NCBI RefSeq assembly: GCF_001006045.1 | Contig: NZ_CP011267.1 | Coordinates: 1,302,001-1,366,000, forward strand | DNA: 64,000 nucleotides | Direction: 5' to 3' | DNA from: Geoglobus ahangari | GTDB taxonomy: Archaea > Halobacteriota > Archaeoglobi > Archaeoglobales > Archaeoglobaceae | Shown: positions 1 to 64,000 of the stretch, in pieces | Numbering within the stretch: the first letter of the stretch is position 1 | Layout: the number at the start of each line of letters is the position of its first letter | Translations under genes and position numbers: made by a program | Notes under the pieces: generated by a model | Seen by the model: the letters and a program-made list of their open reading frames with translations, nothing else | What the model was told of the DNA's origin: nothing | Database searches by the model: none

Positions 1-526
1 TGGCCTGGGCGATTATGTCGTAGTCCCCAAACCCAGACCTTCCCGCCCTTTCGGACAGCTCCCCTCTGTGCCCGTGAGTGTGGATCGCGCAGTAGATCAG
101 CCTGCTGTTAATCGAGCTGAGCTCATCGTAACCGAGACCGAGGGACTCCATGTGTCCCGGAGGGAAAGTCTCTATGAGAACGTCGCTCTTCTCCACGAGC
201 TCCCTCAGCAGCTCTTTGCCCCTCTCGCTCTCTATGTTCAGCGTGATGTGGTACTTGTTTCTCCCCTCCACGATGTACGCTATTCCGGTGTCTCCGATTT
301 TCAGGTTTTCAGGGGTGATTTTTCTCGAAATGTCACCTTCGGGCGGCTCTATTCTTATCACCTCAGCTCCAAACTCTGCGAGCATTGATGATGCGAACAG
401 CCCTGCAAAGCTTCCGTAGCTCAGGTCAAGAACCCTGACCCCGTCAAGGGCTTCGGGCTTTCCGGTGCTGTGCTTCGGATCCGTCAGCTTTTGGGCGAAA
501 ACCGTCCATTCTCCACTCTCAGACAT
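1..526 (-). CDS. Class III CoA-transferase (CaiB/BaiF family), C-terminus beyond window
   Basis: Only the first 175 residues are inside the window. The N-terminal Rossmann-like part has the family pattern LDGVRVLDLS, then the NKY-ITL stretch near residue 90 and FPPGHMESLGLGY near 120. The conserved aspartate that forms the glutamyl/aspartyl-CoA anhydride in this family is D170, in GDYDIIAQA. ATG at 526 follows a GGTGGT Shine-Dalgarno and lies 10 bp after the stop of the upstream interrupted CoA-transferase gene, so the two probably form one transcript and perhaps a heteromer, as in benzylsuccinate CoA-transferase. The carboxylic acid substrate cannot be read from the sequence. Confidence 0.9.
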   Translation of the reverse strand, partial: MSESGEWTVFAQKLTDPKHSTGKPEALDGVRVLDLSYGSFAGLFASSMLAEFGAEVIRIEPPEGDISRKITPENLKIGDTGIAYIVEGRNKYHITLNIESERGKELLRELVEKSDVLIETFPPGHMESLGLGYDELSSINSRLIYCAIHTHGHRGELSERAGRSGFGDYDIIAQA

Positions 527-536
527 TTCCACCACC

Positions 537-1793
537 TCAGTAGATGGTCTTCCCCTCCTTGCCCTCAGGCGGAGCCGTCGTTGGAATGCTCGCGTCCCAC
601 TTGCCGATCACTCCCTTTCTGTACAGCTCTTCCAGCTCATCCTCGGATATTCTGAGAACCCTTCTGAAAACGTGCTCGTTGTCAAAGCCAACAGGCCTCA
701 TGCTCCACCTTATGCTGCCCGGTGTCTTGGAAAGGTGCAGGGCGAATGGGTAGCAGAGATCCTCGTATATCGGGTCGAAGTACTTCCACACCGCCTTTCT
801 CTCGTTGAAGTGCTCGTTCGAATGGAGTTTTGCAGAGCTCATCACCTCCGCAGCAGCAAAGCCGCTCTCAAACCCGGCCTCGACAACCTCCTCCACCTTT
901 TTGCCGGAAGCCCATGACTCGATCGCATCGTATATCCTTTCGACGTTCCTTATTCTGCTCTCGTAGTCGAGAAACTCCAGCAGATCTTCCCTGCCCATCG
1001 CCTCGCAGAGTCCTCTGTACTCGTTCTCCGAAAAAGCCGCTATGGCAGCAAACCCATCCTCACATCTGACTATGCATGAAGGGACAACGGCAGGGTCTCT
1101 GTTCCCGTACCTTTTCCTGTTCCTGTTTGTAAGAGCGATGTAGAGCCACGTCCAGTCCATGACTCTCAGCAACACCTCGGCCTGACTCATGTCTATGAAC
1201 TACCCCCTCCCACTCCTGTTTCTCCAGAACAGCGCAACGAGGGTTGTGAACGCCGCAACAGTTCCGCTCAGAAAATCACCGATCCATGCCTGAGACTTCA
1301 CGGGCATAGCCTCCTCAAAACCCGTAATCTCTGCAAGTCCTGTAATTCCCTGAGCGTAGGCGTCGTAGCTCGGCCTCTCCCATAGCTCCCCCCAGTTTCC
1401 GAATCCCTGCATGCTCACGTAGATGAGCTGCGGGTTTATCCTGCTGAGCTGTCTGTAACCGATCCCCCACCTGTCAAACGTTCCCGGCTTGAAGTTCTCC
1501 ATCAGAACGTCACTTTTGGCTGCGAGCTCCCTTATGAGTTCCCTGCCCTCCTCCTTTCGAAGATCTATGGCGACGTAGTACTTGTTCGCGTTGCAGCACA
1601 TCATCCCGGGAGAGATGTTTCTCGGAAAGACACCTCCCGGAGAGACAAGTCTGACCAGCGTGTCTCCGCTGCCTGGCAGTTCCACGTGGATAACCTCTGC
1701 TCCAAGCTGTGCGAGCAGCGTGGCAGCCCATGGGCCGTAGATAATTCTCGTTATGTCCAGCACCCTAACACCGTCGAGGGCACTTTTTCTCAT
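537..1793 (-). pseudogene. Class III CoA-transferase interrupted by an in-frame TAG codon
   Basis: One continuous reading frame of 418 codons encodes a full CaiB/BaiF CoA-transferase, except that codon 198 (1202-1200) is TAG. Upstream part: N-terminal domain with the catalytic aspartate in RPSYDAYAQG near residue 143. Downstream part: FIDMSQAEV, then the interdomain and C-terminal region ending in IRWSMRPVG and a lysine/glycine tail. Paralogues have Q or T at this site (GRGQFIE at 34.6-36.1 kb), so a single CAG-to-TAG change explains it. No second frame shift or other stop is seen, so the lesion is recent, or is suppressed, or is a sequencing error. The downstream half has an ATG at 1190 but no ribosome binding site. 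TAG is an ordinary stop elsewhere in this window. Confidence 0.8.
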
Positions 1794-1872
1794 GTTTAAT
1801 TATTTTAGATTATCCCACTTAACACTTTCGAATGCCGAGTCGAATCTGAAAACAGTGTTCGGAAAATCCGGT

Positions 1873-2286
1873 TCAGGCCCCGGAGATCTTCTCCTTCAGC
1901 TTCTTCACAAAATGCCTGAGCTGTCCCCTTATCTGGACGCTCGCCATGGGGTTTATTATCGAGGCCATTGCTCCCAGCCCCTCGACGTACAGCACTACAA
2001 CCACCTTCACACCGCCCTCAACCTCCTCAACCTCAAACCTTCCCCTCCACAGCAGGTGCTCACCCCTCGCTTCCCACTCCAGCTTGCCCTCTTCTGAAAA
2101 GCTCATGTGCAGCTCTCTCGTTTGCGTTATCGCTGACATCGGTGCCTTGATGTACCAGATCTTCCCGTCCTCTGAAGTGCCTTTGACGAAGCCGAAGCAC
2201 TCCCCCACATCCCTCGGGTTTGAGAGCACCTCGACAACCCTGCTTTTTGGAGCACTCACAACGAACTCCTCTCTCGCCTCTGGCAC
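1873..2286 (-). CDS. SRPBCC (CoxG-like) family protein
   Basis: 137-residue protein with the layout of the SRPBCC/START helix-grip fold: an N-terminal beta strand (EEFVVSAPKSRVVEVL), a long antiparallel sheet through residues 45-100 and a C-terminal amphipathic helix (GQLRHFVKKLKEK). The closest named relatives would be carbon monoxide dehydrogenase subunit G-like proteins, which in other organisms are not restricted to CO metabolism. GTG start at 2286 follows GGAGGTG by about 8 nt, 3 bp after the M24 peptidase stop. It lies between that peptidase and the interrupted CoA-transferase, so it may act with an acyl-CoA or acid substrate; that role is inferred from position only. Confidence 0.65.
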   Translation of the reverse strand: MPEAREEFVVSAPKSRVVEVLSNPRDVGECFGFVKGTSEDGKIWYIKAPMSAITQTRELHMSFSEEGKLEWEARGEHLLWRGRFEVEEVEGGVKVVVVLYVEGLGAMASIINPMASVQIRGQLRHFVKKLKEKISGA

Positions 2287-2289
2287 CTC

Positions 2290-3411
2290 TCACACCTCCA
2301 GGAGCTCCCGGGTGAAGGTGGTTAACCTCTCCACTTTCTCTCCAACATATATCGTGTCCTCAACCCTGAAACCACCCACTCCTCTGACCGAGAGGACTGA
2401 GTGGCCAACAGAGAGCGTCATATCCTTTTCTATGATTTCTCTGAGGTCCTCTGGGAAAATGGTTGGGAACGGGGTCTCCTCAAAGTTCAGGCCTATCCCG
2501 TGGACGAAACCCCTCACGTAGCTGTCCCCAAACCCGACTGACTTTAAGAACTCGGCGTTTCTCCTCTCTAGGTCGAGAACCGACACCTCTCCCTTACTTC
2601 CCTCTATCGCCTCTATGGTCTTCTCCTGCATCTCCACGTAGGCCCTGTGCACCCTCCTCTGCTCCTCAGTCGCGTTTCCCACCACAAACGTCCTCGCGAT
2701 ATCGGCGCAGTACCCCTCGTAAACGGGGCCAACGTCAATCAGAACAACGTCACCATCCTCAATCTTCCTGTCAGTTGCGAGCCCGTGCAGCCAAAGGCTC
2801 CTCTCACCGGAATTCACGAACATTGGGAACGCAAGCCTCTCAGCCCCCTTCTTCCGCACGTGGTATTCGACCTCAAGAGCAATCTCCCTCTCGCTTACAC
2901 CCGGCCTTAAGAGCTCCAGCGCTTTCTCCATCGCGATGTCGGCGAGCTTTCCGGCCTTCCTCATGAAATCGAGCTCATACCTGTCCTTGAACTTTCTGAG
3001 GGGCGCGACTATCTGCTTCGCGTCCACCACCTCGACGTGCGGGTTGGCCATCCTGAACCTCTCGAGCAGGAATGCCGGAGTCGAGAACTCCATTTCCACC
3101 GCCACTGTTGGGGTTTCAGTGTCGATGGAGTTCAGAAAGCTGACCACATGCCCGATCATCTCGTGGAGGGCTCTGTAACCCTTGGCCTCCAGCCCGGTTT
3201 TCCTCTCCGCCTCCTCCACCTCACCTTCAAACACGATGACGAACGGCTCATCATTCGCTGGAATGAACATCCTCGGCTGCTTTCTAACATCTCCGGTGAA
3301 GTACCGGTAGTTCTCGAGAGACAGGGCGAGGAACGCGTCAATTCCGGCACTCTCCATCTGCTCCTGAGCTCTTCTGATCCTCTTCCGGTAAACGCTTCTC
3401 GGCACGGACAT
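2290..3411 (-). CDS. M24 family metallopeptidase (Xaa-Pro aminopeptidase/creatinase fold)
   Basis: 373 residues. The N-terminal creatinase-like domain covers residues 1-130 and the pita-bread catalytic domain follows. Metal ligands typical of M24 are visible: aspartates in LIDVGPVYEGYCADIART, a histidine in FVHGIGL, and glutamates in the FEETPFP and GFRVEDTIYV segments. It would hydrolyse X-Pro bonds, or be one of the M24 relatives acting on small amidines or amides. ATG at 3411 is preferred over an in-frame GTG 12 nt upstream because a TATA-like AAGTATAAGG sits about 30 nt upstream, giving a nearly leaderless message. First gene of the minus-strand group that ends in the CoA-transferases. 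Confidence 0.85.
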   Translation of the reverse strand: MSVPRSVYRKRIRRAQEQMESAGIDAFLALSLENYRYFTGDVRKQPRMFIPANDEPFVIVFEGEVEEAERKTGLEAKGYRALHEMIGHVVSFLNSIDTETPTVAVEMEFSTPAFLLERFRMANPHVEVVDAKQIVAPLRKFKDRYELDFMRKAGKLADIAMEKALELLRPGVSEREIALEVEYHVRKKGAERLAFPMFVNSGERSLWLHGLATDRKIEDGDVVLIDVGPVYEGYCADIARTFVVGNATEEQRRVHRAYVEMQEKTIEAIEGSKGEVSVLDLERRNAEFLKSVGFGDSYVRGFVHGIGLNFEETPFPTIFPEDLREIIEKDMTLSVGHSVLSVRGVGGFRVEDTIYVGEKVERLTTFTRELLEV

Positions 3412-3488
3412 TGCAAAATACACTTAACCTGACAACATCCTTATACTTTTTCCCGAAGAAGTTTTACCTGAAAAATTGGGAAATGGGC

Positions 3489-4148
3489 TCAGTCTCTCGA
3501 GGGCATAAGCGAGGCGAGCCAGCCTATGTAGTCGGAGACCGATCGGGTCTGGATCCACACCTTCCCCGAGCCCTTAAACTTGGCCACCAGCCCCTCTCCG
3601 CTAAGCAGAGTGGCTTTTAGGCCTCCAGCCTTGGATATCGTGAAGCTCAGCCCCTCCTCAAATGCAACGATGTGGCCCGTGTCGACGACGAGCTCTCCGT
3701 TAACCTCGACCTCCTCGATGCCACCAAACGAGGAGAGGAACACGTCTCCGTGGCCGTCTATCTTCAGCAGAATCAGTCCTTCTCCCGCGAAGAACGTCCT
3801 CGCCCCACCCCACTTGCTCGATATCTCCAGCTCCGGCGATCCGGCGAGGAAGGCTCCGCTCTGGGCGTATAGAGTCCCCTCAACCCTCACGTGCGTCACA
3901 TCACCCTGATACGGCGGGGCGAGGCCGAGAATCGCACCCCTCTTCTCGGCTATGAACCTGTTCACGAAGAACGACTCTCCGCCGATCATCCTCTTAAGGC
4001 CTCCGAACAGCCCGCCCTTCATCTCCGTCTTCAGCCTCACGCCGTCCATGAAGACCATAGCCCCGGTCTCGGCAACAACCTCCTCACCCTCGTCGAGAGT
4101 GAGCTTCAGCAGAGCGTAGCTCGGTTTGGATAAAATCTCGTATTTCAT
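3489..4148 (-). CDS. TIGR00266 / AIM24 family protein
   Basis: 219 residues of beta-rich sequence with the family signatures EVVAETGAMVFMDG near the N-terminus, GESFFVNRF near residue 60 and repeated glycine-rich turns. Members are trimeric beta-prism proteins of unknown function; the human mitochondrial relative is AIM24. ATG at 4148 is chosen over an upstream ORF extension because TTAAAATATGG, a good archaeal TATA box, lies about 24 nt upstream, between this start and the stop of the ACR3 gene. It is therefore probably transcribed separately from acr3. Confidence 0.85.
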   Translation of the reverse strand: MKYEILSKPSYALLKLTLDEGEEVVAETGAMVFMDGVRLKTEMKGGLFGGLKRMIGGESFFVNRFIAEKRGAILGLAPPYQGDVTHVRVEGTLYAQSGAFLAGSPELEISSKWGGARTFFAGEGLILLKIDGHGDVFLSSFGGIEEVEVNGELVVDTGHIVAFEEGLSFTISKAGGLKATLLSGEGLVAKFKGSGKVWIQTRSVSDYIGWLASLMPSRD

Positions 4149-4180
4149 GGATTGTCTATGTAAACCACCATATTTTAACT

Positions 4181-5239
4181 TCACGACTGAACACAAGTTT
4201 CAGCATACAATCTCTCCTTCAGCTTCAGAGCGACATTTACTAAGCTTATAAGCACGGGAACCTCGATTAATGGGCCAATCACTGTTGCGAAAGCCTGGTT
4301 GCTGTGAATTCCCCACATGGCAACAGCAACAGCTATGGCAAGCTCAAAGTCGTTGCTTGCTGCGGTAAAAGACACTGCTGTGGTTTTCGGGTAGTCAACT
4401 CCGAGTTTGTAAGCTATGAAGAACGTTGCGAACCACATGATGAGGAAGTAAAGTGTTAGCGGGACTGCAACCCTCATAACCTGGAGCGGAAGCTCCACTA
4501 TGTACTCTCCCTTGAGCGAGAACATCACGATGATTGTGAAGAGTAAAGCTGCTGGAGTGAGTAGGCTTAATTTTGGAGCGAGAACGTTTTCGAACCAATC
4601 TTTGCCCTTCAGCCTGAAACTCACGTACCTTGTAACTACTCCTGCGATGAAAGGTATGCCCAAGTATATGAACACGGTCTTTGCAGCCTCAGCAATGCTG
4701 ACATCCGCCTCAACACCCGTAACAAGTCCAAGCCAGTTCAGGGCGATGGTTATGAAGACATATATGTAAACCGCGTAGAAGAGAATCTGAAATATGGCGT
4801 TGAAGGCTACAAGCCCTACAGCAAGCTCTCTGTCTCCCTCAGCCAGCTCGTTCCAAACTATGACCATCGCTATGCATCTTGCCAGTCCAACGAGTATAAC
4901 ACCCATCATGAACTCCGGTAGGTCTCTCAGCAAGGTTATGGCGAGCAGAAACATCACCACCGGTCCCACAATCCAGTTCTGGACGAGGGAGAAGGCCAGG
5001 AGCTTTAGGTTCCGGAAAATCTTTCCCATCTCTTCATACTTCACCTTCGCGAGAGGCGGGTACATCATCAGAATCAGGCCAATGGCTATGGGAATCGATG
5101 TGGTGCCTACGCTAAGAGAACTTATGATGTCGGCTATTTCAGGATAGACGTAGCCAAGAGCTATCCCACTTATGATTGCCAAGAATATCCAGAGTGTCAG
5201 GTATTTCTCCATGGTCGACAGCTTTCTCCCTCCACTCAC
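4181..5239 (-). CDS. acr3: ACR3-family arsenite efflux transporter
   Basis: 352 residues with about ten hydrophobic segments (bile acid:sodium symporter/ACR3 fold). ACR3 hallmarks are visible: [12 protein letters not shown] after TM2, [10 protein letters not shown] in TM3, and the cysteine in [15 protein letters not shown] that is required for As(III) transport in characterised ACR3 proteins. It acts in the cytoplasmic membrane, exporting arsenite (possibly antimonite) with the proton gradient. The GTG start overlaps the TGA of the upstream AbrB gene (GTGA) and has AGAGGTG 9 nt before it, so the two are translationally coupled. No arsenate reductase or ArsR is nearby. Confidence 0.92.
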
Positions 5240-5475
5240 TGCACGACACCTCTTAGCATGGGTGAAAGTACATCTCTAATGCTTTCGTCCAGAAGTTCAG
5301 CCCTGACGAGAATGAGACAGCAAGGTTCGCCATTTTCGTCGCATCCGCTTATGGCCACGAGTCTATCTCCGGGTTTAATGTTTGCCTTCTCTCTAAGCTC
5401 TTTTGGCAAGAGTATCTGCCCCTTGCTGTCAACTGTCAGAATGGCCTCAATTCTCGTGGCTTTGCAACTTTTCAT
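5236..5475 (-). CDS. AbrB/SpoVT-type DNA-binding protein with vicinal Cys pair
   Basis: 79 residues. The swapped-hairpin AbrB domain is recognisable: [19 protein letters not shown] followed by [10 protein letters not shown]. The C-terminal half carries a vicinal CC in EPCCLILV plus C5 and C47, then a helix with [12 protein letters not shown]. It resembles small AbrB-like proteins annotated as HgcAB-associated, though that naming is from memory. Overlapping translation with acr3 suggests it is the local regulator, and the cysteines could sense arsenite or another thiophilic metal; this is inference. An AT-rich TATA region lies about 25 nt upstream of the ATG. Confidence 0.85.
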
Positions 5476-5483
5476 ATTTTTCA

Positions 5484-5542
5484 GAAATTTCGTAATATTA
5501 AAAATTTTTTGAAATTACTCATCATCCATGCAAGGTTTATAT
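5484..5542. promoter_or_regulatory. Divergent promoter region between AbrB-acr3 and MazG-like gene
   Basis: On the minus strand an AT-only stretch (5493-5510) lies about 25 nt before the AbrB ATG. It is flanked by two direct copies of GAAATT at 5484 and 5511, 27 bp apart, which could be operator half-sites. On the plus strand GTTTATATC (5535-5543) lies about 25 nt before the MazG-like ATG at 5564. Both transcripts would be leaderless or nearly so. Confidence 0.5.
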
Positions 5543-5563
5543 CATGTGGTTGTACCATAATCC

Positions 5564-5842
5564 ATGGAACTCGCAGAACTCGCAAAGAAGGTAAGCGAAA
5601 AATACAGTGAAACTGATAAAAAATCCGGTCCCTTGTTCCTTCTTGCAGTCTTCTTTGAGGAGGCTGGTGAGCTGGCCGAGGCGGTTAGGAAGGGGAATAC
5701 GGAGGAGGTGAGGGAGGAGCTGGCCGACTGCCTCTTCATGGTTCTCAGTCTGGCCAACTACTATGGCGTGGACGTCGAGGAGAGGCTTGTGGAGAAGTAC
5801 CTGCGGGACGATCCATCATCCCGGTGGGATCTCCCTTTTTAG
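5564..5842 (+). CDS. MazG-like nucleotide pyrophosphohydrolase
   Basis: 92 residues, the size of single-domain MazG/dUTPase-like all-alpha NTP pyrophosphohydrolases. The metal-binding helices are visible as FFEEAGELAEAVRKG and EVREELADCLFMVLSLANYYG, which fit the EExxE...ExxD pattern. It would hydrolyse NTPs or dNTPs to the monophosphate and pyrophosphate, as a house-cleaning enzyme. It is monocistronic and its 3' end overlaps the convergent AIR-synthase-like gene by 27 bp. Confidence 0.85.
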   Translation: MELAELAKKVSEKYSETDKKSGPLFLLAVFFEEAGELAEAVRKGNTEEVREELADCLFMVLSLANYYGVDVEERLVEKYLRDDPSSRWDLPF

Positions 5843-7132
5843 CCGCTCCACAACCCTCCTCTTCTTTTCGAGGGCCTTTTCGAAGGCCTCGTCCACCCTC
5901 CTCCTCATCTCGTCGAAGTCCTCCGGCTTATCCTCCCCGACCATCTTCTTCACTGGTGTGTAAGCTGACTCCCTGAACTTTGGCCTGAGAGGCTCTATTC
6001 TGTCACCATCCACTGAGAATGCCCCGCTCCCCTTCTCAACCCATCCAACCACGTCGGCTTCAACTCCGGAAGACCTGATCCTCTCCAGAATCTCCTCTGC
6101 GTGCTCCTCTGGGCAGATCACCATCAGGGAGTCTATGGAGACGCCCATGAAGTCTATCTCGAGTTCTTCGAGCATCTCAAGCACCCTTCTGTTTATCAGC
6201 CTCCTTATCTTCCCCACATCGAAGTAGAGCGCGGTCTTTGAGGCTCTTGAGATCTCCTCCGCATCTCCCCTGATTCCCCCGTTCGTCACGTCGGACATCG
6301 CGTGCACCTTTTTGACCGCTTCTGACTCTATTATTGATCTCGCGGCGAAGATGAAGTCGAGGTTTATCGTCTCTTCCACAACTTCGTGCATCCCGTAGTA
6401 TATTGCCGTGGTCGCGACCGTTCCACCTCCAGCACCCTCGGTGAGGATTATCACATCTCCCTCCCTTGCGTCCCTCCTCGGGGTTATGTGCCTCGAAACC
6501 CCAACACATCCCACAGCCCCGGTCATCCTCTCGCCTATGACCATGTCCCCTCCTATCCTCAGAGTGCTTCCCGCGATGAGAGGAACTCCAGTGAGCTCGC
6601 TCACGGCAGTTATGCCGGCGAGGTGGTCGAATATCTTGGAGACATCTCCGTCATCGGCTATGTGAATGTCGGAGAAAAGGGCTATGGGACTTGAGCCCAT
6701 TACGAGCACGTCCCTCATCGCCGCTCTCGTAACGTGGAAGCCGGCTATGAACGGAAACTCGCTGAGCCTCGAGTGGATCCCGTCTATCGCCACGGACACG
6801 TAGTAGTCGCCAACCTTCACAACCCCAGCATCATCAAGATCCCTTGAGCTCACCACCGCCTCTCCGCACATCTCCGCGATCTTCGAGTGGACGTAGAAGT
6901 CCCCCGTCCCCCTGCTGCCCACGCCGAATTTCCCCATCGTGACCCCGGTTCTGTGGTAGTCGAGGAGGAAGCTCGTCTTTGAATAGGCGTTCCTGACCTC
7001 GAGAACCACAGCTTCAGCGAGTTTTCTCGCGTAGCTCTCGTCAACGTCCTTGAACTCCATTATCCTCTCGGCAAGCTTCTCGATCAGGTCGGGGTCGTTT
7101 ATGTGCCTCCTCGCGTAACCCTCAATGTCCAT
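5816..7132 (-). CDS. AIR synthase-related (PurM/SelD/HypE fold) protein
   Basis: 438 residues. An N-terminal extension of about 80 residues (helical, starting MDIEGYARRH) precedes a PurM-like core: GDYYVSVAIDGIHSR, a VMGSSPIALFSDIHIADDGD stretch and the glycine-rich EGAGGGTVATTA, followed by the second alpha-beta domain (ESEAVKKVHAMSDVTNGG). The C-terminal 45 residues are charged and helical. The N-terminal Cys/Sec of selenophosphate synthases is absent, so a SelD role is unlikely. Methanogenesis marker 2-type proteins belong to the same superfamily. ATG at 7132, 5 bp after the stop of the transporter gene, is the first start compatible with the neighbour. Substrate unknown. Confidence 0.75.
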   Translation of the reverse strand: MDIEGYARRHINDPDLIEKLAERIMEFKDVDESYARKLAEAVVLEVRNAYSKTSFLLDYHRTGVTMGKFGVGSRGTGDFYVHSKIAEMCGEAVVSSRDLDDAGVVKVGDYYVSVAIDGIHSRLSEFPFIAGFHVTRAAMRDVLVMGSSPIALFSDIHIADDGDVSKIFDHLAGITAVSELTGVPLIAGSTLRIGGDMVIGERMTGAVGCVGVSRHITPRRDAREGDVIILTEGAGGGTVATTAIYYGMHEVVEETINLDFIFAARSIIESEAVKKVHAMSDVTNGGIRGDAEEISRASKTALYFDVGKIRRLINRRVLEMLEELEIDFMGVSIDSLMVICPEEHAEEILERIRSSGVEADVVGWVEKGSGAFSVDGDRIEPLRPKFRESAYTPVKKMVGEDKPEDFDEMRRRVDEAFEKALEKKRRVVERLKREIPPG

Positions 7133-7137
7133 GCCGC

Positions 7138-7563
7138 TCACCTCTGCAGAACTATCAGCCCGGCCACAATCAGCAGCGTCCCGATGAAGACGTTGGTGTA
7201 GTCGAAGTTCTCCCTGAGAATCAGCGCCGAGAAGACGATGGTGAAGAGGGGGTAGATGGACGTTATCGGCACGGTCTTTGCAGCCCCTATCTTCTGGAGG
7301 GCCATGAAGTAGACGACCATCGCAATTCCTCCGGCTATTGCACCCGCAGCCATCAAAATCGAAACGCTCCTGACGCTGAACTCCTGGGGTTTGAGCCCCC
7401 CGGTGAGCATGACCACCAAGCCCATCACGAGTATCGCTCCCACGCTCCTCACGAGTATGGCCGTGTAGATTGAAATTCCACTCGCCAATGCTGTCTTGTC
7501 CAGCACAGGCACGAAACCCCACATCAGAGCGGCAAGAATTGCAAGCATAACACCGTCTATCAC
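7138..7563 (-). CDS. Half-size EamA/DMT-type membrane transporter
   Basis: 141 residues with five hydrophobic segments, equal to one EamA domain instead of the usual two. The typical start MLAILAALMWGFVPVLDK, the inner repeat YFMALQKIGAAKTVPITSIYPLFTIVFS and the end GTLLIVAGLIVLQR are all present. It probably works as a dimer, like small multidrug resistance proteins; substrate unknown. The ATG overlaps the stop of the upstream TrmH gene by 4 bp, and the AIR-synthase-like gene follows after 5 bp. Confidence 0.85.
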   Translation of the reverse strand: MIDGVMLAILAALMWGFVPVLDKTALASGISIYTAILVRSVGAILVMGLVVMLTGGLKPQEFSVRSVSILMAAGAIAGGIAMVVYFMALQKIGAAKTVPITSIYPLFTIVFSALILRENFDYTNVFIGTLLIVAGLIVLQR

Positions 7564-8243
7564 GACAACCTCCTCCTGAACTCGTACATGAATATGGCTG
7601 ATGCGCAGGAAAGGTTGAGGCTTTCGGCCCTTCCAAAGCTCGGGATGCTAACAACCTCATCGCACTGCTTCTTAACAGGTCTCGAAACCCCCTCGTCCTC
7701 GCCACCGATGACAATGGCGAGCGGGGGATCCATGAACGCCTCCTCTATGCTCTTCCCGCCGAGCTCGGCACATATTACGTGGAATCCAAGCTTCTTCAGA
7801 CTCTTAACCGTATTTGCGAGGTTTGAAACTCTCGCTATGTCGGCATGCAGCGCAGTCCCAGCTGAGACCTTCACGACGGTCTCGTTAACCTGAGCGCTCC
7901 TCCTCTTGGGGATCACGATCCCCGCACACCCGAAAAAGACTGCGTTTCTGATCACGGCACCGAGGTTCTGTGGATCCTGAACCGAGTCGAGGAGAAGGAG
8001 GAAGCTTCCGGTTCTGATCGCCTTCTCAGCCACGTACTCTAAGTCCTTGTACTTCACCGGGGAGATGTCCGCCTCAATCCTCGACTCGAGCCTCCTGAGT
8101 CCAACCACCGGTATTCCGAGCTTTCTGGCCTGCCTGACAATGTCCTCGATTCTTCTTGACTTGTGCGAGACGTCGTAGTAGATCCTGTTGACCTTTCCCG
8201 CTTTAAGAGCCTCTGATACGCTGTTCACCCCTGACACTCGCAT
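7560..8243 (-). CDS. TrmH/SpoU-family RNA 2'-O-methyltransferase
   Basis: 227 residues. An N-terminal substrate-binding domain (INRIYYDVSHKSRRIED, residues 18-75) is followed by a SPOUT catalytic domain with the three motifs: LDSVQDPQNLGAVIRNA, CAELGGKSIEEAF plus AIVIGGEDEGVSRPV, and VSIPSFGRAESLNLSCASAIFMYE. This matches RlmB-like enzymes that methylate ribose in 23S rRNA, though TrmH-type tRNA activity cannot be excluded. The ATG at 8243 is followed by the EamA gene with a 4-bp overlap. Confidence 0.9.
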   Translation of the reverse strand: MRVSGVNSVSEALKAGKVNRIYYDVSHKSRRIEDIVRQARKLGIPVVGLRRLESRIEADISPVKYKDLEYVAEKAIRTGSFLLLLDSVQDPQNLGAVIRNAVFFGCAGIVIPKRRSAQVNETVVKVSAGTALHADIARVSNLANTVKSLKKLGFHVICAELGGKSIEEAFMDPPLAIVIGGEDEGVSRPVKKQCDEVVSIPSFGRAESLNLSCASAIFMYEFRRRLS

Positions 8244-8274
8244 GGAAAAATGGTCTGCGGGAGTGTATATATTG

Positions 8275-8718
8275 CTACTCCCTGAGGTATATCTTACCCG
8301 AGTTCTTGGTTATGTTCTCAACGAGCCTGAGAACGAAGTCCACGGCCCCGATCTCCCCAACCCTCTCCAGCTCGAACCATCCCACATCAGCCGCGTCGCT
8401 CATCGCCTTCGGCTCGCCGTCTATGTCCGCGTAGAAGTCTATGACGACGTAGTGGTACTCGACCCTCTTCTCCCCATCGTAGAATATCTCGTCCGTCACG
8501 CAGGCCACGTCCCCGACCTCTACCTCCACCCCGAGCTCCTCTCTCATCTCCCTCTTCAGCGCCTCTTCGAGGGTCTCGCCAGCCCTCACAAGCCCACCGG
8601 GGACAGACCACTTCCCCTTGTTCGGCTCGTTAGCCCTCTTCACGAGCAGAATCTTCCCGTTCCTGATCACGACAGCTCCAACGCCGACGAGGGGCTTCTC
8701 CGGGTACCTCCTCATCAT
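8275..8718 (-). CDS. NUDIX hydrolase (MutT-like)
   Basis: 147 residues. The Nudix box is complete: G at the start of GLVRAGETLEEALKREMREELG, fitting GX5EX7REUXEEXGU. Upstream, the beta strand VGVGAVVIRNGKILLVKR and KGKWSVPGG are also typical. It hydrolyses nucleoside diphosphates linked to another moiety; ADP-ribose or an oxidised nucleotide are possible substrates. ATG at 8718 is chosen because it forms an ATGA overlap with the MtxX stop. Confidence 0.9.
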   Translation of the reverse strand: MMRRYPEKPLVGVGAVVIRNGKILLVKRANEPNKGKWSVPGGLVRAGETLEEALKREMREELGVEVEVGDVACVTDEIFYDGEKRVEYHYVVIDFYADIDGEPKAMSDAADVGWFELERVGEIGAVDFVLRLVENITKNSGKIYLRE

Positions 8719-9455
8719 ATCACCGTCGCGAGCGCTATTGCCCTCGCAAAGCCCTCCGCACTCTGGCTCCTGCTCGTGTCGACGATCCTGAAGGGCAATC
8801 CGCAGTAAACTGCCCCGTATTCCCTGCCAGCGCCAAGGTAGCACAGGCTCCTGAATATCAGGTTTCCGGAGATCCCGTCGGGGGCGATAACTATCCCGCT
8901 GCTGACCGCATCCTCCAGCCGTATCTCGAAGTTCTCCCCTCCTGAAAGCCTTGCCGTCAGCTCCGCCATCGCAAGGCTCTCGTCCACCTCCCTGCTCCTT
9001 CCGACGTCTCCATACCTTCCACCGGCAAGCACCGCCACCCTCGCCTCAAGCCCGAGCCTCTCGGCCACACTCCTCGCGTGCTCTATCAGTTCAAGTTTCT
9101 CTTTCACCGTCTTGCCCTCATCCACACCAACCGGAGCGAGGAGAAACAGCCTTTTGTCAGCGGTTTCGAGCACTGCAACTCTTTTTGGACTGTACTCCTT
9201 CCTGATGATCTGGAGGAACTTTGAGGCCCTCGCGGTTCCCCGAACCACGGCGTGAACCTCTCCATCTCTCACGAGCCTGTACAGGACCTCCTCGGTCTTC
9301 TCTCCCTCGTCAACGACCGCAACATCCGCAAACTCTCCGGCTATCTCTGCAGCTCTCAGCACCCTCTCCTCGCTGGTCTCGTCGAACCTGTAGAGTCCGA
9401 TCGCAACCTTCCTCCTTTTGAGCCTCACCCTTATCAGCTCGTGGAGGTATATCAT
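8715..9455 (-). CDS. mtxX: MtxX-like protein (phosphotransacetylase fold; methanogenesis marker 4 family)
   Basis: 246 residues similar to the Pta/Ptb phosphate acyltransferase fold: alternating alpha/beta through residues 15-200, then the family-like end DGISGNLIFRSL, LGAGREYGAVYCGLPF and VDTSRSQSAEGFARAIALA. MtxX proteins were named for linkage to methyltransferase genes in methanogens and also occur in Archaeoglobus; their reaction is not established. It overlaps MarC upstream and NUDIX downstream by 4 bp each, in one co-directional run. Confidence 0.72.
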   Translation of the reverse strand: MIYLHELIRVRLKRRKVAIGLYRFDETSEERVLRAAEIAGEFADVAVVDEGEKTEEVLYRLVRDGEVHAVVRGTARASKFLQIIRKEYSPKRVAVLETADKRLFLLAPVGVDEGKTVKEKLELIEHARSVAERLGLEARVAVLAGGRYGDVGRSREVDESLAMAELTARLSGGENFEIRLEDAVSSGIVIAPDGISGNLIFRSLCYLGAGREYGAVYCGLPFRIVDTSRSQSAEGFARAIALATVI

Positions 9456-10078
9456 GCCAGCCCCACCTTGGAGAGCACACCGTCCATGACATACTCAACG
9501 CTTATCGCAGCAAGCAGAATCGCCATGACCCTCGCGATTATGTCGGAACCGCTCTTTCCCAGTATCCTCATGAGCGTAACTGCGTATATGTGGGTGAGCC
9601 TGACTATGGCGTAGATCAGCAGAACCGCCACGACGATGAGCAGCTTGCCTATAAGATCGGCGCTTGAGGAAAGGACAACAACCGCGGTTATAGCACCCGG
9701 ACCGCTGTAGAGCGGCAGAGCGAGGGGGAACACCGCTATCGAGTCAATTTCCGCGCTCATCTTCCCCCTCTCCTCGTAGATCTCCCTCGACTTTCTCCCG
9801 AAGAGGATGTCGATGGATATGATGAACATCATCAGCCCGCCGGCTATCTTGAGGGCCTCTATTGAGATCGAGAAGAACTCCATCACCGCCCATCCTGCGA
9901 ATACGAAAACGAGGAGGATGACGGTCGCAATGACTGTGGCCTTCTTGGATATTCTGTCTATCAGCTCCTTGTTCAGGCTCTCGGTGAGGGCTATGAAGGT
10001 CGGTATGTTTCCGGGCGGGTCGATGATTATGAAAAGCGTGGTGAACGCGGTGAAGAAGAAGCTCAGGGGGTCGTTCAT
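9452..10078 (-). CDS. MarC-family integral membrane protein
   Basis: 208 residues with six hydrophobic segments. Family signatures are the first helix FFTAFTTLFIIIDPPGNIP, the loop before TM3 with FGRKSREIYE, and PLALPLYSGPGAITAVVVL. MarC/UPF0056 proteins are inner-membrane proteins once linked to multiple antibiotic resistance, and their transport role is unproven. The stop overlaps the MtxX start by 4 bp, and its ATG overlaps the stop of the MetE-like gene by 4 bp. Confidence 0.88.
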   Translation of the reverse strand: MNDPLSFFFTAFTTLFIIIDPPGNIPTFIALTESLNKELIDRISKKATVIATVILLVFVFAGWAVMEFFSISIEALKIAGGLMMFIISIDILFGRKSREIYEERGKMSAEIDSIAVFPLALPLYSGPGAITAVVVLSSSADLIGKLLIVVAVLLIYAIVRLTHIYAVTLMRILGKSGSDIIARVMAILLAAISVEYVMDGVLSKVGLA

Positions 10079-11022
10079 AGCATCTCCCTCGCCCTGTTTA
10101 TGTTCTCGAGAATTCTCACCGCGTGCTCCTGAGAAGGAAAGCTGAACAGACCGCAGTCCGGGCCGATGTACTTCAGCCTGTCCTCAAACAGCTTTATGGC
10201 TCTCTCAATCCTGCCCCTTATCCTTTCCGGAGACTCCACCTCGTCAATCGCCCTCATCATCCCCTCACTGTCCCCCCACACGTTCACCCCGTGTTTAGAG
10301 TTGTACTCTGCTATGATGCCGTCGATGTCGCTCCTGCCAACCCCAACCCTCAGGTACTTGTCGTAGCTCTCCAGATCCTCCCTGTCAACGAAGTCCATCG
10401 CCTTCTCGTCCCTCGCGCTCTCTATCCCGATCACGTTTATCTGCTCCACATCGAGCACCTCAGTGTAGAAGAGCGGGGAGTGGAGGTGAATCTGCACGTC
10501 TCCGGGAAAATCAATCTTCTCGTAGGCGAGCTGGATCTGCTCCTTTGTTGGCTGAAGCTCCGGGTTCGTTCCGAGGCTCGGCTCGTCGAGGCTCACGCAC
10601 TTCACAACATCGCTGTCCAGATTCTCGATGAAGCGGGAAATGGAGATGCCGATCTTCTCGAGGGCATCGTCGTAAATGACGGGCCCGAACTCTTTGTAAT
10701 ATAGCTCGAAAGGCCCGGTTATGCAGACCCTCATGGCTTTAACGTCCATCTCGAGGATGGCCTCAACCTCCCTTATTCTTGCATACTCTCTTCTGATCAC
10801 GTAAACGTCCTCCTGATACTTGGGGTTCTTGATGAGGTCGAGGAACATCTCGTTCATGTCCCTGAATTGGGGGTAGGTTGGCACATCCACGCCTGCGTTT
10901 ACCTTCATCAGGAAGGCCCTTTTCACCATCTCCGCATACTCCTTCGTGTTGAGGTTGGCATTTACCCACTCCCTCGTTATTCCCTCCGGGAGGGGAAAGC
11001 TGCCTATGTCGTCAAAAATCAT
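10075..11022 (-). CDS. MetE-like cobalamin-independent methyltransferase (short archaeal type)
   Basis: 315 residues corresponding to the C-terminal (catalytic) half of MetE/UROD-superfamily enzymes. It begins with the typical DDIGSFPLP, has VKCVSLDEPSLG near the middle, HLHSPLF as the likely Zn-binding histidine region, a glutamate in IGIESAR and a final cysteine ligand in GPDCGLFSFP. Short archaeal MetE proteins transfer methyl groups to homocysteine from a methyl-corrinoid protein rather than methyltetrahydrofolate. ATG at 11022 is chosen over an upstream extension because it overlaps the TGA of the phospholipase-D-like gene (ATGA). Confidence 0.82.
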   Translation of the reverse strand: MIFDDIGSFPLPEGITREWVNANLNTKEYAEMVKRAFLMKVNAGVDVPTYPQFRDMNEMFLDLIKNPKYQEDVYVIRREYARIREVEAILEMDVKAMRVCITGPFELYYKEFGPVIYDDALEKIGISISRFIENLDSDVVKCVSLDEPSLGTNPELQPTKEQIQLAYEKIDFPGDVQIHLHSPLFYTEVLDVEQINVIGIESARDEKAMDFVDREDLESYDKYLRVGVGRSDIDGIIAEYNSKHGVNVWGDSEGMMRAIDEVESPERIRGRIERAIKLFEDRLKYIGPDCGLFSFPSQEHAVRILENINRAREML

Positions 11023-12308
11023 TTTTCCACCTCCTTCCTGCTCTTTATGTCCATGATGAGGGCCCACGCAACCTTCGCGTTGAGCGTCTCCTCGTTCAGC
11101 TCGATCGTATCTTCCGAGTTCCACACGAGCTCGAAAAACTCCTTCGCACGCTTCGCAAGATCCGGGTTGTCGGCATACACTCCAACCTCGTAGTTCTCGT
11201 AAAGCCCGGTCTGGGAGAGGTTCGCCGTGGTTATCAGAACCTCCCTCTCATCTATTATCAGCATCTTGGCGTGGATGTTGTCGTTCAGCCTCACGCTGCC
11301 GGGCGGGAACATCTCCAGAAACCTCTTGAGGGTGAAGTACTGCTTCTTGTCCTCCTGAACCTCCTCGACGCTCCTGTAAACGTCTCTCCTGTAGCTGGGC
11401 CACGTGATTATTCTGAACTTTATCCCCCTGCTCATGAGGGGCTGGAGTTCTGCGGTGAGCCAGTCCGTGTAGTATATGTGGGGGGAGGTTATGAGTATCT
11501 CCTTCTCCGCCCTCTGAATCATCTCTTTCATTTTTGCGAGCAGGTCACCGCTCCACGGGGGATTCTTCACGACCTCGTGCTTTTTCAGCCTCTTCTCGAG
11601 CCTGAGGGTGTACACGAACAGGGCCGAAAACGCCACAATCGTGAGCCCGGCCCCGATGATGTTGAACAGGTAGAAGTTGGGAACCTCGGTGAAGGAGACG
11701 TACACGTGAATCTGGTTGGGGGGGTTTACGTAGTCCCACTCAAGGCCGTCTATCCTGTTGAGGGACTTGTAAACGAACTTCGTGTTGGAGGATGTGCTCA
11801 GTATGTTGTAGTTCTTGAATATGCTGTCCGGAAAGCTCAGCTTTATCGTGAACCTCTCCACGCTCAGACCGAAGTCGCGGAAGTATGACGGGAACTCGTA
11901 GGCCTTGAAGGAGTAAACACCATCACCGAGAACCTCCACCGGATTCGTGAGCTCTCGCTTGATGGTAAGCTGGTACTCCTCGAAGGGGGTCAGGGTTTTC
12001 GTGACCTGGATCATCGTGTACTCCCTTCCGTCATCTCCCACAATGTCCGAGACCTTCACGTATCCCGAGGGGAGATCCTTTACGTAGACTATCTTCGCGT
12101 TCTCGGACTTGGGGATCGTAATGAAGAAGTCGAGGACCTCTATCTCCTGCTCGTTGGTGTTCTTGAACCTGAGGTAGAACGTGTCCTCCATGGAAGTCAG
12201 CGACTTCATTCGGTACTCTACCTCTGCGTTTACGGTTATGTTCTGTCCGCTCGCGGTTCCCAGCAGTGCGAGCAGCAGCACCAGAGCCAGAAACAACTTT
12301 AGCCGCAC
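11019..12308 (-). CDS. Secreted/membrane protein with C-terminal phospholipase D-like domain
   Basis: 429 residues. A signal peptide (LFLALVLLLALLGTASG) precedes about 190 residues of extracytoplasmic beta-rich sequence with no recognised family. A membrane segment lies near 213-235 (IIGAGLTIVAFSALFVYTL), followed by a PLD domain with one HKD motif, HAKMLIIDE, then TTANLSQTGLYENYEVGV. A single HKD suggests a dimeric active site as in Nuc endonuclease or cardiolipin-synthase relatives. By the positive-inside rule the PLD domain would face the cytoplasm. Substrate (nucleic acid or phospholipid) is unknown. Confidence 0.82.
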   Translation of the reverse strand: MRLKLFLALVLLLALLGTASGQNITVNAEVEYRMKSLTSMEDTFYLRFKNTNEQEIEVLDFFITIPKSENAKIVYVKDLPSGYVKVSDIVGDDGREYTMIQVTKTLTPFEEYQLTIKRELTNPVEVLGDGVYSFKAYEFPSYFRDFGLSVERFTIKLSFPDSIFKNYNILSTSSNTKFVYKSLNRIDGLEWDYVNPPNQIHVYVSFTEVPNFYLFNIIGAGLTIVAFSALFVYTLRLEKRLKKHEVVKNPPWSGDLLAKMKEMIQRAEKEILITSPHIYYTDWLTAELQPLMSRGIKFRIITWPSYRRDVYRSVEEVQEDKKQYFTLKRFLEMFPPGSVRLNDNIHAKMLIIDEREVLITTANLSQTGLYENYEVGVYADNPDLAKRAKEFFELVWNSEDTIELNEETLNAKVAWALIMDIKSRKEVEK

Positions 12309-12340
12309 ATACCTGATTTCGGGGCGTGATTTTTAAATGT

Positions 12341-12907
12341 TTATATGCCGTGGCAGCAGTAGCTGCAGGTGTACGTCGAGGGAGGATCCAGTCCTCTCTC
12401 CTCGTGACAGCTGAGGCACTCCTCAACGGAGTAGCTGGTCTCGTTCAGCCTGACATCTGGAAGGTCTGAGAAGTTGCCCACGAACCTGACCATGTCCATT
12501 ATCTGGTACTTTCCAACAAACACGGTGTAGTTCTTCCCGACCTCGACCACCGCTGTGGGCGTGCCGAAGAACCCGGTCTTCTCCTTAACCGCAAAAGCGA
12601 GCGCCTTGCTCTCGTTCGTGCAGTTGGAGAAGAACTGGACGTTGCACACGTCAAAGTCGAGAGAGGAATTCTTCATCAGGAACTCTATCAGCGGCTCAAC
12701 GGCCTGACAGTTCGGGCACTTGGGGTGGTAGTAGTAGTATATTCTGAGCTCGCTCACCTCACTCTCCGAAGGAGCGGGGGTTTTCTCGGCTGGTTTCGGA
12801 GTTGGCGTCGGGGTAACCTGAGCCTGGCTCTCAGGCTTCTCATTCGTGGAGCACCCGCTCAGAGCGAGCAGCACAATCACGACCACAATCGCCAGCAGCT
12901 TTCTCAC
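12341..12907 (-). CDS. Lipoprotein with thioredoxin-like CxxC and CxxCH motifs
   Basis: 188 residues from a GTG start: a perfect lipoprotein signal (RKLLAIVVVIVLLALSGC), a Pro/Thr linker to about residue 50, then a thioredoxin-like domain with HPKCPNCQAVEP and GFFGTPTAVVEVGKNY. The C-terminal tail holds ECLSCHEE, a CxxCH motif that could bind haem c, and CSYCCHG. I prefer GTG 12907 to the ATG at 12973 because the lipobox then falls where expected, a TATA box (TTAAAAAGCTTA reading outward) lies 28 nt upstream, and the divergent gene starts only 18 bp beyond the ATG. It probably reduces or carries thiols outside the membrane. Confidence 0.72.
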   Translation of the reverse strand: MRKLLAIVVVIVLLALSGCSTNEKPESQAQVTPTPTPKPAEKTPAPSESEVSELRIYYYYHPKCPNCQAVEPLIEFLMKNSSLDFDVCNVQFFSNCTNESKALAFAVKEKTGFFGTPTAVVEVGKNYTVFVGKYQIMDMVRFVGNFSDLPDVRLNETSYSVEECLSCHEERGLDPPSTYTCSYCCHGI

Positions 12908-12929
12908 AAACTGTGTTTCGCTTTTGTGG

Positions 12930-12941
12930 TTAAAAAGCTTA
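12930..12941. promoter_or_regulatory. Shared TATA-box region of divergent genes
   Basis: TTAAAAAGCTTA reads as an archaeal TATA element in both directions. On the minus strand it is 28 nt from the GTG of the lipoprotein gene, giving a leaderless message. On the plus strand transcription would start near 12963, leaving a leader of about 30 nt with GGGGTG before the DUF58 ATG. Confidence 0.5.
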
Positions 12942-12991
12942 CCTGATTTATCCAAAAAACTTTTTTCTTCCATAAGCAGAGTGGGGTGTGG

Positions 12992-14143
12992 ATGAGGAAA
13001 ATCGAGAGAGACCTGCTGGGCTACATTGTTGCGATAACCCTCGTCGCGGTTCTGCTCGTCATGGAACGAATCCTGATAGCTGCTGCATTGCCACTGGTTC
13101 TCTTCTTCTTCCCCTCCAAGATGTCCCTGCGCGTAGGCTCGGTTCATTTCGAGGGGCCCACCTACGTTGGAGACCCGGTGACGTTCGTGGCCGAGTTCAC
13201 AGCATTCGGCCTCGGGTACTTGAGGGTCTCGTGTCAGGTTGATGACGTTGTGGAGGTTCTTGAGGGGGGTTCAAAGGCAGGAGGGTTCGTTCCCGGCTAC
13301 AGGAGGTTCAGGATCTCCTACAGGGGCAGGGCGAGGAGGAGGGGCAAGGTCGATTTCGGCAGGATAGGGTTCGTGTCTGAAGACATCTTCCTTCTGAAGT
13401 CCTCTGAGGGCTTCGTGTCTCTCAACCTCGTGCGTGAGGTTAAGGTGAGGGTGAGGAAGGTCAGAAAGGTCAGGGCCAGAAAGGTGAAGGCGAGGGAGTC
13501 ATTGCCTGACGTTGACGTGTCCAAGATAGGAGTGCCCGGCACCGACTTCAGGGAGATACGGGCCTACAGGCCGGGAGACCCGATAAAGTTCATCAACTGG
13601 AAGGCCACGGCGAGGAAGGGAGAGACGCTGGTCAACGAGTTCGAGGTGGAGGGCAAGAGGGCGGTCTGGATCGTGGTCAACACCTCAGAGCACGAGTTTG
13701 CAGAGGATGAGTACTTGGAGTCCGCCCTGTCCTCTGCAGCATCCCTCAGCCTGTACTTCAGCAGGAGGGGTCACAAGGTTGCCCTAACGCTCACCGGTAG
13801 CGGAAAGAGCCTTTACCCGGACATAGGGAAGCGTCAGTTCCACAGGATCGTGAGGGAGCTCACCAACGCCGGGTTTGGTGGGAGAAGCGCTGTCGATGCA
13901 ATTCTCGAGAGCAAGAGGCTGATGATGTACCACATGCCCTTCGTCTTCTACATAACCTCCATTCACGATGACGGGCTTGCGGTCAGGGAGCTGAGAAGGG
14001 CTGGGCTGAACGTGAAGGTCCTCGTGGTTGAGGGGAGGGAGTACGGGAGCAGGCTTGCGAGAACGATGAAGAGGGTGCTGGAGAGGGGCATGGTCAGGAA
14101 GGGGGCGGAGGTTGTTAGGGATGTGGTCGCGGTGAGAGCATGA
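12992..14143 (+). CDS. DUF58 domain protein
   Basis: 383 residues. Two membrane helices at residues 10-45 are followed by a beta-rich segment with many VRxRKVRKVR-type basic residues, then the DUF58 signature GVPGTDFREIRAYRPGDPIKFINWKATARKG and a von Willebrand factor A-like C-terminal half. DUF58 proteins are usually encoded next to MoxR AAA+ ATPases and transglutaminase-like proteins, as here, and are thought to be their membrane-bound substrate or partner. The ATG at 12992 follows GGGGTG; an in-frame GTG 6 nt earlier is possible. First gene of a five-gene operon ending in MoxR. Confidence 0.88.
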   Translation: MRKIERDLLGYIVAITLVAVLLVMERILIAAALPLVLFFFPSKMSLRVGSVHFEGPTYVGDPVTFVAEFTAFGLGYLRVSCQVDDVVEVLEGGSKAGGFVPGYRRFRISYRGRARRRGKVDFGRIGFVSEDIFLLKSSEGFVSLNLVREVKVRVRKVRKVRARKVKARESLPDVDVSKIGVPGTDFREIRAYRPGDPIKFINWKATARKGETLVNEFEVEGKRAVWIVVNTSEHEFAEDEYLESALSSAASLSLYFSRRGHKVALTLTGSGKSLYPDIGKRQFHRIVRELTNAGFGGRSAVDAILESKRLMMYHMPFVFYITSIHDDGLAVRELRRAGLNVKVLVVEGREYGSRLARTMKRVLERGMVRKGAEVVRDVVAVRA

Positions 14144-14730
14144 AGTACAGGTTCGCTGGTTTGGCGGCGAGCATTCTTGCAACTTACGTGGCGGTAACGA
14201 CATTTGCAGCGACAAGGGTGTACTCAATCGCCTCCATGATCCTCTCTCCGGACTTCGCATACCTCCTCTTCGCTGCTCCTGTTGTGTCGTTTCTTGCAGG
14301 CAGAAGGGTGTTCGGAACCGGATACCTAACTTTCCTGCTCCTTCTCTCCCTGACCCCAATGCTATCGGACTCGGAGGTGTTTGAGGGGATAGTCGACTCC
14401 CTCTACTATCTCGGGTTTGAGAGCTTCTCGAGAAGCCTCGCGGATCTGTTTCCGTTCAGGGATTCCCTGCAGTCCGTCCTCCTCGTCTCAATGCTCTACA
14501 TAGCCTCTTCATACTTTGAAAGGCTCGACGAGTACGAGAGGGAGATCCGCGCTGAGGGGTTCAGCTACTCGCCCATTCCAACGGCAGTGGCGCTGATGGC
14601 GGTTCTGTTCGCGGTCTACACGCTCGTCCAGAGCTTCCAGCCACCCCCAACCCCATCGAATCTGGTCTATGGCCTTGCAGCAGCGTTCCTGCTTGTTATT
14701 TCATTGGCCATGGCGTGGTGGTGGAGATGA
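14140..14730 (+). CDS. Multi-pass membrane protein of the DUF58/MoxR operon
   Basis: 196 residues with about six hydrophobic segments and a conserved-looking loop of charged residues (FERLDEYEREIRAEG). No family is recognised. The ATG overlaps the DUF58 TGA (ATGA) and its own stop overlaps the next ATG, so it is translated with the operon and probably anchors the transglutaminase/DUF58 assembly in the membrane. That role is inferred from position. Confidence 0.7.
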   Translation: MKYRFAGLAASILATYVAVTTFAATRVYSIASMILSPDFAYLLFAAPVVSFLAGRRVFGTGYLTFLLLLSLTPMLSDSEVFEGIVDSLYYLGFESFSRSLADLFPFRDSLQSVLLVSMLYIASSYFERLDEYEREIRAEGFSYSPIPTAVALMAVLFAVYTLVQSFQPPPTPSNLVYGLAAAFLLVISLAMAWWWR

Positions 14731-17216
14731 AGAAGGAGATCTCTGCAGTGCTGCTGCTCGTGTCTATCCTCATGCTCATCTCCTTCCTCTCAAGCCTCGA
14801 CTTCAGCAACACCGGTTTCGAGGGGCTCATTGGGGAGAGCGTGTTCCAGAAGAGGGATGTGGACATCAAGAGCGTTAAGCTCTCTCAGGAGGAGGCGAGC
14901 CTGTCCGAGAACTCAAACCCTCCCTGCGTCCCCCTCTTCGTGGTCTCAGGGCTCGACGAGGGCCATTACAGGCTCAGAACCGGAGTGTCGTCCCAGTACT
15001 CGAACGGAAAGTGGGTGATGGACGAGCTCAGCTACAAAGATGCCATGAGGTTTTCCGCCGGAAAGATCTTCTCGGTCACGCCCATCACCGGGTTCGAGGG
15101 CAACCTGCCGGTTGTCAAGGACACCATCGCGGTCTCAGCCCCGGCGGGGTACAACTCCTCCGCCTGCCTCTTCAGGGTTGACCTGTGGAACGACAGCTAC
15201 TATGGCGTGTACGTTCCGAGCAGGGTTGAGTCTCACTTTTCAGGAGACGCAAAACTCGCGAGGATTGACATCGAGGGGTGGAAGATGGAGAGGATCAGGG
15301 AGCTGGCTTATAAAATAACGGAAAACGCCACCAGTGACTACGAGAGGCTGAAAATGATCGAGAGCTACCTGCAGAACCACTACGAGTACTCTCCCAGATA
15401 CAACAGGTCTGCGGACATGATCTACGACTTCCTGTTCGTTGAGAGGAAGGGCATCTGCATGCACTTCGCCTCGGCCTTCATCGCCCTCGCCACGAGCCTC
15501 GACATCCCCGTGAGGGCGGTGTTCGGCTACATGGCCTCTCCGACCTCCTCCTCGCAGGTGGTTTACTCCTGTCAGGCCCACATGTGGGTGGAGGCCAAGC
15601 TTGGAGACGTCTGGGTGGAGTTCGACCCGACCCCTCCGGCCAGATACAAGATCCCCACGACCACGGAGATCACCTACTGGGACAGGGAGGTGGTTGAGGG
15701 CGGAAACGTGACCGTGAGGGGTGTTGTGAGGCTCGATAGCGGAGAGCCGGTGGAGAGCGGGTACGTGGAGGTCTACCTGAAGATGTCCAAGGAGTCTCCT
15801 GAGGGAGAGCTGCTCGGCATAGCGAGGCTATCAAACGGGACGTTCGAGCTGTCGGCCAAGGTGAATGAAAGCGGAACCTACAGCCTTGTGGCCCACTACA
15901 CCGGAAGCCTGCTCTACCAGGACTCGTGGAGCGATCCGGAGGTCAGGGTTCTTGCCCCAACGGAGATCGTCGTCAACCTCCCCTCGTACGTCCCCCTCTC
16001 CTTCAGGCTCGAGGGGAAGCTCGTCTCAGACGGTGAGGGGGTTGGGAACAAGACCGTCATCGTGGAAGTCGATGGCCGGAGAGAGGTGGTGAAAACGGAC
16101 GAAGCTGGCAGCTTTGCCGTAAACCTCACGCTGTCAGAGGGGGAGCACAGGATAAGGATCGTGTCTCCCAAGGAGGGGCTCTACGCTGAGGCGGTTCTCG
16201 AGAAAAACGTTACCGCGGGGAGCTTCTCGTTCGCACTCGAGAACAAAACTCTGGTGGCCATGAAGGAAAACGCCGTCAATCTGACAGTCCTGTTCAACTC
16301 TCATCCATTCAGCGGAGTGGTGAGGGTGAACGGAATTCCGGTGAGCGTTGAGGATGGGAGGGCGACTCTTACGCTCGTCCCAGAAAAACCGGGGATTGTG
16401 GAGATAGCGGTTGGGGTTGGTGGCTTTGAAGATGTGCTTGAAGCTCGCGCTAAGCTTCCAGTGGAGATCAAGGCTGAGGAGAAGGACGGAAGGCTTGAGA
16501 TCATGGTGGTTGATGCTGCGGGGAATCCTGTTGATGGGGCCATCTACGTGAACGGCCAGCAAGTCACTCTCATCGAGGGCGTTGCGAGGGTTGAGATGGA
16601 GGGGAGCGAGTTCAGAATAAGCTACCCCGGGGACGAACTGCACTTCCCGGCCGAGGTTACCTACGAGGTGCACAGGCCGTGGTATTTGCTCTCAATCCCA
16701 ATTCTGGCAGCTGCCGGTGTGTGGTACTACAGGAACATGCCGAGGCTGAGAGTGGAGCTGGAGAAGGAGCATCCGGAGATGCCTAACATCTGGAAGGCTG
16801 GAGAGGAAATAAGGGTGAGGGTTGAGAGCAACCTTCCGTTCGCCGTGGCTGTTGACGGGGAGGTCTCTGGCACCTCGGTCAGGTTCGAGAGCCCGGGAAA
16901 GCATGCAATCAGGGTAAACGCTATAAAAGATGGGAGGGTCAGGAAGGTGCGTGAGATTGAAATTAGAATTGTCGAGGACTACGGTGAGGCGGTTGAGGAA
17001 GTGTTCAGGATGTTTGAGAGAGAGGTGATGAGGCGCAGGGGGATTGACTGCAGAACCATGACCGCGAGGGAGGTCATGGAGGCTCTGGGCGTGAAGGATG
17101 AAAGGCTGCTGAGGCTTTTCGAGCTCTACGAGTATGCCGGCACGAGGGGTTACACGAGGAAAGAGTTCGTCGAGGCCTTCGAGATCTACATGTCGCTCAG
17201 GAGGGTGATTGGATGA
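14727..17216 (+). CDS. Membrane-anchored transglutaminase-like protein with Ig-like repeats
   Basis: 829 residues. An N-terminal anchor (AVLLLVSILMLISFL) precedes a transglutaminase/protease core at about 190-310 with the Cys-His-Asp triad visible in RKGICMHFASAFIALA, QAHMWVEA and WVEFDPTP. Three or more beta-sandwich repeats follow (about 320-650: GVVRLDSGEPVESG, KLVSDGEGVGNKT, VVDAAGNPVDGAIYVNG), then a second membrane helix near 655-675 and a cytoplasmic helical tail ending FVEAFEIYMSLRR. The many N-x-S/T sites fit an extracellular location. Its start lies within the ATGA overlap after GGTGGTGGTGGAG. It is the probable effector of the MoxR/DUF58 operon; substrate unknown. Confidence 0.85.
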   Translation: MKKEISAVLLLVSILMLISFLSSLDFSNTGFEGLIGESVFQKRDVDIKSVKLSQEEASLSENSNPPCVPLFVVSGLDEGHYRLRTGVSSQYSNGKWVMDELSYKDAMRFSAGKIFSVTPITGFEGNLPVVKDTIAVSAPAGYNSSACLFRVDLWNDSYYGVYVPSRVESHFSGDAKLARIDIEGWKMERIRELAYKITENATSDYERLKMIESYLQNHYEYSPRYNRSADMIYDFLFVERKGICMHFASAFIALATSLDIPVRAVFGYMASPTSSSQVVYSCQAHMWVEAKLGDVWVEFDPTPPARYKIPTTTEITYWDREVVEGGNVTVRGVVRLDSGEPVESGYVEVYLKMSKESPEGELLGIARLSNGTFELSAKVNESGTYSLVAHYTGSLLYQDSWSDPEVRVLAPTEIVVNLPSYVPLSFRLEGKLVSDGEGVGNKTVIVEVDGRREVVKTDEAGSFAVNLTLSEGEHRIRIVSPKEGLYAEAVLEKNVTAGSFSFALENKTLVAMKENAVNLTVLFNSHPFSGVVRVNGIPVSVEDGRATLTLVPEKPGIVEIAVGVGGFEDVLEARAKLPVEIKAEEKDGRLEIMVVDAAGNPVDGAIYVNGQQVTLIEGVARVEMEGSEFRISYPGDELHFPAEVTYEVHRPWYLLSIPILAAAGVWYYRNMPRLRVELEKEHPEMPNIWKAGEEIRVRVESNLPFAVAVDGEVSGTSVRFESPGKHAIRVNAIKDGRVRKVREIEIRIVEDYGEAVEEVFRMFEREVMRRRGIDCRTMTAREVMEALGVKDERLLRLFELYEYAGTRGYTRKEFVEAFEIYMSLRRVIG

Positions 17217-18133
17217 GACTGTTCGCCGCCCTTCTGCCTGCCGCATTCCTCGGTTTCTACTACTACACAACTCAGGATTACATCCCTCTCGCGGCATTTC
17301 TGTCCATGTATGCGGGCTACGAGGCAGTCTCGAGGGTTGAGAGGCTGAGCGTGCTGAAGCCCCTGCTCTCCTTCGGAATGTCTGTCGTCTTTCTCAGAAC
17401 CGCACTCTCGTACCTGGACTCTCAGAGTGATGCGTTCGTCTACCTGCTCTCCGCCGGAATAGCCCTTGCCTTCAGCACATCGGGGCTCAGGTACAGGCAC
17501 TACCTCGCAGTTGCCGGGACGGCCGTGATAGCAGCCTCGATGCTCTTCATGCCAGCTAACCTCCCCTTCTCCCAGTACAGGCTCCCGATTTTCGCAGCTC
17601 TGGCTGTCCTGGCGGTAACGTCCCTCCTTCCAATCCTCTCCGAGAGATTCGAGTTCCTGATCTCCGAGAGAGTTCCGCTGATACTCATTGTCCTCGTGGC
17701 CGGGATTTACTACCTCACCCTCCGCCCCACTCTGATGCCCGGCCTCCAGAGCCTCGGTGACTGGGTTATTGTTGCAGCCACCCTCATCTATCTGGTCGGG
17801 AAGCTCAGGTTCGAGGTGGAGGAGGTTCCGATCGAGAGGAGCGAGAGGCTCGACTTCGAGTCGATGGCAGAGAGGGCGGAAAAGGAGTACGTGGAGAACG
17901 GGAACCCCGTTCCCTTGATAGCCTTCGTGACCTACAACCTCGCAAAGGCGGGAGTTGATGTTAGGAGCATTGAGAGCGTGCTTGAAAATCTGGTGGAGAG
18001 GGAGACCATTCCAAAGTACGCGTTCGGGTTTGAAAGGGAGATGATATCCAGAAGGAGGAGGAAGAGGAGGGCCGAGAAGTTTCACGGCCTCAGAAGAAAG
18101 CTCGAGATGATTGGTGGTGGTTATGGAGACTGA
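17213..18133 (+). CDS. Membrane protein of the MoxR operon
   Basis: 306 residues. About eight hydrophobic segments fill residues 1-200; a cytoplasmic C-terminal half (SERLDFESMAERAEKEYVENG) ends in a strongly basic stretch, REMISRRRRKRRAEKFHG. No named family is recognised. The start overlaps the transglutaminase stop by 4 bp and its end overlaps the MoxR gene by 11 bp. The basic tail could contact the ATPase or the lipid surface; this is inference. Confidence 0.72.
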   Translation: MRLFAALLPAAFLGFYYYTTQDYIPLAAFLSMYAGYEAVSRVERLSVLKPLLSFGMSVVFLRTALSYLDSQSDAFVYLLSAGIALAFSTSGLRYRHYLAVAGTAVIAASMLFMPANLPFSQYRLPIFAALAVLAVTSLLPILSERFEFLISERVPLILIVLVAGIYYLTLRPTLMPGLQSLGDWVIVAATLIYLVGKLRFEVEEVPIERSERLDFESMAERAEKEYVENGNPVPLIAFVTYNLAKAGVDVRSIESVLENLVERETIPKYAFGFEREMISRRRRKRRAEKFHGLRRKLEMIGGGYGD

Positions 18134-19106
18134 TGTTTTCGTGGAAAGGGCGAGGAGGATTGTTGACGTCGTGTCTGAGTTTTACGTGGGTAGCAGGGAG
18201 CTGGTTGAGAAGGTGCTTGCGGCATGTCTGTCAAGCGGAAACGTGCTTTTTGAGGACTTCCCCGGCCTTGGAAAAACCCTGCTCGCCAAGGTCTTTGCGA
18301 GGGCGATTGGGGCTGACTTCACGAGGGTTCAGTTCACCCCCGACCTCCTGCCCTCGGACATAACGGGCACCAAGGTCTTCAGGGAGGGCAGGTTTGTGCT
18401 GCAGAAGGGCCCCATATTCACCCACGTCCTGCTTGCGGACGAGATAAACAGAAGTCCGCCCAAGACGCAGTCTGCACTGCTCGAGGCGATGGAGGAGAGA
18501 CAGGTGACCATAGAGGGCGAGACACTGAAGCTTCCAGAGCCGTTCTTCGTCCTCGCCACCCAGAACCCTGTTGAGCAGGAGGGGACATACCCTCTGCCCG
18601 AGGCTCAGATAGACAGGTTCCTGATAAGGCTGAGCCCCGGATATCCAGAAAGTGTGGACGAGGAGGTGGAGATCCTCAGGAGGAGGATCTCGTGGAGGAA
18701 GGACGACCCCACTTCAGACGTTGTCCCGGCGGTGAGCCTCGACCAGTTCGTCGAGATGCAGCGCATGGTCGAGGAGGTCTACGTGGACGGAAAGATTCTG
18801 GACTACATCGCGAGGCTCGTGAGAGCGACGAGAAGCCACGAAATCGTTGAGCTCGGATCGAGCCCGAGAGGCGGGCTTGCACTGCTGAAGATGAGCAGGG
18901 CGATGGCCCTCATGGACGGGAGGAGCTACGTCATCCCGGACGACGTCAAGAGGGTTGCCGTGGACTGCTTAGCCCACAGGATAATGCTTAAATTGGAGTA
19001 CGAGATTGAGGGTGTCAGACCGGAGAGGGTCGTGGAGGATGTGCTGAAGAGCGTGGAGGTTCCGAAAGGTGAGTGGAATGAGGTTCGCGATACTCGTGGT
19101 GGGTAA
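18123..19106 (+). CDS. MoxR-family AAA+ ATPase
   Basis: 327 residues with every MoxR landmark: Walker A FPGLGKTLLAK, VQFTPDLLPSDITG, Walker B LLADEINRSPPKTQSALLEAM, sensor FVLATQNPVEQEGTYPLPEAQIDRFL, and the helical lid with SSPRGGLALL. MoxR ATPases act as chaperones that remodel or activate DUF58/VWA partner proteins, encoded here in the same operon. The ATG at 18123 is preferred over upstream TTG/GTG codons because it directly follows GGTGGTGGTT. Confidence 0.93.
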   Translation: METDVFVERARRIVDVVSEFYVGSRELVEKVLAACLSSGNVLFEDFPGLGKTLLAKVFARAIGADFTRVQFTPDLLPSDITGTKVFREGRFVLQKGPIFTHVLLADEINRSPPKTQSALLEAMEERQVTIEGETLKLPEPFFVLATQNPVEQEGTYPLPEAQIDRFLIRLSPGYPESVDEEVEILRRRISWRKDDPTSDVVPAVSLDQFVEMQRMVEEVYVDGKILDYIARLVRATRSHEIVELGSSPRGGLALLKMSRAMALMDGRSYVIPDDVKRVAVDCLAHRIMLKLEYEIEGVRPERVVEDVLKSVEVPKGEWNEVRDTRGG

Positions 19107-19755
19107 CGAGATCCTGAGCGGGGAGGTGAGCGAGAGCAACGCCAACTACATGGCGAAGAAGCTCACAATGCTCGGCCACAAGGTCGAGAGGATAGTCGTC
19201 GTTCCCGACAGGGTGGAGGACATAGCCGAGGAGCTCAGGAGGCTTCTGAGGTACGACTTCGTTTTCGTAAGTGGCGGGCTCGGTGCTACGCATGATGATG
19301 TAACCGCGGAGGGCATAGCAGAGGCCCTCGGAAAAAAGCTCGTCCACAACGACACGGTTGAGAGGTACGTGAGGAAGTGGACTGACAAAAGGGAGGTCAT
19401 AAACAAGATCTCCAAGATCCCGGCTGGTGCAGAGGTTGTGGAGAACAGCGTCGGCGTCGCGCCGGCATTTGTTGTGGACAAGGTCGCCGCCCTACCGGGT
19501 GTGCCCAACGAGATGAAGGACACTTTCGAGAAGATAGTCAGGAGGTTCTCAAAGGAGGACTACCACGTGGACTATCTCAGAATAGAGGGCTACGAGGAGA
19601 ACATAGTGAACCAGCTCCACAGGGTGGTTGAGAAGTTCCCGGACGTGGAGATAGGCTCCTACCCGAAGCCCGGCTACGTCCTCGTCAAGTTCTCCGGAAG
19701 GGACATGAAGAGGGTAGAGGAGGCAAAGAGGTATCTGGAGAGTCTCCTGTCATGA
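19078..19755 (+). CDS. CinA-like molybdopterin-binding domain protein
   Basis: 225 residues covering only the MoaB/CinA N-terminal domain: FAILVVGNEILSGEVSESNANYMA, then FVSGGLGATHDDVTAEGIAEAL and ALPGVPNEMKDTFE. The C-terminal nicotinamide-nucleotide amidase domain of bacterial CinA is absent, as is usual in archaea. Proposed roles are ADP-ribose/NMN pyrophosphatase activity or molybdopterin-type ligand binding. The start overlaps the MoxR 3' end by 29 bp and the stop overlaps arfC by 4 bp, so it continues the same transcript. Confidence 0.88.
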   Translation: MRFAILVVGNEILSGEVSESNANYMAKKLTMLGHKVERIVVVPDRVEDIAEELRRLLRYDFVFVSGGLGATHDDVTAEGIAEALGKKLVHNDTVERYVRKWTDKREVINKISKIPAGAEVVENSVGVAPAFVVDKVAALPGVPNEMKDTFEKIVRRFSKEDYHVDYLRIEGYEENIVNQLHRVVEKFPDVEIGSYPKPGYVLVKFSGRDMKRVEEAKRYLESLLS

Positions 19756-20435
19756 GGCCGTTCGTGTTCATCAACGCCGCGATGAGCCTTGACGGAAAGA
19801 TAAGCAACGACAGAAGGGAGCAGGTCAGGATCTCATCGCCCGAGGACTTCAGGGTTGTTGACAGGCTCAGGGCTGAGAGCGACGCGGTGATGGTAGGCAT
19901 CGGGACTGTGCTGTCTGACGATCCAAAGCTCACCGTTAAGAGCGAGGAGCTCAGGAGGGAGAGGGTTGAGAGAGGGCTCCCTGAGAACCCGATTAGGGTC
20001 GTTGTTGACAGCAGGGCGAGAACCCCTCTGAACTCTCAGGTTTTAAATCAGGCAGCGAGGACGATCGTGGCAGTTGCGGAGGTGGCTGACGAGGAGAAAG
20101 TCGAGCTGCTGAGGAGGAGGGCTGAGGTCTTTGTTGCAGGGAAGGAGAGGGTTGATCTCAGAGCTTTGCTCGAACACCTGTACTCCATTGGAGTTAGAAG
20201 GCTGATGGTTGAGGGTGGCAGTGAGATCAACTACTCCCTGATCAGGGAGGGGCTGGTTGACGAGATAAGGGTCTTCTACTCCGGGATGGTGATCGCTGGA
20301 AGGAGAGCACCTACCCTTGTCTCGGGAGAGTCCTTCGACACCCCTGTCGAGGCGAGGCTGAAGTCCGTCGAGCCTCTGGGAAACGGCGTGGCTGTCGTGT
20401 GGGAGATGAGGACGGCAAATCTTCGAAAGGTTTAA
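19752..20435 (+). CDS. arfC: 2,5-diamino-6-ribosylamino-pyrimidinone 5'-phosphate reductase
   Basis: 227 residues, the size of archaeal ArfC/RibD C-terminal reductases, which resemble dihydrofolate reductase. Signatures are VFINAAMSLDGKIS, MVGIGTVLSDDPKL, NPIRVVVDS and MVEGGSEINYSLI. It reduces the ribosyl side chain of the riboflavin/F420 precursor with NADPH, an early step of flavin biosynthesis. ATGA overlap with the CinA-like gene. Confidence 0.9.
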   Translation: MRPFVFINAAMSLDGKISNDRREQVRISSPEDFRVVDRLRAESDAVMVGIGTVLSDDPKLTVKSEELRRERVERGLPENPIRVVVDSRARTPLNSQVLNQAARTIVAVAEVADEEKVELLRRRAEVFVAGKERVDLRALLEHLYSIGVRRLMVEGGSEINYSLIREGLVDEIRVFYSGMVIAGRRAPTLVSGESFDTPVEARLKSVEPLGNGVAVVWEMRTANLRKV

Positions 20436-20460
20436 TAATGCCAGCGTGCCATCTTCTGGC

Positions 20461-21381
20461 ATGGTGTACGTTGTTGGGCACAAGAATCCCGATACTGACA
20501 GCATCTGTTCTGCAATCGCGTATGCTGAGCTCAAGAAGAAGCTCGGCGTTGATGCGAAGCCGGCGAGGCTTGGAGATGTAAATCCTGAAACGGCGTTCGT
20601 CCTCGAGAAGTTCGGGTTCGAGGTTCCGGAGCTGATTGAGGACGGTGAGGGCAAGAAGCTCATCCTCGTGGATCACAGCGACAAGGCCCAGAGCGTGGAC
20701 AACATAGACAAGGCCGAGATTGTGGAGATCATCGACCACCACAAGATCGGAGACATAACCACCCCCAACCCGATATTCTTCCTTGCAATGCCCGTTGGAT
20801 GCACCGCAACGGTCGTGAAGCTGCTCTACGACTACTACAACGTCGAGATACCGAAGGAGATAGCCGGACTGCTTCTCTCTGCGATTCTCAGCGATACGGT
20901 GATATTCAAGTCAGCAACGACAACAGACAAGGACATTAAAGCAGCTGAGGAGCTTGCGAGGATTGCGGGCATCGCGGACATCAACACGTTTGGTGTGCAG
21001 CTCAAGTCAAAGCTCTCCGACGTGGAGAAGCTTACCGCCGAGGAGATAATAAAGAGGGACTTCAAGGACTTCGACATGTCCGGTAACAAGGTCGGCATAG
21101 GTCAGATCGAGCTTGTGGACATCAAGATGATAGAGGACAGGATAGACGAGCTTCTCGAGAAAATGAGGGAGATGAAGGAGAGCGGAGGCTATGCGGGACT
21201 CTTCCTGATGCTGACAGACATCATCAAGGAGGGAACCCTGCTGCTTGCGGTTGTGGATGACGAGAGCGTTGTGGAGAGGGCATTCGGAAAGCCTCTCGAG
21301 AACAACAGGGTCTGGCTCGACAAGGTCATGAGCAGGAAGAAGGAGGTAGTTCCACCGCTTGAGTCCGCGTACTCTTCCTGA
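20461..21381 (+). CDS. ppaC: Manganese-dependent inorganic pyrophosphatase (DHH family)
   Basis: 306 residues. Family II PPase motifs: GHKNPDTDSICSAIAYA at the N-terminus, ILVDHSDKAQ, EIIDHHKIGD (the DHH motif), VGCTATVVKLLYD, and a DHHA2-type C-terminal domain. It hydrolyses PPi in the cytoplasm, pulling biosynthetic reactions forward. The ATG at 20461 is about 27 nt downstream of TTTAATAA (20431-20438), so the transcript is leaderless and independent of the upstream operon. Confidence 0.95.
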   Translation: MVYVVGHKNPDTDSICSAIAYAELKKKLGVDAKPARLGDVNPETAFVLEKFGFEVPELIEDGEGKKLILVDHSDKAQSVDNIDKAEIVEIIDHHKIGDITTPNPIFFLAMPVGCTATVVKLLYDYYNVEIPKEIAGLLLSAILSDTVIFKSATTTDKDIKAAEELARIAGIADINTFGVQLKSKLSDVEKLTAEEIIKRDFKDFDMSGNKVGIGQIELVDIKMIEDRIDELLEKMREMKESGGYAGLFLMLTDIIKEGTLLLAVVDDESVVERAFGKPLENNRVWLDKVMSRKKEVVPPLESAYSS

Positions 21382-21438
21382 ACCTCTTCTTTATTTTCGC
21401 GAAAGTGTTATTTAGTGCTGGATCAGAGGTTACCGAGA

Positions 21439-22296
21439 ATGATGAGGCGCGTGCTATATCCAACGGACTTCTCAAAGGCTTCGGAGCTCGGCATTTCCGT
21501 GCTCGAGGAGCTCAGGCAGATAGGAGTTGAGGAGGTCTTCTTGATTCACGTCATCGACCTCAACAGGCTGATAGGCCCAGTCTCGGGGATCGACATCCCT
21601 GCAGTCCTCCACGACTACGAGGACGAGACACGCCAGAATCTGGAAAAATTCGGGGAGAAGGTTGAGGAGCTCGGTTTCAGGGTGAAGGTGCTCGAGCCCA
21701 GAGCTGGTGAGCCGTCTGCAGTCATCTCCGAGGTGGCTCAGGAAGTTGGGGCGGACATGGTGACGATCCCGTCACACGGAAAGGGGCTCATCGCCGGAAT
21801 GCTGCTCGGAAGCGTTTCGGAGGGCGTTGTGAAGAGGAGCAGGGTTCCGGTACTGGTGATCAAGTTCGTTGTCGGGAAGGAAGGTGAGATTGTCAGGAGC
21901 TTCGACAGGCTCTTCAGCAGGATACTGCTCGCCTACGACTTCTCCGAGAGCAGCGAGGAGCTCGTGAAGTACGTGAAGGAGTTTGCCGTGAGGGGTAAGG
22001 CAGATGAGGTTCTGCTGGTTCACGTGATAGAGAAGGGCAACGAGCTTCCGGAGAGCAGGCTGAAGAGGCTCGAGGAGATTGAGAGGGAGTTCGAGAGCAG
22101 TGGAGTGGACGTGGAGATATTCATCGAGGCGGGGACGCCGTACAAGGAGATCGTCAGGGTGGCGGAGGAGAAGCTCGCCAGCCTTGTGGCAGTCTCCGCT
22201 ACAGGAAGCGGATTGCTAAGGTCACTGATCGGTGGAACGGCAGACGGTGTTGTAAGGAGAAGCAAAGTACCAGTGTTCGTATGCAGGAGAGGATAG
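21439..22296 (+). CDS. Tandem universal stress protein (two UspA domains)
   Basis: 285 residues forming two Usp domains. Domain 1 (1-150) starts RRVLYPTDFSKASELG and ends with the ATP-binding loop IPSHGKGLIAGMLLGSVSEGVV. Domain 2 starts FSRILLAYDFSESSEELVK and ends SATGSGLLRSLIGGTADGVV. Both keep the G-2X-G-9X-G-S/T pattern of ATP-binding members. The start at ATG 21439 (next to a second ATG) fits TTATTTAG about 27 nt upstream. The next gene begins inside its 3' end. Confidence 0.92.
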   Translation: MMRRVLYPTDFSKASELGISVLEELRQIGVEEVFLIHVIDLNRLIGPVSGIDIPAVLHDYEDETRQNLEKFGEKVEELGFRVKVLEPRAGEPSAVISEVAQEVGADMVTIPSHGKGLIAGMLLGSVSEGVVKRSRVPVLVIKFVVGKEGEIVRSFDRLFSRILLAYDFSESSEELVKYVKEFAVRGKADEVLLVHVIEKGNELPESRLKRLEEIEREFESSGVDVEIFIEAGTPYKEIVRVAEEKLASLVAVSATGSGLLRSLIGGTADGVVRRSKVPVFVCRRG

Positions 22297-22772
22297 TCCT
22301 CACGACCTCGAGAGATCCGTCCCAGAGGACGAGGAGCTTCGCGAAGGTCATATCAAGGTACATGAACTGGTACTACCTGCAGAGGGGCAAGCTCAGCCTT
22401 GAGGATCTCTTTGGAGAGCACAAGAAGCTGATAATCATCAGAGAGATCAAGGGAAATCCGGCGTTCATGGATCTGTACGAGGGTGGAAGGAGGAGGATGA
22501 CGATAAGGATGAACGTTGGGGTGATCAGGAAGGAGAAGATGGACGACAGCCCGGTGTACTTTGCCGGAAACCCGCCATTCGACCCCGTCATCCTCGGAGC
22601 GCTGCCGAAGATTCCGGCCGGAGAGAGGCTCGCCATGAAGCTGAGGCCGAGGAAGGTGGTGTACGTCAGGAAAGGCGGCCTGATGGACTTCAGGTATGAC
22701 GGTGTCAGAGTCCTCACAGTCAGGCTTCTGAGCGTGTATGAGGGGGATAATCGAGGTAGAAGGAGAGCCTGA
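22281..22772 (+). CDS. Brix-domain ribosome biogenesis protein
   Basis: 163 residues matching archaeal Brix/Imp4-type proteins: LTTSRDPSQRTRSFAKVISRYMNWYYLQRGK, then RMTIRMNVGVIRK and FDPVILGALPKIPAGERLAMKLRPRKVVYV (shown in part). Brix proteins bind rRNA during ribosome assembly. It overlaps the Usp gene by 16 bp and the pcc1 gene by 35 bp, a compact arrangement common for this archaeal gene cluster. Confidence 0.9.
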   Translation: MQERIVLTTSRDPSQRTRSFAKVISRYMNWYYLQRGKLSLEDLFGEHKKLIIIREIKGNPAFMDLYEGGRRRMTIRMNVGVIRKEKMDDSPVYFAGNPPFDPVILGALPKIPAGERLAMKLRPRKVVYVRKGGLMDFRYDGVRVLTVRLLSVYEGDNRGRRRA

Positions 22773-22971
22773 GTGGCTCGAAATCCTGAGAAGGGTGTTT
22801 GTTGAAAGACCGGAGGATAGGAGGAGCAGGGCGAAAGTTTATTTAACTCAGGGTAGGTTTGTGGTTGAGATTGAGGCAGACGACCTGACCGCCCTCAGGG
22901 CGAGTGTCAACGCCTACCTGAGGCTGATCAGAGCGTGTGTTGAAACCTTAGAGGTGATGGAGTATGGGTGA
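22738..22971 (+). CDS. pcc1: KEOPS complex subunit Pcc1
   Basis: 77 residues, with the short alpha-beta fold of Pcc1: strand-turn MRGIIEVEGE, the VEIEADDLTALRASVNAYLRLIRACVE helix region near the C-terminus. Pcc1 dimerises the KEOPS complex that makes the t6A modification at position 37 of ANN-decoding tRNAs. The position between Brix and prefoldin beta is conserved in many Euryarchaeota and supports the call. Confidence 0.9.
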   Translation: MRGIIEVEGEPEWLEILRRVFVERPEDRRSRAKVYLTQGRFVVEIEADDLTALRASVNAYLRLIRACVETLEVMEYG

Positions 22972-23311
22972 ACTTCCTCCACAGGTTCAGAATCTTGCGG
23001 CACAGCTTCAGCAGGTGCAGCAGCAGCTACAGCTGATTCTCACTCAGAAGGCTCAGCTCGAGTCGCTCATAAAGGAGGCCAAGGACGCGCTTGAGGAGCT
23101 CGAGAAGTCCGACAGTGACCATGCTTTCAAGGCGGTTGGTAACGTGCTGGTGAAGCTGAAGAAAGACGAGGTGGAGAAGGATCTGAAGGAGAAGATAGAG
23201 ACCTACGAGGTTAGAAAGAACATGCTCGAGAGGCAGGAGAACAAGCTGAGGGAGAGGCTTGCAGACCTGCAGGCGAAGCTGAAGTCAGCCATCAACGTTC
23301 AGGCTGGCTAA
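22964..23311 (+). CDS. pfdB: Prefoldin subunit beta
   Basis: 115 residues: two long coiled-coil helices (LPPQVQNLAAQLQQVQQQLQ and EVEKDLKEKIETYEVRKNML) joined by the beta hairpin region AFKAVGNVLVKLKKDEV. Four beta and two alpha subunits form the jellyfish-shaped chaperone that passes unfolded proteins to the thermosome. The alpha subunit is not in the window. It overlaps pcc1 by 8 bp. Confidence 0.95.
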   Translation: MGELPPQVQNLAAQLQQVQQQLQLILTQKAQLESLIKEAKDALEELEKSDSDHAFKAVGNVLVKLKKDEVEKDLKEKIETYEVRKNMLERQENKLRERLADLQAKLKSAINVQAG

Positions 23312-23611
23312 AATTTTTTTGAGCACACTCTCATCAATTTCCCTGCTGATCCTGAGGAACTTTCCGTCCCACGCTATGTATCCCCTCTCGAAGGACCACG
23401 CGTTTCTGAAGGGGTAGAGCTTCCTTTTTCTTCCACCAACCTCCGCGAGCGTGTCTTCGCTCACCCTGACCTCTCCCGGAAACCTGACGACGAATGACAG
23501 GTCGTCCCCAACCGAGACAACGTCCTCGCACTCCTCTCTAAGAAGGCTCTGCAGCTCTGCCGGCGAGCCGTCGAACTCTCTGGCCATCCTGTAGAGCTTC
23601 AGCAGATCCAT
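23285..23611 (-). CDS. Hypothetical protein
   Basis: 108 residues from ATG 23611 (LLKLYRMAREFDGSPAELQSLLREE, then VVSVGDDLSFVVRFPGE and AWSFERGYIAWDGKFL). It is an alpha-plus-beta protein without recognised motifs. Composition and codon use look like the neighbours, and no overlapping longer gene competes for most of its length. It is convergent with pfdB (27-bp overlap). Function unknown. Confidence 0.55.
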   Translation of the reverse strand: MDLLKLYRMAREFDGSPAELQSLLREECEDVVSVGDDLSFVVRFPGEVRVSEDTLAEVGGRKRKLYPFRNAWSFERGYIAWDGKFLRISREIDESVLKKILASLNVDG

Positions 23612-23646
23612 CAAAAGGTTGATATACGCGGCAGCAGAAAACATTT

Positions 23647-23814
23647 GTGGAGCAGTACTATGCCGTGCTCGTGGCCAAGTTCCTGCTTGGCATCCTGCTC
23701 GTCTTCCTGTCCCCAGTCGGTCTGCTGGTTGGCTGGCCCGCTGTGACTGTCCTCCTGATAGCCGCTGGCCTCTACCTTTCGATCAGCGCTTATCGAGAAG
23801 GGAGTAGAGCTTAG
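23647..23814 (+). CDS. Small two-helix membrane protein
   Basis: 55-residue frame from GTG 23647 to TAG 23814. The translation is almost entirely hydrophobic: AVLVAKFLLGILLVFLS, a short PVG turn, then GWPAVTVLLIAAGLYLSISAY and a basic end. It fills an otherwise empty gap between two minus-strand genes. GATATACG (23621-23628) lies about 24 nt upstream of the GTG, which fits a leaderless message. It overlaps the convergent aldolase gene by 32 bp. Function unknown. Confidence 0.55.
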   Translation: MEQYYAVLVAKFLLGILLVFLSPVGLLVGWPAVTVLLIAAGLYLSISAYREGSRA

Positions 23815-24331
23815 TTAGGTAGTAGACCTTGCAGGAGTGCTCCACGAAGCTGGCGAGCTTGAACGCCTCGTAGAAGTCCTTTCCAGCTGCATAAATCCCG
23901 TGAGCCCTGACAACAGCAAAGCCCTTCTCCTTGATGCTCCTCGCAATCTTTTTGGCCAGCTCCTCGCTGCCGAACCTCCCCTCAACAAACTCTATCTCCT
24001 TGAGGAAGATCGTGCCCTCGAGGTCGAGGGGAACGAGCTTCTTCTCCAGCAGCGAGAGGGCGACGTTGTACGAGCCGTGGCAGTGGAGGACTGCCCTGTG
24101 ATCTGTAATCTCGTAAATTCTCTCGTGCACAATCAGATCTGAGGACGCTCTCCTGTCCCTTTTCCCAATCTCAACCTCCACGAAGTCATCCTGGCTGAGC
24201 TCGTCGAGGATGCAGCCCGTCCTCGTTATGACGATCTTTCCCCCCTCGATGTAGCTCAGGTTCCCGCTCGAGCCGTCTATGAGCCCGTGCTCCGCGAGCT
24301 TCCTGCCCACCTTTATTGCCTGATCTATCAT
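23783..24331 (-). CDS. Class II aldolase/adducin family protein (fuculose-phosphate aldolase-like)
   Basis: 182 residues of the class II aldolase fold: HGLIDGSSGNLSYIEGGKIVITRTG, then the Zn site with HCHGSYN (HxH) and the later HGIYAAGKDFYEAF histidine. A catalytic glutamate/aspartate lies in the loop before HCH. It may cleave L-fuculose-1-phosphate-type ketose phosphates; in archaea such enzymes can serve aromatic amino acid or flavin-cofactor pathways. ATG at 24331 follows GTGGGT; a GTG at 24340 is less likely. Confidence 0.82.
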   Translation of the reverse strand: MIDQAIKVGRKLAEHGLIDGSSGNLSYIEGGKIVITRTGCILDELSQDDFVEVEIGKRDRRASSDLIVHERIYEITDHRAVLHCHGSYNVALSLLEKKLVPLDLEGTIFLKEIEFVEGRFGSEELAKKIARSIKEKGFAVVRAHGIYAAGKDFYEAFKLASFVEHSCKVYYLTKLYSLLDKR

Positions 24332-24408
24332 ACTACCCACTCGTCCTTGGTTGAATTTCTAATTTCCCCTCCACGAAAAAGCTTATCAAAGTCTCACCAA
24401 CATTCAGT

Positions 24409-25026
24409 GTGGGGTTCCTGATTGCCGTTGAGGGGATAGATGGTGCAGGGAAGACGACGATAGCGTCCTACCTGAAGAGCGTTCTCGAGGACTTCGGGTT
24501 CAGGGCGGAGGTTCTTAAGGAGCCGAGCGACAGCGAGTACGGGAGGATGATCAAAGAGGCGAAGGAGCGCTTTCCTCCGGAGAAGGAGCTCGAGCTGTTC
24601 ATGCTCGACAGGATGGTGGACGTGAGGGAGAACATCCTCCCGCGTGTGAATTCGAGCGTCACGGTTATAATGGACAGGTACTACTACTCCAACGTCGCGT
24701 ACCAGGGTGCTCTCGGGATAGACCCTAACGAGATCCTCAGGAGGAATGAGGAGATAGCCCCAAAACCCGATCTGACGATCCTGCTTGACGTCTCCCCTGA
24801 AGTCGCCCTTGAGAGGGTGAGGAACAGAGGAACAACCACGCCATTTGAGAGGAGGGAATACCTCGAGAGGGTGAGGGAGGTTTTCCTGAGCATAGACTCC
24901 GACGAGATTAGGGTGGTTGACGCAGAACAGCCGCTTGAAAAGGTTAAGGAGGAGTGCTACTTTCTGGTTCTCGAGCTCCTCTCCTCGAGGGGATCGTTCT
25001 TCGAGGCCGGGTTGAGAAGGTTTTAG
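24409..25026 (+). CDS. tmk: Thymidylate kinase
   Basis: 205 residues. P-loop EGIDGAGKTT, DRYYYSNVAYQGALG (the DRY motif and the TMP-binding segment), then LLDVSPEVALERVRNRG and a lid with TTPFERREYLERVR. It phosphorylates dTMP to dTDP. The GTG start at 24409 is supported by AAAGCTTAT, which lies about 25 nt upstream (leaderless). The 3' end overlaps the convergent CBS protein gene by 4 bp. Confidence 0.95.
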   Translation: MGFLIAVEGIDGAGKTTIASYLKSVLEDFGFRAEVLKEPSDSEYGRMIKEAKERFPPEKELELFMLDRMVDVRENILPRVNSSVTVIMDRYYYSNVAYQGALGIDPNEILRRNEEIAPKPDLTILLDVSPEVALERVRNRGTTTPFERREYLERVREVFLSIDSDEIRVVDAEQPLEKVKEECYFLVLELLSSRGSFFEAGLRRF

Positions 25027-25868
25027 GGCTCCTCGTCCTCAAACGCCCTCAGGAGATCTTTGTCGGAGATCATTCCTATGAACCTGTCGTTTGCGTCGAG
25101 GACGGGCAGGTAGTCAAGGTCGTTCTTGTCCATCTCCCTCGCCACCTTGGAGACGCTCGACTGCGGGTTGGCGAAGACGGGCTTCTTCATGAACTTCTTC
25201 ACAGGCTCCCTTGGCAGCTTTACAACGCTCACCTCGAAGTACTTCACCGCGTAATCCCTTATCCCTTCCCACGCCCAGCTGTCGTCTGAGTCGCTGGACG
25301 AGGAGTACTGCCTCGACTCTATGAAGTCCTCGATGAGCGTCTCTGTGAGCAGGATTTTCTCGTCTATTATTCCGACAACCCTCGCGTCATCATCGAGGAC
25401 AGGGCAGGCTTCAGCGTTGGCGACCCTCATTATCTCTCCGGCAACGTTCAGCGGCGTCTCCTGCCACACGCAGACGGTGGAGTTGTTTATGTACTCCCTA
25501 ATCGGCTTTTCAACGCCTGCATCGGCGAAAACTCTTATCAGGTCTCTCACCGTAATTATCCCAACGAGTTTGTCCCCCTCAACCACGGGAAGCCTTCTGA
25601 AGTGGGTTGAGTTGAGGATCCTGATTACCTCCTTAATGTCAGTGTCAGGGGTGACGTAGGTTGGGTTGGGAGTCATCAGAAGCGCGAGCTGATCCTCCTC
25701 TATCTTCCTGAGTATGTCCTTCCTCGTGACGATACCTGCGAGCTTCCCGTCCTTCAGTACGGGAACCGCGGATATCCCGTGCTTCTTGAACAGCTCAAGG
25801 ACATACTCTCTCGAGTTTGGGAGTTCAGCATAAATGACGTCTGGGTTCATAACGTCCTTGGCCTTCAT
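25023..25868 (-). CDS. Four-CBS-domain protein
   Basis: 281 residues with four CBS motifs: KAKDVMNPDVIYAELPN at the N-terminus, LALLMTPNPTYVTPDTD, PIREYINNSTVCVWQETP and VKKFMKKPVFANPQSSV. Each is followed by its V-G-I-I/V-x-x-x-D-L/I end. Between CBS 3 and 4 is a Ser/Asp-rich linker (QYSSSSDSDDSWAWEG). CBS pairs bind adenine nucleotides or S-adenosylmethionine and act as energy sensors. ATG 25868 is chosen because AATATATATTTT (25894-25906) then lies at promoter distance; ATG 25883 is an alternative. Confidence 0.88.
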   Translation of the reverse strand: MKAKDVMNPDVIYAELPNSREYVLELFKKHGISAVPVLKDGKLAGIVTRKDILRKIEEDQLALLMTPNPTYVTPDTDIKEVIRILNSTHFRRLPVVEGDKLVGIITVRDLIRVFADAGVEKPIREYINNSTVCVWQETPLNVAGEIMRVANAEACPVLDDDARVVGIIDEKILLTETLIEDFIESRQYSSSSDSDDSWAWEGIRDYAVKYFEVSVVKLPREPVKKFMKKPVFANPQSSVSKVAREMDKNDLDYLPVLDANDRFIGMISDKDLLRAFEDEEP

Positions 25869-25893
25869 GACATGGCTTTCCATACCAAAATGC

Positions 25894-25906
25894 AATATAT
25901 ATTTTT
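25894..25906 (-). promoter_or_regulatory. TATA box of the CBS protein gene
   Basis: AATATATATTTTT on the plus strand reads as AAAAATATATATT on the minus strand. It is about 32 nt upstream of ATG 25868 but only about 17 nt from ATG 25883, so it argues for the downstream start. Confidence 0.5.
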
Positions 25907-25948
25907 CTGATATCTTAAAAAAGCGGGCTGAGAAAAAGGGGAGATTGT

Positions 25949-26917
25949 TCAGCTCTGCTTCAGCTTTTTCTTTCCGATGAGAGTGAGGTAGGCAAGATAC
26001 GCGTTCAGCTGTATCCTCTCGTGAGCCCCTTCAGTGAGGCGGAAGTCGATCTCTCCGAGCTTGTCAATCAGAACCACCTTCATTGACTCGTCGAGCTTTG
26101 AGGATATGATCTCCCTGTAGAGCTGGGAGACTATGTCCTCGCCGCTCATCCCGTACTCTATCATGAGCCTGTCCAGAAACTCCCTTGCCTCCATGAAGTC
26201 TCCCCTGAGCGCAGTCTCTATGAGCTTCTCCACCTCCTCCGGCTTTGCGGTGGCCGTGATCTGGTAGATCAGATCCGCGGTTATCTTCTTTCCGAGTGCT
26301 GAGGCGCCCTGAAGGGCGTTGATGGCCTTCCTGAAGTCCCCTCCCGAGACGTATATCAGCGCCTCCAGAGCCTCCTCGTCTATCTCCACGCCCTCTTTCT
26401 CGCATATCTCGAGCAGTCTCTTCTTCATCGCCTCCTTGGGGACAGGTCTGAACTTGAAAACGGCACACCTGCTCTGTATCGGCTCGATTATCCTGCTGAC
26501 ATAGTTGCAGCTCAGGATGAACCTGCACGTCTTGGAGTACATCTCCATCGTTCTCCTCAGGGCAGCCTGAGCATCGGCAGTGAGGGCATCAGCCTCGTCG
26601 AGGAATATGATCTTGAAGGGGGCGGATATCGGAGCGGTTCTGGCGAACTCCTTTATCTTGTGCCTGACGACATCTATTCCCCTCTCATCGCTGGCGTTCA
26701 TCTCTATAAAGTTGTCCTGCCACACATCTCCAAAGAGATCTCTCGCGAGGGCTATTGCTGTTGCAGTCTTTCCCGTTCCGGGAGGCCCGGAGAACAGAAG
26801 GTGAGGGATGTTCTTTCTCTCAACATAGCCCTTGAGCCTCTGGATTACCTCCTCCTGGCCCACGACCTCGTCGAGGGTTCTGGGCCTGTACTTCTCAACC
26901 CAGATCTCGGTGTCCAT
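25949..26917 (-). CDS. rfcS: Replication factor C small subunit
   Basis: 322 residues. WVEKYRPRTLDEVVGQE is the RFC box at the N-terminus, Walker A is FSGPPGTGKTATA, Walker B IIFLDEADALTADAQAALRRTME, and SCNYVSRIIEPIQSRCAVF contains the SRC arginine-finger motif. It is a clamp-loader ATPase that loads PCNA. The large subunit is not in the window. ATG at 26917. Confidence 0.97.
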   Translation of the reverse strand: MDTEIWVEKYRPRTLDEVVGQEEVIQRLKGYVERKNIPHLLFSGPPGTGKTATAIALARDLFGDVWQDNFIEMNASDERGIDVVRHKIKEFARTAPISAPFKIIFLDEADALTADAQAALRRTMEMYSKTCRFILSCNYVSRIIEPIQSRCAVFKFRPVPKEAMKKRLLEICEKEGVEIDEEALEALIYVSGGDFRKAINALQGASALGKKITADLIYQITATAKPEEVEKLIETALRGDFMEAREFLDRLMIEYGMSGEDIVSQLYREIISSKLDESMKVVLIDKLGEIDFRLTEGAHERIQLNAYLAYLTLIGKKKLKQS

Positions 26918-26963
26918 CGGTATACTCTTCCCGGCGCAACATTAAAAACCTTCCGGGGGCTGA

Positions 26964-27203
26964 ATGGTACGGATGCAGGTAACTGAGAGGGCTCTGGAGA
27001 AGCTCAGGCGCATGGGGTTTGGCCAGATAACCCTCACGACCACACTCTACTGCTGCGACGTCCTTGTCGACATCGCTAAGGGCAGGGGAGAGGTGCTGGT
27101 CTTCTCTCGAGATGGTGTGGAAATTTACGCTGATGAGGGGATGGCGGATCTCCTCGCAAATGCGACGCTCGACTACGATGGTGGCTTCGTGTTGAGGGTT
27201 TAG
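26964..27203 (+). CDS. Small protein distantly resembling the IscA/HesB fold
   Basis: 79 residues. The start (MQVTERALEKLRRMG) and the end (IYADEGMADLLANATLDYDGGFVL) resemble the first helix and the last third of A-type iron-sulfur carriers, where the end normally reads LDYVEGL-GSGF. The three IscA cysteines are not in their usual places; instead there is a vicinal CC in LYCCDVLVD. It could bind a metal, or be a cysteine-poor structural relative. ATG 26964 or 26973. It shares the short intergenic region with divergent rfcS. Function unknown. Confidence 0.6.
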   Translation: MVRMQVTERALEKLRRMGFGQITLTTTLYCCDVLVDIAKGRGEVLVFSRDGVEIYADEGMADLLANATLDYDGGFVLRV

Positions 27204-27262
27204 CACAAATCCGGTAGGGTATTATATAGCGGAGACTGTTTTTCAGTTAAAGGTGATTTGAG

Positions 27263-27949
27263 ATGGGATTGCTCAGGGAAGAGGATAAGAAGTATCTGAG
27301 GGAGGAGTTTGAGAAGATCCTGAAGGACAGGGTTAGGCTGCTTCTCTTCTCAAGCGAGGATGAGCACTGCATATACTGCAAGGACACGAGACAACTCCTT
27401 GAGGAGGTTGCAGAGCTCTCGGACAAGATTGAGCTTGAGGTCTACGATGTGAAGAGCGATGAGGCGAAGGAGAGGGGAGTTGAGTACGCACCCACGATAA
27501 TCCTGACCGATGAGAGCGATGAACTCGATTCGAGGGTTAAGTTCACCGGAATTCCCTCAGGCTATGAGTTCACGACGCTCATCAAGGACATAATGTTCGT
27601 CTCGACAAGACAGCTCGAGATAAGTGACGCGACGATTCAGACCCTTCAGGATGTGAAGAGCAACCTCAAGATCGAGGTCTACGTCACCCCAAGCTGCCCG
27701 TACTGCCCGAGGGCTGTCCTTGTAGCCCACCAGTTCGCAATGGTGAGCGAGAAGATCGTGGCAGAGATGGTTGAGAGCCTTGAGTTCCCGAGCCTTGCCG
27801 ACAAGTGGGGAGTGATGGGTGTTCCGCACACGGTCATAAAGAACCTTGACAAGGGCAATGTTGTGCAGTTCGTGGGAGCATACCCAGAAACGCACGTGAT
27901 AAACTTCGTGAAGGATGCAGATGAGGGCAAGGAAGTCGATATGAGGTAG
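27263..27949 (+). CDS. Protein disulfide oxidoreductase (PDO), two thioredoxin folds
   Basis: 228 residues made of two thioredoxin-like units, each with a redox centre: HCIYCKD (unit 1, about residue 37) and CPYCPRAV (unit 2, about residue 150). PDOs of hyperthermophiles form and shuffle intracellular disulfides. The cis-proline of unit 2 is in VMGVPHTVI. ATTATATAGC (27231-27240) is 27 nt upstream and AAGGTGAT precedes the ATG, so either leaderless or SD-led initiation works. Confidence 0.93.
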   Translation: MGLLREEDKKYLREEFEKILKDRVRLLLFSSEDEHCIYCKDTRQLLEEVAELSDKIELEVYDVKSDEAKERGVEYAPTIILTDESDELDSRVKFTGIPSGYEFTTLIKDIMFVSTRQLEISDATIQTLQDVKSNLKIEVYVTPSCPYCPRAVLVAHQFAMVSEKIVAEMVESLEFPSLADKWGVMGVPHTVIKNLDKGNVVQFVGAYPETHVINFVKDADEGKEVDMR

Positions 27950-27970
27950 CCGGTTGGCTCTGGCAAAAGT

Positions 27971-27980
27971 ATTTAAATTT
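27971..27980 (+). promoter_or_regulatory. TATA box of the 28.0 kb small gene
   Basis: ATTTAAATTT, centred 25 nt before the ATG at 28001, preceded by AAAAGT as a plausible BRE-like purine run. There is no Shine-Dalgarno before the ATG, so the message is predicted to be leaderless. Confidence 0.55.
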
Positions 27981-28000
27981 GGGCGACAGTCTGGAGAGCA

Positions 28001-28270
28001 ATGGAAGAGTTTGAAGAGATCATAGAGATTGAGTTTGACGACGAGGAATTCGAGGGAGAGGACGATATAAGGCTAACGGAAATTTACAAGCTCGCGGTGA
28101 AGCTCCTCGAACACCTCGACAGGCTTAAGAGTCAGGAGCTTAAAGAGGCGACATCTCTGATGATAATACGCGAGCTCCTCTCCGACGACAGGGTGCTGAT
28201 TGGACTGGCAAGCAAGATGATTCAGGACCTCAGCTTAGGTTACGAGGACGACCCTACGTATTCCTCCTGA
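28001..28270 (+). CDS. Hypothetical acidic helical protein
   Basis: 89 residues. The N-terminal 25 are highly acidic (EEFEEIIEIEFDDEEFEGEDD), followed by two to three amphipathic helices (IYKLAVKLLEHLDRL, ATSLMIIRELLSDDRVLIGLASKMI). No family recognised. It is real by its clear promoter at -25, its own stop and codon use like the neighbours. It sits immediately before the PhoU-like gene. Confidence 0.65.
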   Translation: MEEFEEIIEIEFDDEEFEGEDDIRLTEIYKLAVKLLEHLDRLKSQELKEATSLMIIRELLSDDRVLIGLASKMIQDLSLGYEDDPTYSS

Positions 28271-28323
28271 AGGAATTTTAGCCTGAGGGAAAAATATTTT
28301 AATTTCTTTGTATCAGTTTATAT

Positions 28324-29295
28324 GTGGAGTCCAGAAAGCTTCAGCTGATAGGCGGCTCCAGCTTCATGGTGAGCCTGCCGAAGAGCTGGATTAAGAAGAA
28401 CAACCTTGATCAGGGAGACGAGATTCTGCTGGACATTGACGACGATGTAATCAAGCTGATGCCGAAGAAGTACACTGAAGAGCACAGGGTCGTTAAGGCC
28501 GTTGTCGGAAAACTGCCGAAGTACGACGAGAGCTTTCTCAGGAGGTTCATAATTGCCCTCTACATTCAGGGGCTCGACGAGATAGTCATTCAGGACAAGG
28601 TCATTTCTCCGAAGGTTGTTGGGAGGATAAGCAGGATTGTGCACGACGTCATAGGCATGGAGATCATAGACGCTGGAGAGGACAGGATCGTCCTGAGGAG
28701 CCTCACCACCACGGAGTTCGACATAGAGGGCGTGCTGAAGAGAATGTCCCAGATAATCTCGGGAATCATAGAGAGCATAGTCGACAGCATAAGGATTGAC
28801 GACAGGGAGGGATTGAAGGAGATTGCGAAGCTTGAGGAGGACACGGACAGGCTCTACATGCTCGCGGTGAGGCTCGAGAACAGGATAATCAGGGACATGA
28901 TGTCTCCGTCGAAGTGGAGCGAGATGAGGAACATCCTTGGAATGAGGATCGTCGCAAAGACGCTTGAGGAGATTGCCGACTCGCTGTTCGACTTCTCGGA
29001 GAACCTGTACTCTGCAGAAAACTACGATGAGATTGCCAAGGAGTATGTGGAGGTACTGCTGAACGTGGAGGACATGTTCTCCAAGGTCATGCTCGCCTAC
29101 ATGGACTCGGAGATCGAGAAAGCGAATGACGTTATGGAGATGTCCCACGAGCTTGAAGAGGAGCTCCTCGCGAAGATAAGGGAGGGCGCGGAAGACCCGC
29201 TGCTGATTTACCCGCTTATAGACATCTGCAGGAAGATAAAGAGCATTGGTGTGATCGCGATAAACAGGGGAGTGAGGGAGCTAATAAACGGCTAA
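28324..29295 (+). CDS. PhoU-family regulator with N-terminal AbrB domain
   Basis: 323 residues. Residues 1-50 form a SpoVT/AbrB domain (KLQLIGGSSFMVSLPKSWIKKN, then GDEILLDIDDDVIKLMP). The rest is helical, with two PhoU-like repeats containing E-x3-D-type metal-binding helices (LEEDTDRLYML, ETLEEIADSLFDF-like). Archaeal AbrB-PhoU proteins are thought to regulate phosphate uptake; no pst genes are nearby. GTG start at 28324 with AATATTTTAAT about 25 nt upstream. Converges with the ornithine cyclodeaminase gene (4-bp overlap). Confidence 0.88.
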   Translation: MESRKLQLIGGSSFMVSLPKSWIKKNNLDQGDEILLDIDDDVIKLMPKKYTEEHRVVKAVVGKLPKYDESFLRRFIIALYIQGLDEIVIQDKVISPKVVGRISRIVHDVIGMEIIDAGEDRIVLRSLTTTEFDIEGVLKRMSQIISGIIESIVDSIRIDDREGLKEIAKLEEDTDRLYMLAVRLENRIIRDMMSPSKWSEMRNILGMRIVAKTLEEIADSLFDFSENLYSAENYDEIAKEYVEVLLNVEDMFSKVMLAYMDSEIEKANDVMEMSHELEEELLAKIREGAEDPLLIYPLIDICRKIKSIGVIAINRGVRELING

Positions 29296-30521
29296 CCCTC
29301 CTTTTCCACCTCCTTTATGCTCTCGTAGAGCTCCGGGAGGAAGAGGCCCACGTCAGTGACTATTCCTATCGCCTGATGGCTCCCCCTGTCAACGAGCTTT
29401 GTGACGGTCGACGGGTTGGCATCGACGCAGATTGTCTTGACGGTCGATGGCAGAAGATTTCCGACGGCTATGCTGTGGAGCATCGAGGCGAGCATTATCA
29501 CCATGCTGACTCCTTTCAAAGCCTGCTTCATCGCCTTCTTGGCCTCCATGGTGTCGGTGATGACCTCCGGCAGAGGGCCATCGTCCCTTATCGATCCCGC
29601 CAGCACGAAGGGCACGTTGTTCCTGACACATTCGTACATTATCCCGTCCTTCACGATTCCCTTCTCCACCGCCTGCCTGATTCCCCCTGCAGCTATCACC
29701 TTGCTTATCGTGTGAATGTGGTGCCTGTTGCCCCCGGGAACGGGTCTGCCGGTCTTTATGTCCATCCCCAGCGAGGTTCCGAATATGGAGATCTCGATGT
29801 CGTGCACAGCAAGGGCGTTTCCGGACAGGAGGACGTCTACATACCCGTCCCTGATCATTCCGGCGAGTGCATCCCTCGCTGCGGTGTGATCAACTGCCGG
29901 GCCGGCAACGACCGCGATCTTCCCTCCATTCCTCTTCAGGTTCACTATCTCCCTCGCAATGGCCTTTATCACATATGGCGTTGGCCTCTCGGTTGAGATG
30001 TGCCCGCCCATGAACTCGAACGTAGAGGACTTCCTCGGCCTCTCGGGAGGGATAACCTTCACGCCCTTCTCGCCGATAACTATCTTGTCGCCCTTCTTCA
30101 CTTCGTTGAGGAATCTGCAGAAAGCGCGCTTCCTCTCAACATCAACCACGATCACCCTGTCCATCCCTATGTCCTCGACCTCCACCCACTCACCATTGAT
30201 CCTGACGAGGGTGGGGTTGTTGGTCGTCACGTAAAAGCCGTCCGGTAAAACCCTGTCCTCAGGAGCCTCGGCGAGCTCAACGTCCTCAGCATCCGGGATT
30301 CTCGCCCCAAGCTTGTGGAGCTCCTTCATTATCTCGTTGAGGTGCTCCTCGTCCCTGCCGAAGACTATCATTCTGGCGTAGCTCTTGTCCTCCTTCCTCT
30401 TGCCTATCCTGAACTCGAGTATCTCAAACTCCCCGTCAAGGTCGAGAATGAGGTCGAGAACCCTCGGGAAGATGTTGGAGTCTATGAGGTGACCCTCAAA
30501 CTCTACCTCCCTCGCAATCAT
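29292..30521 (-). CDS. Archaeal ornithine cyclodeaminase (LOR/SDH, TIGR00300 type)
   Basis: 409 residues. The N-terminal LOR/SDH bifunctional-enzyme conserved region (EGHLIDSNIFPRVLDLI...) occupies about 1-110. Further on are HISTERPTPYVI, GPAVDHTAARDALAGMI, a ferredoxin-like/Rossmann C-terminal half with DVLLSGNALAVHDIE, and ICVDANPSTVTKLVDRG. The Methanococcus homologue converts L-ornithine to proline with release of ammonia. A TATA-like TTTTTATTG lies about 27 nt upstream of the ATG (leaderless). Confidence 0.87.
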   Translation of the reverse strand: MIAREVEFEGHLIDSNIFPRVLDLILDLDGEFEILEFRIGKRKEDKSYARMIVFGRDEEHLNEIMKELHKLGARIPDAEDVELAEAPEDRVLPDGFYVTTNNPTLVRINGEWVEVEDIGMDRVIVVDVERKRAFCRFLNEVKKGDKIVIGEKGVKVIPPERPRKSSTFEFMGGHISTERPTPYVIKAIAREIVNLKRNGGKIAVVAGPAVDHTAARDALAGMIRDGYVDVLLSGNALAVHDIEISIFGTSLGMDIKTGRPVPGGNRHHIHTISKVIAAGGIRQAVEKGIVKDGIMYECVRNNVPFVLAGSIRDDGPLPEVITDTMEAKKAMKQALKGVSMVIMLASMLHSIAVGNLLPSTVKTICVDANPSTVTKLVDRGSHQAIGIVTDVGLFLPELYESIKEVEKEG

Positions 30522-30572
30522 AAACTAAGAGCAGAAGAGCACAATAAAAACCTTCCGAGGGAAAAATGGGTG

Positions 30573-30983
30573 TTAGAGGTTTCTCTCGACCCACCTCTTA
30601 AGCTCAGCCTTGGGCAATGCTCCTACAACCTTGTCCACGGGTCTGCCGTTCTTGAAGAATATGAGCGTGGGGATTCCGGTTATTCCGTACCTCCCTGCGA
30701 TCATCGGGTTCTCGTCGGTGTTGAGCTTCGCGAACACTACCTTTCCAGCGTACTCCTTGGCGAGCTGCTCGACTATCGGGGCGATCATCCTGCAGGGCAT
30801 GCACCACTCGGCCCAGAAGTCCACGACGATGTTCTTGTGCTTTGCGAGGACATCGTCGAAGTTGCTCGCATCGACCTTTATCGGGTGATCGATGACCTCC
30901 TGCTTTGGCTGCTCTCCCTGACCGCCGAGCTTCTGCATGAGCTCCATCATCCTCTTCTGCCTTATTTTCTCCAGTTCATCCAT
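30573..30983 (-). CDS. Thioredoxin with N-terminal helical extension
   Basis: 136 residues. After about 35 residues of charged helix (DELEKIRQKRMMELMQKLGG), a thioredoxin domain follows with the motif FWAEWCMPCRMIAP (WCMPC instead of WCGPC), the conserved aspartate region VVDFWAEW and cis-Pro in TGIPTLIFFKNG. A cytosolic dithiol reductant. The ATG overlaps the 3' end of the Trm10 gene by 8 bp, so the two are co-transcribed. Confidence 0.93.
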   Translation of the reverse strand: MDELEKIRQKRMMELMQKLGGQGEQPKQEVIDHPIKVDASNFDDVLAKHKNIVVDFWAEWCMPCRMIAPIVEQLAKEYAGKVVFAKLNTDENPMIAGRYGITGIPTLIFFKNGRPVDKVVGALPKAELKRWVERNL

Positions 30984-31974
30984 GGTTCACATTTTCTTCG
31001 GAAGTTACTTTAAGGCTTTTCGGAGGAGTGAAGGAGTCATCAATCACTATGACCCCCATGTCCCTCGCACACCTGTAAAAGTCCTCCTCTATCACGTTGA
31101 GCCACCCTTTGACGCTCTCGAAGAAGGACTTCTCTATTACCCTGAACTTCCTGTCCCCAACCATGACTCTCCTGCAGTTCCTTGCGATCTCCCTCCTGAG
31201 CCTCCACCTCGCGATCTTCCTGTTCTGAACCTCGTAGATGGCTCTCTCAACATCAATCCCATCCAGCACAGCTTTCAGGACGATCTCGGTTATGTGGTTT
31301 ATCCTGTCCGGAACCCCGACCACGTCGCCCCTCAGCAGTATCTTTCTCCTCTCCACCTCGAATCCGTTCTCAACCAGCCTTCTGTAGATGATCTCCGTCG
31401 TCCCGGCCTTGTTACCCACCTTGTCCACTATCCCTCCCACGATGTAGCAGTCGGCAACCTCTCCGCTGAAAACCTCCTCGGCGTTGGGGTCGAGCAGGAT
31501 CACCCTTTCGGGCTGCTTTTCCCTCAGAAAGTCCTCGACCGAGGGGTACTGGGGTGCGGACACCCTGACCTTCATTCCCGCAATTACGAGTCTCTCGTCC
31601 CACATGTACCTCCTCACGACCGAGAGCGTCTTCTGGATCTGGTTCACGAGGCTTTTTAGCTCCTTCTCTGTGTGGATGTCCTTCAGCGAGCAGTCCACGA
31701 CGATGTACGGGAACTTCTCAAGCTCGCTCCCTATCTCCTCCGCACTAATACCATCATCGAACCTCCACGCCACGTAGCTGCAGCTCTCAACCGCATTTCC
31801 GCTCAGGTCGAACCTGTACCTTCCCTCTCCCTCCCTGATCCTGAACTCTCCGCTGGCGAACTTTCTGGCTATGTACTGAATCGGATCCTCATCGAGAACC
31901 TTCCGGGAGTTGGTTGAGATGCAGGAGATCCCTCTCGACCTGAGAAAATTGACGAACACGTCCCTCAAACGCAC
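30976..31974 (-). CDS. trm10: Archaeal Trm10-type tRNA (position 9, N1) methyltransferase
   Basis: 332 residues. An N-terminal helical RNA-binding part is followed by a SPOUT domain: PYIVVDCSLKDIHTEKELKSL, then VILLDPNAEEVF, YIVGGIVDKVG and GVPDRINHITEIVLKAVLDG near the knot. The architecture fits archaeal Trm10 proteins, which methylate A9 and/or G9 of tRNA. The catalytic aspartate would lie in the GGIVDK segment. GTG start at 31974 with CTTTTATT 27 nt upstream. Confidence 0.8.
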   Translation of the reverse strand: MRLRDVFVNFLRSRGISCISTNSRKVLDEDPIQYIARKFASGEFRIREGEGRYRFDLSGNAVESCSYVAWRFDDGISAEEIGSELEKFPYIVVDCSLKDIHTEKELKSLVNQIQKTLSVVRRYMWDERLVIAGMKVRVSAPQYPSVEDFLREKQPERVILLDPNAEEVFSGEVADCYIVGGIVDKVGNKAGTTEIIYRRLVENGFEVERRKILLRGDVVGVPDRINHITEIVLKAVLDGIDVERAIYEVQNRKIARWRLRREIARNCRRVMVGDRKFRVIEKSFFESVKGWLNVIEEDFYRCARDMGVIVIDDSFTPPKSLKVTSEENVNHG

Positions 31975-32013
31975 GAATGTTGGCTGGAAAAATGGAATAA
32001 AAGCTTATTGGAA

Positions 32014-32283
32014 TCAGCCGAATACCTCTCTGACGTCCTCATCGCTCAGCTTCAGCTCGCTCTTCAGCATCTCGAGCTTCTCGTCGCAGAAGGTGACGAA
32101 TCTGAAGTACTCCTCGTCGCTGATCTTCCCCTGCCTTAACAGGAGGGTGGCGTAGTGATCCACGACTTCGAGATCGTCCTTGAACAGGAAGTAGCTTGAC
32201 ACGTCACCGATCTCGAGATACCTACGGTACCACCTCTCCACGGTGTCCATCAAAACCCTGATCTCAGAACTCGACGCTTCCAC
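32014..32283 (-). CDS. Hypothetical helical protein
   Basis: 89 residues, all predicted helix (VERWYRRYLEIGDVSSYFLFKD, then YATLLLRQGKISDEEYFRFV and LKSELKLSDEDVREVF). No family recognised. GTG 32283 overlaps the 3' end of the small cysteine-rich gene by 20 bp; an ATG at 32250 is an alternative. It is probably co-transcribed with that gene from the TATA box at 32.41 kb. Confidence 0.6.
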   Translation of the reverse strand: MEASSSEIRVLMDTVERWYRRYLEIGDVSSYFLFKDDLEVVDHYATLLLRQGKISDEEYFRFVTFCDEKLEMLKSELKLSDEDVREVFG

Positions 32284-32395
32284 ACCCCTTCGCCCCCTCG
32301 ACTACCGCTTCATATATCGGACACTTCCTGCACTTCTCTCTTTCAGGCTCACCCTCGATGCACTCTATTGTTGAATCGTAAATGCACCTGACCAT
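32264..32395 (-). CDS. Small cysteine-rich protein (43 aa)
   Basis: Frame from ATG 32395 to TGA 32264. It has five cysteines: C4, C12, a CRKC pair at 22-25, and C38 in KGCGS. Such spacing suggests a zinc or iron-sulfur site. A strong TATA box (CTTTTTAAATTT read on the minus strand) lies about 25 nt upstream with no other gene to serve, which is the main support for a real, leaderless gene. Function unknown. Confidence 0.62.
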   Translation of the reverse strand: MVRCIYDSTIECIEGEPEREKCRKCPIYEAVVEGAKGCGSVEF

Positions 32396-32410
32396 GAAAA
32401 AACTTGCCTC

Positions 32411-32424
32411 AAAAATTTAAAAAG
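32411..32424 (-). promoter_or_regulatory. TATA box of the small cysteine-rich gene
   Basis: AAAAATTTAAAAAG on the plus strand, i.e. CTTTTTAAATTTTT on the minus strand, centred about 25 nt upstream of ATG 32395. The same T-rich stretch lies just downstream of the stop of the BssC-like gene and may also end that transcript. Confidence 0.55.
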
Positions 32425-32437
32425 AGTTTGAGGATTG

Positions 32438-32710
32438 TTACCTCTTCTCAAACCACTTGCAGCTCTTCACGATCGTGTACTTGCTGACGCACCAGTAGAA
32501 GGGCCAGTGGATTATCTTGCAGTAGCCTATGAGGTCTGCTGGCGGGAACTTTGTGTTCGGAATTACGGGCTTCATCCACTTGCAGTCCTTGCAGATGTGG
32601 GGGAACTGCTTGACGAACTCCTCCTGCTCAGGCGTCCAGACAGCTGGCTTTGGCCCCGCATCCTCCGGAAAGCTGAACTCCACCTTTTCGGCATGCGAGC
32701 TCATTTCCAT
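32438..32710 (-). CDS. Small Fe-S protein resembling BssC/HpdC accessory subunits
   Basis: 90 residues. The C-terminal half carries CKDCKW, about 20 residues later GYC, then a WC and finally SCKWF. This spacing matches the high-potential iron-sulfur folds of small subunits of glycyl-radical enzymes: HpdC of 4-hydroxyphenylacetate decarboxylase and BssC/TutF of benzylsuccinate synthase (CxxCxxF ... GxC ... TCxxxxF). The start overlaps the stop of the preceding gene (TGATG) behind GGAGGAG; ATG 32704 is also possible. No glycyl-radical catalytic subunit or activase is in this window, so the partner must be elsewhere or different. The family link is motif-based. Confidence 0.6.
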   Translation of the reverse strand: MEMSSHAEKVEFSFPEDAGPKPAVWTPEQEEFVKQFPHICKDCKWMKPVIPNTKFPPADLIGYCKIIHWPFYWCVSKYTIVKSCKWFEKR

Positions 32711-33198
32711 CACTCCTCCTCCTTCTTGAACTTACCGTAGACTGGCTTTCCTGGGTACTCGTCCTTGCCCCACGTGTCCAGGCTCTTTCTCCTGTCGATC
32801 CATGCGAACCTCCTGCTCTCGACCACTCCTGCTTTCAGTGGCTGGTTGGGCTTGGCCCTGATGAACTTGCCCCTCAGGTTCTCGGTCCTCGTCCTCGCCT
32901 TACCAGTGTACGTGCTCGGATCCCTCATGAGACCGTAGAACGGCCTCGTCTTCCCGGGCGTGCCAACCTTGATCGTCTCGTATCCGAGGTTCGGGTTGTC
33001 GGCGTAGAGCGGCAGGACGTCAGCCTCCTCGTCCACCTCGGTCGGCCCCTCAACGAGCCTGCCGTTCACGAACTTGAACCTCGCCACCCTGTCGCAGCCG
33101 GCGCACTTCACCTTGCCCTCAAAGTTCCAGAAGTAATAGGGATCGAGGTAGTTGACCCATCCACACTCATGCTCCCAGTAGTAAACCACCTTCACCAC
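32710..33198 (-). CDS. Zinc-ribbon-like protein of CoA-transferase operon
   Basis: 162 residues. Metal-binding residues cluster at the N-terminus: HECGW near residue 10 and CAGC at 32-35, forming a likely treble-clef or ribbon site. The remainder is rich in aromatic, Lys and Arg residues without recognisable motifs. GTG 33198 follows GAGGGGGTG, 4 bp after the CoA-transferase stop, and its stop overlaps the BssC-like start. Consistent co-translation suggests one complex with the CoA-transferases. No family recognised. Confidence 0.65.
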   Translation of the reverse strand: MVKVVYYWEHECGWVNYLDPYYFWNFEGKVKCAGCDRVARFKFVNGRLVEGPTEVDEEADVLPLYADNPNLGYETIKVGTPGKTRPFYGLMRDPSTYTGKARTRTENLRGKFIRAKPNQPLKAGVVESRRFAWIDRRKSLDTWGKDEYPGKPVYGKFKKEEE

Positions 33199-33202
33199 CC
33201 CC

Positions 33203-34633
33203 TCAGATCACTCCCTTCTCCCACAGCTCCTTCAGCTTGGGTATCGGGTAGCCGAGCAGCTCGTGGTAGATTCTCAGGTTGTCTGCGCCAAGAGGTCTCC
33301 AGACCCACTTGACTCTCGGTGGGGTCTCGCTCATCTTGACTGTCGCACCATGCACCAGCACCTCTCCGAAGATCGGGTCGTCAACCCACCTGAGCGTTCC
33401 CCTCTCCCAGAAGTGCTCGGTCTCGTAGACGTCTCTCGCGGACATCACGGGCACTGCTATCAGCCCCGCGTTGTTCAGTATCTCCACGACCTCGCTCCTC
33501 GACTTGTCTGCCGCCCACTCCTCGAGGGCCCTGTAGATCTCTATCTGCGCCTCCGGCTTCACCCTCTCCTTGTGGGAGCAGTACTTCTCCCAGAGGTCAG
33601 GCCTGCCTATCAGGTAGCAGAGCTCCCTGAAATCCTCGTCCTGGAATGCTGACACCATCACGTATCTGCTCTCAACGCTTATCTGCGGGTTCGGGTGCTC
33701 GGGGTCGTCGGTCTTTCCGGTCATGATTATGCCGTGAACTGAGAGCAGGGTGTCCCAGTTGCCCCACCTCTGCCTCACAACTCCAAACCTGCCGTAGAGC
33801 GGGAAAGCATAGCCAGTAGCTCTCGTGGAGCAGCTGATCTGGCTCAGGTCGATGAAAGTTCCCTCTCCTGTCTTTCTCCTGTAGTGTGCTGCAGCGAGGA
33901 CTCCTATCAGGCCTGTAAGGCCGGAGTACCAGTCAATGAGCCAGTTGGTCTGCTTCGTTGGGTGCCCTCCGAAGTCCTCGTGCCACCCTGTGAGGGCAGC
34001 AAGTCCACCAACAGCCTGTCCGAGAATGTCGTAGCTTCCTCCGTACCTCCTCGGCCCGTAGTTCCCGAAACCTCCGAGGTAGATGTATATGAGCCTCGGG
34101 TTGACCTCTTTCAGCTGCGGGTAGCCGATTCCCCACCTGTAGAATGTTCCCGGCCTGTAGCACTCGGCCATGCTGTCCGAAATCCTTATCAAGTCGTAGT
34201 AGAGCTCCTTGGCCTCGGGCGCGTGGTAGTCGAGGGTTATGAAGTACTTGTTGTCGTTCGCGTGCAGGTAACCCATTCCCGTACCGACCTGCGGTCTGTG
34301 ATCGGTCTCGGGCCACAGGTAGGCCTCGTTGAACGGAGAGGTGTGCCTCATCGGGTCTCCGAGCTTCGGCATCTCTATCTTGATGACCTCAGCCCCGAAC
34401 TCAGCGAGCGTGGCACCGACGTGCGGGGAGAGGATGTACATTGTCGATGAGATGTGTCTCCAGCCCTTCAGGGCTTCAGGCTTCTCCCAGACCTTCTTGG
34501 GATCGAAAACCTTCCTGCAGTACTCCTCGAACGGAATCTTCTCCATGTCCTCCCCTGTTACGGGGTCCCTGTCGAAGGGAGGATCGAAACTCCAGCTGCC
34601 GGGAGGATTGGGATCCCAAACCTTCTTGTCCAT
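33203..34633 (-). CDS. Class III CoA-transferase with N-terminal extension (subunit B)
   Basis: 476 residues. An N-terminal 55-residue extension ([19 protein letters not shown]) precedes the CaiB/BaiF fold: [57 protein letters not shown]. The catalytic aspartate is in [13 protein letters not shown]. The end [14 protein letters not shown] is family-typical. It is likely a heteromeric partner of the adjacent 504-residue CoA-transferase, as BbsE/BbsF in toluene degradation, moving CoA from succinyl-CoA or acetyl-CoA to an organic acid. ATG 34633 follows GAGGTGGTAG. Confidence 0.88.
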
Positions 34634-34643
34634 CACTACCACC

Positions 34644-36158
34644 TCACTCCCTATACCACGTGGTAACTCCCTCTCTCGCGAGCTTCTTCATCTCCTCAGG
34701 CCCAATGCCGAGGTATCTGGCGAAGATCTCTCCGTTGTCAAGCCCGAGCGGCCTGCCGACCCACTTGACCCTTGCAGGAGTCCTGTGCTGGTGTGCGAGC
34801 GGGGAGTTGGCGATAAGCACTCTGCCGTAGTGCTCGTCGAACATCTCGATCACGTGTCCTCTGTAGACGAAGTGCTCGTACTCGGCAACCTCATCGATCA
34901 TGAGAACCGGTGCGGCAGCAACCTCTCTCGCGTTCATCTTCTGCTCGGCCTCGGCCCTCGTGTTGTTGACCAGCCAGTGAGCTGTCACTGTGTACGTCTT
35001 GATCAGCCCCTCGAGAGCGTTACGGGCGGCCATCTCCTTGAGGAACGGATCCTCAGCTATGAGCCTCGCTCCCTCGGGATCTTCCTGAGCTATGACCTGC
35101 AGGATTCTGTACCAGAGCCTATCAGACTGCCCGCCTATCATCATGTAACCGTCCTTACACGGGTTCCACGCGTACTGGTTGAGGTTGGGATCCCACGCTC
35201 CAATCCTGGCCTTTATGCTTCCGTCGTAGGCGTACCAGCTTATGTTGAAGTCCAGAACGTCCATGTACGCCTCAGCTGACGTCACCTCAATGAACTGCCC
35301 CCTTCCGCTCACGTTCTCCCTGTAGTAGAGCGCGGCGAGAATGGCAACGGTGCCCCAGACTCCTGCGGTTATGTCTCCAACCCACTCTCCGGATCTGGTG
35401 GGGTTACCTCCGTGCTCTCTCGGCAAGAGGTCTGCCGGGAAGCCTGTAGAATGGACGTACTCGCTCATCGAGAGCCCCACGGGGTCGAGCATCCACTGAC
35501 CGTACTTGGATGTCCTGTCCTTCATCGGCCCCCACTGGCCGATCTGACCGAACCAGGCGTAGATGATCCTCGGATTTATCTTGCTGAGCTGCCTGTATCC
35601 GATCTCCCACTCGTCAAAGGTTCCGGGCGGGTAGTTCTCAAGCACGATGTCCGCATGGACAGCAAGCTTCTTGAAAAGCTCCCTCCCCTTCTCGGTTTCG
35701 AGGTTGAGGGTTATCGAGTACTCGTTCCTGTGTTCGTGCAGGAATGTGGGGCTAACCTTCTCCCCAGTATATATGTCCTCGAAAGCATACTCCTCTCTTC
35801 CAAACGGGTACCAGTACCTCTGAGGATCGCCGGTTATCGGCTCGACCTTTATCACGGTCGCGCCGAGCTCACCGAGGTAGCTTGCAGCAGTAGCTCCAGC
35901 GAGCCCCATCACAGTGCAGTCGAGGACTATCAGGCCGTCGAGAGCCCAGGGCTTACCCTGAGCCCGGGTGTAGCTTATGTTCTCCTCAACGAACTTGCCG
36001 TAGCTTCCGTCCGGGTCTCTCGGATCCTTCACCCACGGAGCGTACAGCTCCTCCCTCTTCCTCGGCTCGGTGACTGGCCAAGGTCTTGGCAGAAGCGTAT
36101 CCTCTACGTCATTGATTTCCAGTTCAATATACTTTTCTTCATACTTCTCCTCACCCAT
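34644..36158 (-). CDS. Class III CoA-transferase with N-terminal extension (subunit A)
   Basis: 504 residues, first gene of the operon. A charged N-terminal 80 residues ([25 protein letters not shown] region) precede the fold: [70 protein letters not shown]. The active-site segment is unusual: the YDxxAQA motif is replaced by [11 protein letters not shown], where the aspartate still aligns. It could be the less active or regulatory subunit. ATG 36158 follows GGAGGTG. A long AT-rich region upstream (36180-36238) holds the promoter. Confidence 0.87.
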
Positions 36159-36179
36159 TCAGGCACCTCCAGTCCGAAT

Positions 36180-36238
36180 TTCCCTAATTTCCACTATTTT
36201 TGATGACAAATTGAATATTAAAATTTAACGATTTTGGT
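36180..36238 (-). promoter_or_regulatory. AT-rich promoter region of the CoA-transferase operon
   Basis: On the minus strand AAATTTTAATATTC (36210-36224) is the best TATA candidate. Transcription would begin near 36190, giving a leader of about 30 nt that ends in GGAGGTG before the ATG. This differs from the leaderless pattern of many neighbours. No further regulator site is clear. Confidence 0.45.
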
Positions 36239-37321
36239 TTACTTTTGCGTAAATTTCGCGTAAATACTCCTGAACTCTTCAATTTTCATCGCCTCTTCTA
36301 CCTTCCCGGACTCGTAGAGGGCGGTTGCGTAGAGAATCCTCGACTGCCTCGATGGCCTAACCCTGTTAAGTCTCGAGAAATACTCGGCGGCGTCGCTGAA
36401 TCTTCCGGCCTTCATAGCCGCCATCCCGGCAATGTATAGGGCATCAGCGTTATTCTCAAACAGCAGGTCCTCCAGCACCCCCCTTACCTCCTCGAACCTG
36501 CCCTTGTCCGCGAGGATTGACGCAAGCCCTATGATGGCGTCCCTGTCGTCGGGATCGTCGATCTCCAGATGCGCTCTAAGCGCAAATTCCGCCTCGTCGA
36601 CAAGCCCCATCCTGAGGGCGGTTCTGGCAGCCTCGGTGAGGGGCTTGTCGGGGGGGAGCTCGGAAATCGCGTTCAGATACGCCTTGTCAAGTATCAGCCT
36701 GCAGACGTCTCCCTCGGCATAGTAGCCGTGTCCCGGGAAGATTGCCTGTATGCTGAGCATCCGCAGGTATCGCAGCGTCATCAGGTAGTTCCTGATGCTC
36801 CCTCCCAGATTTTCGTCGATCACAGGGCTGGTTATTACCGCGTCACCGGAGAATATGACCTCATGCTCCTCAGAGTAGAGCGAGAGGGAGTCGAGCGTGT
36901 GCCCGGGGGTGTCGAGGACTCTGAACTCGTAGTCTCCAGCCTTGACGACCTCACCTCCCCCGAGCGGCACGACCTTTATATCTCTGCCCCATCTCTCGAT
37001 CCTCTTCTGCAGCGCGTCAGCCATTGAGGCGTGCAGGTATACTGTCACGCCATCAAACTCCCTGTAAGCCCTCGCGAGCTCGAACAGCCCGAGAGTGTGG
37101 TCGTTGTGGGCGTGCGTGAGGAATATTCCTGAGATCCTCGAGATGTCCGATATCTCGCTCAGCTCGAGAAACGCGGTGTAGTCGTTGCCTGTGTCGACCA
37201 AAAACGCCTCGTCGAAGTCAAAAAAGTATATGTTCGACGAGTTCTCGAAGCCCTCGAGAAAGAGGAGTCCGGGAAGTCTCTCAACCTCGCTCCAGCCGTA
37301 CTCCTCCTCAAACGCGTACAT
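36239..37321 (-). CDS. Metallo-beta-lactamase fold protein with C-terminal TPR-like helices
   Basis: 360 residues. MBL domain at 1-210: FLVDTGNDY, the metal motif THAHNDHT (HxHxDH), DTPGHTLDSLSLY, IFSGDAVITS and FPGHGYY. From about 225, pairs of helices with TPR-like spacing (AEFALRAHLEIDD, AIIGLASILADKGRFEEV, ALYIAGMAAMKAGRFSDAAEYFSRL) suggest protein binding. It may be a hydrolase or thioesterase; glyoxalase II-like reactions on CoA or glutathione-type esters are possible. The start is 1 bp after the stop of the upstream gene. Confidence 0.85.
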   Translation of the reverse strand: MYAFEEEYGWSEVERLPGLLFLEGFENSSNIYFFDFDEAFLVDTGNDYTAFLELSEISDISRISGIFLTHAHNDHTLGLFELARAYREFDGVTVYLHASMADALQKRIERWGRDIKVVPLGGGEVVKAGDYEFRVLDTPGHTLDSLSLYSEEHEVIFSGDAVITSPVIDENLGGSIRNYLMTLRYLRMLSIQAIFPGHGYYAEGDVCRLILDKAYLNAISELPPDKPLTEAARTALRMGLVDEAEFALRAHLEIDDPDDRDAIIGLASILADKGRFEEVRGVLEDLLFENNADALYIAGMAAMKAGRFSDAAEYFSRLNRVRPSRQSRILYATALYESGKVEEAMKIEEFRSIYAKFTQK

Positions 37322-37322
37322 G

Positions 37323-37757
37323 CTACTCCGCGTATGGCAGCGTGTAGGAGAGCTTCAGCCTGTCCTCCGGCCACACCCTCCTCTCCTTCACCTCGCCCGG
37401 ATAGACCTCTATCTCCTTGCCGTCCTGAACCACCTTCTCTATGGTCAGCTCAAGGAAGTGCCATGCGGTCAGCTTGTACCTTGCTATGAAGTCGTGGTCG
37501 ACCACGACAGCCATTCCGGTGAACCTTGACGTCTCCCACTCGAACTCCTCGTTCGGTTCTGCAACAACCTCTCCGGTTGAGCCTGCGTAGATCTTCTCCA
37601 CCCTGCCCTTCACCTTGGCTCCGGGCTTTATCCCGTAGTCCTCGTAGAGCTCCTTGGGCAGGTAGAACCAGAGAGCCTCCTCGTTCTTTGCCCTCACATA
37701 CCCCCTGACGAGCATGGGGTCATACCCGCACAGTATCACCCTCATCTTCTCCGGCAT
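37323..37757 (-). CDS. Hypothetical protein, possibly AbrB-like N-terminal part
   Basis: 144 residues. The N-terminal stretch YVRAKNEEALWFYLPKELYEDYGIKPGAKVKGRVEKI resembles the AbrB turn (LPKEL ... GIKPG), here quoted in part. The C-terminal 60 residues (FLELTIEKVVQDGKEIEVYPGE) are beta-rich. ATG 37757 follows GGTGAT, with TTAAATACT further upstream. Co-transcribed with the MBL-TPR gene. Function unknown. Confidence 0.6.
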   Translation of the reverse strand: MPEKMRVILCGYDPMLVRGYVRAKNEEALWFYLPKELYEDYGIKPGAKVKGRVEKIYAGSTGEVVAEPNEEFEWETSRFTGMAVVVDHDFIARYKLTAWHFLELTIEKVVQDGKEIEVYPGEVKERRVWPEDRLKLSYTLPYAE

Positions 37758-37853
37758 GAAATCACCATTATTTATCATCAAAAACGAGTATTTAAGATTT
37801 ATCTTTTTCCCCTGTTCAAAACGGTTTTAACACGCTATGGGCTTTTCAGGGAC

Positions 37854-38198
37854 ATGGATGGAAGAGACGACAACGTCACCTTCACGTACAGTGGAAGAAT
37901 CGTCAAATGGCAGACTCTCGAGAGGGCTAAGGACTACGAGACGGTCGTGGTGTTTATGGAGATGGAGGGGGTTGAGCACGCGGGCTACCTCATGAGAAAG
38001 GGAGATGTGGTTATTGCGAAGGGTGAGGTGGCCAAGGCCGTGAGAGATGCGGGCATAGAGGGTGTTGAGATGGCAGTCGCCCCTCCACTCGACACCAACG
38101 CCCTCATAATGCTGAGGGTGAACAGGCCCGTGAAGGACGTTATTGTGGATGTTGTGGACATCGCCTTTGGGTTTTTGAGAGAGAGGGGCTTCATCTGA
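37854..38198 (+). CDS. Hypothetical protein
   Basis: 114 residues of alpha-beta sequence (VVFMEMEGVEHAGYLMRKGDVVIAKG ... DVVDIAFGFLRERG, in part). No motif recognised. GGTTTTAAC centred about 26 nt before the ATG indicates a leaderless transcript. Monocistronic, divergent from the MBL-TPR pair. Confidence 0.6.
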   Translation: MDGRDDNVTFTYSGRIVKWQTLERAKDYETVVVFMEMEGVEHAGYLMRKGDVVIAKGEVAKAVRDAGIEGVEMAVAPPLDTNALIMLRVNRPVKDVIVDVVDIAFGFLRERGFI

Positions 38199-38284
38199 GA
38201 AACTGTTTTAAAGGTCGAAATGCAATAACACTATTAATAATTTCCAGTAAATAATAAATACTTTCCACCCCAAAGTTTTCCGGA

Positions 38285-38809
38285 ATGATGAGCGCAGAGA
38301 GCACGGTGAAAAGGGAGTTCCCGGAGTTCGAACCCGTCACGTTCACCGACCGTAAGGGAGACAGAGTGGTGATCAGGAAGTACGAGCACGAAAAGGATAG
38401 AGAGAAGCTCGTCCACATGTACGAGACCTTCAGCCCGGACAACAGGTGCCTCGGGCTGCCCCCGTCCACAAGGATAGCAATAGAGCACTGGGTCGACTAT
38501 CTGGCTGAGAGGGGCTTCGCTCTTGTTGCGGAGATAGACGGAAGGATTGTTGGGCACTGCTCCATAGTCCCCACCGAGGACTGGAAGAGGGTCGATCTCT
38601 CAATCTTCGTCCATCAGGACTTTCAGGACAGGGGCATAGGTCAGGCCCTGCTGAGGCACATGATCGAGTATGCGAGAAAAGCTGGTTTTGAGGGCATAAT
38701 GCTCGTGACCGAGAGGAGCAACGAGAGGGCACTGCACGTTTACAGAAAGCTCGGCTTCATTGTCGTGAACCCCGAGTATGAGTACGATCTGTATCTTCCC
38801 CTGAAGTAA
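38285..38809 (+). CDS. GNAT family N-acetyltransferase
   Basis: 174 residues of the GNAT fold: VVIRKYEHEKDREKLVHMYE at the start, LVAEIDGRIVGHCSIVP, the acetyl-CoA-binding loop QDRGIGQALLRHMIEYARKAGF (Q/RxxGxG/A), and NERALHVYRKLGF. Substrate unknown. Two adjacent ATG codons occur at 38285 and 38288. The upstream 85 bp are AT-rich with several TATA-like elements (AATAAATAC). Confidence 0.88.
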   Translation: MMSAESTVKREFPEFEPVTFTDRKGDRVVIRKYEHEKDREKLVHMYETFSPDNRCLGLPPSTRIAIEHWVDYLAERGFALVAEIDGRIVGHCSIVPTEDWKRVDLSIFVHQDFQDRGIGQALLRHMIEYARKAGFEGIMLVTERSNERALHVYRKLGFIVVNPEYEYDLYLPLK

Positions 38810-38850
38810 AATATAAGAAAGATTATAAATCCAGAGCCTGACGCCATTCT

Positions 38851-40599
38851 GTGGATGGTCTTTATTCCAAGAGTTACTTCTTGATGCTCGTTATACTAAC
38901 GGGATTGGTTTCGGGACTCGGTGCAATACTACTCTACACTCTCATAGACCTCGCCAACACGTTCTTTCTCGAAAATCTCGGCAATCTCTATCTCCCGAGC
39001 GCCTATGGGGAGGTGAAGATCTTCTCCTTCGAGTTACCTCTGCCGTCGGTTCCTTACTTCATCCTTCCAGCTGTGGGCGGGCTGATCAGCGGTCTGATAG
39101 TTTACAGCTTCGCTCCTGAGGCGGAGGGGCATGGAACCGATGCGGTCATAAGGGCGTTCCACAGGGAGAAGGGAATAATCAGACCGAGGGTACCGATCGT
39201 CAAGGCGATCGCCACGGCCTTCACAATCGGCAGCGGTGGGAGTGCGGGCAGAGAGGGCCCGGTGGCCCAGATAGGTGCCGGATTCGGCTCGGCAATTGCG
39301 CAGGTCCTCAACCTGACGGACAGGGAGAGAAGGCTCCTCCTCGTCTCAGGAATCGCCGGGGGAATTGGCGGAATATTCAGATCCCCCCTCGGCGGTGCGC
39401 TGTTTGCGGTTGAGGTTCTCTACAGGAGGGACACCGAGACGGAGGGGCTGATATACGCGTTCATCTCCTCCATAATCTCCTACCTCGTCCTCACCGCGTA
39501 CCTCTTTCAGTTCCACCACGAGATGCCGGGAAGCATCTTCAGGACCCCTGACGTCAGGATAACGGGTTTTGGGGACGTGATCCTGTTCGCGATAACAGGA
39601 GTTGCGTGTGCTGTTGTTGCGGTTGTGTACGTCAAGACGTTTTACTTCGTCCACGACACGTTCAAGAAGTTCAGGATCAAGAACTGGCTGAAGCCCACGA
39701 TTGGTGGGCTTATAACCGGGATAATCGCGATTGCAGCTCCCCAGACTCTCGGCATGGGGTACGGGTTCGTGCAGCTCGCCCTCAACAACAAGCTCGCTCT
39801 CGAGGTAATACTGCTGATAATAGTAGGTAAGATTCTGGCTACCTCGTTTACCGTTGCGAGCGGTGGTAGTGGTGGTGTCTTCGCACCATCCATCGTCATC
39901 GGAAGCATGGTTGGCGCCCTGATAGGCCACCTCGCGGGCGTGCTCTTCCCCGGCCACTCTGTGGTTCCAAGCGCGTTCGTGATTGTCGGCATGGGCGCGT
40001 TCATCTCCGCCGTTGCCAAGACTCCAATCACGAGCATAATCATGGTTCTCGAGATGAGCGGCGGGTACCAGCTCCTTCCGGCGATAATGACAGCCTCGGC
40101 CATATCTTACATCCTCTCTGGTGATGTGAGCATATACCGCGAGCAGGTAGAGACGAGGGCTGACAGCCCGGCCCACAGAAGGGAACTCGTCAAGGACATC
40201 CTCGAGGGACTCACGGTAAGGGACGCGATGACAAAGGCGGAGGAGGTGATAACTGTCAGCCCGAACAACTCGCTCGAGGACGTGCTCTACCTCATTCAGA
40301 AGACGGGGCACCTCGGCTTCCCCGTAACCGAAGACGGCAGGCTTGTCGGAATAATCACCCTGAGCGACATCACGCGGATTCCTGATGAGAAGAGGAGCGA
40401 GCTCAAAGTGGAGGACGTCATGAACCGCAGCGTGATCTCGGTAACTCCGGACGAGAACTTGGAGAATGCGCTGAAAATTTTAATAAAGAATGACATAGGC
40501 AGACTTCCCGTGGTGGAGGAGGGGAGGCTGGTTGGCATAATAACGCGCAGCGACATAATGAAGGCTCACGCAAGGGAGCTGGCGAGGCTGGGCATATGA
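38851..40599 (+). CDS. CLC-type chloride channel/antiporter with C-terminal CBS pair
   Basis: 582 residues. About twelve membrane segments occupy 5-420, with GSGGSAGREGPVAQIGAG (containing the gating glutamate of CLC proteins) and ASGGSGGVFAPSIVIGSMVGA, MGAFISAVAKTPIT. The first selectivity motif GSGIP of ClC-ec1 is replaced in the PEAEGHGTDAVI region, as in a distinct prokaryotic CLC subgroup. CBS domains at about 455-575 (VRDAMTKAEEVITVSP, VEDVMNRSVISVTPDE). GTG start with TTATAAAT about 23 nt upstream. The stop overlaps the ubiX start by 4 bp. Confidence 0.93.
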   Translation: MDGLYSKSYFLMLVILTGLVSGLGAILLYTLIDLANTFFLENLGNLYLPSAYGEVKIFSFELPLPSVPYFILPAVGGLISGLIVYSFAPEAEGHGTDAVIRAFHREKGIIRPRVPIVKAIATAFTIGSGGSAGREGPVAQIGAGFGSAIAQVLNLTDRERRLLLVSGIAGGIGGIFRSPLGGALFAVEVLYRRDTETEGLIYAFISSIISYLVLTAYLFQFHHEMPGSIFRTPDVRITGFGDVILFAITGVACAVVAVVYVKTFYFVHDTFKKFRIKNWLKPTIGGLITGIIAIAAPQTLGMGYGFVQLALNNKLALEVILLIIVGKILATSFTVASGGSGGVFAPSIVIGSMVGALIGHLAGVLFPGHSVVPSAFVIVGMGAFISAVAKTPITSIIMVLEMSGGYQLLPAIMTASAISYILSGDVSIYREQVETRADSPAHRRELVKDILEGLTVRDAMTKAEEVITVSPNNSLEDVLYLIQKTGHLGFPVTEDGRLVGIITLSDITRIPDEKRSELKVEDVMNRSVISVTPDENLENALKILIKNDIGRLPVVEEGRLVGIITRSDIMKAHARELARLGI

Positions 40600-41144
40600 G
40601 GTATGTGCTTGCGATGACCGGCGCGTCGGGACAGATTTTCGGAGTCAGGCTGCTCGAGATTTTGAGCGAGAACGGGGCTGAAGTGCATCTTGTGGTCTCG
40701 AAGGCGGCCGAAATAACGATGGAGCACGAGCTTGGCAAGAGCGTGGAGGATCTTGAGGGCCATGCATACAGGGTTTATTCCGAGAACGACATCTCCGCAG
40801 GACTTGCGAGCGGAACGTTCAGGCACGACGGAATGGCGGTGGTTCCGTGCAGCGTAAAGACTCTGTCCTCAATAGCCTACGGGATAGCGGACAACCTGAT
40901 TGTCAGGGCTGCGGACGTCACCCTGAAGGAGAGAAGGAGGCTCGTGCTGGCGGTCAGGGAGACCCCGCTGCACATCAACCACATCAGGGCGATGCTTCGT
41001 GTCAGCCAGGCGGGAGCGATAGTCATGCCCCCCGTGCCAGCGTTCTACATCCACCCGGAAAAAATTGAGGATATTGTCGATCACTTCGCGTTCAGGGTTG
41101 CCGAGGTTCTCGGGATGAGTGTGGACTACAGGAGGTGGAAGTGA
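40596..41144 (+). CDS. ubiX: UbiX/Pad1-family flavin prenyltransferase
   Basis: 182 residues. The N-terminal AMTGASGQIFGVRLLEIL is the FMN-binding signature; VVSKAAEIT, AVVPCSVKTLSSIAYGIADNLIVRAADV (partly quoted) and RETPLHINHI follow, ending PVPAFYIHPEKIED. UbiX makes prenylated FMN for UbiD decarboxylases; none is in the window. It is translationally coupled to the CLC gene and overlaps convergent pgk by 19 bp. Confidence 0.93.
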   Translation: MRYVLAMTGASGQIFGVRLLEILSENGAEVHLVVSKAAEITMEHELGKSVEDLEGHAYRVYSENDISAGLASGTFRHDGMAVVPCSVKTLSSIAYGIADNLIVRAADVTLKERRRLVLAVRETPLHINHIRAMLRVSQAGAIVMPPVPAFYIHPEKIEDIVDHFAFRVAEVLGMSVDYRRWK

Positions 41145-42364
41145 CTCCACTTCTCCCTCCAGTACTTCTTTATCACCTCAAGCGCCGGCAGCTTCTCCCC
41201 GCTCAGGAACCTTATGCTCGCCCCACCGCCTGTTGATATGTGATCCATCCTCTCGTCCAGACCTGCAAGCCTTGCGGCCGAGGAGATGTGCCCCCCTCCG
41301 ACCACCGAGAACCCAGCCCTCGAAACTGCTTTGAGGATCTCGAAGGTTCCGTAGGCAAACTCCTCCTCCTCGAAGACACCGGCCGGGCCGTTTATCACGG
41401 CCACGTCATACTGCTCGATCTCGTGGGAGAACATCCTGACCGTCTCCCTCCCTATGTCCTTTATCGGTGGCTTCTCGTCAAGCCTCTCGAACTCCTCTAT
41501 GCTCAGGTCAACTCTCCCCTCCTCGCTCTCCACGCCAAAGTCAACCGGGAGCACGATTCTGTCCCTGTACCTCTCCAGAAGCTCCCTCATCTCCTCATCG
41601 CTGAGGCCCTCCTTGTTGTCCTCAACCACCTTTTCGTTCTTCTCTCCGAGCTTCACACCCGAGAGCATGAGGAAGTAGTTGGCCACAACTCCTGTCAGGT
41701 ATACTTTTTCCGCGATTCCGTTCTCCAGAACGTTTTTCATCACCTTGACGGAGTCGCTTATCTTCGCCCCTCCCAGAACGAAGGCTTTCCTCCCGTCACT
41801 TCTGAGGGCCGTGCTCAGGGCCGTGATCTCCTTCTCCACGAGCCTGCCCACCACCGCCGGCAGAACAACCGGAAATCCGACGAGGCTTGCGTGAGCTCGG
41901 TGGGATGCTGAGAATGCGTCGTTGACGTAGAGGTCGAAGTGCCTCGACAGCTTGGAGACCATGTGGGATCTCGCATGCTCCTCCGGGCTCTTCTTCAGCT
42001 CTTCTTCAGAGTAGAAGCGGACGTTTTCGAGGAGTATTATATCTCCCTCCTCCATCTCCTCGATCTTCCTTATCGCGCACGAGGAGAACAGCTCGTCCAC
42101 ATACTCGACATCCCTGTCCAGCAGCCTTGACAGCACCTCAGCGTGCTTGCTCAGGCTCGTGAAGTCCTTCTTACCTGGTCTCGACTGGTGGGCGAGAAGA
42201 ACGAGCCTGCAGTCCTCGAGCTCCTCGATTGTGGGCACGTGGCTCCTGAACCTCGTGGTGTCCAGAATCTCTGACTCCACTATGGGCGCGTTGATGTCTA
42301 TCCTCATCAGAACCCTCTTTCCGGAAAAGCTCACGTCATCAAGTGTCGGATAACCGTCAATCAT
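41126..42364 (-). CDS. pgk: Phosphoglycerate kinase
   Basis: 412 residues, family length. Landmarks: VLMRIDINAPI at the N-terminus, VLLAHQSRPGKKDF, LLENVRFYSEEE, DLYVNDAFSASHRAHASLVGF, and a C-terminal nucleotide domain with VLGGAKISDSVKVMKNV, AVINGPAGVFEEEEFAYGT and VVGGGHISSAARLAGL. It interconverts 3-phosphoglycerate and 1,3-bisphosphoglycerate with ATP. It starts at ATG 42364, about 27 nt from CTTTTTAAAG on the minus strand. A 6-bp inverted repeat lies between the TATA box and the start. Confidence 0.97.
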   Translation of the reverse strand: MIDGYPTLDDVSFSGKRVLMRIDINAPIVESEILDTTRFRSHVPTIEELEDCRLVLLAHQSRPGKKDFTSLSKHAEVLSRLLDRDVEYVDELFSSCAIRKIEEMEEGDIILLENVRFYSEEELKKSPEEHARSHMVSKLSRHFDLYVNDAFSASHRAHASLVGFPVVLPAVVGRLVEKEITALSTALRSDGRKAFVLGGAKISDSVKVMKNVLENGIAEKVYLTGVVANYFLMLSGVKLGEKNEKVVEDNKEGLSDEEMRELLERYRDRIVLPVDFGVESEEGRVDLSIEEFERLDEKPPIKDIGRETVRMFSHEIEQYDVAVINGPAGVFEEEEFAYGTFEILKAVSRAGFSVVGGGHISSAARLAGLDERMDHISTGGGASIRFLSGEKLPALEVIKKYWREKWSHFHLL

Positions 42365-42368
42365 CGCT

Positions 42369-42386
42369 CAGCCTTTTATCAGGCTG
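42369..42386. promoter_or_regulatory. Inverted repeat between TATA box and start of pgk
   Basis: CAGCCT-N6-AGGCTG is a perfect 6-bp inverted repeat with TTTATC as spacer. It abuts the pgk TATA element (42387-42396) and ends 5 bp from the ATG, exactly over the predicted transcription start, where a bound repressor would block RNA polymerase. The regulator is unknown. Confidence 0.4.
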
Positions 42387-42454
42387 CTTTAAAAAGATTT
42401 TGAAATGACATGCGGAATGGAGGCCGGAAAGCCCTAAAATTCCTCCAGAATGGG

Positions 42455-42474
42455 AACAAAATAAAATAAAAGGG
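42455..42474 (-). terminator. T-rich terminator of alba
   Basis: Directly after the alba stop the minus strand reads CCCTTTTATTTTATTTTG, a T-run of the kind that ends archaeal transcripts. The remaining bases up to pgk hold a GGAGG/CCTCC inverted repeat and no gene. Confidence 0.5.
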
Positions 42475-42747
42475 TTACTCCTTCTTAGCGAGAATTATCT
42501 CAATAGCGGAGACGTTCGCCTCTCCCTGCTCGCTCTCTACCTTCTCGGTGGAGATCTTGATGTCCTTAACCTCCACATCCGGGAGGAACCTCTTCCTGAC
42601 GATCTCTGCCACGTCGACAGCCCTGCTTATTGCCCTGCCCCTTGCCTTTACGGCGACCTCCTTAACGCCGCTGTTGAACTGCGTCAGCACGGCCAGAACG
42701 TAGTTCATTACCGGCTTGTTTCCGACAAACACAGCATTTTCTGCCAT
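42475..42747 (-). CDS. alba: Alba DNA/RNA-binding chromatin protein
   Basis: 90 residues. [21 protein letters not shown] contains the nucleic-acid-contacting lysine of the Alba loop; [28 protein letters not shown] and the beta hairpin with [22 protein letters not shown] complete the IF3-C-like fold. It is an abundant dimeric chromatin and RNA-binding protein. The start follows GGAGGTAG by 6 nt. Confidence 0.97.
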
Positions 42748-42788
42748 TTCTATCTACCTCCTTGTTTTTTAACTCCCAAAACCAACCA

Positions 42789-43823
42789 CTATATTAACTT
42801 TTCCTTGGCCATCAGCTCAGCGTTGAGTATGCTGGCTCCTGCAGCCCCCCTGACCGTGTTGTGACCCATTGCAATGTACTTCACTCCATTCTCCCCGTCC
42901 TTCCTGACTCTGCCAACCACAACGCTCATCCCGTTTCCTGCATCCCTGTCAAGCCTTGGCTGCGGCCTGTCCTGCTCCTCTCTAACAACGATGACCTCTT
43001 CAGGTGACGTCGGAAGACCCTCTATGGGCTTCAGGGATTTGAACGCCTCGATGACATCATCTACGCTGACATCCCTGTCGAATCTTGCAAAAACCGCCTC
43101 TGTGTGTCCATCAATCACGGGAACCCTGTGGCATGAGGCCGACACTCTCAGGCTGGCGAACCTTATCTCGCTTCCCTCAAACCTCCCGAGCAGCTTGAGG
43201 GGTTCGCTCTCGACCTTGTCCTCCTCTCCCTTTATGAACGGCAGGATGTTGTCCGTTATTGCTAAAGACGGCACCCCAGGATATCCCGCTCCACTCAGGG
43301 CCTGCATCGTCGCGACGTTCACCTCTTTAAGGCCAAGCTCCATGAGCGGCTTGAGTGTGATTACGAGAACGATCGTGGTGCAGTTGGGGTTTGTTACTAT
43401 GAACCCGTCCCACCCCCTGTTCCTCTTCTGCACCTCGATGAGCCCGAGGTGGTCGGGATTGACCTCGGGAATCACGAGGGGGACGTCGGGCTCCATTCTG
43501 AAGGCCGAGGCGTTGCTTGCGACCACGAACCCTTCAGCAGCGAACTTGGCCTCAACCTCCCTCGCAACGTCAGATGGAAGGGCGGAGAAGACGATGTCCG
43601 CATCAACCTTCTTCGGATCCATGGGGAGCATTTCAAGGTCTCTCACGCTCTTGGGAACGTCCCGCGAGACTATCCAGTCTACCTCCTCTCCGTATATCTT
43701 CCCGACCCTTCTCTCGCTCGCGATGACTGCAGACACGTCAAACCACGGGTGGTTATCGAGGAGCTGGATGAACTTCTGCCCCACCATCCCCGTAGCGCCG
43801 AGAATTGCGACCTTGTACCTCAT
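42789..43823 (-). CDS. asd: Aspartate-semialdehyde dehydrogenase
   Basis: 344 residues, archaeal/fungal-type ASADH. NADP-binding VAILGATGMVGQKFIQLL, the phosphate-binding region VIASERRVGKIYG, the catalytic cysteine in VTNPNCTTIVLV, the QALSGAGYPG loop, and the substrate histidine in VSASCHRVPVIDGHTEAV. It reduces aspartyl phosphate in the pathway to Lys, Met and Thr. The start is 25 bp from the MFS gene stop. Confidence 0.96.
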   Translation of the reverse strand: MRYKVAILGATGMVGQKFIQLLDNHPWFDVSAVIASERRVGKIYGEEVDWIVSRDVPKSVRDLEMLPMDPKKVDADIVFSALPSDVAREVEAKFAAEGFVVASNASAFRMEPDVPLVIPEVNPDHLGLIEVQKRNRGWDGFIVTNPNCTTIVLVITLKPLMELGLKEVNVATMQALSGAGYPGVPSLAITDNILPFIKGEEDKVESEPLKLLGRFEGSEIRFASLRVSASCHRVPVIDGHTEAVFARFDRDVSVDDVIEAFKSLKPIEGLPTSPEEVIVVREEQDRPQPRLDRDAGNGMSVVVGRVRKDGENGVKYIAMGHNTVRGAAGASILNAELMAKEKLI

Positions 43824-43848
43824 GCCCCCATGGAGGGCGGCTCAATAT

Positions 43849-44964
43849 TTAAAACTTGATGGTCGCGTAGAGCACTGCAGCGGTGAACGAGAGGATCGCG
43901 GAGTACGCGAATACGAGGTTGAGGGAAATGTCCGCGATCATTCCGGCTATCGTGTTCCCCACTATTGTCGAGACGCCGAAGACGAAATGGTATGTGCCCA
44001 TCCCGAACCCGTATGAGATGCTGAGGTCAGATGCGAGTGCCCTCTGCTGCGCCTCGACGACTGACATGTACAGCCCGTATAACACGAAGCCCGCGAGGAG
44101 CAGGGGAAGGCTTTCGCCGGCAAACATCGAGAGGGACGCGGCGGTCATGAAAAGGTACCCGAGGGACAGGCTTCTGGTCTTCCCCACCCTCTCCGCAAAA
44201 ACCCCGAACGGGTACGAGCAGAGAGCATAAACAACGTTGAAGAGGAGGTAGAGGCCTATGGCCTCTTCCACTCCAAGACTTTCGGCCCTGAGCATGAAGA
44301 ACATGTAGCTGATGTTCGCAAGTCCAACAAAGAACGAGAACACAGCAAACTTCTTCAGCCTGAACGAGATCTCAGGCCTCTTAACCGGCACCGCGGTCTC
44401 TCTGACGAACACTAATGGCACGACGGCGAAAAACCCTATAACTGCTGCAAACAGTATCGCGCTGCTGTAGTTCACGCCAGAGTAAACGAGGTACAGGGCG
44501 AGCGAGGTGCCGAGGACAGCTCCAAGGGTGTCCATCATCCTGTGGAACCCGAATGCCTTGCCGCTCTTCATTCCTGACTCGGCGAGAAGAGCATCCCTCG
44601 GAGAAGTCCTTATTCCCTTCCCCACCCTGTCGAGAGTCACGAACAGCCCGGCGAGTGCGGTTGAGTTCGAGAACGAGAGGGCGAGCTTCGAGATCTGGGA
44701 GAGCAGGTAGCCTGAGAAGACTATGTGCTTCCTGTTCCCCACCCTGTCGGAAATATAGCCAGAAACGACCTTCACGAGGTTTCCAAATCCGTCCAGTATC
44801 CCTCCGACAATTCCAATTCCCGTGTAACCGGCACCGAACCCTCTGAGAAAGAAGGGCAGTATCGGCAGGATAATCTCGCTGCTCATGTCGTTCAGGAAGC
44901 TCACGATCCCGAGCAGGAACACGTTCCTGCCGGTACACCCTTGACTCTCCTTCCTCTCCTCCAT
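43849..44964 (-). CDS. Major facilitator superfamily transporter
   Basis: 371 residues with about eleven to twelve hydrophobic segments. The N-terminal signature GIVSFLNDMSSEIILPILPFF and the loop GFGNLVKVVSGYISDRVGNRKHIVF fit the MFS A-motif (GxxSDRxGxR). GKGIRTSPRDALLAES is typical of a subgroup of archaeal and bacterial MFS proteins annotated as drug or metabolite exporters. Substrate unknown. The TATA element at 44.99 kb is shared with the divergent RNA gene. Confidence 0.88.
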   Translation of the reverse strand: MEERKESQGCTGRNVFLLGIVSFLNDMSSEIILPILPFFLRGFGAGYTGIGIVGGILDGFGNLVKVVSGYISDRVGNRKHIVFSGYLLSQISKLALSFSNSTALAGLFVTLDRVGKGIRTSPRDALLAESGMKSGKAFGFHRMMDTLGAVLGTSLALYLVYSGVNYSSAILFAAVIGFFAVVPLVFVRETAVPVKRPEISFRLKKFAVFSFFVGLANISYMFFMLRAESLGVEEAIGLYLLFNVVYALCSYPFGVFAERVGKTRSLSLGYLFMTAASLSMFAGESLPLLLAGFVLYGLYMSVVEAQQRALASDLSISYGFGMGTYHFVFGVSTIVGNTIAGMIADISLNLVFAYSAILSFTAAVLYATIKF

Positions 44965-44990
44965 CGGCAGGAGAGGGTTTTGAGGAAAGG

Positions 44991-45003
44991 ATTATATATT
45001 TTA
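44991..45003. promoter_or_regulatory. Bidirectional TATA element between MFS gene and H/ACA RNA
   Basis: ATTATATATTTTA. On the plus strand its centre is about 23-25 nt before the predicted RNA 5' end (45019). On the minus strand it is about 30 nt before the MFS ATG at 44964. Both distances are typical for archaeal promoters. Confidence 0.6.
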
Positions 45004-45018
45004 CCGGCCAAATTTGTG

Positions 45019-45075
45019 TGCCCGCCGGCCATGCGTCCCCTGAGCGGTGATGGGGATTCCACAGAGCGGGCAACA
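45019..45075 (+). ncRNA. Candidate H/ACA guide RNA (predicted 16S rRNA pseudouridylation)
   Basis: Single hairpin. The lower stem TGCCCGC (45019-45025) pairs with GCGGGCA (45066-45072), followed at once by ACA (45073-45075). The upper stem GTCCCC (45035-45040) pairs with GGGGAT (45052-45057). The apical TGAGCGGTGAT (45041-45051) contains CUGA and GUGAUGG elements able to form an L7Ae-binding kink-loop. The internal pocket holds CGGCCATG (5' side, 45026-45033) and CCAC (3' side, 45059-45062). The pocket-to-ACA distance is 15 nt, the canonical value. The two guides complement archaeal 16S GUGG-UG-CAUGGCCG, predicting pseudouridine at the U equivalent to E. coli U1052. A TATA box lies upstream and T5 (45083-45087) follows. 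Confidence 0.75.
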
Positions 45076-45082
45076 ACCTCTC

Positions 45083-45087
45083 TTTTT
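45083..45087 (+). terminator. T-run terminator of the H/ACA RNA
   Basis: CTCTCTTTTTCG: five T residues 8 nt after the ACA box, suitable as an archaeal intrinsic terminator. The rest of the interval to 45188 contains only the promoter of the next gene (GTTTAAATT near 45147-45155). Confidence 0.5.
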
Positions 45088-45188
45088 CGCACGACTTCTG
45101 TGATGGGTGACATGATATTCTGGCAAGTTTGCCTTTTGAAAAGAAAAGTTTAAATTCCGAAATGAAATATTCAAATTCGGTGATTGAT

Positions 45189-45359
45189 ATGTCTGAGGAG
45201 AAAATTATAGAGGTTCTTAAAAATGCCGGAAAGCCTCTGAAGACAAAGGAGATAGCCGAGCTCGCGGGAATGGACAGCAAGGAGGTCTCGAAGATCATAT
45301 CAAAGCTGAAGAAGGAGGGCAAGATAACCAGCCCCAAGAGGTGCTACTACTCGGTCTGA
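45189..45359 (+). CDS. Small winged-helix DNA-binding protein
   Basis: 56 residues covering one helix-turn-helix domain: EEKIIEVLKNAGKPLKTKEIAELAGMDSKEVSKII then SKLKKEGKITSPKRCYYSV (partly quoted). The recognition helix is MDSKEVSKIISKLKKEG and the C-terminal wing is short. ATG 45189 follows GGTGATTG; longer in-frame starts upstream would run through the promoter. Probable transcriptional regulator; target unknown. It sits between the RNA gene and a membrane protein. Confidence 0.8.
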   Translation: MSEEKIIEVLKNAGKPLKTKEIAELAGMDSKEVSKIISKLKKEGKITSPKRCYYSV

Positions 45360-45411
45360 ACCCTAAGATATTTGGGTATTTTATTATATTTTCAGCCACC
45401 ACACTTTTTCC

Positions 45412-46032
45412 ATGGATTTCAGGAGCATAATTCCCAAGATGCACGGTGCCACCTCGATATGGCTTGCCGCTATGGTGCTGTCCCTTCCGGAGCTGTCCCC
45501 GCTCGAGTTCCTCGCATCGCTTTCTGTCTTCTTTGCCGTGGCTGCGGGGCACAACGTCATCTTCAAGGGCAAGGCCGACAGGTGGGACTATCTGGTTCTG
45601 TCAGTTGCATCCGCGCTCATATCCTTCACCGCCTTGCAAAATCCCGTGATCTTCCTATACTCCATACCGCTCCTGCTGTCAGTCGCGTTCAGGAAAGACT
45701 TCAGGAAGTACGTGATATTCTCCTCCCTGCTGACTACCATCCCCGCCTCGTACATCTCCAGCGAGGTCGCGTTTCTGCTCTTCGTCTCCTTCTCATTTGC
45801 GGGGGTGCTGCTGGCCGACTCCTTCATATACTCCGACCGCAGAACCGGGGTTGTGGGCATAGTCCAGTATGCGCTCATATCCTTTCTGACCGCTAAGGTG
45901 ATGGTGGTGATGACCTCCCTGCTGATCCTTCCATTCCTCGTGAAAATGAGGCTAAAGACCCTTGGCCTCTATCTGCTCTTCTGCGTTCTCGCCTACTCAC
46001 TTTCGCTGCTTTTAATTATTTATCATGTATAA
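45412..46032 (+). CDS. Integral membrane protein, possibly YwiC-like
   Basis: 206 residues with seven to eight hydrophobic segments. The start RSIIPKMHGATSIWLAAMVL resembles the P-x-H-G-A-W opening of YwiC-like membrane proteins, but I cannot confirm the family. It precedes cooS by 67 bp, which contain a separate TATA element, so common transcription is not certain. Function unknown. Confidence 0.55.
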   Translation: MDFRSIIPKMHGATSIWLAAMVLSLPELSPLEFLASLSVFFAVAAGHNVIFKGKADRWDYLVLSVASALISFTALQNPVIFLYSIPLLLSVAFRKDFRKYVIFSSLLTTIPASYISSEVAFLLFVSFSFAGVLLADSFIYSDRRTGVVGIVQYALISFLTAKVMVVMTSLLILPFLVKMRLKTLGLYLLFCVLAYSLSLLLIIYHV

Positions 46033-46033
46033 T

Positions 46034-46062
46034 CTATATTTTTGGTGACCTAATCTTTTAGG
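46034..46062 (+). promoter_or_regulatory. Promoter and leader hairpin of the CODH-like gene
   Basis: CTATATTTTT (46034-46043) is the TATA candidate. CCTAA-TCTT-TTAGG (46049-46062) is a 5-bp hairpin near the predicted transcription start. The leader to the ATG at 46100 would be about 35-40 nt with AGGA close to the ATG. Confidence 0.35.
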
Positions 46063-46099
46063 GAAAACCATGATATGAACTGCCATTCTCGTCAGGAAC

Positions 46100-47971
46100 A
46101 TGAAACTGGAAGGAAAGGTTAGCCAGCACGAAAGCGTGCAGAGGATGTACGAGATCGTTTCTGGACAGGGCGTTTCGAACGTCATAGACAGGTTCAACGC
46201 GCAGGAGAAGGGAAGGTGCCCCTACTGCACACAGGGTCTGAGCTGTCAGCTCTGCAGCATGGGGCCGTGCAGAATTGGCCCGGGCAAGGAGTACGGAGCC
46301 TGTGGGATTGATGCGGCTGGAATGGTCACGAGGAACTTCGTCCACCTGAACATGCTTGGAACGGAGGCGTACACCTATCACGCGATTGAGGCCGCGAAAA
46401 CACTCAAGGCGACGGCCGAGGGCAAGACTCCATACGAGATAAAGGATGTTGAGAAGCTGAAGTGGTTCGCTCAGCAGCTCGGAATTGAAGGCGAGGACGT
46501 GAAGGAGCTCGCGATAAAGGTGGCGGACTTCGTTATAGCCGACCTGAGCTCACACGAGCCCAGCAAGATAGTGCTTGCCTTCACTCCGGAGAAGAGGAGG
46601 GAGGTATGGGAGAAGCTCGGCCTGATACCCAACGGAGTGTTCCAGGAGCTTCTGACAGTCGGCAGCTCGTCGATGACGAACGTTGACTCCAACTACGTGT
46701 CCCTTGCGATGAAGAGCATGAGGATGGGGATCGTAACCTGCCTCGGCGCGCAGCTCGTCATAGAGACGATTCAGGACATCCTGTTCGGCACACCGATGCC
46801 CCATGAGGCCTATGCAGACTTCGGCGTTGTTGATCCTGAGTACGTGAACATAGCAGTCAACGGCCACGAGCCCTTCGTCGGCATGGCCCTCATAAAGCTG
46901 GCCGAGAGGGAGGACATTCAGGAGAGGGCAAGGCAGGCCGGAGCCAAGGGCCTCAGAATCGTCGGGTTCATCGAGACAGGACAGGAGATCCTCCAGAGGG
47001 TCTCGAGCCCTGTCTTTGTAGGACTTGTAGGCAACTGGATAGTTCAGGAGTACGTGCTGGCGATGGGAGGGATCGACATCTTTGCTGCTGACATGAACTG
47101 CACCCTCCCGAGCCTCCCACTCTACCAGAAGTACGGTGTCAAGATCGTGCCTGTCAGCAAGCTCGTCAGGTTAAGGGGAATCAACGAGGGACTCGACTAC
47201 GAGCCGGAGAAGGCAGAGGAGATCGCGATGAAACTCATTAACATGGCCATAGAGAACTTCAAGGAGAGGAAGAAGAACGTCGAGCCGATAAGGGTCGAGA
47301 ACAAGAAGAAGATCACCGTCGGCTTCTCACCCGAAGCGATCCTAAAGGCCCTGAACAACGACCTGAACGTGCTGTTCGACGCGCTGAAGAGCGGCAGCAT
47401 CAAGGGAATCGCAGCGCTCGTCAGCTGCACCACCCTCAAGAACGGCCCGCACGACACGCACTCGGTCACAATAGCCAAGGAGCTGATCAAGAGGGACATA
47501 CTCGTCCTCTCGATGGGTTGCGGAAACGCGGCGATGCAGCAGGCTGGCTTGACGAGCATGGAGGCAGTTGACCTTGCGGGAGAGAACCTGAAGCAGGTCT
47601 GCAAGGCCCTCGGAATTCCGCCTGTGCTGAGCTTCGGAACCTGCACCGACACTGGAAGAGCAGCGTACCTGCTCAAGGTGATTGCCGAGGCTCTTGGAGT
47701 TGACATTCCCGATTTGCCGGTAGTTGCAACGGCTCCGGAGTACATGGAGCAGAAGGCCACAATCGACGCGATATTCGCAGTTGCCTACGGCCTGACCGTG
47801 CACGTCTCTCCGATACCGCCGATAACCGGCAGCGAGGATGCGGTCAGGCTCTTCACCGAGGACGTGGAGGAGCTCACGGGCGGTAAGGTGATGGTCGAGG
47901 AGGATCCGGTTAAGGCGGCTGAGAAGCTGGAGCAGGTCATCATCGAGAAGAGGAAGAAGCTCGGACTCTAA
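46100..47971 (+). CDS. cooS: CO dehydrogenase catalytic subunit homologue with Cys-to-Glu C-cluster change
   Basis: 623 residues, full CooS length. C40 and C43 (CPYC) suit a [2Fe-2S]-type D-cluster. C49, C52, C57 and C68 form the B-cluster pattern. The C-cluster ligands H256, C334, C443, C474 and C515 are present, with almost the same spacing as in Carboxydothermus CODH-II. The remaining ligand, Cys295 in the usual GICCTGNE, is replaced: here it reads GFIETGQE, giving E292. Classic Ni,Fe C-clusters need that cysteine. A Glu ligand recalls hybrid-cluster proteins and the CODH-V subgroup, which reduces hydroxylamine. No CooF, CooC or Cdh genes are nearby. It is therefore probably not a standard CO oxidiser. 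Confidence 0.9.
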   Translation: MKLEGKVSQHESVQRMYEIVSGQGVSNVIDRFNAQEKGRCPYCTQGLSCQLCSMGPCRIGPGKEYGACGIDAAGMVTRNFVHLNMLGTEAYTYHAIEAAKTLKATAEGKTPYEIKDVEKLKWFAQQLGIEGEDVKELAIKVADFVIADLSSHEPSKIVLAFTPEKRREVWEKLGLIPNGVFQELLTVGSSSMTNVDSNYVSLAMKSMRMGIVTCLGAQLVIETIQDILFGTPMPHEAYADFGVVDPEYVNIAVNGHEPFVGMALIKLAEREDIQERARQAGAKGLRIVGFIETGQEILQRVSSPVFVGLVGNWIVQEYVLAMGGIDIFAADMNCTLPSLPLYQKYGVKIVPVSKLVRLRGINEGLDYEPEKAEEIAMKLINMAIENFKERKKNVEPIRVENKKKITVGFSPEAILKALNNDLNVLFDALKSGSIKGIAALVSCTTLKNGPHDTHSVTIAKELIKRDILVLSMGCGNAAMQQAGLTSMEAVDLAGENLKQVCKALGIPPVLSFGTCTDTGRAAYLLKVIAEALGVDIPDLPVVATAPEYMEQKATIDAIFAVAYGLTVHVSPIPPITGSEDAVRLFTEDVEELTGGKVMVEEDPVKAAEKLEQVIIEKRKKLGL

Positions 47972-48348
47972 GGAAGAAAGCCGTAGATGTCCGAGATGTG
48001 TTTGAGCAAGAGCCTCTCAACCTTTTTTATTTTGAACCTTGGTATCTCGTTTCCAATCGGGCAGAAGTCGTGGACTGTCGCCCTTCTCGTCTCAACGTCG
48101 TAGACGACCGGGTAAAGTCTGCAGCCCAACGGCCTGTGCTCGTAAATCTCGCACTTGCAGTCCTTCAGAAAGTAGCACGACCCGTCCACATTCCTGAGAA
48201 CCCTGATCCCATCCGCCTCCACGCTGAAGTCCTCTCTGCTGTAGCCAAGCTTTTCTATTCTCCTGATGTCCCTCTCGCTCAGCTGCATCTCGGTGTCCTT
48301 GCAGCACTCACAGCAGCCGATCTCGGTGCACCTCAGTCTTACCTCCAT
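47968..48348 (-). CDS. YkgJ-family cysteine cluster protein
   Basis: 126 residues. Clustered cysteines fit the Fe-S/Zn site of the UPF0153/YkgJ family: CTEIGCCECCKD at the N-terminus, CYFLKDCKCEIYEHRPLGCRLYP in the middle (partly quoted) and FCPIG. Members often accompany modification enzymes; the reaction is unknown. It overlaps the asparagine-synthase-like gene upstream by 10 bp and convergent cooS by 4 bp. Confidence 0.87.
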   Translation of the reverse strand: MEVRLRCTEIGCCECCKDTEMQLSERDIRRIEKLGYSREDFSVEADGIRVLRNVDGSCYFLKDCKCEIYEHRPLGCRLYPVVYDVETRRATVHDFCPIGNEIPRFKIKKVERLLLKHISDIYGFLP

Positions 48349-49487
48349 CTCAACCCCTTCAGAAAGTCCTGAAGGCTCTCCCCTGAGCTCTTGGCAATCC
48401 TCTCGAGAATCTTGTACGTGTTTGTGGAGTACTGGATCGCCTTCTTCCCCCTGTAAGCAACTTCCCTCGGGATGTACCTGCTCGCCACCTCCCTGAGGAA
48501 GTACTTCCTCACAACTCCTCCCTCACCCCTGTAGACCTTGAGGCTCGGCGGGATCGAGAGCGCGGTCTCGATCACGTCGAAGTGGAGGTAAGGTGCTATG
48601 AGCCTGATCTCGTTCACGTAAGACAGCTTGTGATCCCTTACGAGGTTGTTCACACCCAGATTTCTCACGTCCTCTTCTATCGCCCTCTCCAGATTCTTTC
48701 CGATCATGTTCTCGTACCTCTTGTACCCTCCGAAGAGCTCGTCTGCACCCTGGCCGAATATTATCTCGTCAAAGCCCATCCTCTTCGCATGACTCATCGC
48801 GAGGTATATCGGAACCGCGATGGACACCTGAAGGGGGTTGGTGTTCTCTATAGCCCTCACAACGTCCACGAGGACCTTTCTGACCACTTCCTCATCGAAC
48901 CTAAGAATCTCGACCTCCCTGCCGAGGAGTCTTGCAGTCTCTCTTATCCTCTCCTCCTCCGCCTTCGAGGCGGTGACACTGATCAGCGGAACGTCGTAGA
49001 AGTGTGTGAGGAATGAGGAGTCCACGCCACCGGAGAAGCTTATGCAGGCGTTTTTAACCCGAACCTTCTCGAGAGACGAGACTATCCTCTCCTCCGCCTC
49101 TTTCTCGTCGAACTCCATCCTCTCAAAGACGTCATCGACGCTGAATATCTCCTGCCTTATTATCTCCCCATCGTAGCCTACCTCCACATACTCTCCCGGC
49201 AGAACCTCCCGGTGGTTGGGAACGAACCTTTTGAAGGACGATATCTGGAGGTCTGAGTTGTAGTAGAGGGGCTTTGAGCCGAGCACGTCTTTCGAGAGCA
49301 CAACCCTGTCAGATCTGAAGGAGACTGCATAGAACAGAGACCTCACGTCCTTGGGCAATAGACTCTCGGGCCTGCTCTCCACTCCCTCGAAGAACGTCAG
49401 CCCCTCCTGACGGGAGGGGTACCTGAGCTCAACGTCCACGCTCCTTATCCTGCTGCCGTCCAGCACGGGTGTGGCAGTGAGAGACAT
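48339..49487 (-). CDS. Asparagine synthase-like ATP-pyrophosphatase lacking the glutaminase Cys
   Basis: 382 residues. The C-terminal synthetase domain is clear: ISFSGGVDSSFLTHF (PP-loop SGGxDS), IIFGQGADELFGGYKRYE and AYRGKKAIQYSTN. The N-terminal half keeps the later part of the class II amidotransferase domain (VLSKDVLGSKPLYYNSD, PGEYVEVGYDG), but the MCG start with the nucleophilic cysteine is missing. It may use ammonia or act as an AsnB-like amide or lactam synthetase. ATG 49487 follows AAGGAG; AAATTTTAAAAAT lies about 28 nt upstream. Confidence 0.82.
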   Translation of the reverse strand: MSLTATPVLDGSRIRSVDVELRYPSRQEGLTFFEGVESRPESLLPKDVRSLFYAVSFRSDRVVLSKDVLGSKPLYYNSDLQISSFKRFVPNHREVLPGEYVEVGYDGEIIRQEIFSVDDVFERMEFDEKEAEERIVSSLEKVRVKNACISFSGGVDSSFLTHFYDVPLISVTASKAEEERIRETARLLGREVEILRFDEEVVRKVLVDVVRAIENTNPLQVSIAVPIYLAMSHAKRMGFDEIIFGQGADELFGGYKRYENMIGKNLERAIEEDVRNLGVNNLVRDHKLSYVNEIRLIAPYLHFDVIETALSIPPSLKVYRGEGGVVRKYFLREVASRYIPREVAYRGKKAIQYSTNTYKILERIAKSSGESLQDFLKGLRWR

Positions 49488-49762
49488 CGCTCATACTCCT
49501 TACGAACACATTTTTAAAATTTGGGGACTTGGCTGGAAGGAGCATGCACAACAGAAATTTTCCACTTCCGAAATGTCATGTGACTCTGTTCTTTCCTTTC
49601 TCCTCTTACGACCCCAGTTTCAGGAGGTTCGCGATTTCCACATGAAGCGAAGGTGGGGGTGGGTGTTTGGGAGAGGGCATAGTTCACAACCTCGTGAATT
49701 TTCGAAAGGTATTTAAGACAAAAATCCTGATTTTTCGTTGAAAATAAGGGGGAGGGTTGCCC
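49488..49762. other. Intergenic region between divergent asparagine-synthase-like and mutase genes
   Basis: About 275 bp with no convincing gene. It holds the minus-strand promoter (AAATTTTAAAAAT near 49503-49515) and the plus-strand mutase promoter TATTTAAG (49710-49717), with a leader ending in GGGGGAGGG (49748-49756). In the middle is TTCGC-N14-GCGAA (49628-49651), an imperfect palindrome, and a G-rich run (49650-49680). No function can be assigned to these. Confidence 0.5.
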
Positions 49763-50179
49763 ATGGAGAAGAAAATCAGAGTTCTTGTCGCGAAACCGGG
49801 TTTGGACGGTCACGATCGCGGTGCAAAGGTTATTGCGAGGGCGCTGAGGGACGCGGGTTTTGAGGTGATATACACGGGCATAAGGAGGACACCTGCCGAA
49901 ATCGCCGAAACCGCCCTGCAGGAGGACGTGGATGTCGTTGGTCTGAGCATTCTGAGCGGTGCTCACCTCGAACTCGTCCCGCTGATCATGGACGAGCTCA
50001 GAAAGAGGGGGCTCGAGCCCAACAGAGATCTGATAGTCATCGTGGGTGGGATAATTCCGCCCGAGGACATTCCCAAGCTGAAGGAGATGGGCGTGGCTGA
50101 GGTTTTCGTCCCCGGAACGCCCATGTACGAGATTATCGATTTCATAAAGAATAGCGTCGGTGAGAAGGTGGTAGCATGA
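49763..50179 (+). CDS. mcmA2: Methylmalonyl-CoA mutase, cobalamin-binding subunit
   Basis: 138 residues. The B12-binding motif is intact: [23 protein letters not shown] (DxHxxG, partly quoted), [14 protein letters not shown] (the S-x-L region) and GGIIPPEDI (the GG motif). It binds adenosylcobalamin base-off with the histidine as lower ligand and partners the 548-residue subunit encoded four genes downstream. ATG 49763 follows GGGGGAGGG. First gene of the operon. Confidence 0.95.
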
Positions 50180-50571
50180 TGAAGAAGATCGATCATATTG
50201 GTATAGCGGTTAAGAGCCTGGATGAGGCCGTTGAGCTCTACAAGAAGCTCGGATTTGAGGTTAAGGAGATCGAGGAGGTAGAGGAGCAGAAGGTGAAGGT
50301 GGCAATGCTGCCCGTTGGCGAGAGCAAGATCGAGCTCCTTGAAGCAACATCACCTGAAAGCGCGATCGCCAAGTTCATTGAGAAGAGGGGAGAGGGGATA
50401 CACCACATTGCCGTGAACGTGGAGAACATTGAGGAGGCTCTTGAGAATGCCAAGAAGAATGGCCTTCAGCTGATTGACGAGAAGCCGAGGATCGGTGCGG
50501 GTGGAAAGAAGGTGGCCTTCATCCACCCCAAGAGCACCAAGGGTGTTCTGCTGGAGTTCGTGGAGGGATAG
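50176..50571 (+). CDS. mce: Methylmalonyl-CoA epimerase
   Basis: 131 residues of the vicinal oxygen chelate fold: [64 protein letters not shown] and a C-terminal LLEFVEG. Metal ligands are the histidines of IDHIGIAV and IHHIAVNV and the glutamates of IELLE and LLEFVE. It interconverts (S)- and (R)-methylmalonyl-CoA, linking the carboxylase to the mutase. The start overlaps the preceding stop. Confidence 0.95.
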
Positions 50572-50573
50572 CC

Positions 50574-52124
50574 TTGAGGAAGGAGCTTCTCGACGAACTC
50601 TACAGGAGGAAGGAGAAGATAAAGCAGATGGGCGGGGAGGAGAGGATAAAGAAGCAGCACGATGCGGGAAAGCTGACTGCGAGAGAGAGGATCGAGCTCC
50701 TCCTCGACCCCGGAAGCTTCGTCGAGATAAACCCGTTTGTTGAGAAGAGGAACACGGACTTTGGCCTCGACAAGGTCGAGCTTCCGGCCGATGGTGTTGT
50801 TACCGGCTACGGAACCATAGACGGGAGACCGATCGCGGTTTTTGCTCAGGATTTCACGGTGATGGGCGGCAGCCTCGGAGAGATGCACGGCTACAAGATC
50901 GCCTACCTCCTCGACTTTGCAATGAAGGTCGGAATCCCGGTGATCGGGCTTAACGACTCCGGTGGTGCGAGGATTCAGGAGGGTGTTGACGCGCTGAAGG
51001 GCTATGGAGACATCTTCTACAGGAACACGCTCGCAAGCGGTGTTATACCGCAGATCAGCGTCATTCTCGGCCCGTGTGCCGGTGGAGCGGTCTACAGCCC
51101 GGCCATTGGAGATTTCATAGTGATGACCAAGAACAAGGGCTGCTACATGTTCATAACCGGGCCGAACGTCATAAAGACCGTGACGGGTGAGGAAGTCACT
51201 CCTCAGGAGCTTGGAGGCTGGGAAGCTCACGCGATGAAGAGCGGAAACGCCCACCTTGTCGCTGAGGATGATGAGTCTGCGATGAGGCTTGTAAGAAAGC
51301 TCATCAGCTTTTTACCGCTGAACAACCTTGAGGATCCCCCGCAGGTTGATACTGGCGATAACCCGGCGAGGACGACGCCCGAGATCTACGACATCATCCC
51401 GGACGACCCCAACAAGCCCTACGATGTCAGGGATGTGATAAGAGCGGTTGTCGACAATGGAGATTTCTTCGAGATACACGAGTACTTCGCACCCAACGCC
51501 GTTGTCGGCTTCGCGAGGATGGATGGGAGGACAGTGGGAATAGTGGCAAACAACCCCAAGTTCTATGCCGGAACGCTTGACGTGAACAGCAGCGATAAGA
51601 TTGCGAGGTTCGTCAGGTTCTGCGACGCGTTCAACATCCCCGTCCTGACATTCGTTGACGTGCCCGGCTACCTGCCGGGAGTGCAGCAGGAGTATGGAGG
51701 GATCATAAGGCACGGGGCCAAGGTTCTGTACGCTTACAGCGAGGCCACAGTTCCGCTCGTCACGATAATCCTGAGGAAGGCCTACGGAGGAGCTTACCTC
51801 GCCATGGGGAGCAAGCACCTTGGCGCTGACGTGGTCTACGCCTACCCAACGGCAGAGATAGCCGTGATGGGGCCGGAAGGAGCGGCGGAGATCGTCTTCA
51901 GGAAGGAGATTGCCAAGGCTGACGATCCGGAGAAGGTCAGGCAGGAGAAGATACAGGAGTACAGGGAGAGGTTCGCCAACCCGTACAGGGCGGCGGCGAG
52001 GGGATACATAGACGACGTTATCGACCCCAAGTTCACGAGGGTCAAGGTGATCTCTGCCCTCAGAGTTCTCGAGACGAAGAGGGAGAAGCTCCCACCGAAG
52101 AAGCACGGGAACATACCCCTGTGA
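50574..52124 (+). CDS. pccB: Propionyl-CoA carboxylase / methylmalonyl-CoA decarboxylase carboxyltransferase subunit
   Basis: 516 residues, family length. [25 protein letters not shown] near the start, the oxyanion-hole stretches [15 protein letters not shown] and [20 protein letters not shown] (partly quoted), and in the C-terminal crotonase domain [24 protein letters not shown]. It moves the carboxyl group between carboxybiotin and propionyl-CoA. The TTG start at 50574 is the best fit: it directly follows the epimerase stop and GGAGGGATAG. No biotin carboxylase or decarboxylase membrane subunit is in the window. Confidence 0.94.
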
Positions 52125-52133
52125 GGTGGTATT

Positions 52134-52271
52134 ATGGGTCTGAATCCAGACGAGTTTGTTGCGGCCGTGATGGCGATCCACAAGTACCTCGAGGAGCACT
52201 CGGAGAAGCCCATCGAGATAAAGAGAGACCTCAGCTACTGGAAGATCGTCTCGAGGGTGCCGGGGTGGTAG
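52134..52271 (+). CDS. Small carboxylase-associated subunit (45 aa)
   Basis: ATG 52134 to TAG 52271, preceded by GAGGTGGT. The sequence is NPDEFVAAVMAIHKYLEEH, then WKIVSRVPGW at the end. The helix plus C-terminal tryptophans recall the tiny epsilon/delta subunits (AccE, MmdD-like) of biotin-dependent acyl-CoA carboxylases that glue the core complex. Located between the carboxyltransferase and the biotin carrier, with 1 bp to the next ATG. The family link is suggestive only; the gene itself is well supported. Confidence 0.7.
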   Translation: MGLNPDEFVAAVMAIHKYLEEHSEKPIEIKRDLSYWKIVSRVPGW

Positions 52272-52272
52272 A

Positions 52273-52929
52273 ATGGTCAGGTACTCCGTCATAGTCAACG
52301 GCAAGAGGTTCGATGTTGAGGTGGAGGAGCTTTCCTCCAACAGATTTAAGGTCGTTGTGAACGGGAAGGAAGAGGAGATAGAGCTTTTCGAGGAGAGGAG
52401 AGCTGTAGAGGCCAAGGAAAAGGTCGAAGCGCCAGTCTCCGCAGGAAAGGCCGAGGGTGGAGAGGTCAAGGCGGAGATGTCCGGCAGCGTTGTGAGGATC
52501 CTCGTGAAAGAGGGCGAGGCGGTGAAGAAGGGGCAGCCCGTTCTGATCCTCGAGGCAATGAAGATGGAGAATGAGGTCGTCTCTCCAGCTGATGGAATCG
52601 TGGAGAGCATTGAGGTGAGGGAGGGAGACAAGGTTCAGGCTGGAGACGTGCTGATCAGGATAAGGGCCGAAGGTGGAGGCTCACCAGCCGAGAAGCCCAA
52701 GGCGGTTGAGGGTGACGGAACGCAGGTCAAGGCTGAGATGGCGGGAACGATCGTCAGGATCGTCAAGAAGGAGGGCGAGGCCGTAAAGTCCGGAGAGGCG
52801 GTCGTGATCCTCGAGGCGATGAAGATGGAGAACGAGATCTCCTCGCCGGTGGACGGTGTGGTTTCTAAGGTTTACGTCAAGGAGGGTGATAAGGTTCAGG
52901 CCGGAGACGTTCTGTTCTCCGTGTCTTGA
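52273..52929 (+). CDS. Biotin carboxyl carrier protein with two tandem biotinyl domains
   Basis: 218 residues. An N-terminal beta region (1-45, YSVIVNGKRFDVEVEEL) and a Glu/Lys-rich linker precede biotinyl domain 1 (about 64-136), then a second linker and biotinyl domain 2 (about 150-218). Each domain ends a strand with EAMKMEN; the predicted biotinylated lysines are K97 and K184. Carriers in this family normally have one domain. It shuttles CO2 between the biotin carboxylase and PccB. It starts 1 bp after the small subunit stop. Confidence 0.93.
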   Translation: MVRYSVIVNGKRFDVEVEELSSNRFKVVVNGKEEEIELFEERRAVEAKEKVEAPVSAGKAEGGEVKAEMSGSVVRILVKEGEAVKKGQPVLILEAMKMENEVVSPADGIVESIEVREGDKVQAGDVLIRIRAEGGGSPAEKPKAVEGDGTQVKAEMAGTIVRIVKKEGEAVKSGEAVVILEAMKMENEISSPVDGVVSKVYVKEGDKVQAGDVLFSVS

Positions 52930-52941
52930 GGAGGTGTTTTT

Positions 52942-54588
52942 ATGAACAAGAGAGAGTGGGAGGAGAAGTACGTAAAGCCCCTGCTTGAGAAGGCTCCCGA
53001 AAGGAAGAGGGAGTTCAAGACGGCAAGCGGCTTTGTTGTTGACAGGCTCTACACTCCCGAGGACGTTCAGGTGGATTATGATTCAAAGCTCGGGTATCCG
53101 GGCGTGTACCCGTTCACGAGGGGAGTCTATCCAACAATGTACCGAGGAAGACTCTGGACGATGAGGCAGTACGCCGGCTTCGGAACTGCCGAGGAAACTA
53201 ACAAAAGGTACAAGTTCTTGCTCGAGCAGGGACAGACCGGTCTCAGCGTCGCGTTCGATCTACCAACCCAGATTGGCTACGACTCCGATCACCCCATGGC
53301 CCTCGGAGAGGTAGGGAAGGTCGGAGTTGCGATAGACACCATAGAGGACATGCAGATCCTCTTCGACGGAATCCCACTCGACAAGGTGTCAACATCAATG
53401 ACAATCAACTCCACCGCCGCGCAGATCTTGAGCATGTATGTTGCCGTTGCTGAGTCGCAGGGGGTTGACAGGAAGGTTCTCAGGGGGACGGTGCAGAACG
53501 ACATGCTGAAGGAGTACATCGCGAGGGGAACCTACATCTTCCCTCCAGAGCCGAGCCTGAGGCTCGCGACGGACATAATCATGTTCTGCGCCAAGGAGAT
53601 CCCCAAGTGGAACTCGATAAGCATTTCAGGTTACCACATGGAGGAAGCTGGAGCAACCCCGGTTCAGGAGGTCGCCTTCACTCTTGCAGACGGAATAGAG
53701 TACGTGCAGAGGGTCATCGACAGGGGGATGAACGTTGACGAGTTCGCTCCGAGACTCAGCTTCTTCTTCGCCGCAGGGAACAACCTCCTTGAGGAGGTGG
53801 CGAAGTTCAGGGCTGCAAGGAGGCTCTGGGCAAGGATAATGAAAGAGAGGTTCGGGGCGAAGAACCCGAGGTCCATGATGCTCAGGTTCCACGTTCAGAC
53901 GGCGGGCTGCACCCTCACGGCCCAGCAGCCGGAGAACAACATAATCAGGGTCACCCTTCAGGCTCTCGCGGCAGTCCTTGGTGGTACGCAGAGCCTGCAC
54001 ACAAACAGCTACGACGAGGCCCTAAGCCTGCCGACCGAGAAGGCCGTTAGAATCGCCCTCAGGACGCAGCAGATCATCGCGGAGGAGAGCGGTGTGGCTG
54101 ACGTCATAGACCCGCTTGGCGGAGCGTACTACGTTGAGTGGCTCACCGACAGGATAGAGGAGGAGGCGATGAAGTATATCGAGAAGATCGACGAGATGGG
54201 AGGAGTGATAAGGGCGATCGAGAGCGGATACATCCAGAGGGAGATACAGAGATCTGCGTACGAGAAGCAGAAGGCTATTGACGAGGGCGAGCTTGTGGTG
54301 GTCGGTGTCAACAAGTACAGGATAGAGGAGGAGCTCAACGTCGAGATCCTCAGGATCGATCAGGAGATGGTCAGGAAGCAGATAGAGAGGCTCAAGAGGT
54401 TCAGGGAGAGCAGGGACAGGAGCAAGGTTGAACAAGCTCTCGAGAGGCTCAAGAAGGCTGCAGAGAACCCGGACGAGAACCTAATGCCGTACATCCTCGA
54501 GGCGGTGAAGGCTAAGGCGACGCTGGGCGAGATGACCGATGCGCTGAGAGAGGTCTTTGGAGAGTACAGAGCTCCGCAAATCTTTTAA
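52942..54588 (+). CDS. mcmA1: Methylmalonyl-CoA mutase, large (catalytic) subunit
   Basis: 548 residues forming the TIM barrel. [35 protein letters not shown] includes the substrate tyrosine region (quoted here only as landmark [20 protein letters not shown]); then [32 protein letters not shown] and [19 protein letters not shown]. It rearranges (R)-methylmalonyl-CoA to succinyl-CoA with adenosylcobalamin bound by McmA2. The repair GTPase MeaB is not in the window. ATG 52942 follows GAGGAGGTG. Confidence 0.96.
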
Positions 54589-54620
54589 GTCCCTCTTTTT
54601 TACCCTTTTCCGGTGGTGCC

Positions 54621-55190
54621 TTGAAGGAGTGGCTGATCTATCTGATTCCCCCCATTCTCGGAGCACTGATTGGGTACCTCACCAACGTCATCGCCATAAA
54701 GCTCCTCTTTCACCCGAGAAAGCCCATAAATATCCTCGGTTTCAGGATTCAGGGCCTTGTTCCAGCAAAGAGCGAGGAGTTTGCGGTCAGGTTCGTGGAG
54801 CTCATAGAGGACTACGTGAAGAAGGAGGACTTCAGGGAGCTAATAGACGAGGCGATCGGCAAGACACTGAGGGAAAGCAAGCTCATGAAGTTCTTGATGA
54901 ACCCGGTTATTGGGGCGATTCTCGAGAAGTACGGCTTCAAGGAGAGGATCTCCGAGCACATAGACGGTCTCGTGCAGAGGTCTCAGCTCCTGCTCAGCTC
55001 CGCGATAGTGGAGAACATGGACTTCAAGAGGTTCCTCGAGAAGAAGATAGCCGAGTTCAGCGAGGAGGAGGCGGAGCTAATCTTCAAGCGCTTTGCAAAG
55101 AAGGAGATGAGGTTCATAGAAATTTCCGGGGCCATCCTCGGCTTCCTAATCGGTCTCGTCCAGACCATCCTCCTCATTGTGGCATATTAG
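54621..55190 (+). CDS. DUF445 family membrane protein
   Basis: 189 residues. It starts with a membrane helix and the DUF445 opening PPILGALIGYLTNVIAIKLLF followed by HPRKPINILGFRIQGLVPA, then a helical soluble middle part and a C-terminal membrane helix (ILGFLIGLVQTILLIV). Function of the family is unknown. TTG start at 54621, following CCGGTGGTGCC. Converges with the methyltransferase gene (45-bp overlap). Confidence 0.85.
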   Translation: MKEWLIYLIPPILGALIGYLTNVIAIKLLFHPRKPINILGFRIQGLVPAKSEEFAVRFVELIEDYVKKEDFRELIDEAIGKTLRESKLMKFLMNPVIGAILEKYGFKERISEHIDGLVQRSQLLLSSAIVENMDFKRFLEKKIAEFSEEEAELIFKRFAKKEMRFIEISGAILGFLIGLVQTILLIVAY

Positions 55191-55721
55191 CACGTAGTGG
55201 TAGGGGTAGATATCCAGCGAGACAACGCTTGAGAAGTGCTTTTCAAGAAGCTCTCTCATCTCCTCCTCGCCTATCCTCTCATCGAGTAGAGGTCCAAAGT
55301 CCGTCTCGACTTTTTTCCAGTCTATAACGCATACGAACCTCGCAATCCTGCTCCACTCAACAAGCTCTTCCGGCTCGTCAACCTCGTGCAGAACGTTCGA
55401 AAAGAGGATGAAGTCCACCGGAAAGTCGAAGTCCACCGGCCTGTCTGACAGGATTGCACCCACATTTGCGATTCCCCTCTTTTCCATCTCCGCTCTCAGC
55501 GCCTCGACCATCTTCCACTCAGCGTCTATGGCATAAACCCTTCTGAAGTGCCTCGCCAGAACCTCCGTGAAGTAGCCGCTCCCTGCCCCGTAGTCTACTG
55601 CCGTGCCCCTCCTCCCCCTAACTCTGGAAATCACCTCCCTCTCGAACACGTCGGTGGGCATGATCTGCCTTCTCCTCTCGCTCCAGAGCTCTTCTGGCCT
55701 GCCAGAGAACCTGTGACCCAT
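55146..55721 (-). CDS. Class I SAM-dependent methyltransferase
   Basis: 191 residues. Motif I is AVDYGAGSGYFTEVLARHF, motif II VYAIDAEWKMVEAL, then ILFSNVLHEVDEPEEL (motif IV/post region). It is of the small Methyltransf_11/25 type; substrate unknown, with possible lipid, quinone or arsenical substrates. ATG 55721 is chosen, just inside the gap to the upstream CDP-alcohol phosphatidyltransferase gene. Its long 3' overlap with the convergent DUF445 gene is notable. Confidence 0.88.
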   Translation of the reverse strand: MGHRFSGRPEELWSERRRQIMPTDVFEREVISRVRGRRGTAVDYGAGSGYFTEVLARHFRRVYAIDAEWKMVEALRAEMEKRGIANVGAILSDRPVDFDFPVDFILFSNVLHEVDEPEELVEWSRIARFVCVIDWKKVETDFGPLLDERIGEEEMRELLEKHFSSVVSLDIYPYHYVLICHNEEDGLDETD

Positions 55722-55730
55722 GCTCACACC

Positions 55731-56270
55731 TCAGAACTGCCTGACCGTGTGGACAATCCTGTGAACCGTGGTGATGAAGCTCAGCACCGCAATTATCCAG
55801 AGGGTCTCGACGTAGTAGCCGAGCAACAGTCCGATCATTATCAGCGCGATCCTCGTGTCCCTGCCTGCTATGCCCACCTTGCACTCTGCACCCTCAGCCT
55901 CCGCCATTGCCCTCGCGATGCTGACGCCGAAGGAGAAGGTTAGAGCCAAGAAGCCGGCAAGCCAGTAGCCTGCAGGGTTGAGGGCGACGATGGCGATGAT
56001 GATTGCCGCGTCAACAAACCTGTCGAAGACCCTGTCGATGAACGCCCCGTACCTTGAAGTTTTTCCGGCCATCCTCGCAAGATCGCCGTCAACACAGTCG
56101 AAGATTTGAGAGATGAAGAGCAGAAGCACACCCTCATATATTCTGCCGATTGCCACGATGTATGCAGATATCAGGCCGAGGGCAAACGCGAAGTACGTTA
56201 TCGTGTTTGGGTGCACGTCGAACCTCATCAGGAATCTCGCAATGGGCCTCGAGAACCTCCTGTAGACCAC
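55731..56270 (-). CDS. CDP-alcohol phosphatidyltransferase family protein (candidate DIPP synthase)
   Basis: 179 residues with six membrane helices. The catalytic motif is complete: DCVDGDLARMAGKTSRYGAFIDRVFD fits DGxxARxxxxxSxxGxxxDxxxD (partly quoted). RPIARFLMRFDVHPNTITY precedes it as in inositol-phosphate transferases. Because the divergent gene encodes an inositol-phosphate-cytidylyltransferase-like enzyme, the likely reaction is CDP-inositol plus inositol phosphate to di-myo-inositol phosphate phosphate. An archaetidylinositol-phosphate synthase is the alternative. GTG 56270 has no ribosome site, while GGGAGGTGG lies about 35 nt upstream in frame with no ATG/GTG/TTG, so the true start is unsettled. 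Confidence 0.8.
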   Translation of the reverse strand: MVYRRFSRPIARFLMRFDVHPNTITYFAFALGLISAYIVAIGRIYEGVLLLFISQIFDCVDGDLARMAGKTSRYGAFIDRVFDRFVDAAIIIAIVALNPAGYWLAGFLALTFSFGVSIARAMAEAEGAECKVGIAGRDTRIALIMIGLLLGYYVETLWIIAVLSFITTVHRIVHTVRQF

Positions 56271-56359
56271 GTTTGTTATGACGTACTCGAACCTGATTCT
56301 ACCACCTCCCGGACAAATTTATCGAAAAGACTTAAATAAATTTCAGTTCTCCTTTATCC

Positions 56360-57094
56360 ATGCAGGCAGTCATTCTGGCAGCCGGAATGGGCTCAAGACT
56401 CGGAACGCTCACCGAAAAAATTCCCAAGGCCCTTATAGACGTTGGCGGTAAACCCCTCATCGCTCACTCCATAGAAATCCTCCGCGAGAGCGGTGTCAGG
56501 AGATTCGTAATCGTCACGGGCTACAGGGCGTACAAGATCAGGAGCTACCTTGAAGAGCATTACGACGACATAGACGTCGAGTACGTCCACAACCACAGGT
56601 ACGAGACGACAAACAACATCTACAGCCTGTACCTTGCGGCCAAGCAGATCACCGGGCCATACTACATCCTGAACTCCGACATAATATTCCACCCCGGGAT
56701 ATTCAGGAACATCCACGAGAGCGAGAAGGAAAACCTGACGATATCCGTGGACTTCAGGGAAAACCTCGGGGAGGAGGAGATGAAGGTGGTTGTCGAGGAT
56801 GAGAGGGTTGTCGAGATAAGCAAGAAGATTGACCCTGCAAGGGCGCACGGAGAGTACATAGGGATTACGAAGGTGACCGAGAGATCTGCGAGCGCTCTCG
56901 TCGAGTCGCTGGAGGAGACCATGGACGTGCATGGAAAGAGGGTGTTCTACGAGCACGCGTTTCAGATGATGATCGACAAGGGGCATGAGGTGAACTACGC
57001 CCCAACCTCCGGACTCGCGTGGACGGAGATAGACACGATTGAGGATCTTATTCATGCGAGGGAGGAGGTGTACCCTGCCATAGCTGGCAGGTAG
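56360..57094 (+). CDS. Sugar/inositol-phosphate nucleotidyltransferase (candidate IPCT)
   Basis: 244 residues. VILAAGMGSRLGTLTEKIPKALIDVGGKPLI is the NTP-transferase signature (partly quoted). NSDIIFHPGIF supplies the metal aspartate, and AWTEIDTIEDLIHAREEV the second aspartate. The length and layout match the N-terminal CTP:inositol-1-phosphate cytidylyltransferase domain of the bifunctional Archaeoglobus IPCT/DIPPS enzyme. Here the second activity is encoded by the divergent membrane protein. Other nucleotidyltransferase roles (phosphocholine- or mannose-1-P-type) remain possible. Two adjacent promoter regions fit the 90-bp divergent gap (AAATAAATTTC). Confidence 0.85.
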   Translation: MQAVILAAGMGSRLGTLTEKIPKALIDVGGKPLIAHSIEILRESGVRRFVIVTGYRAYKIRSYLEEHYDDIDVEYVHNHRYETTNNIYSLYLAAKQITGPYYILNSDIIFHPGIFRNIHESEKENLTISVDFRENLGEEEMKVVVEDERVVEISKKIDPARAHGEYIGITKVTERSASALVESLEETMDVHGKRVFYEHAFQMMIDKGHEVNYAPTSGLAWTEIDTIEDLIHAREEVYPAIAGR

Positions 57095-57135
57095 TCTGCA
57101 GAACCTTTAATTATGTCCTCGTCAGAATTTCATTC

Positions 57136-57579
57136 GTGGTGGATGACAGGCTGCTGGAGGAACTGAGGCGAGACTTCTCGGGATTCGCTGAAAAGTGCCG
57201 GGGTATCGTGCTCTTCGGCTCACACGCCAAGGGAGAGGCAACAAAGAGGAGCGACGTTGACGTGTGCCTTGTAACTCCCGAGAAGGGAGTTTTCGATGCC
57301 GTTCTCTCCAAGCTTGGTGGAAAGTACGACATAAGGGTGTTCGAGGAGCTCCCATACCACGTCAGGGCCGACATAATACAGAACCACGTTCGGATTTACG
57401 CGAGAGACGATCTCGACATGTACTTCTACAAGCAGCTCAAGATCTGGAAGGACATGGAGCACAGGGTGAAGGAGAACGAATTCGAAAGCGTCTGGGAGAA
57501 GCTCAGGCTTCGGAGGAGGTGGATGAGTGAGAAGGAAAAGATACTTGGAGAAATTGGAGTGGATAGAGGAAGAAGTTAA
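57136..57579 (+). CDS. MntA-type nucleotidyltransferase antitoxin
   Basis: 147 residues. The minimal nucleotidyltransferase motif is GSHAKGEATKRSDVDVCLV, exactly GSX10DXD. The third aspartate is probably in YDIRVFEELPYH-like strand context. In type VII toxin-antitoxin systems MntA attaches AMP to a tyrosine of the HEPN toxin and silences it. GTG 57136 start; the 3' end overlaps the HEPN gene by 53 bp, which ensures coupled synthesis. Confidence 0.88.
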   Translation: MVDDRLLEELRRDFSGFAEKCRGIVLFGSHAKGEATKRSDVDVCLVTPEKGVFDAVLSKLGGKYDIRVFEELPYHVRADIIQNHVRIYARDDLDMYFYKQLKIWKDMEHRVKENEFESVWEKLRLRRRWMSEKEKILGEIGVDRGRS

Positions 57580-57925
57580 TTTCACGGCAGGAATGGATCT
57601 CAACGGGAATGTCGAGAGAAGGGCTGTGCTTTACTCGATTCTAACTGCAGTTGAGGCTGCGATGGACATAGTGGCAATGCTTCTGAAGGATCTGGGATTT
57701 GAAGTTGAGGATGACTACTCGAACATCAAAAAGCTTGTCGATGAGGGTGTTTTAAGCGAGGAAGACGCGGACTTGCTCAGGAGGTTCAATGGATTGAGAA
57801 ACGCGATAGCCCACCACTACAACCATCTCGACCTTAAAAAGGTGGAGGGGGCAATTGAGAGCATGGGCGAGCTGCTGGACATTGCTGCCAGACTTGTGGA
57901 GGTCGCGGAAAAATTGGTGAAGTGA
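57527..57925 (+). CDS. HepT-type HEPN toxin (DUF86)
   Basis: 132 residues, all helical. RNAIAHHY fits RX4HXY, the RNase active site of HEPN toxins, with the tyrosine that MntA AMPylates. The N-terminal part KLEWIEEEVNF and the helix VEAAMDIVAMLL are typical of DUF86. It would cleave RNA, with tRNA 3' ends known as a target of one homologue. The GTG start at 57527 follows GGAGGTGGAT inside the antitoxin gene. Confidence 0.9.
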   Translation: MRRKRYLEKLEWIEEEVNFTAGMDLNGNVERRAVLYSILTAVEAAMDIVAMLLKDLGFEVEDDYSNIKKLVDEGVLSEEDADLLRRFNGLRNAIAHHYNHLDLKKVEGAIESMGELLDIAARLVEVAEKLVK

Positions 57926-57927
57926 GA

Positions 57928-58956
57928 TCACTTCTTCGCCTGCTCCACTATGATCTCGTAGTCTTTCTCGATCTCCTTCAGGAACATCTCCTTCGTGAAC
58001 CCGTTTTTGTAGGCGAGCAGCGTGGCTCCTCCCGCACCCACTCCTTCCTTGACGAAGCCCTCGGCATACGCTCTCAGACCCGGCTTCACAGACTCTCCAA
58101 GCCCCGGATCGCTTGCGATCACATCCGTCGCGGCTATCTCCGCTATGTCCGCGGTGCTGTCCTCGGCCACATAAACGGTTGTGGCGATGTGGATCTCCTT
58201 TGCCTCATCAATCGCCCTTATGACCTGAGAGGCTGCGGCCATCTGCGTGCCTCCTGCGAGAATTACCGGCTTTCTCGATCCAAGAGCAATTCCAGTTACG
58301 GCGAGAAGCACCGGATCCCCGACTTCTGCGAGAATTTCGAGTGGATCGCTCGAGTTGATCCTGCTGACGGCCTTTTCTATAACCTGCCTCTTCACTTCCA
58401 CCGGGTTTTCGGGCATGCTCGACGAGACCTTCGCCTCAACACCCATGGCCTTCAGAACCGCTCCAGCCGTGGTCGTGCCTGCTGGAATGCTCTCTCCAAT
58501 CATCAGCACCTCGAACCTCTTCGAGAACTCCCTGCCGAGAATCTTCGCGTACTCGAAGGCCTCAACAGCAGCTTCAAGCTCCATGGCCTTGCCCTCAGCG
58601 ATGTTGTTGCCCACAGGCGCGTTTATGCTGTAGTAGGGAATCTTCGGCTTCACCATTAGGCCGCTGTCCACCACGAAGAGAGGTGTTCCGAGGAGCCTGA
58701 GTGCGGTGTACGTTATCAGCGCAGGAGTCGGCTTTCCGTCAGGAGTTGCGGGAGGGAATGGAATGCTCTTGCAGTGGCCGTAGTAGAGCAATTCCGCATC
58801 GGCAGGTGGCGTGAACTTTATAAGCTCCGGGCTCTCTCCAGCAACAGTTATCCCCTGAATCTCCGCAGTCCTCGTGTTGCCTATGCACAGCAGAAACGCC
58901 ACATCCCTCTCGAGCAGATGGGAGAAGTCCTCGCCCTTCACGACCCTGTAGCTCAT
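57928..58956 (-). CDS. cobT: Archaeal CobT-like nicotinate-nucleotide phosphoribosyltransferase (TIGR00303)
   Basis: 342 residues of the CobT fold: FLLCIGNTRTAEIQGITVAG at the start, TPDGKPTPALITYTALRLLG, GESIPAGTTTAGAVLKAMG, LAGGTQMAAASQVIRAID and EGVGAGGATLLAY. It activates a lower-ligand base for cobamide assembly, which would serve the adenosylcobalamin-dependent mutase of this window. ATG 58956 is chosen because CTTTTATTA lies about 26 nt upstream (leaderless); a longer in-frame start would overlap that promoter. Confidence 0.92.
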   Translation of the reverse strand: MSYRVVKGEDFSHLLERDVAFLLCIGNTRTAEIQGITVAGESPELIKFTPPADAELLYYGHCKSIPFPPATPDGKPTPALITYTALRLLGTPLFVVDSGLMVKPKIPYYSINAPVGNNIAEGKAMELEAAVEAFEYAKILGREFSKRFEVLMIGESIPAGTTTAGAVLKAMGVEAKVSSSMPENPVEVKRQVIEKAVSRINSSDPLEILAEVGDPVLLAVTGIALGSRKPVILAGGTQMAAASQVIRAIDEAKEIHIATTVYVAEDSTADIAEIAATDVIASDPGLGESVKPGLRAYAEGFVKEGVGAGGATLLAYKNGFTKEMFLKEIEKDYEIIVEQAKK

Positions 58957-59052
58957 AGCCGTAACTCGATGCACGGTAATAAAAGGTTTGGTTTTGTAAT
59001 ACATACGTAACACACAATTGCCGGGGCTGAAAGTTAAATAGTTTGGCGTCGA

Positions 59053-61413
59053 ATGTCAGCTTGCATGGAAGGATGGCTGATTGATGCGGATTACGTCACG
59101 GAAAACGATAGGGCTGTTGTTAGGCTCTGGTGCAAGGATGATGAGGGCGTGTTCATAGTCTACGACAGGAACTTCACCCCCTACTTCTACGTCATCCCAT
59201 ACGAGGACTTCGATCCGATGAGGGTTGAGGTGGAGGCGAGAAACAGGATCATCACCCCTCAAAGTGCCGAGGTTGTGGAGAAGAAGGTGTTTGGGAAGGT
59301 GATAAGCGTTTACAAGATCTACGCGAAGCACCCTCAGGACGTTCCCAAGCTGAGGGAGGAGTTCAAAAAGTACGGAGATGTCAGGGAGGCGGACATCCCC
59401 TTCGCCTACAGGTACCTGATCGACAGGGATCTGGCGTGCATGGACGGGATAAGGGTTGAGGGGAAGGTCAGGCTTGAGAGGGGGATAAGGGTCGTTGAGG
59501 CCGAAAGCGTTGAGAGGGTCAGGAAAGCCGGCTTCCCCGAGCTCAAGGTTCTGGCATTTGACTGCGAGATGCTGTCAGAGTTCGGGATGGCAGACCCGGA
59601 GAAGGATCCGGTCATAATAATTGGCGTTAAGATGGGGGATTACGAGGAGATAATCCACGGTGAGGAGAGGGAGATAATCTCCAGATTCGTGAAGGTGATC
59701 AGGGAGCTCGACCCCGACATAATCGTGGGCTACAATCAGGACGGCTTCGACTGGCCATACCTGAGGAAAAGGGCGGAAAAGCTGTCCGTCAGGCTTGCTG
59801 TTGGCAGAGACGGAAGCGAGCTGACGTTCAGGGGCGGAAGACCCAAGATGACCGGCAGACTCAACGTTGATCTCTACGACATAGCGATGAGGCTGGACGT
59901 GAAGGTGAAGAAGCTCGAAAACGTTGCCGAGTTCCTCGGCAGGAAGGTGGAGATTGCTGACATTGAGGCCAAGGACATCTACCGAAAGTGGGTCTCTGGA
60001 GATAAGGAGAGCGTGTTCAGATACTCGAGGCAGGACATACTCAACACGTACTTCATCGCAGAGGAGCTGCTGCCAATGCACTACGAGCTTTCGAAGATGA
60101 TTCGCGTTCCGGTTGACGACATAACGAGGATGGGCAGGGGGAGGCAGGTGGACTGGCTTCTGCTGAGCGAGGCCTACAGGCTCAATGAACTTGCGCCAAA
60201 TCCCAAAGAGGTTGAGGAGAGCTACGAAGGAGCTTTCGTCCTCGAGCCGAAGAGGGGGCTGCACGAGAACGTTTACTGTCTGGACTTCGCCTCCATGTAT
60301 CCGTCGATCATGATCGCATACAACATCTCTCCAGACACCTACGTTGCGGGAAAGTGCGAGGACTGCTTCGTCTCTCCCGAAGTGGGTCACAAGTTCAGGA
60401 AGAAGCCGGATGGATTCTTCAAGAGGATTCTGCTCGACCTCATTGGCAGGAGGAGGGAGGTCAAGCAGAGGATGAAGGAGGTGGACAGGGAAAGCCTCGA
60501 GTACAGGCTCCTCGACATAAAGCAGCAGACCCTCAAGGTTCTGACCAACTCATTTTACGGGTACACGGGCTGGAGCGGAGCGAGGTGGTACTGCAGGCAG
60601 TGCGCTGAGGCCACTACTGCTTGGGGAAGGCACTTCATAAAGAAGTCCGCGGAGATCGCGAGAAGCATGGGCTTCGAGGTTTTGTATGGAGACACGGACA
60701 GCATATTCGTGAGGAAGGACGCACCTCCAGAGCAGCTCGAGAGGGAGGTGGAGGAGCTCATTGAAAGAATAACCCGCGAGCTGCCCGTGACTATCGAGGT
60801 GGATGAGGTCTACAGGTCCATATTCTTCGTTGAAAAGAAGAGGTACGCCGGTCTGACAAGCGATGGAAGAGTAATCGTCAAGGGGCTCGAGGTGAGGAGG
60901 GGGGACTGGTGCGAGCTGGCGAAGGAGGTTCAGAGGGAGGTCATAGAGATTATCCTCAGGGACAAGGATCCGGAGAAGGCCCTCAGGTTCGTCAGAGAGG
61001 TTATAGCGAACATAAAGTCCGGAAAGTACGACCTCGAGAAGTTCGTGATATACAAGGGTCTGACGAAGAAGCCCTCGAAGTACGAGAGCATGCAGGCTCA
61101 CGTAAAGGCTGCGCTAAAGGCGAGGGAGTTCGGGTTCGTTTATCCTGTCGGAACCAAGGTGGGGTATGTGATTCTGGAGGGCAGCGGGAACATAGGTGAC
61201 AGGGCATACCCTCTGGAGCTGATCGAGGGATTTGACGGGGAGTTTGTGGAGATAAAGACAAAGCACGGCACCGAAAAGAGGAGGCTTGACAGGGACTACT
61301 ACATAAACAACCAGGTCATTCCCAGCGTGCTGAGGATACTCGAGCGCTTTGGCTACAACGAGCTGTCGATAAAGGGCAACACACAAAAAACCCTCGACGC
61401 ATTCTTCGGTTAG
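59053..61413 (+). CDS. polB: Family B DNA polymerase
   Basis: 786 residues. The 3'-5' exonuclease is intact: Exo I AFDCEMLSEFG, Exo II IVGYNQDGFDWPYL, Exo III YSRQDILNTY. Polymerase motifs are DFASMYPSIM (A), KVLTNSFYGYTG (B) and YGDTDSIFV (C). A C-terminal QKTLDAFFG is a PCNA-interacting PIP box. It is a replicative or repair polymerase working with the PCNA clamp loaded by RFC. The start may be ATG 59053 or 59065; GTTAAATAG lies about 22-34 nt upstream. Confidence 0.97.
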   Translation: MSACMEGWLIDADYVTENDRAVVRLWCKDDEGVFIVYDRNFTPYFYVIPYEDFDPMRVEVEARNRIITPQSAEVVEKKVFGKVISVYKIYAKHPQDVPKLREEFKKYGDVREADIPFAYRYLIDRDLACMDGIRVEGKVRLERGIRVVEAESVERVRKAGFPELKVLAFDCEMLSEFGMADPEKDPVIIIGVKMGDYEEIIHGEEREIISRFVKVIRELDPDIIVGYNQDGFDWPYLRKRAEKLSVRLAVGRDGSELTFRGGRPKMTGRLNVDLYDIAMRLDVKVKKLENVAEFLGRKVEIADIEAKDIYRKWVSGDKESVFRYSRQDILNTYFIAEELLPMHYELSKMIRVPVDDITRMGRGRQVDWLLLSEAYRLNELAPNPKEVEESYEGAFVLEPKRGLHENVYCLDFASMYPSIMIAYNISPDTYVAGKCEDCFVSPEVGHKFRKKPDGFFKRILLDLIGRRREVKQRMKEVDRESLEYRLLDIKQQTLKVLTNSFYGYTGWSGARWYCRQCAEATTAWGRHFIKKSAEIARSMGFEVLYGDTDSIFVRKDAPPEQLEREVEELIERITRELPVTIEVDEVYRSIFFVEKKRYAGLTSDGRVIVKGLEVRRGDWCELAKEVQREVIEIILRDKDPEKALRFVREVIANIKSGKYDLEKFVIYKGLTKKPSKYESMQAHVKAALKAREFGFVYPVGTKVGYVILEGSGNIGDRAYPLELIEGFDGEFVEIKTKHGTEKRRLDRDYYINNQVIPSVLRILERFGYNELSIKGNTQKTLDAFFG

Positions 61414-61415
61414 GC

Positions 61416-62228
61416 ATGATGCAGGTGCACAGGCTGGGTGATGTTGAGAGGGTGGGGATCGGAACGGAGATAGGCGGGAGAGTGCTCCTGACCGCATCAT
61501 TCTACGTTTATTCAGACCTCGTTTTTGACTCGGGATGCTCGAACGTGAGGGGCGAGGTGGCCGAATGGCTGAAGGAGAGGGGCTTTGAGGCAGTTTACCT
61601 GACCCACCACCACGAGGATCACTCTGGAAACGCCGCGCTGTTCGACGAGATCTGTGCAGGAGACAAGACGGCCGAAATCCTTGCCTCAGGCCTTGAGATC
61701 CCAGACTACAGGAAGGCCGTCTGGGGAGACGTTGAGAGAGTTCCAGCAAGCAAATTCAGGAAGCCCGATGTAGAGCACATCCACACCCCCGGACATTCGG
61801 AAGATCACGTCGTTTACTTTGCAGACGGTTACGCGTTCATTGGCGATCTGGTTCCTGCCAGAAGGATTTTCGTCGCCCTGAGGGGTGAGAACTTCGCCCG
61901 GATAATTGAGTCTCTGGAACGGGTGCTCGAGCGGGACTTCGAGGTTGCGTTTGGAGGGCACGGGATTTACAGCAGGGAGGAGGTGGAGGAGTATCTGAGC
62001 TACCTGAAGGATAGGAGAGCGAGGTGCGTGGAGCTCTACGAGATGGGCGAGTCCTGGATGGAGATCTACAGGAAGGTGTTCGGTGAGCCGGGCGAGAAGG
62101 CCATGATGTTTGAGGCGGTTAGCGGGGGAGAGTGGTCGAGGGAGAACCTTGTCAGGGCTATGGTCGGGGTGGATGGGCATGAGGGTTATAGTGGGCTCGA
62201 AGAATCCAGCGAAGGTTGCCGGAGTTAA
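61416..62228 (+). CDS. Metallo-beta-lactamase fold hydrolase
   Basis: 270 residues. Metal site THHHEDHSGN (HxHxDH), then HTPGHSEDHVVYF, FIGDLVPAR and FGGHG, with a C-terminal helical part (YRKVFGEPGEKAMMFEAVSGGEWSRENLVR, in part). It resembles glyoxalase II-like and LACTB2-like MBL hydrolases; substrate unknown. It starts 2 bp after the polB stop and overlaps the YjjX gene by 50 bp. Confidence 0.87.
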   Translation: MMQVHRLGDVERVGIGTEIGGRVLLTASFYVYSDLVFDSGCSNVRGEVAEWLKERGFEAVYLTHHHEDHSGNAALFDEICAGDKTAEILASGLEIPDYRKAVWGDVERVPASKFRKPDVEHIHTPGHSEDHVVYFADGYAFIGDLVPARRIFVALRGENFARIIESLERVLERDFEVAFGGHGIYSREEVEEYLSYLKDRRARCVELYEMGESWMEIYRKVFGEPGEKAMMFEAVSGGEWSRENLVRAMVGVDGHEGYSGLEESSEGCRS

Positions 62229-62709
62229 AAGGGCGTTCAGCAGCTTCTTTGGAGATGTGGAGGTTGAGAGCACGGAGGCAGAATCTGGTGTGGGTAATCA
62301 GCCGTTCAATGGGGAGACGATACTCGGCGCGGTAAACAGGGCGAGAAACGCCTACAGAAAGGGCTTCGACTTCTCTGTTGGGGTTGAGGCGGGTTTGTTT
62401 GAGTTCCCGCACACGCTTACGGGCTACGTGGACTTTCAGGTGGCCTGCGTGTACGACGGAGAGAGGCACACCCTCGGATTCGGCCCGGGATTCGAGTACC
62501 CTCCCCAGGTTGTCAGGGATGTTCTCTCTGGCAGGGAGGTGGGCGAGGTGATGGCCGAGCTGACGGGCATCGAGAACCTCGGCAAGAGGTTCGGTGCCAT
62601 TGGGTTCCTCACGGGAAAGAGGGTGGTGCGAAGCGATTTGACCGAGATCGCTGTAACCATGGCGCTGATACCCTGGGTAAACAGAGATCTGTACGGAATT
62701 GAGCCATGA
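62179..62709 (+). CDS. Inosine/xanthosine triphosphatase (YjjX family)
   Basis: 176 residues. RVIVGSKNPAKVAGVKRAF, the middle GVGNQPFNGETILGAVNRARNAY, DFSVGVEAGLFE and a C-terminal MALIPWVNRDLY are diagnostic for the YjjX/UPF0244 family. It removes non-canonical ITP and XTP (or acts on related phosphates). ATG 62179 has GGGGTGG at proper distance; the in-frame ATG at 62173 is less likely. Confidence 0.9.
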   Translation: MRVIVGSKNPAKVAGVKRAFSSFFGDVEVESTEAESGVGNQPFNGETILGAVNRARNAYRKGFDFSVGVEAGLFEFPHTLTGYVDFQVACVYDGERHTLGFGPGFEYPPQVVRDVLSGREVGEVMAELTGIENLGKRFGAIGFLTGKRVVRSDLTEIAVTMALIPWVNRDLYGIEP

Positions 62710-63551
62710 GCCTGATCGCACCCTTTGACCCCTGGAAGTCAAGACTCTGCACATGCCCGCCCAAGTTCTCCCTCAACCCGTACACGGGCTGCGACCACAG
62801 GTGCAGGTACTGCTACTCGACCTACATCCCCAACTTCTTCAGGGCGAGACCGAAGAAGATGCTCCTCTCAAGGCTCGAGAAAGAGCTCAGAAAGCTTCCG
62901 AGCGGCTCGCTCATATCGATGTCCAACAGCTCCGACCCCTACCCGCCAGCCGAGAGGGAGCTTGAGCTGACAAGGAACGTGCTGAGGCTGATGGCAGAGA
63001 GAGATCTGAGGGTGCTTGTGATAACCAAGAGCGACACGGTTGTGAGGGATGCAGATATTCTCAGGAACATGAGGGCTGCGGTTGCGATAACGGTGACGAC
63101 CCTGAACGAGGAGGTGGCAGAGAAGGTAGAGCCCAACGCTCCTGAGCCGAAGCGGAGGATAAAGGCTCTCAAAAGGCTGAAGGAAGAGGGAATCCCAGTG
63201 ATCCTCAGACTCGACCCGGTGATGCCCGGGATAAATGAAGACGACATCGAGCGCGTGCTTGAAGCTGCAAGCTTTGTTGATCACGTGGTCTCGTCCACCC
63301 TCAAGCTCAGGGGAGACTCCTACTCCAGAATGGTGAGCGCGTTTCCGGAACTCAAAGAGGTTTACAGGAGGATGTACTTCAGGGAGGGGGAGAGGATTGG
63401 TGGCAGCTGGTACCTCAGAAAGGATTTGAGGGAGAATCTTCTGAGAAGGGTTGCGAAAAAGTGCGAGGAGCTTGGCATTAGCTACGCGTTCTGCAGAGAG
63501 GGAATATCTTTCAGGGCGAGAAGCTGCGACGGCTCTCATCTCGTGCCGTAG
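62706..63551 (+). CDS. Radical SAM protein of the SPL-like family
   Basis: 281 residues. NPYTGCDHRCRYCYSTYIP carries the CxxxCxxC site for the [4Fe-4S] cluster; KEL-LPSGSLISMSNSSDPYPPAE region and VLVITKSDTVVRDADIL follow in the TIM barrel. The pattern matches the radical SAM proteins related to spore photoproduct lyase (Rv2578c-like). The N-terminal CTCPPKF adds two more cysteines. Substrate unknown. Overlaps the YjjX gene by 4 bp. Confidence 0.88.
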   Translation: MSLIAPFDPWKSRLCTCPPKFSLNPYTGCDHRCRYCYSTYIPNFFRARPKKMLLSRLEKELRKLPSGSLISMSNSSDPYPPAERELELTRNVLRLMAERDLRVLVITKSDTVVRDADILRNMRAAVAITVTTLNEEVAEKVEPNAPEPKRRIKALKRLKEEGIPVILRLDPVMPGINEDDIERVLEAASFVDHVVSSTLKLRGDSYSRMVSAFPELKEVYRRMYFREGERIGGSWYLRKDLRENLLRRVAKKCEELGISYAFCREGISFRARSCDGSHLVP

Positions 63552-63561
63552 CTATTGTTCA

Positions 63562-63628
63562 GCTGATAAATCAGCGTCTTGCACCGGGTGTTCGCTCATC
63601 AGTTATCGTCGTGAGTCTGAGAGACTCA
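63562..63628. repeat. Two inverted repeats in a convergent intergenic gap
   Basis: GCTGAT-AA-ATCAGC (63562-63575) and TGAGTCT-GAG-AGACTCA (63612-63628) are perfect 6- and 7-bp inverted repeats between two convergent genes. The second includes the stop codon of the minus-strand gene. They may be transcript-end hairpins for the two genes; neither has a long T-run after it. Confidence 0.45.
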
Positions 63629-64000
63629 GAAGATATTCCAGATCATGCTGCCAGCCACAACAGCGTATGAAACCGCGTTCAGGATCGCTGACATGGAAAG
63701 GCTCCCTGTAATGCCCTGTTTGATGGCCACATGGTAAACAAGCCCCTCGATAACCGTGGATAGCACGTATGCGAGCAAAAACCAGATCGCGATCTCCACC
63801 TTATAGGGGCCAGGAACGATCAGACCCGCGAGGGAGCTGATGATGTTCGCGATGACTATCAGCAGCAAACCCCTGCCGGCTGAGATCCTGATGCCGAGCC
63901 TGTCCTTCAGAGCATAAAAGGCGAGCGCCTCTGAGAGAATAACCGCCGGAATGTAGGGTATGAATGGGAACGCGAGGGGAAATATGACGTCCGCTTTCGC
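63626..64000 (-). CDS. Membrane protein fragment (C-terminal part)
   Basis: The frame is open from the window edge (no stop, no required start) and ends at TGA 63628-63626, giving 124 residues with about four hydrophobic segments (LAFPFIPYIPAVILSEALAFY, LLIVIANIISSLAGLIV, WFLLAYVLSTVIEGLVYH, ILNAVSYAVVAGSMIW, each quoted within limits). No family is recognised from this part. Confidence 0.7.
   Translation of the reverse strand, partial: AKADVIFPLAFPFIPYIPAVILSEALAFYALKDRLGIRISAGRGLLLIVIANIISSLAGLIVPGPYKVEIAIWFLLAYVLSTVIEGLVYHVAIKQGITGSLSMSAILNAVSYAVVAGSMIWNIF

Follow-up and report, generated by a model that had tools for sequence, protein, structure and literature searches.

A conserved single-hairpin H/ACA guide RNA of Geoglobus ahangari predicted to target U1004 of 16S rRNA

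The intergenic locus and its hairpin

The window analyzed here is a stretch of 64,000 nucleotides from the genome of Geoglobus ahangari. At 45019-45075 on its plus strand it holds an intergenic hairpin, which is placed between a divergent MFS transporter gene on the minus strand and a small HTH gene on the plus strand. Directly 3' of the hairpin an ORF of 56 aa has a winged-helix-like appearance and an AT-rich upstream box of its own (45189-45359, plus strand); no relative of it adjoins the hairpin in other genomes. A large ORF at 46100-47971 (plus strand) looks by eye like the catalytic subunit of a carbon monoxide dehydrogenase (CooS-like). A tRNA search of the whole 64-kb window found none.

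The layout of an archaeal H/ACA hairpin is complete at 45019-45075. Lower stem, two-stranded guide pocket, GA stem, kink-loop and ACA box had been proposed in a preliminary description of this DNA, and every one of these elements was found in the interval. From 5' to 3' the sequence order is UGCCCGC-CGGCCAUG-CGUCCCCUGA-GCG-GUGAUGGGGAUU-CCAC-AGA-GCGGGCA-ACA. The features of the locus are:

about 44992-45000, plus strand: TATA-like box TTATATATT, about 22-25 nt 5' of the hairpin
45019-45025, plus strand: 5' strand of the lower stem, UGCCCGC, pairing with 45066-45072; compensatory GC>AU and CG>UA changes in relatives
45026-45033, plus strand: 5' guide strand CGGCCAUG, complement of 16S CAUGGCCG; its GCCAUG is invariant among relatives
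45034-45043, plus strand: 5' side of the GA stem, CGUCCCCUGA, opposite GUGAUGGGGAUU
45047-45058, plus strand: 3' side of the GA stem, GUGAUGGGGAUU, opposite CGUCCCCUGA
45034-45058, plus strand: GA stem with kink-loop, CGUCCCC-UGA-GCG-GUGAU-GGGGAUU; CUGA/UGA near-invariant, C-G to U-A exchanges
45059-45062, plus strand: 3' guide strand CCAC, complement of 16S GUGG; invariant in 33 relatives
45066-45072, plus strand: 3' strand of the lower stem, GCGGGCA, pairing with 45019-45025; covariation in relatives
45073-45075, plus strand: ACA box directly 3' of the lower stem; invariant in 33 relatives
45083-45087, plus strand: T5 tract, a candidate terminator as read from the sequence

The GA stem comprises 10 stacked pairs if C.U, G.U, U.U, G.A and A.G are included. 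The kink-loop CUGA...UGA, a motif that is near-invariant among relatives, is a predicted L7Ae site. Between GA stem and ACA box there are 14 nt, or 15 nt if the last U, which faces a mismatched C, is counted as part of the pocket; the preliminary description had given 15 nt between pocket and ACA. Spacings of 14 or 15 nt from GA stem to ACA are described as productive in PMC4652768.

A TATA box about 24 nt upstream and a T5 tract downstream of the hairpin had also been announced. The box was located at about 44992-45000, a position conserved in most relatives. When 43 relatives were compared, an AT-rich peak was observed at -30 to -20 upstream of the guide RNA, and the best-scoring TATA-like boxes were mostly centered at -20 to -27. 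The T5 tract lies at 45083-45087; downstream T-runs are present in several relatives and are less regular and less conserved than the promoter box.

The minimum free energy of the hairpin was no better than that of shuffled sequence (z of -0.48), an outcome to be expected when the sequence is GC-rich and the pocket is wide. Taken by itself this value would also fit a chance fold of GC-rich DNA. Since the folding energy is uninformative here, the question whether the hairpin is more than chance depends on phylogeny.

Complementarity to 16S rRNA

The 16S rRNA gene of the host is located at G000:C1:397637-399128 on the minus strand and contains GAGAGGUGGUGCAUGGCCGCCGUC, the exact complement of the guide pocket. 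The preliminary description had proposed this 16S match, and the host sequence agrees with it at every pocket-paired base. In the target layout GUGG-UG-CAUGGCCG, CCAC pairs with GUGG and CGGCCAUG with CAUGGCCG, while the UG in between stays unpaired. In the 16S rRNA of 1492 nt, this unpaired U occupies position 1004. By alignment it corresponds to E. coli U1052 in helix 34, two residues before C1054 of the decoding site, just where the preliminary description had put the target uridine (near E. coli position 1052, beside C1054). Even when as many as 2 mismatches were allowed, the 16S locus gave no further match. The exact target is also present in all 8 other genomes with a full 16S that were examined. 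As the target stretch is invariant in the genomes examined, covariation between guide and target cannot be shown.

An RNA with the structure of an H/ACA guide might have its main target elsewhere, in an mRNA, a tRNA or 23S rRNA, with the 16S match being secondary. Targets outside the ribosome have been proposed for archaeal H/ACA RNAs (PMC4652768). Against this, the pairing with 16S places an unpaired U exactly at the active position, the pocket bases that are invariant throughout the class are those that pair with 16S, and S1004 of Archaeoglobus fulgidus is reported as a validated guided site. We therefore consider a different main target highly improbable, and take 16S U1004 as the very probable main target of the hairpin.

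Covariation and conservation of the hairpin

We compared the hairpin with its relatives at the level of DNA, of sequence pattern and of RNA structure. In a DNA search the hairpin turned up in 21 of 40 genomes, that of the host itself among them. A pattern scan returned 27 records. All come from archaea, and nearly all bear the label Archaeoglobales, Archaeoglobaceae or a genus of that family. A covariance model was built on 31 sequences including the copy in the window; since this copy belongs to the training set, its match of 80 bits (E of 1e-16, against 0.28 for the runner-up in the window) has to be read accordingly. With this model exactly one copy per genome was found in 51 of the 59 genomes of the class Archaeoglobi, covering 15 of 16 genera.

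Compensatory changes in relatives, named as a test in the preliminary description, were indeed observed. In the alignment of the relatives 6 pairs show changes on both sides, compared with 0-2 in controls in which the partners were slid, and 84.8% of the cells are paired, compared with 35-51% with slid partners. RNAalifold, run independently on the same alignment, recovered identical core helices. Variation across relatives is close to nil in GCCAUG and CCAC of the pocket, in the GA/UGA of the kink-loop and in the ACA box; the apical loop is variable. This conservation and covariation over about 16 genera rules out the chance fold raised by the folding energy, to which we assign a practically negligible probability.

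The position of the hairpin between divergent MFS and HTH genes, with a T5 tract following, would be compatible with another role, namely that of a terminator or of an mRNA leader of one of these neighbors. The neighboring genes differ in most relatives, however, while the hairpin persists: a relative of the MFS transporter is present at 5 of the 42 guide loci compared, and a relative of the small HTH gene at none of the 42. Moreover, conservation is centered on pocket, kink-loop and ACA rather than on the stem alone. With its supposed neighbor genes unconserved, a role as terminator or leader was rejected as highly improbable.

Orthology with Af190

One relative, which we take to be the type strain of A. 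fulgidus, carries a copy of the hairpin at 220966-221024 (L091). Its guide strands are identical, and its target is likewise residue 1004 of a 16S rRNA of 1492 nt. For A. fulgidus the guide Af190 (Afu-190) has been described, with 16S S1004 as its validated target (Tang et al. 2002, as reported in PMC4652768); in the classification given there it is assigned one motif and one target. The Geoglobus RNA is almost certainly the orthologue of Af190, because RNA class, single motif and target residue number are all shared, the latter in 16S molecules of equal length (1492 nt). The pair of guide and target is thus almost certainly not new, as it had been described in A. fulgidus as Af190 directing pseudouridine 1004 of 16S, a precedent that the preliminary description overlooked.

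Geoglobus copies differ from those of most relatives in some details. Their 5' guide duplex has 8 bp and -13.6 kcal/mol, whereas most relatives have 6 bp and -8.7 kcal/mol. The lower stem consists of 7 standard pairs, compared with 8 or so in most relatives, which have one or two more.

Among other known guides, the '10/5/9' fold family of Pyrococcus abyssi is defined by a 10-pair GA stem and a 5-nt 3' guide (PMC4652768). The Geoglobus hairpin resembles these guides in the 10-pair GA stem, the 3' guide of about 5 nt and the 14 nt to the ACA; it differs from them in target. The P. abyssi guide Pa19 is assigned to 16S S1017, which may or may not be the equivalent position. The Pyrococcus H/ACA families in Rfam, RF00058, RF00060, RF00064 and RF00065, belong to the same guide class, but neither they nor any other Rfam family matched above chance. 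When the window and the A. fulgidus orthologue were searched against Rfam 15 at gathering as well as permissive thresholds, only chance matches were obtained.

Occurrence in Archaeoglobi and beyond

In 8 of the 59 genomes of the class no credible copy was found even under laxer filters. Several of these genomes are incomplete drafts; in some the guide may have been lost, while in others an assembly gap or divergence may have caused it to be missed.

Outside the class, 2 divergent copies (G170 and G301) were detected among 58 genomes of one neighboring class, and no further copies among 295 genomes sampled across the phylum; the large searches used stricter Infernal filters, which could have let strongly diverged copies from other classes go unnoticed. 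The copies in G170 (L104) and G301 (L103) are divergent yet complete guides, and the other 56 searched genomes of that class were without one; transfer, contamination or retention from an ancestor may each account for this.

Two copies, at G007:C191:7769-7851 (L094) and G170:C56:32864-32938 (L092), have a longer apical extension in place of the short kink-loop. In G007 the extension forms an extra stem, AUCCCC/GGGGAU. These divergent G007 and G170 copies suggest a switch from kink-loop to kink-turn.

It is conceivable, and in our view rather doubtful, that the pseudouridine at the position equivalent to E. coli 1052 guided by this RNA family is largely special to Archaeoglobi, with rare occurrences in one neighboring class, and that its acquisition or retention served to adjust helix 34 of the decoding site at high temperature. 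If this were true, the copies in G170 and G301 would point to an older origin followed by loss, or to transfer between classes.

Proposed function and significance

The host genome encodes the proteins expected as partners of an H/ACA RNA, Cbf5, Nop10, Gar1 and two proteins of the L7Ae family. Structure, covariation, conservation, exact complementarity to the target and the genes of the partner proteins together form the basis for interpreting the hairpin as a guide RNA. We are highly confident that 45019-45075 encodes an archaeal H/ACA guide RNA with one hairpin, aimed at 16S U1004 and orthologous to Af190. That the finding is real, and that structure, target and mechanism had been correctly recognized in the preliminary description, is well supported.

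In the mechanism we propose, a stand-alone guide RNA of about 57-68 nt would be made from its own promoter. L7Ae would bind to the kink-loop, and Cbf5-Nop10-Gar1 would assemble on GA stem, pocket and ACA. GCCAUG, which in Geoglobus is part of CGGCCAUG, and CCAC would then pair with 16S GUGG-UG-CAUGGC(CG), so that U1004 would be left unpaired in the active site of Cbf5 and would be converted to pseudouridine.

While the general picture of archaeal pseudouridylation is unchanged, a guide that had been described experimentally in A. fulgidus is now extended to nearly all of the class Archaeoglobi. We also supply a covariation-supported model for this guide RNA, which is absent from Rfam 15. For many uncharacterized genomes this yields a clean prediction, a pseudouridine at 16S U1004, two residues away from C1054.

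Follow-up and report, generated by a model that had tools for sequence, protein, structure and literature searches.

A CooS-V-type homologue of carbon monoxide dehydrogenase in Geoglobus ahangari belongs to structural group D-1

The archaeon Geoglobus ahangari encodes a homologue of anaerobic carbon monoxide dehydrogenase (CODH) in which a glutamate, Glu292, stands in place of a cysteine ligand of the active-site C-cluster. A preliminary description of this DNA had singled out the substitution; it is already known as the mark of structural group D-1, published in 2019 (PMC6344411), and the Geoglobus protein is a member of that subgroup, not a lone oddity. That the protein is no CO oxidiser and carries a cluster like that of hybrid-cluster proteins (HCPs) is well supported by its likeness to CooS-V of Carboxydothermus hydrogenoformans. 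Its substrate and physiological role, for which the gene neighbourhoods of relatives serve as the guide, are uncertain.

Cluster ligands and class assignment

The gene is an intact open reading frame. Its features are given below, with positions in the window, by which we mean the whole 64-kb stretch of DNA analysed.

46100..47971, + strand: CooS-V-type (clade D, structural group D-1) CODH homologue, 623 aa, intact open reading frame
46217..46228, + strand: D-cluster motif C40-x2-C43, with the spacing of the [2Fe-2S] D-cluster of CooS-V (PMC9311411)
46244..46303, + strand: B-cluster motif C49-x2-C52-x4-C57-x10-C68
46865..46867, + strand: codon of His256, a cluster ligand equivalent to H259 of CooS-V
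46973..46975, + strand: codon of Glu292, at the place of Cys295 of CODH-II and equivalent to Glu295 of CooS-V (PMC9311411)
47747..47749, + strand: codon of Glu550, the second hybrid-cluster glutamate, equivalent to E556 of CooS-V (PMC9311411)

Against the NCBI model for the anaerobic CODH catalytic subunit the 623-residue protein scores 896 bits (cut-off 478). The nearest solved structure is CooS-V (phmmer E 2e-204), followed by Thermococcus AM4 CODH (6e-132), and identity to CooS-V (PDB 7b7q) is 51% across 618 aligned residues. Structural modelling, which the preliminary description had proposed as a check, gave an AlphaFold2 model (pLDDT 93.1, pTM 0.93) whose best PDB match is again CooS-V (TM 0.98, rmsd 1.1-1.3 Å), with a less close fit to true CODHs (TM 0.95, rmsd about 1.6 Å).

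Alignment to 7b7q pairs the ligands of the two proteins residue by residue. C40/C43 of the D-cluster correspond to C38/C41 of CooS-V and C49/C52/C57/C68 of the B-cluster to C47/C50/C55/C68, while at the active site H256 corresponds to H259, E292 to E295, N333 to N337, C334 to C338, C443 to C449, C474 to C480, C515 to C521, E550 to E556, and K552 to K558. The motif around Glu292 reads VGFIETGQE, as opposed to (G)MCCTGNE in true CODHs. Thus the preliminary description was right to the residue about the exchange at Cys295, as this alignment and one of 45 sequences show, and the other C-cluster ligands (H256, C334, C443, C474, and C515) and CX2C D-cluster cysteines that it listed each match a ligand of CooS-V. 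Another cysteine filling the site, named there as grounds for giving up the claim, was looked for in residue alignments with relatives and CODHs, and none is there. The protein therefore departs from the ligand set of Ni,Fe-CODHs, which comprises five cysteines and one histidine and includes Cys295. Glutamate occupies the site in 80/80 loci, which are the best 80 of 377 relatives drawn from 84,980 species genomes and so are biased to close kin, and E292, H256, C334, C443, C474, C515, E550, and K552 are invariant in the 45-sequence alignment; this conservation rules out chance or sequencing error. One D-1 homologue, from Candidatus Alkanophagales (L048:8001-9848), keeps the glutamate and has type II D-cluster spacing (C-x7-CC, with glycine at the Cys41 position); in its subclade the Glu and Cys41 exchanges are correlated (PMC9311411).

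Group D-1 of clade D was defined by a type III D-cluster, replacement of the first C-cluster cysteine by glutamate, replacement of the acid-base histidine by tyrosine, and a retained lysine with a glutamate two residues ahead of it; its active-site residues are the same as those of HCPs (Inoue 2019, PMC6344411). The Geoglobus protein has the type III spacing Cys-x2-Cys-x5-Cys (C40-x2-C43-x5-C49), the glutamate with the histidine and the other cysteines kept (H256, E292, C334, C443, C474, and C515), and Y93, K552, and E550 at the remaining positions.

Phylogeny agrees with this assignment. In a maximum-likelihood tree built by a quick method, from a sample that leaves out groups D-2, D-3, and D-4 as well as L014, the protein falls with Geoglobus and Archaeoglobus proteins inside a group that contains CooS-V (SH-aLRT 99) and excludes the Cys-bearing CODHs of the sample (clade E, clade C-like). 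The phylogenetic placement suggested in the preliminary description thus sets the protein apart from Cys-type CODHs, and the kinship with the CODH-V subgroup drawn there is upheld by the tree, by the 51% identity, and by the sharing of all ligands. A protein 81% identical and with the same ligands appears to be AF1849, the clade D CooS of Archaeoglobus fulgidus. Ni,Fe-CODHs of clades E and F (CODH-II, Desulfovibrio vulgaris CODH, and Thermococcus AM4 CODH) have the fold and most ligands in common with the Geoglobus protein, and two clade E enzymes are 36-39% identical to it, but aligned clade E enzymes have cysteine at position 292 and lack a counterpart of E550, whereas the Geoglobus protein has both glutamates.

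Gene neighbourhoods in Geoglobus and its relatives

A motif search of all open frames of 60 aa or more across the window found neither a CooC-type P-loop nor a CooF-type C-x2-C-x2-C-x3-C motif, and the sole other PF03063 member of the G. ahangari genome, CdhA, lies about 389 kb off. The gene therefore stands alone, without CooF, CooC, or Cdh partners, as the preliminary description had it; 64% of clade D genes stand alone (PMC13056359). Two features lie immediately upstream.

45412..46032, + strand: membrane protein without a Pfam family, ending 67 bp upstream of the CODH gene and kept in two other Geoglobus genomes (L039 and L040)
46033..46099, + strand: AT-rich gap, a candidate archaeal promoter site by inspection

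Co-transcription of the membrane-protein gene with the CODH gene is possible. Downstream, a YkgJ-like gene and an asparagine-synthase-like gene recur in two other Geoglobus genomes. A conserved operon was considered and rejected, the recurrence being limited to the upstream membrane protein and these two downstream genes in two Geoglobus genomes. Further along the window, positions 49757-54588 hold genes for a B12-binding subunit, an epimerase-like glyoxalase, a carboxyltransferase, a double biotinyl-domain protein, and a mutase, which probably form a propionyl/methylmalonyl-CoA cluster; the biotin protein has two tandem biotinyl domains. The likely AF1849 locus differs from that of Geoglobus in having an MBL-fold gene and then a cysteine-rich HdrD-like gene downstream, together with a divergent HTH_10 gene; the Geoglobus locus is without all three. 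In the likely A. fulgidus sequence (L173, about 4220-4960, - strand) this HTH_10 gene, divergent from cooS, is spread across three frames by two frameshifts, and is either a pseudogene or a record of old sequencing errors.

The neighbourhoods of D-1 genes in relatives are richer. In eight loci (L082, L084, L085, L089, L091, L092, L098, and L106) the CooS-V gene is preceded, on its own strand, by rubrerythrin and flavodiiron protein genes, and in most a gene for the catalytic chain of ferredoxin-thioredoxin reductase (FTR) lies in between, giving the order rubrerythrin, flavodiiron protein, FTR, CooS-V in the Methanosarcinales/ANME-2 lineage. These FprA-linked loci form a single lineage and so amount effectively to one event; enrichment p-values for families near D-1 genes ignore kinship. 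A dicluster ferredoxin lies near the D-1 gene in eleven loci from several phyla, and regulators adjoin others: HTH_10 in nine loci of Archaeoglobales and kin, V4R in eight loci of Thermoplasmata and kin, and Crp/Fnr in five bacterial loci. An equation of this dicluster ferredoxin with the FrdX of hcp-frdX operons was considered and set aside, the neighbours of three true HCP genes giving no more than weak ferredoxin matches. In G. ahangari a homologue of the dicluster ferredoxin (L174:2212-2919, - strand, genome positions 590711-591418) is divided between two adjoining genes, and its domains have changed places. A true HCP gene (L144) is adjoined by the same Crp/Fnr family as the D-1 loci (24-34% identity).

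One bacterial locus with a neighbouring Crp/Fnr gene, L067, has a perfect palindrome, TTGACTTAAGTCAA (TTGAC-N4-GTCAA), 145 bp ahead of its CooS-V gene, and TTGAC-N4-GTCAA is the published FNR-type HcpR consensus (PMC1274295). HcpR-type sites as a general upstream feature of D-1 genes were rejected, this being the only perfect palindrome; a few imperfect CRP-type palindromes, counted without multiple-test correction, occur upstream of D-1 genes with a Crp/Fnr gene.

Together, the gene neighbourhoods of relatives point to redox or nitrosative stress, though short of proof. The stress-gene neighbours of the relatives are absent at the G. ahangari locus, which counts against a stress role there.

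Relation to hybrid-cluster proteins

The preliminary description was also correct in likening the protein to HCPs, the ligand set being HCP-like and including E292 and E550, as in CooS-V. HCPs have the same set of active-site residues as reported for D-1 (PMC6344411), but the Geoglobus protein is only a weak match to their profile (43.1 bits against TIGR01703, curated cut-off 360.8) and, unlike an HCP, is of CODH type in sequence, length, and phylogeny. No protein in the 57 Archaeoglobales genomes exceeds the HCP cut-off, and outside the order 3 of 43 D-1 carriers have one that does. D-1 proteins may thus be the only hybrid-cluster proteins of Archaeoglobales. We also considered D-1 as a general replacement for HCP and rejected it, since presence of the two is independent across 149 Methanosarcinia genomes (35/68 vs 49/81, p = 0.32; for three of the 68 the match has 45% identity and may not be D-1), so that D-1 proteins are no general stand-in for HCPs.

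Proposed function and its alternatives

CooS-V (PDB 7b7q, 7b7t, 7b95, 7b97, and 7b9a) has D-, B-, and active-site ligands identical to those of the Geoglobus protein and the same fold; unlike CooS-V, the Geoglobus protein, known here from sequence and model, belongs to a hyperthermophilic archaeon that reduces Fe(III). Crystals of CooS-V contain a Ni-free [4Fe-3S-nO] hybrid cluster ([4Fe-3S] / [4Fe-2S-S*-2O-2(H2O)]), whose ligands include Glu295 and Glu556 and whose structure changes reversibly upon oxidation and reduction, with a bridging [2Fe-2S] D-cluster (PMC9311411). CO oxidation, CO2 reduction, and NO reduction were all undetected, and hydroxylamine reduction was very slow (kcat 0.13 s-1, kcat/KM 20 M-1 s-1; PMC9311411).

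We consider it likely that the Geoglobus protein is a CODH-fold protein with a Ni-free hybrid cluster that converts neither CO nor CO2, and that its most probable activity is that of a low-potential reductase whose substrate is a small reactive nitrogen or oxygen species. On the pattern of the CooS-V crystal structures, the hybrid cluster should be of the same type. The protein would form a homodimer, with a Ni-free Fe/S/O hybrid cluster held by H256, E292, C334, C443, C474, C515, and E550, and electrons would reach the active site through the bridging [2Fe-2S] D-cluster (C40/C43) and the [4Fe-4S] B-clusters (C49/C52/C57/C68). CO and CO2 would be left unconverted, and the likely substrate class, small reactive nitrogen or oxygen species, would make it a stress or detoxification enzyme.

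The CODH fold, the retention of K552, a lysine like that of true CODHs, and genetics in Methanosarcina acetivorans that hints at a possible CO role for D-1 (Inoue 2019, PMC6344411) could be taken to mean that the protein is a functional Ni,Fe-CODH, which tolerates glutamate for one cysteine and oxidises CO beside CdhA. We regard this as very improbable: CooS-V, with the identical ligand set, lacks both Ni and CO activity, CODH-II carrying the C295E exchange is Ni-deficient and shows no activity (PMC9311411), Tyr93 occupies the place of the acid-base histidine, the motif search of the window found neither CooC nor CooF nearby, and cooS of A. fulgidus (AF1849) shows no induction by CO (PMC4543118). 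The suggestion in the preliminary description that the protein is not a CO oxidiser is therefore supported by homology to Ni-free, CO-inactive CooS-V. Its second suggestion, of a nitrogen-oxide or hydroxylamine enzyme, is plausible and fares less evenly. Slow hydroxylamine reduction by CooS-V speaks for it, but the rate is below even that of a true CODH and NO reduction went undetected (PMC9311411), so that a nitrogen-oxide role is to be read as a hypothesis and not as a known activity. A dedicated hydroxylamine reductase, which the HCP-like ligand set and the measurable activity of CooS-V would allow, is improbable on the same kinetics, since the kcat/KM of 20 M-1 s-1 compares with 450 for Rhodospirillum rubrum CODH and lies about two orders of magnitude under that of HCPs (PMC9311411).

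Unlikely, if somewhat less so, is a redox or nitrosative sensor or an electron store without enzyme activity, in which the morphing cluster would signal redox state to a neighbouring regulator. The reversible rearrangement and very slow turnover of CooS-V (PMC9311411), the HTH_10, V4R, or Crp/Fnr genes that often adjoin D-1 genes, and the redox sensing proposed for clade D (PMC13056359) are consistent with it. The link to regulators is positional, however, and the HTH_10 homologue of G. ahangari lies about 272 kb from the CODH gene; moreover, the substrate channel of CooS-V opens only in the reduced state (PMC9311411), which suggests a reductase.

The presence of a CODH gene is often taken as a sign of CO metabolism, and the Geoglobus gene, which passes the standard CODH model, very probably encodes a protein without CO activity. 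Annotation of Archaeoglobi and surveys of CO metabolism therefore need a check of Glu292; the gene is ordinary in kind and useful as an annotation correction. The neighbourhoods of relatives (the flavodiiron/rubrerythrin/FTR operon, adjacent regulators, and dicluster ferredoxin) offer testable hints to the role of the CooS-V group. A wider reading is possible but somewhat doubtful: CooS-V-type proteins might constitute a stress-defence family that works beside flavodiiron proteins, rubrerythrins, and dedicated regulators, and in the HCP-less Archaeoglobales might, as the sole hybrid-cluster enzyme, carry out an HCP-type function.
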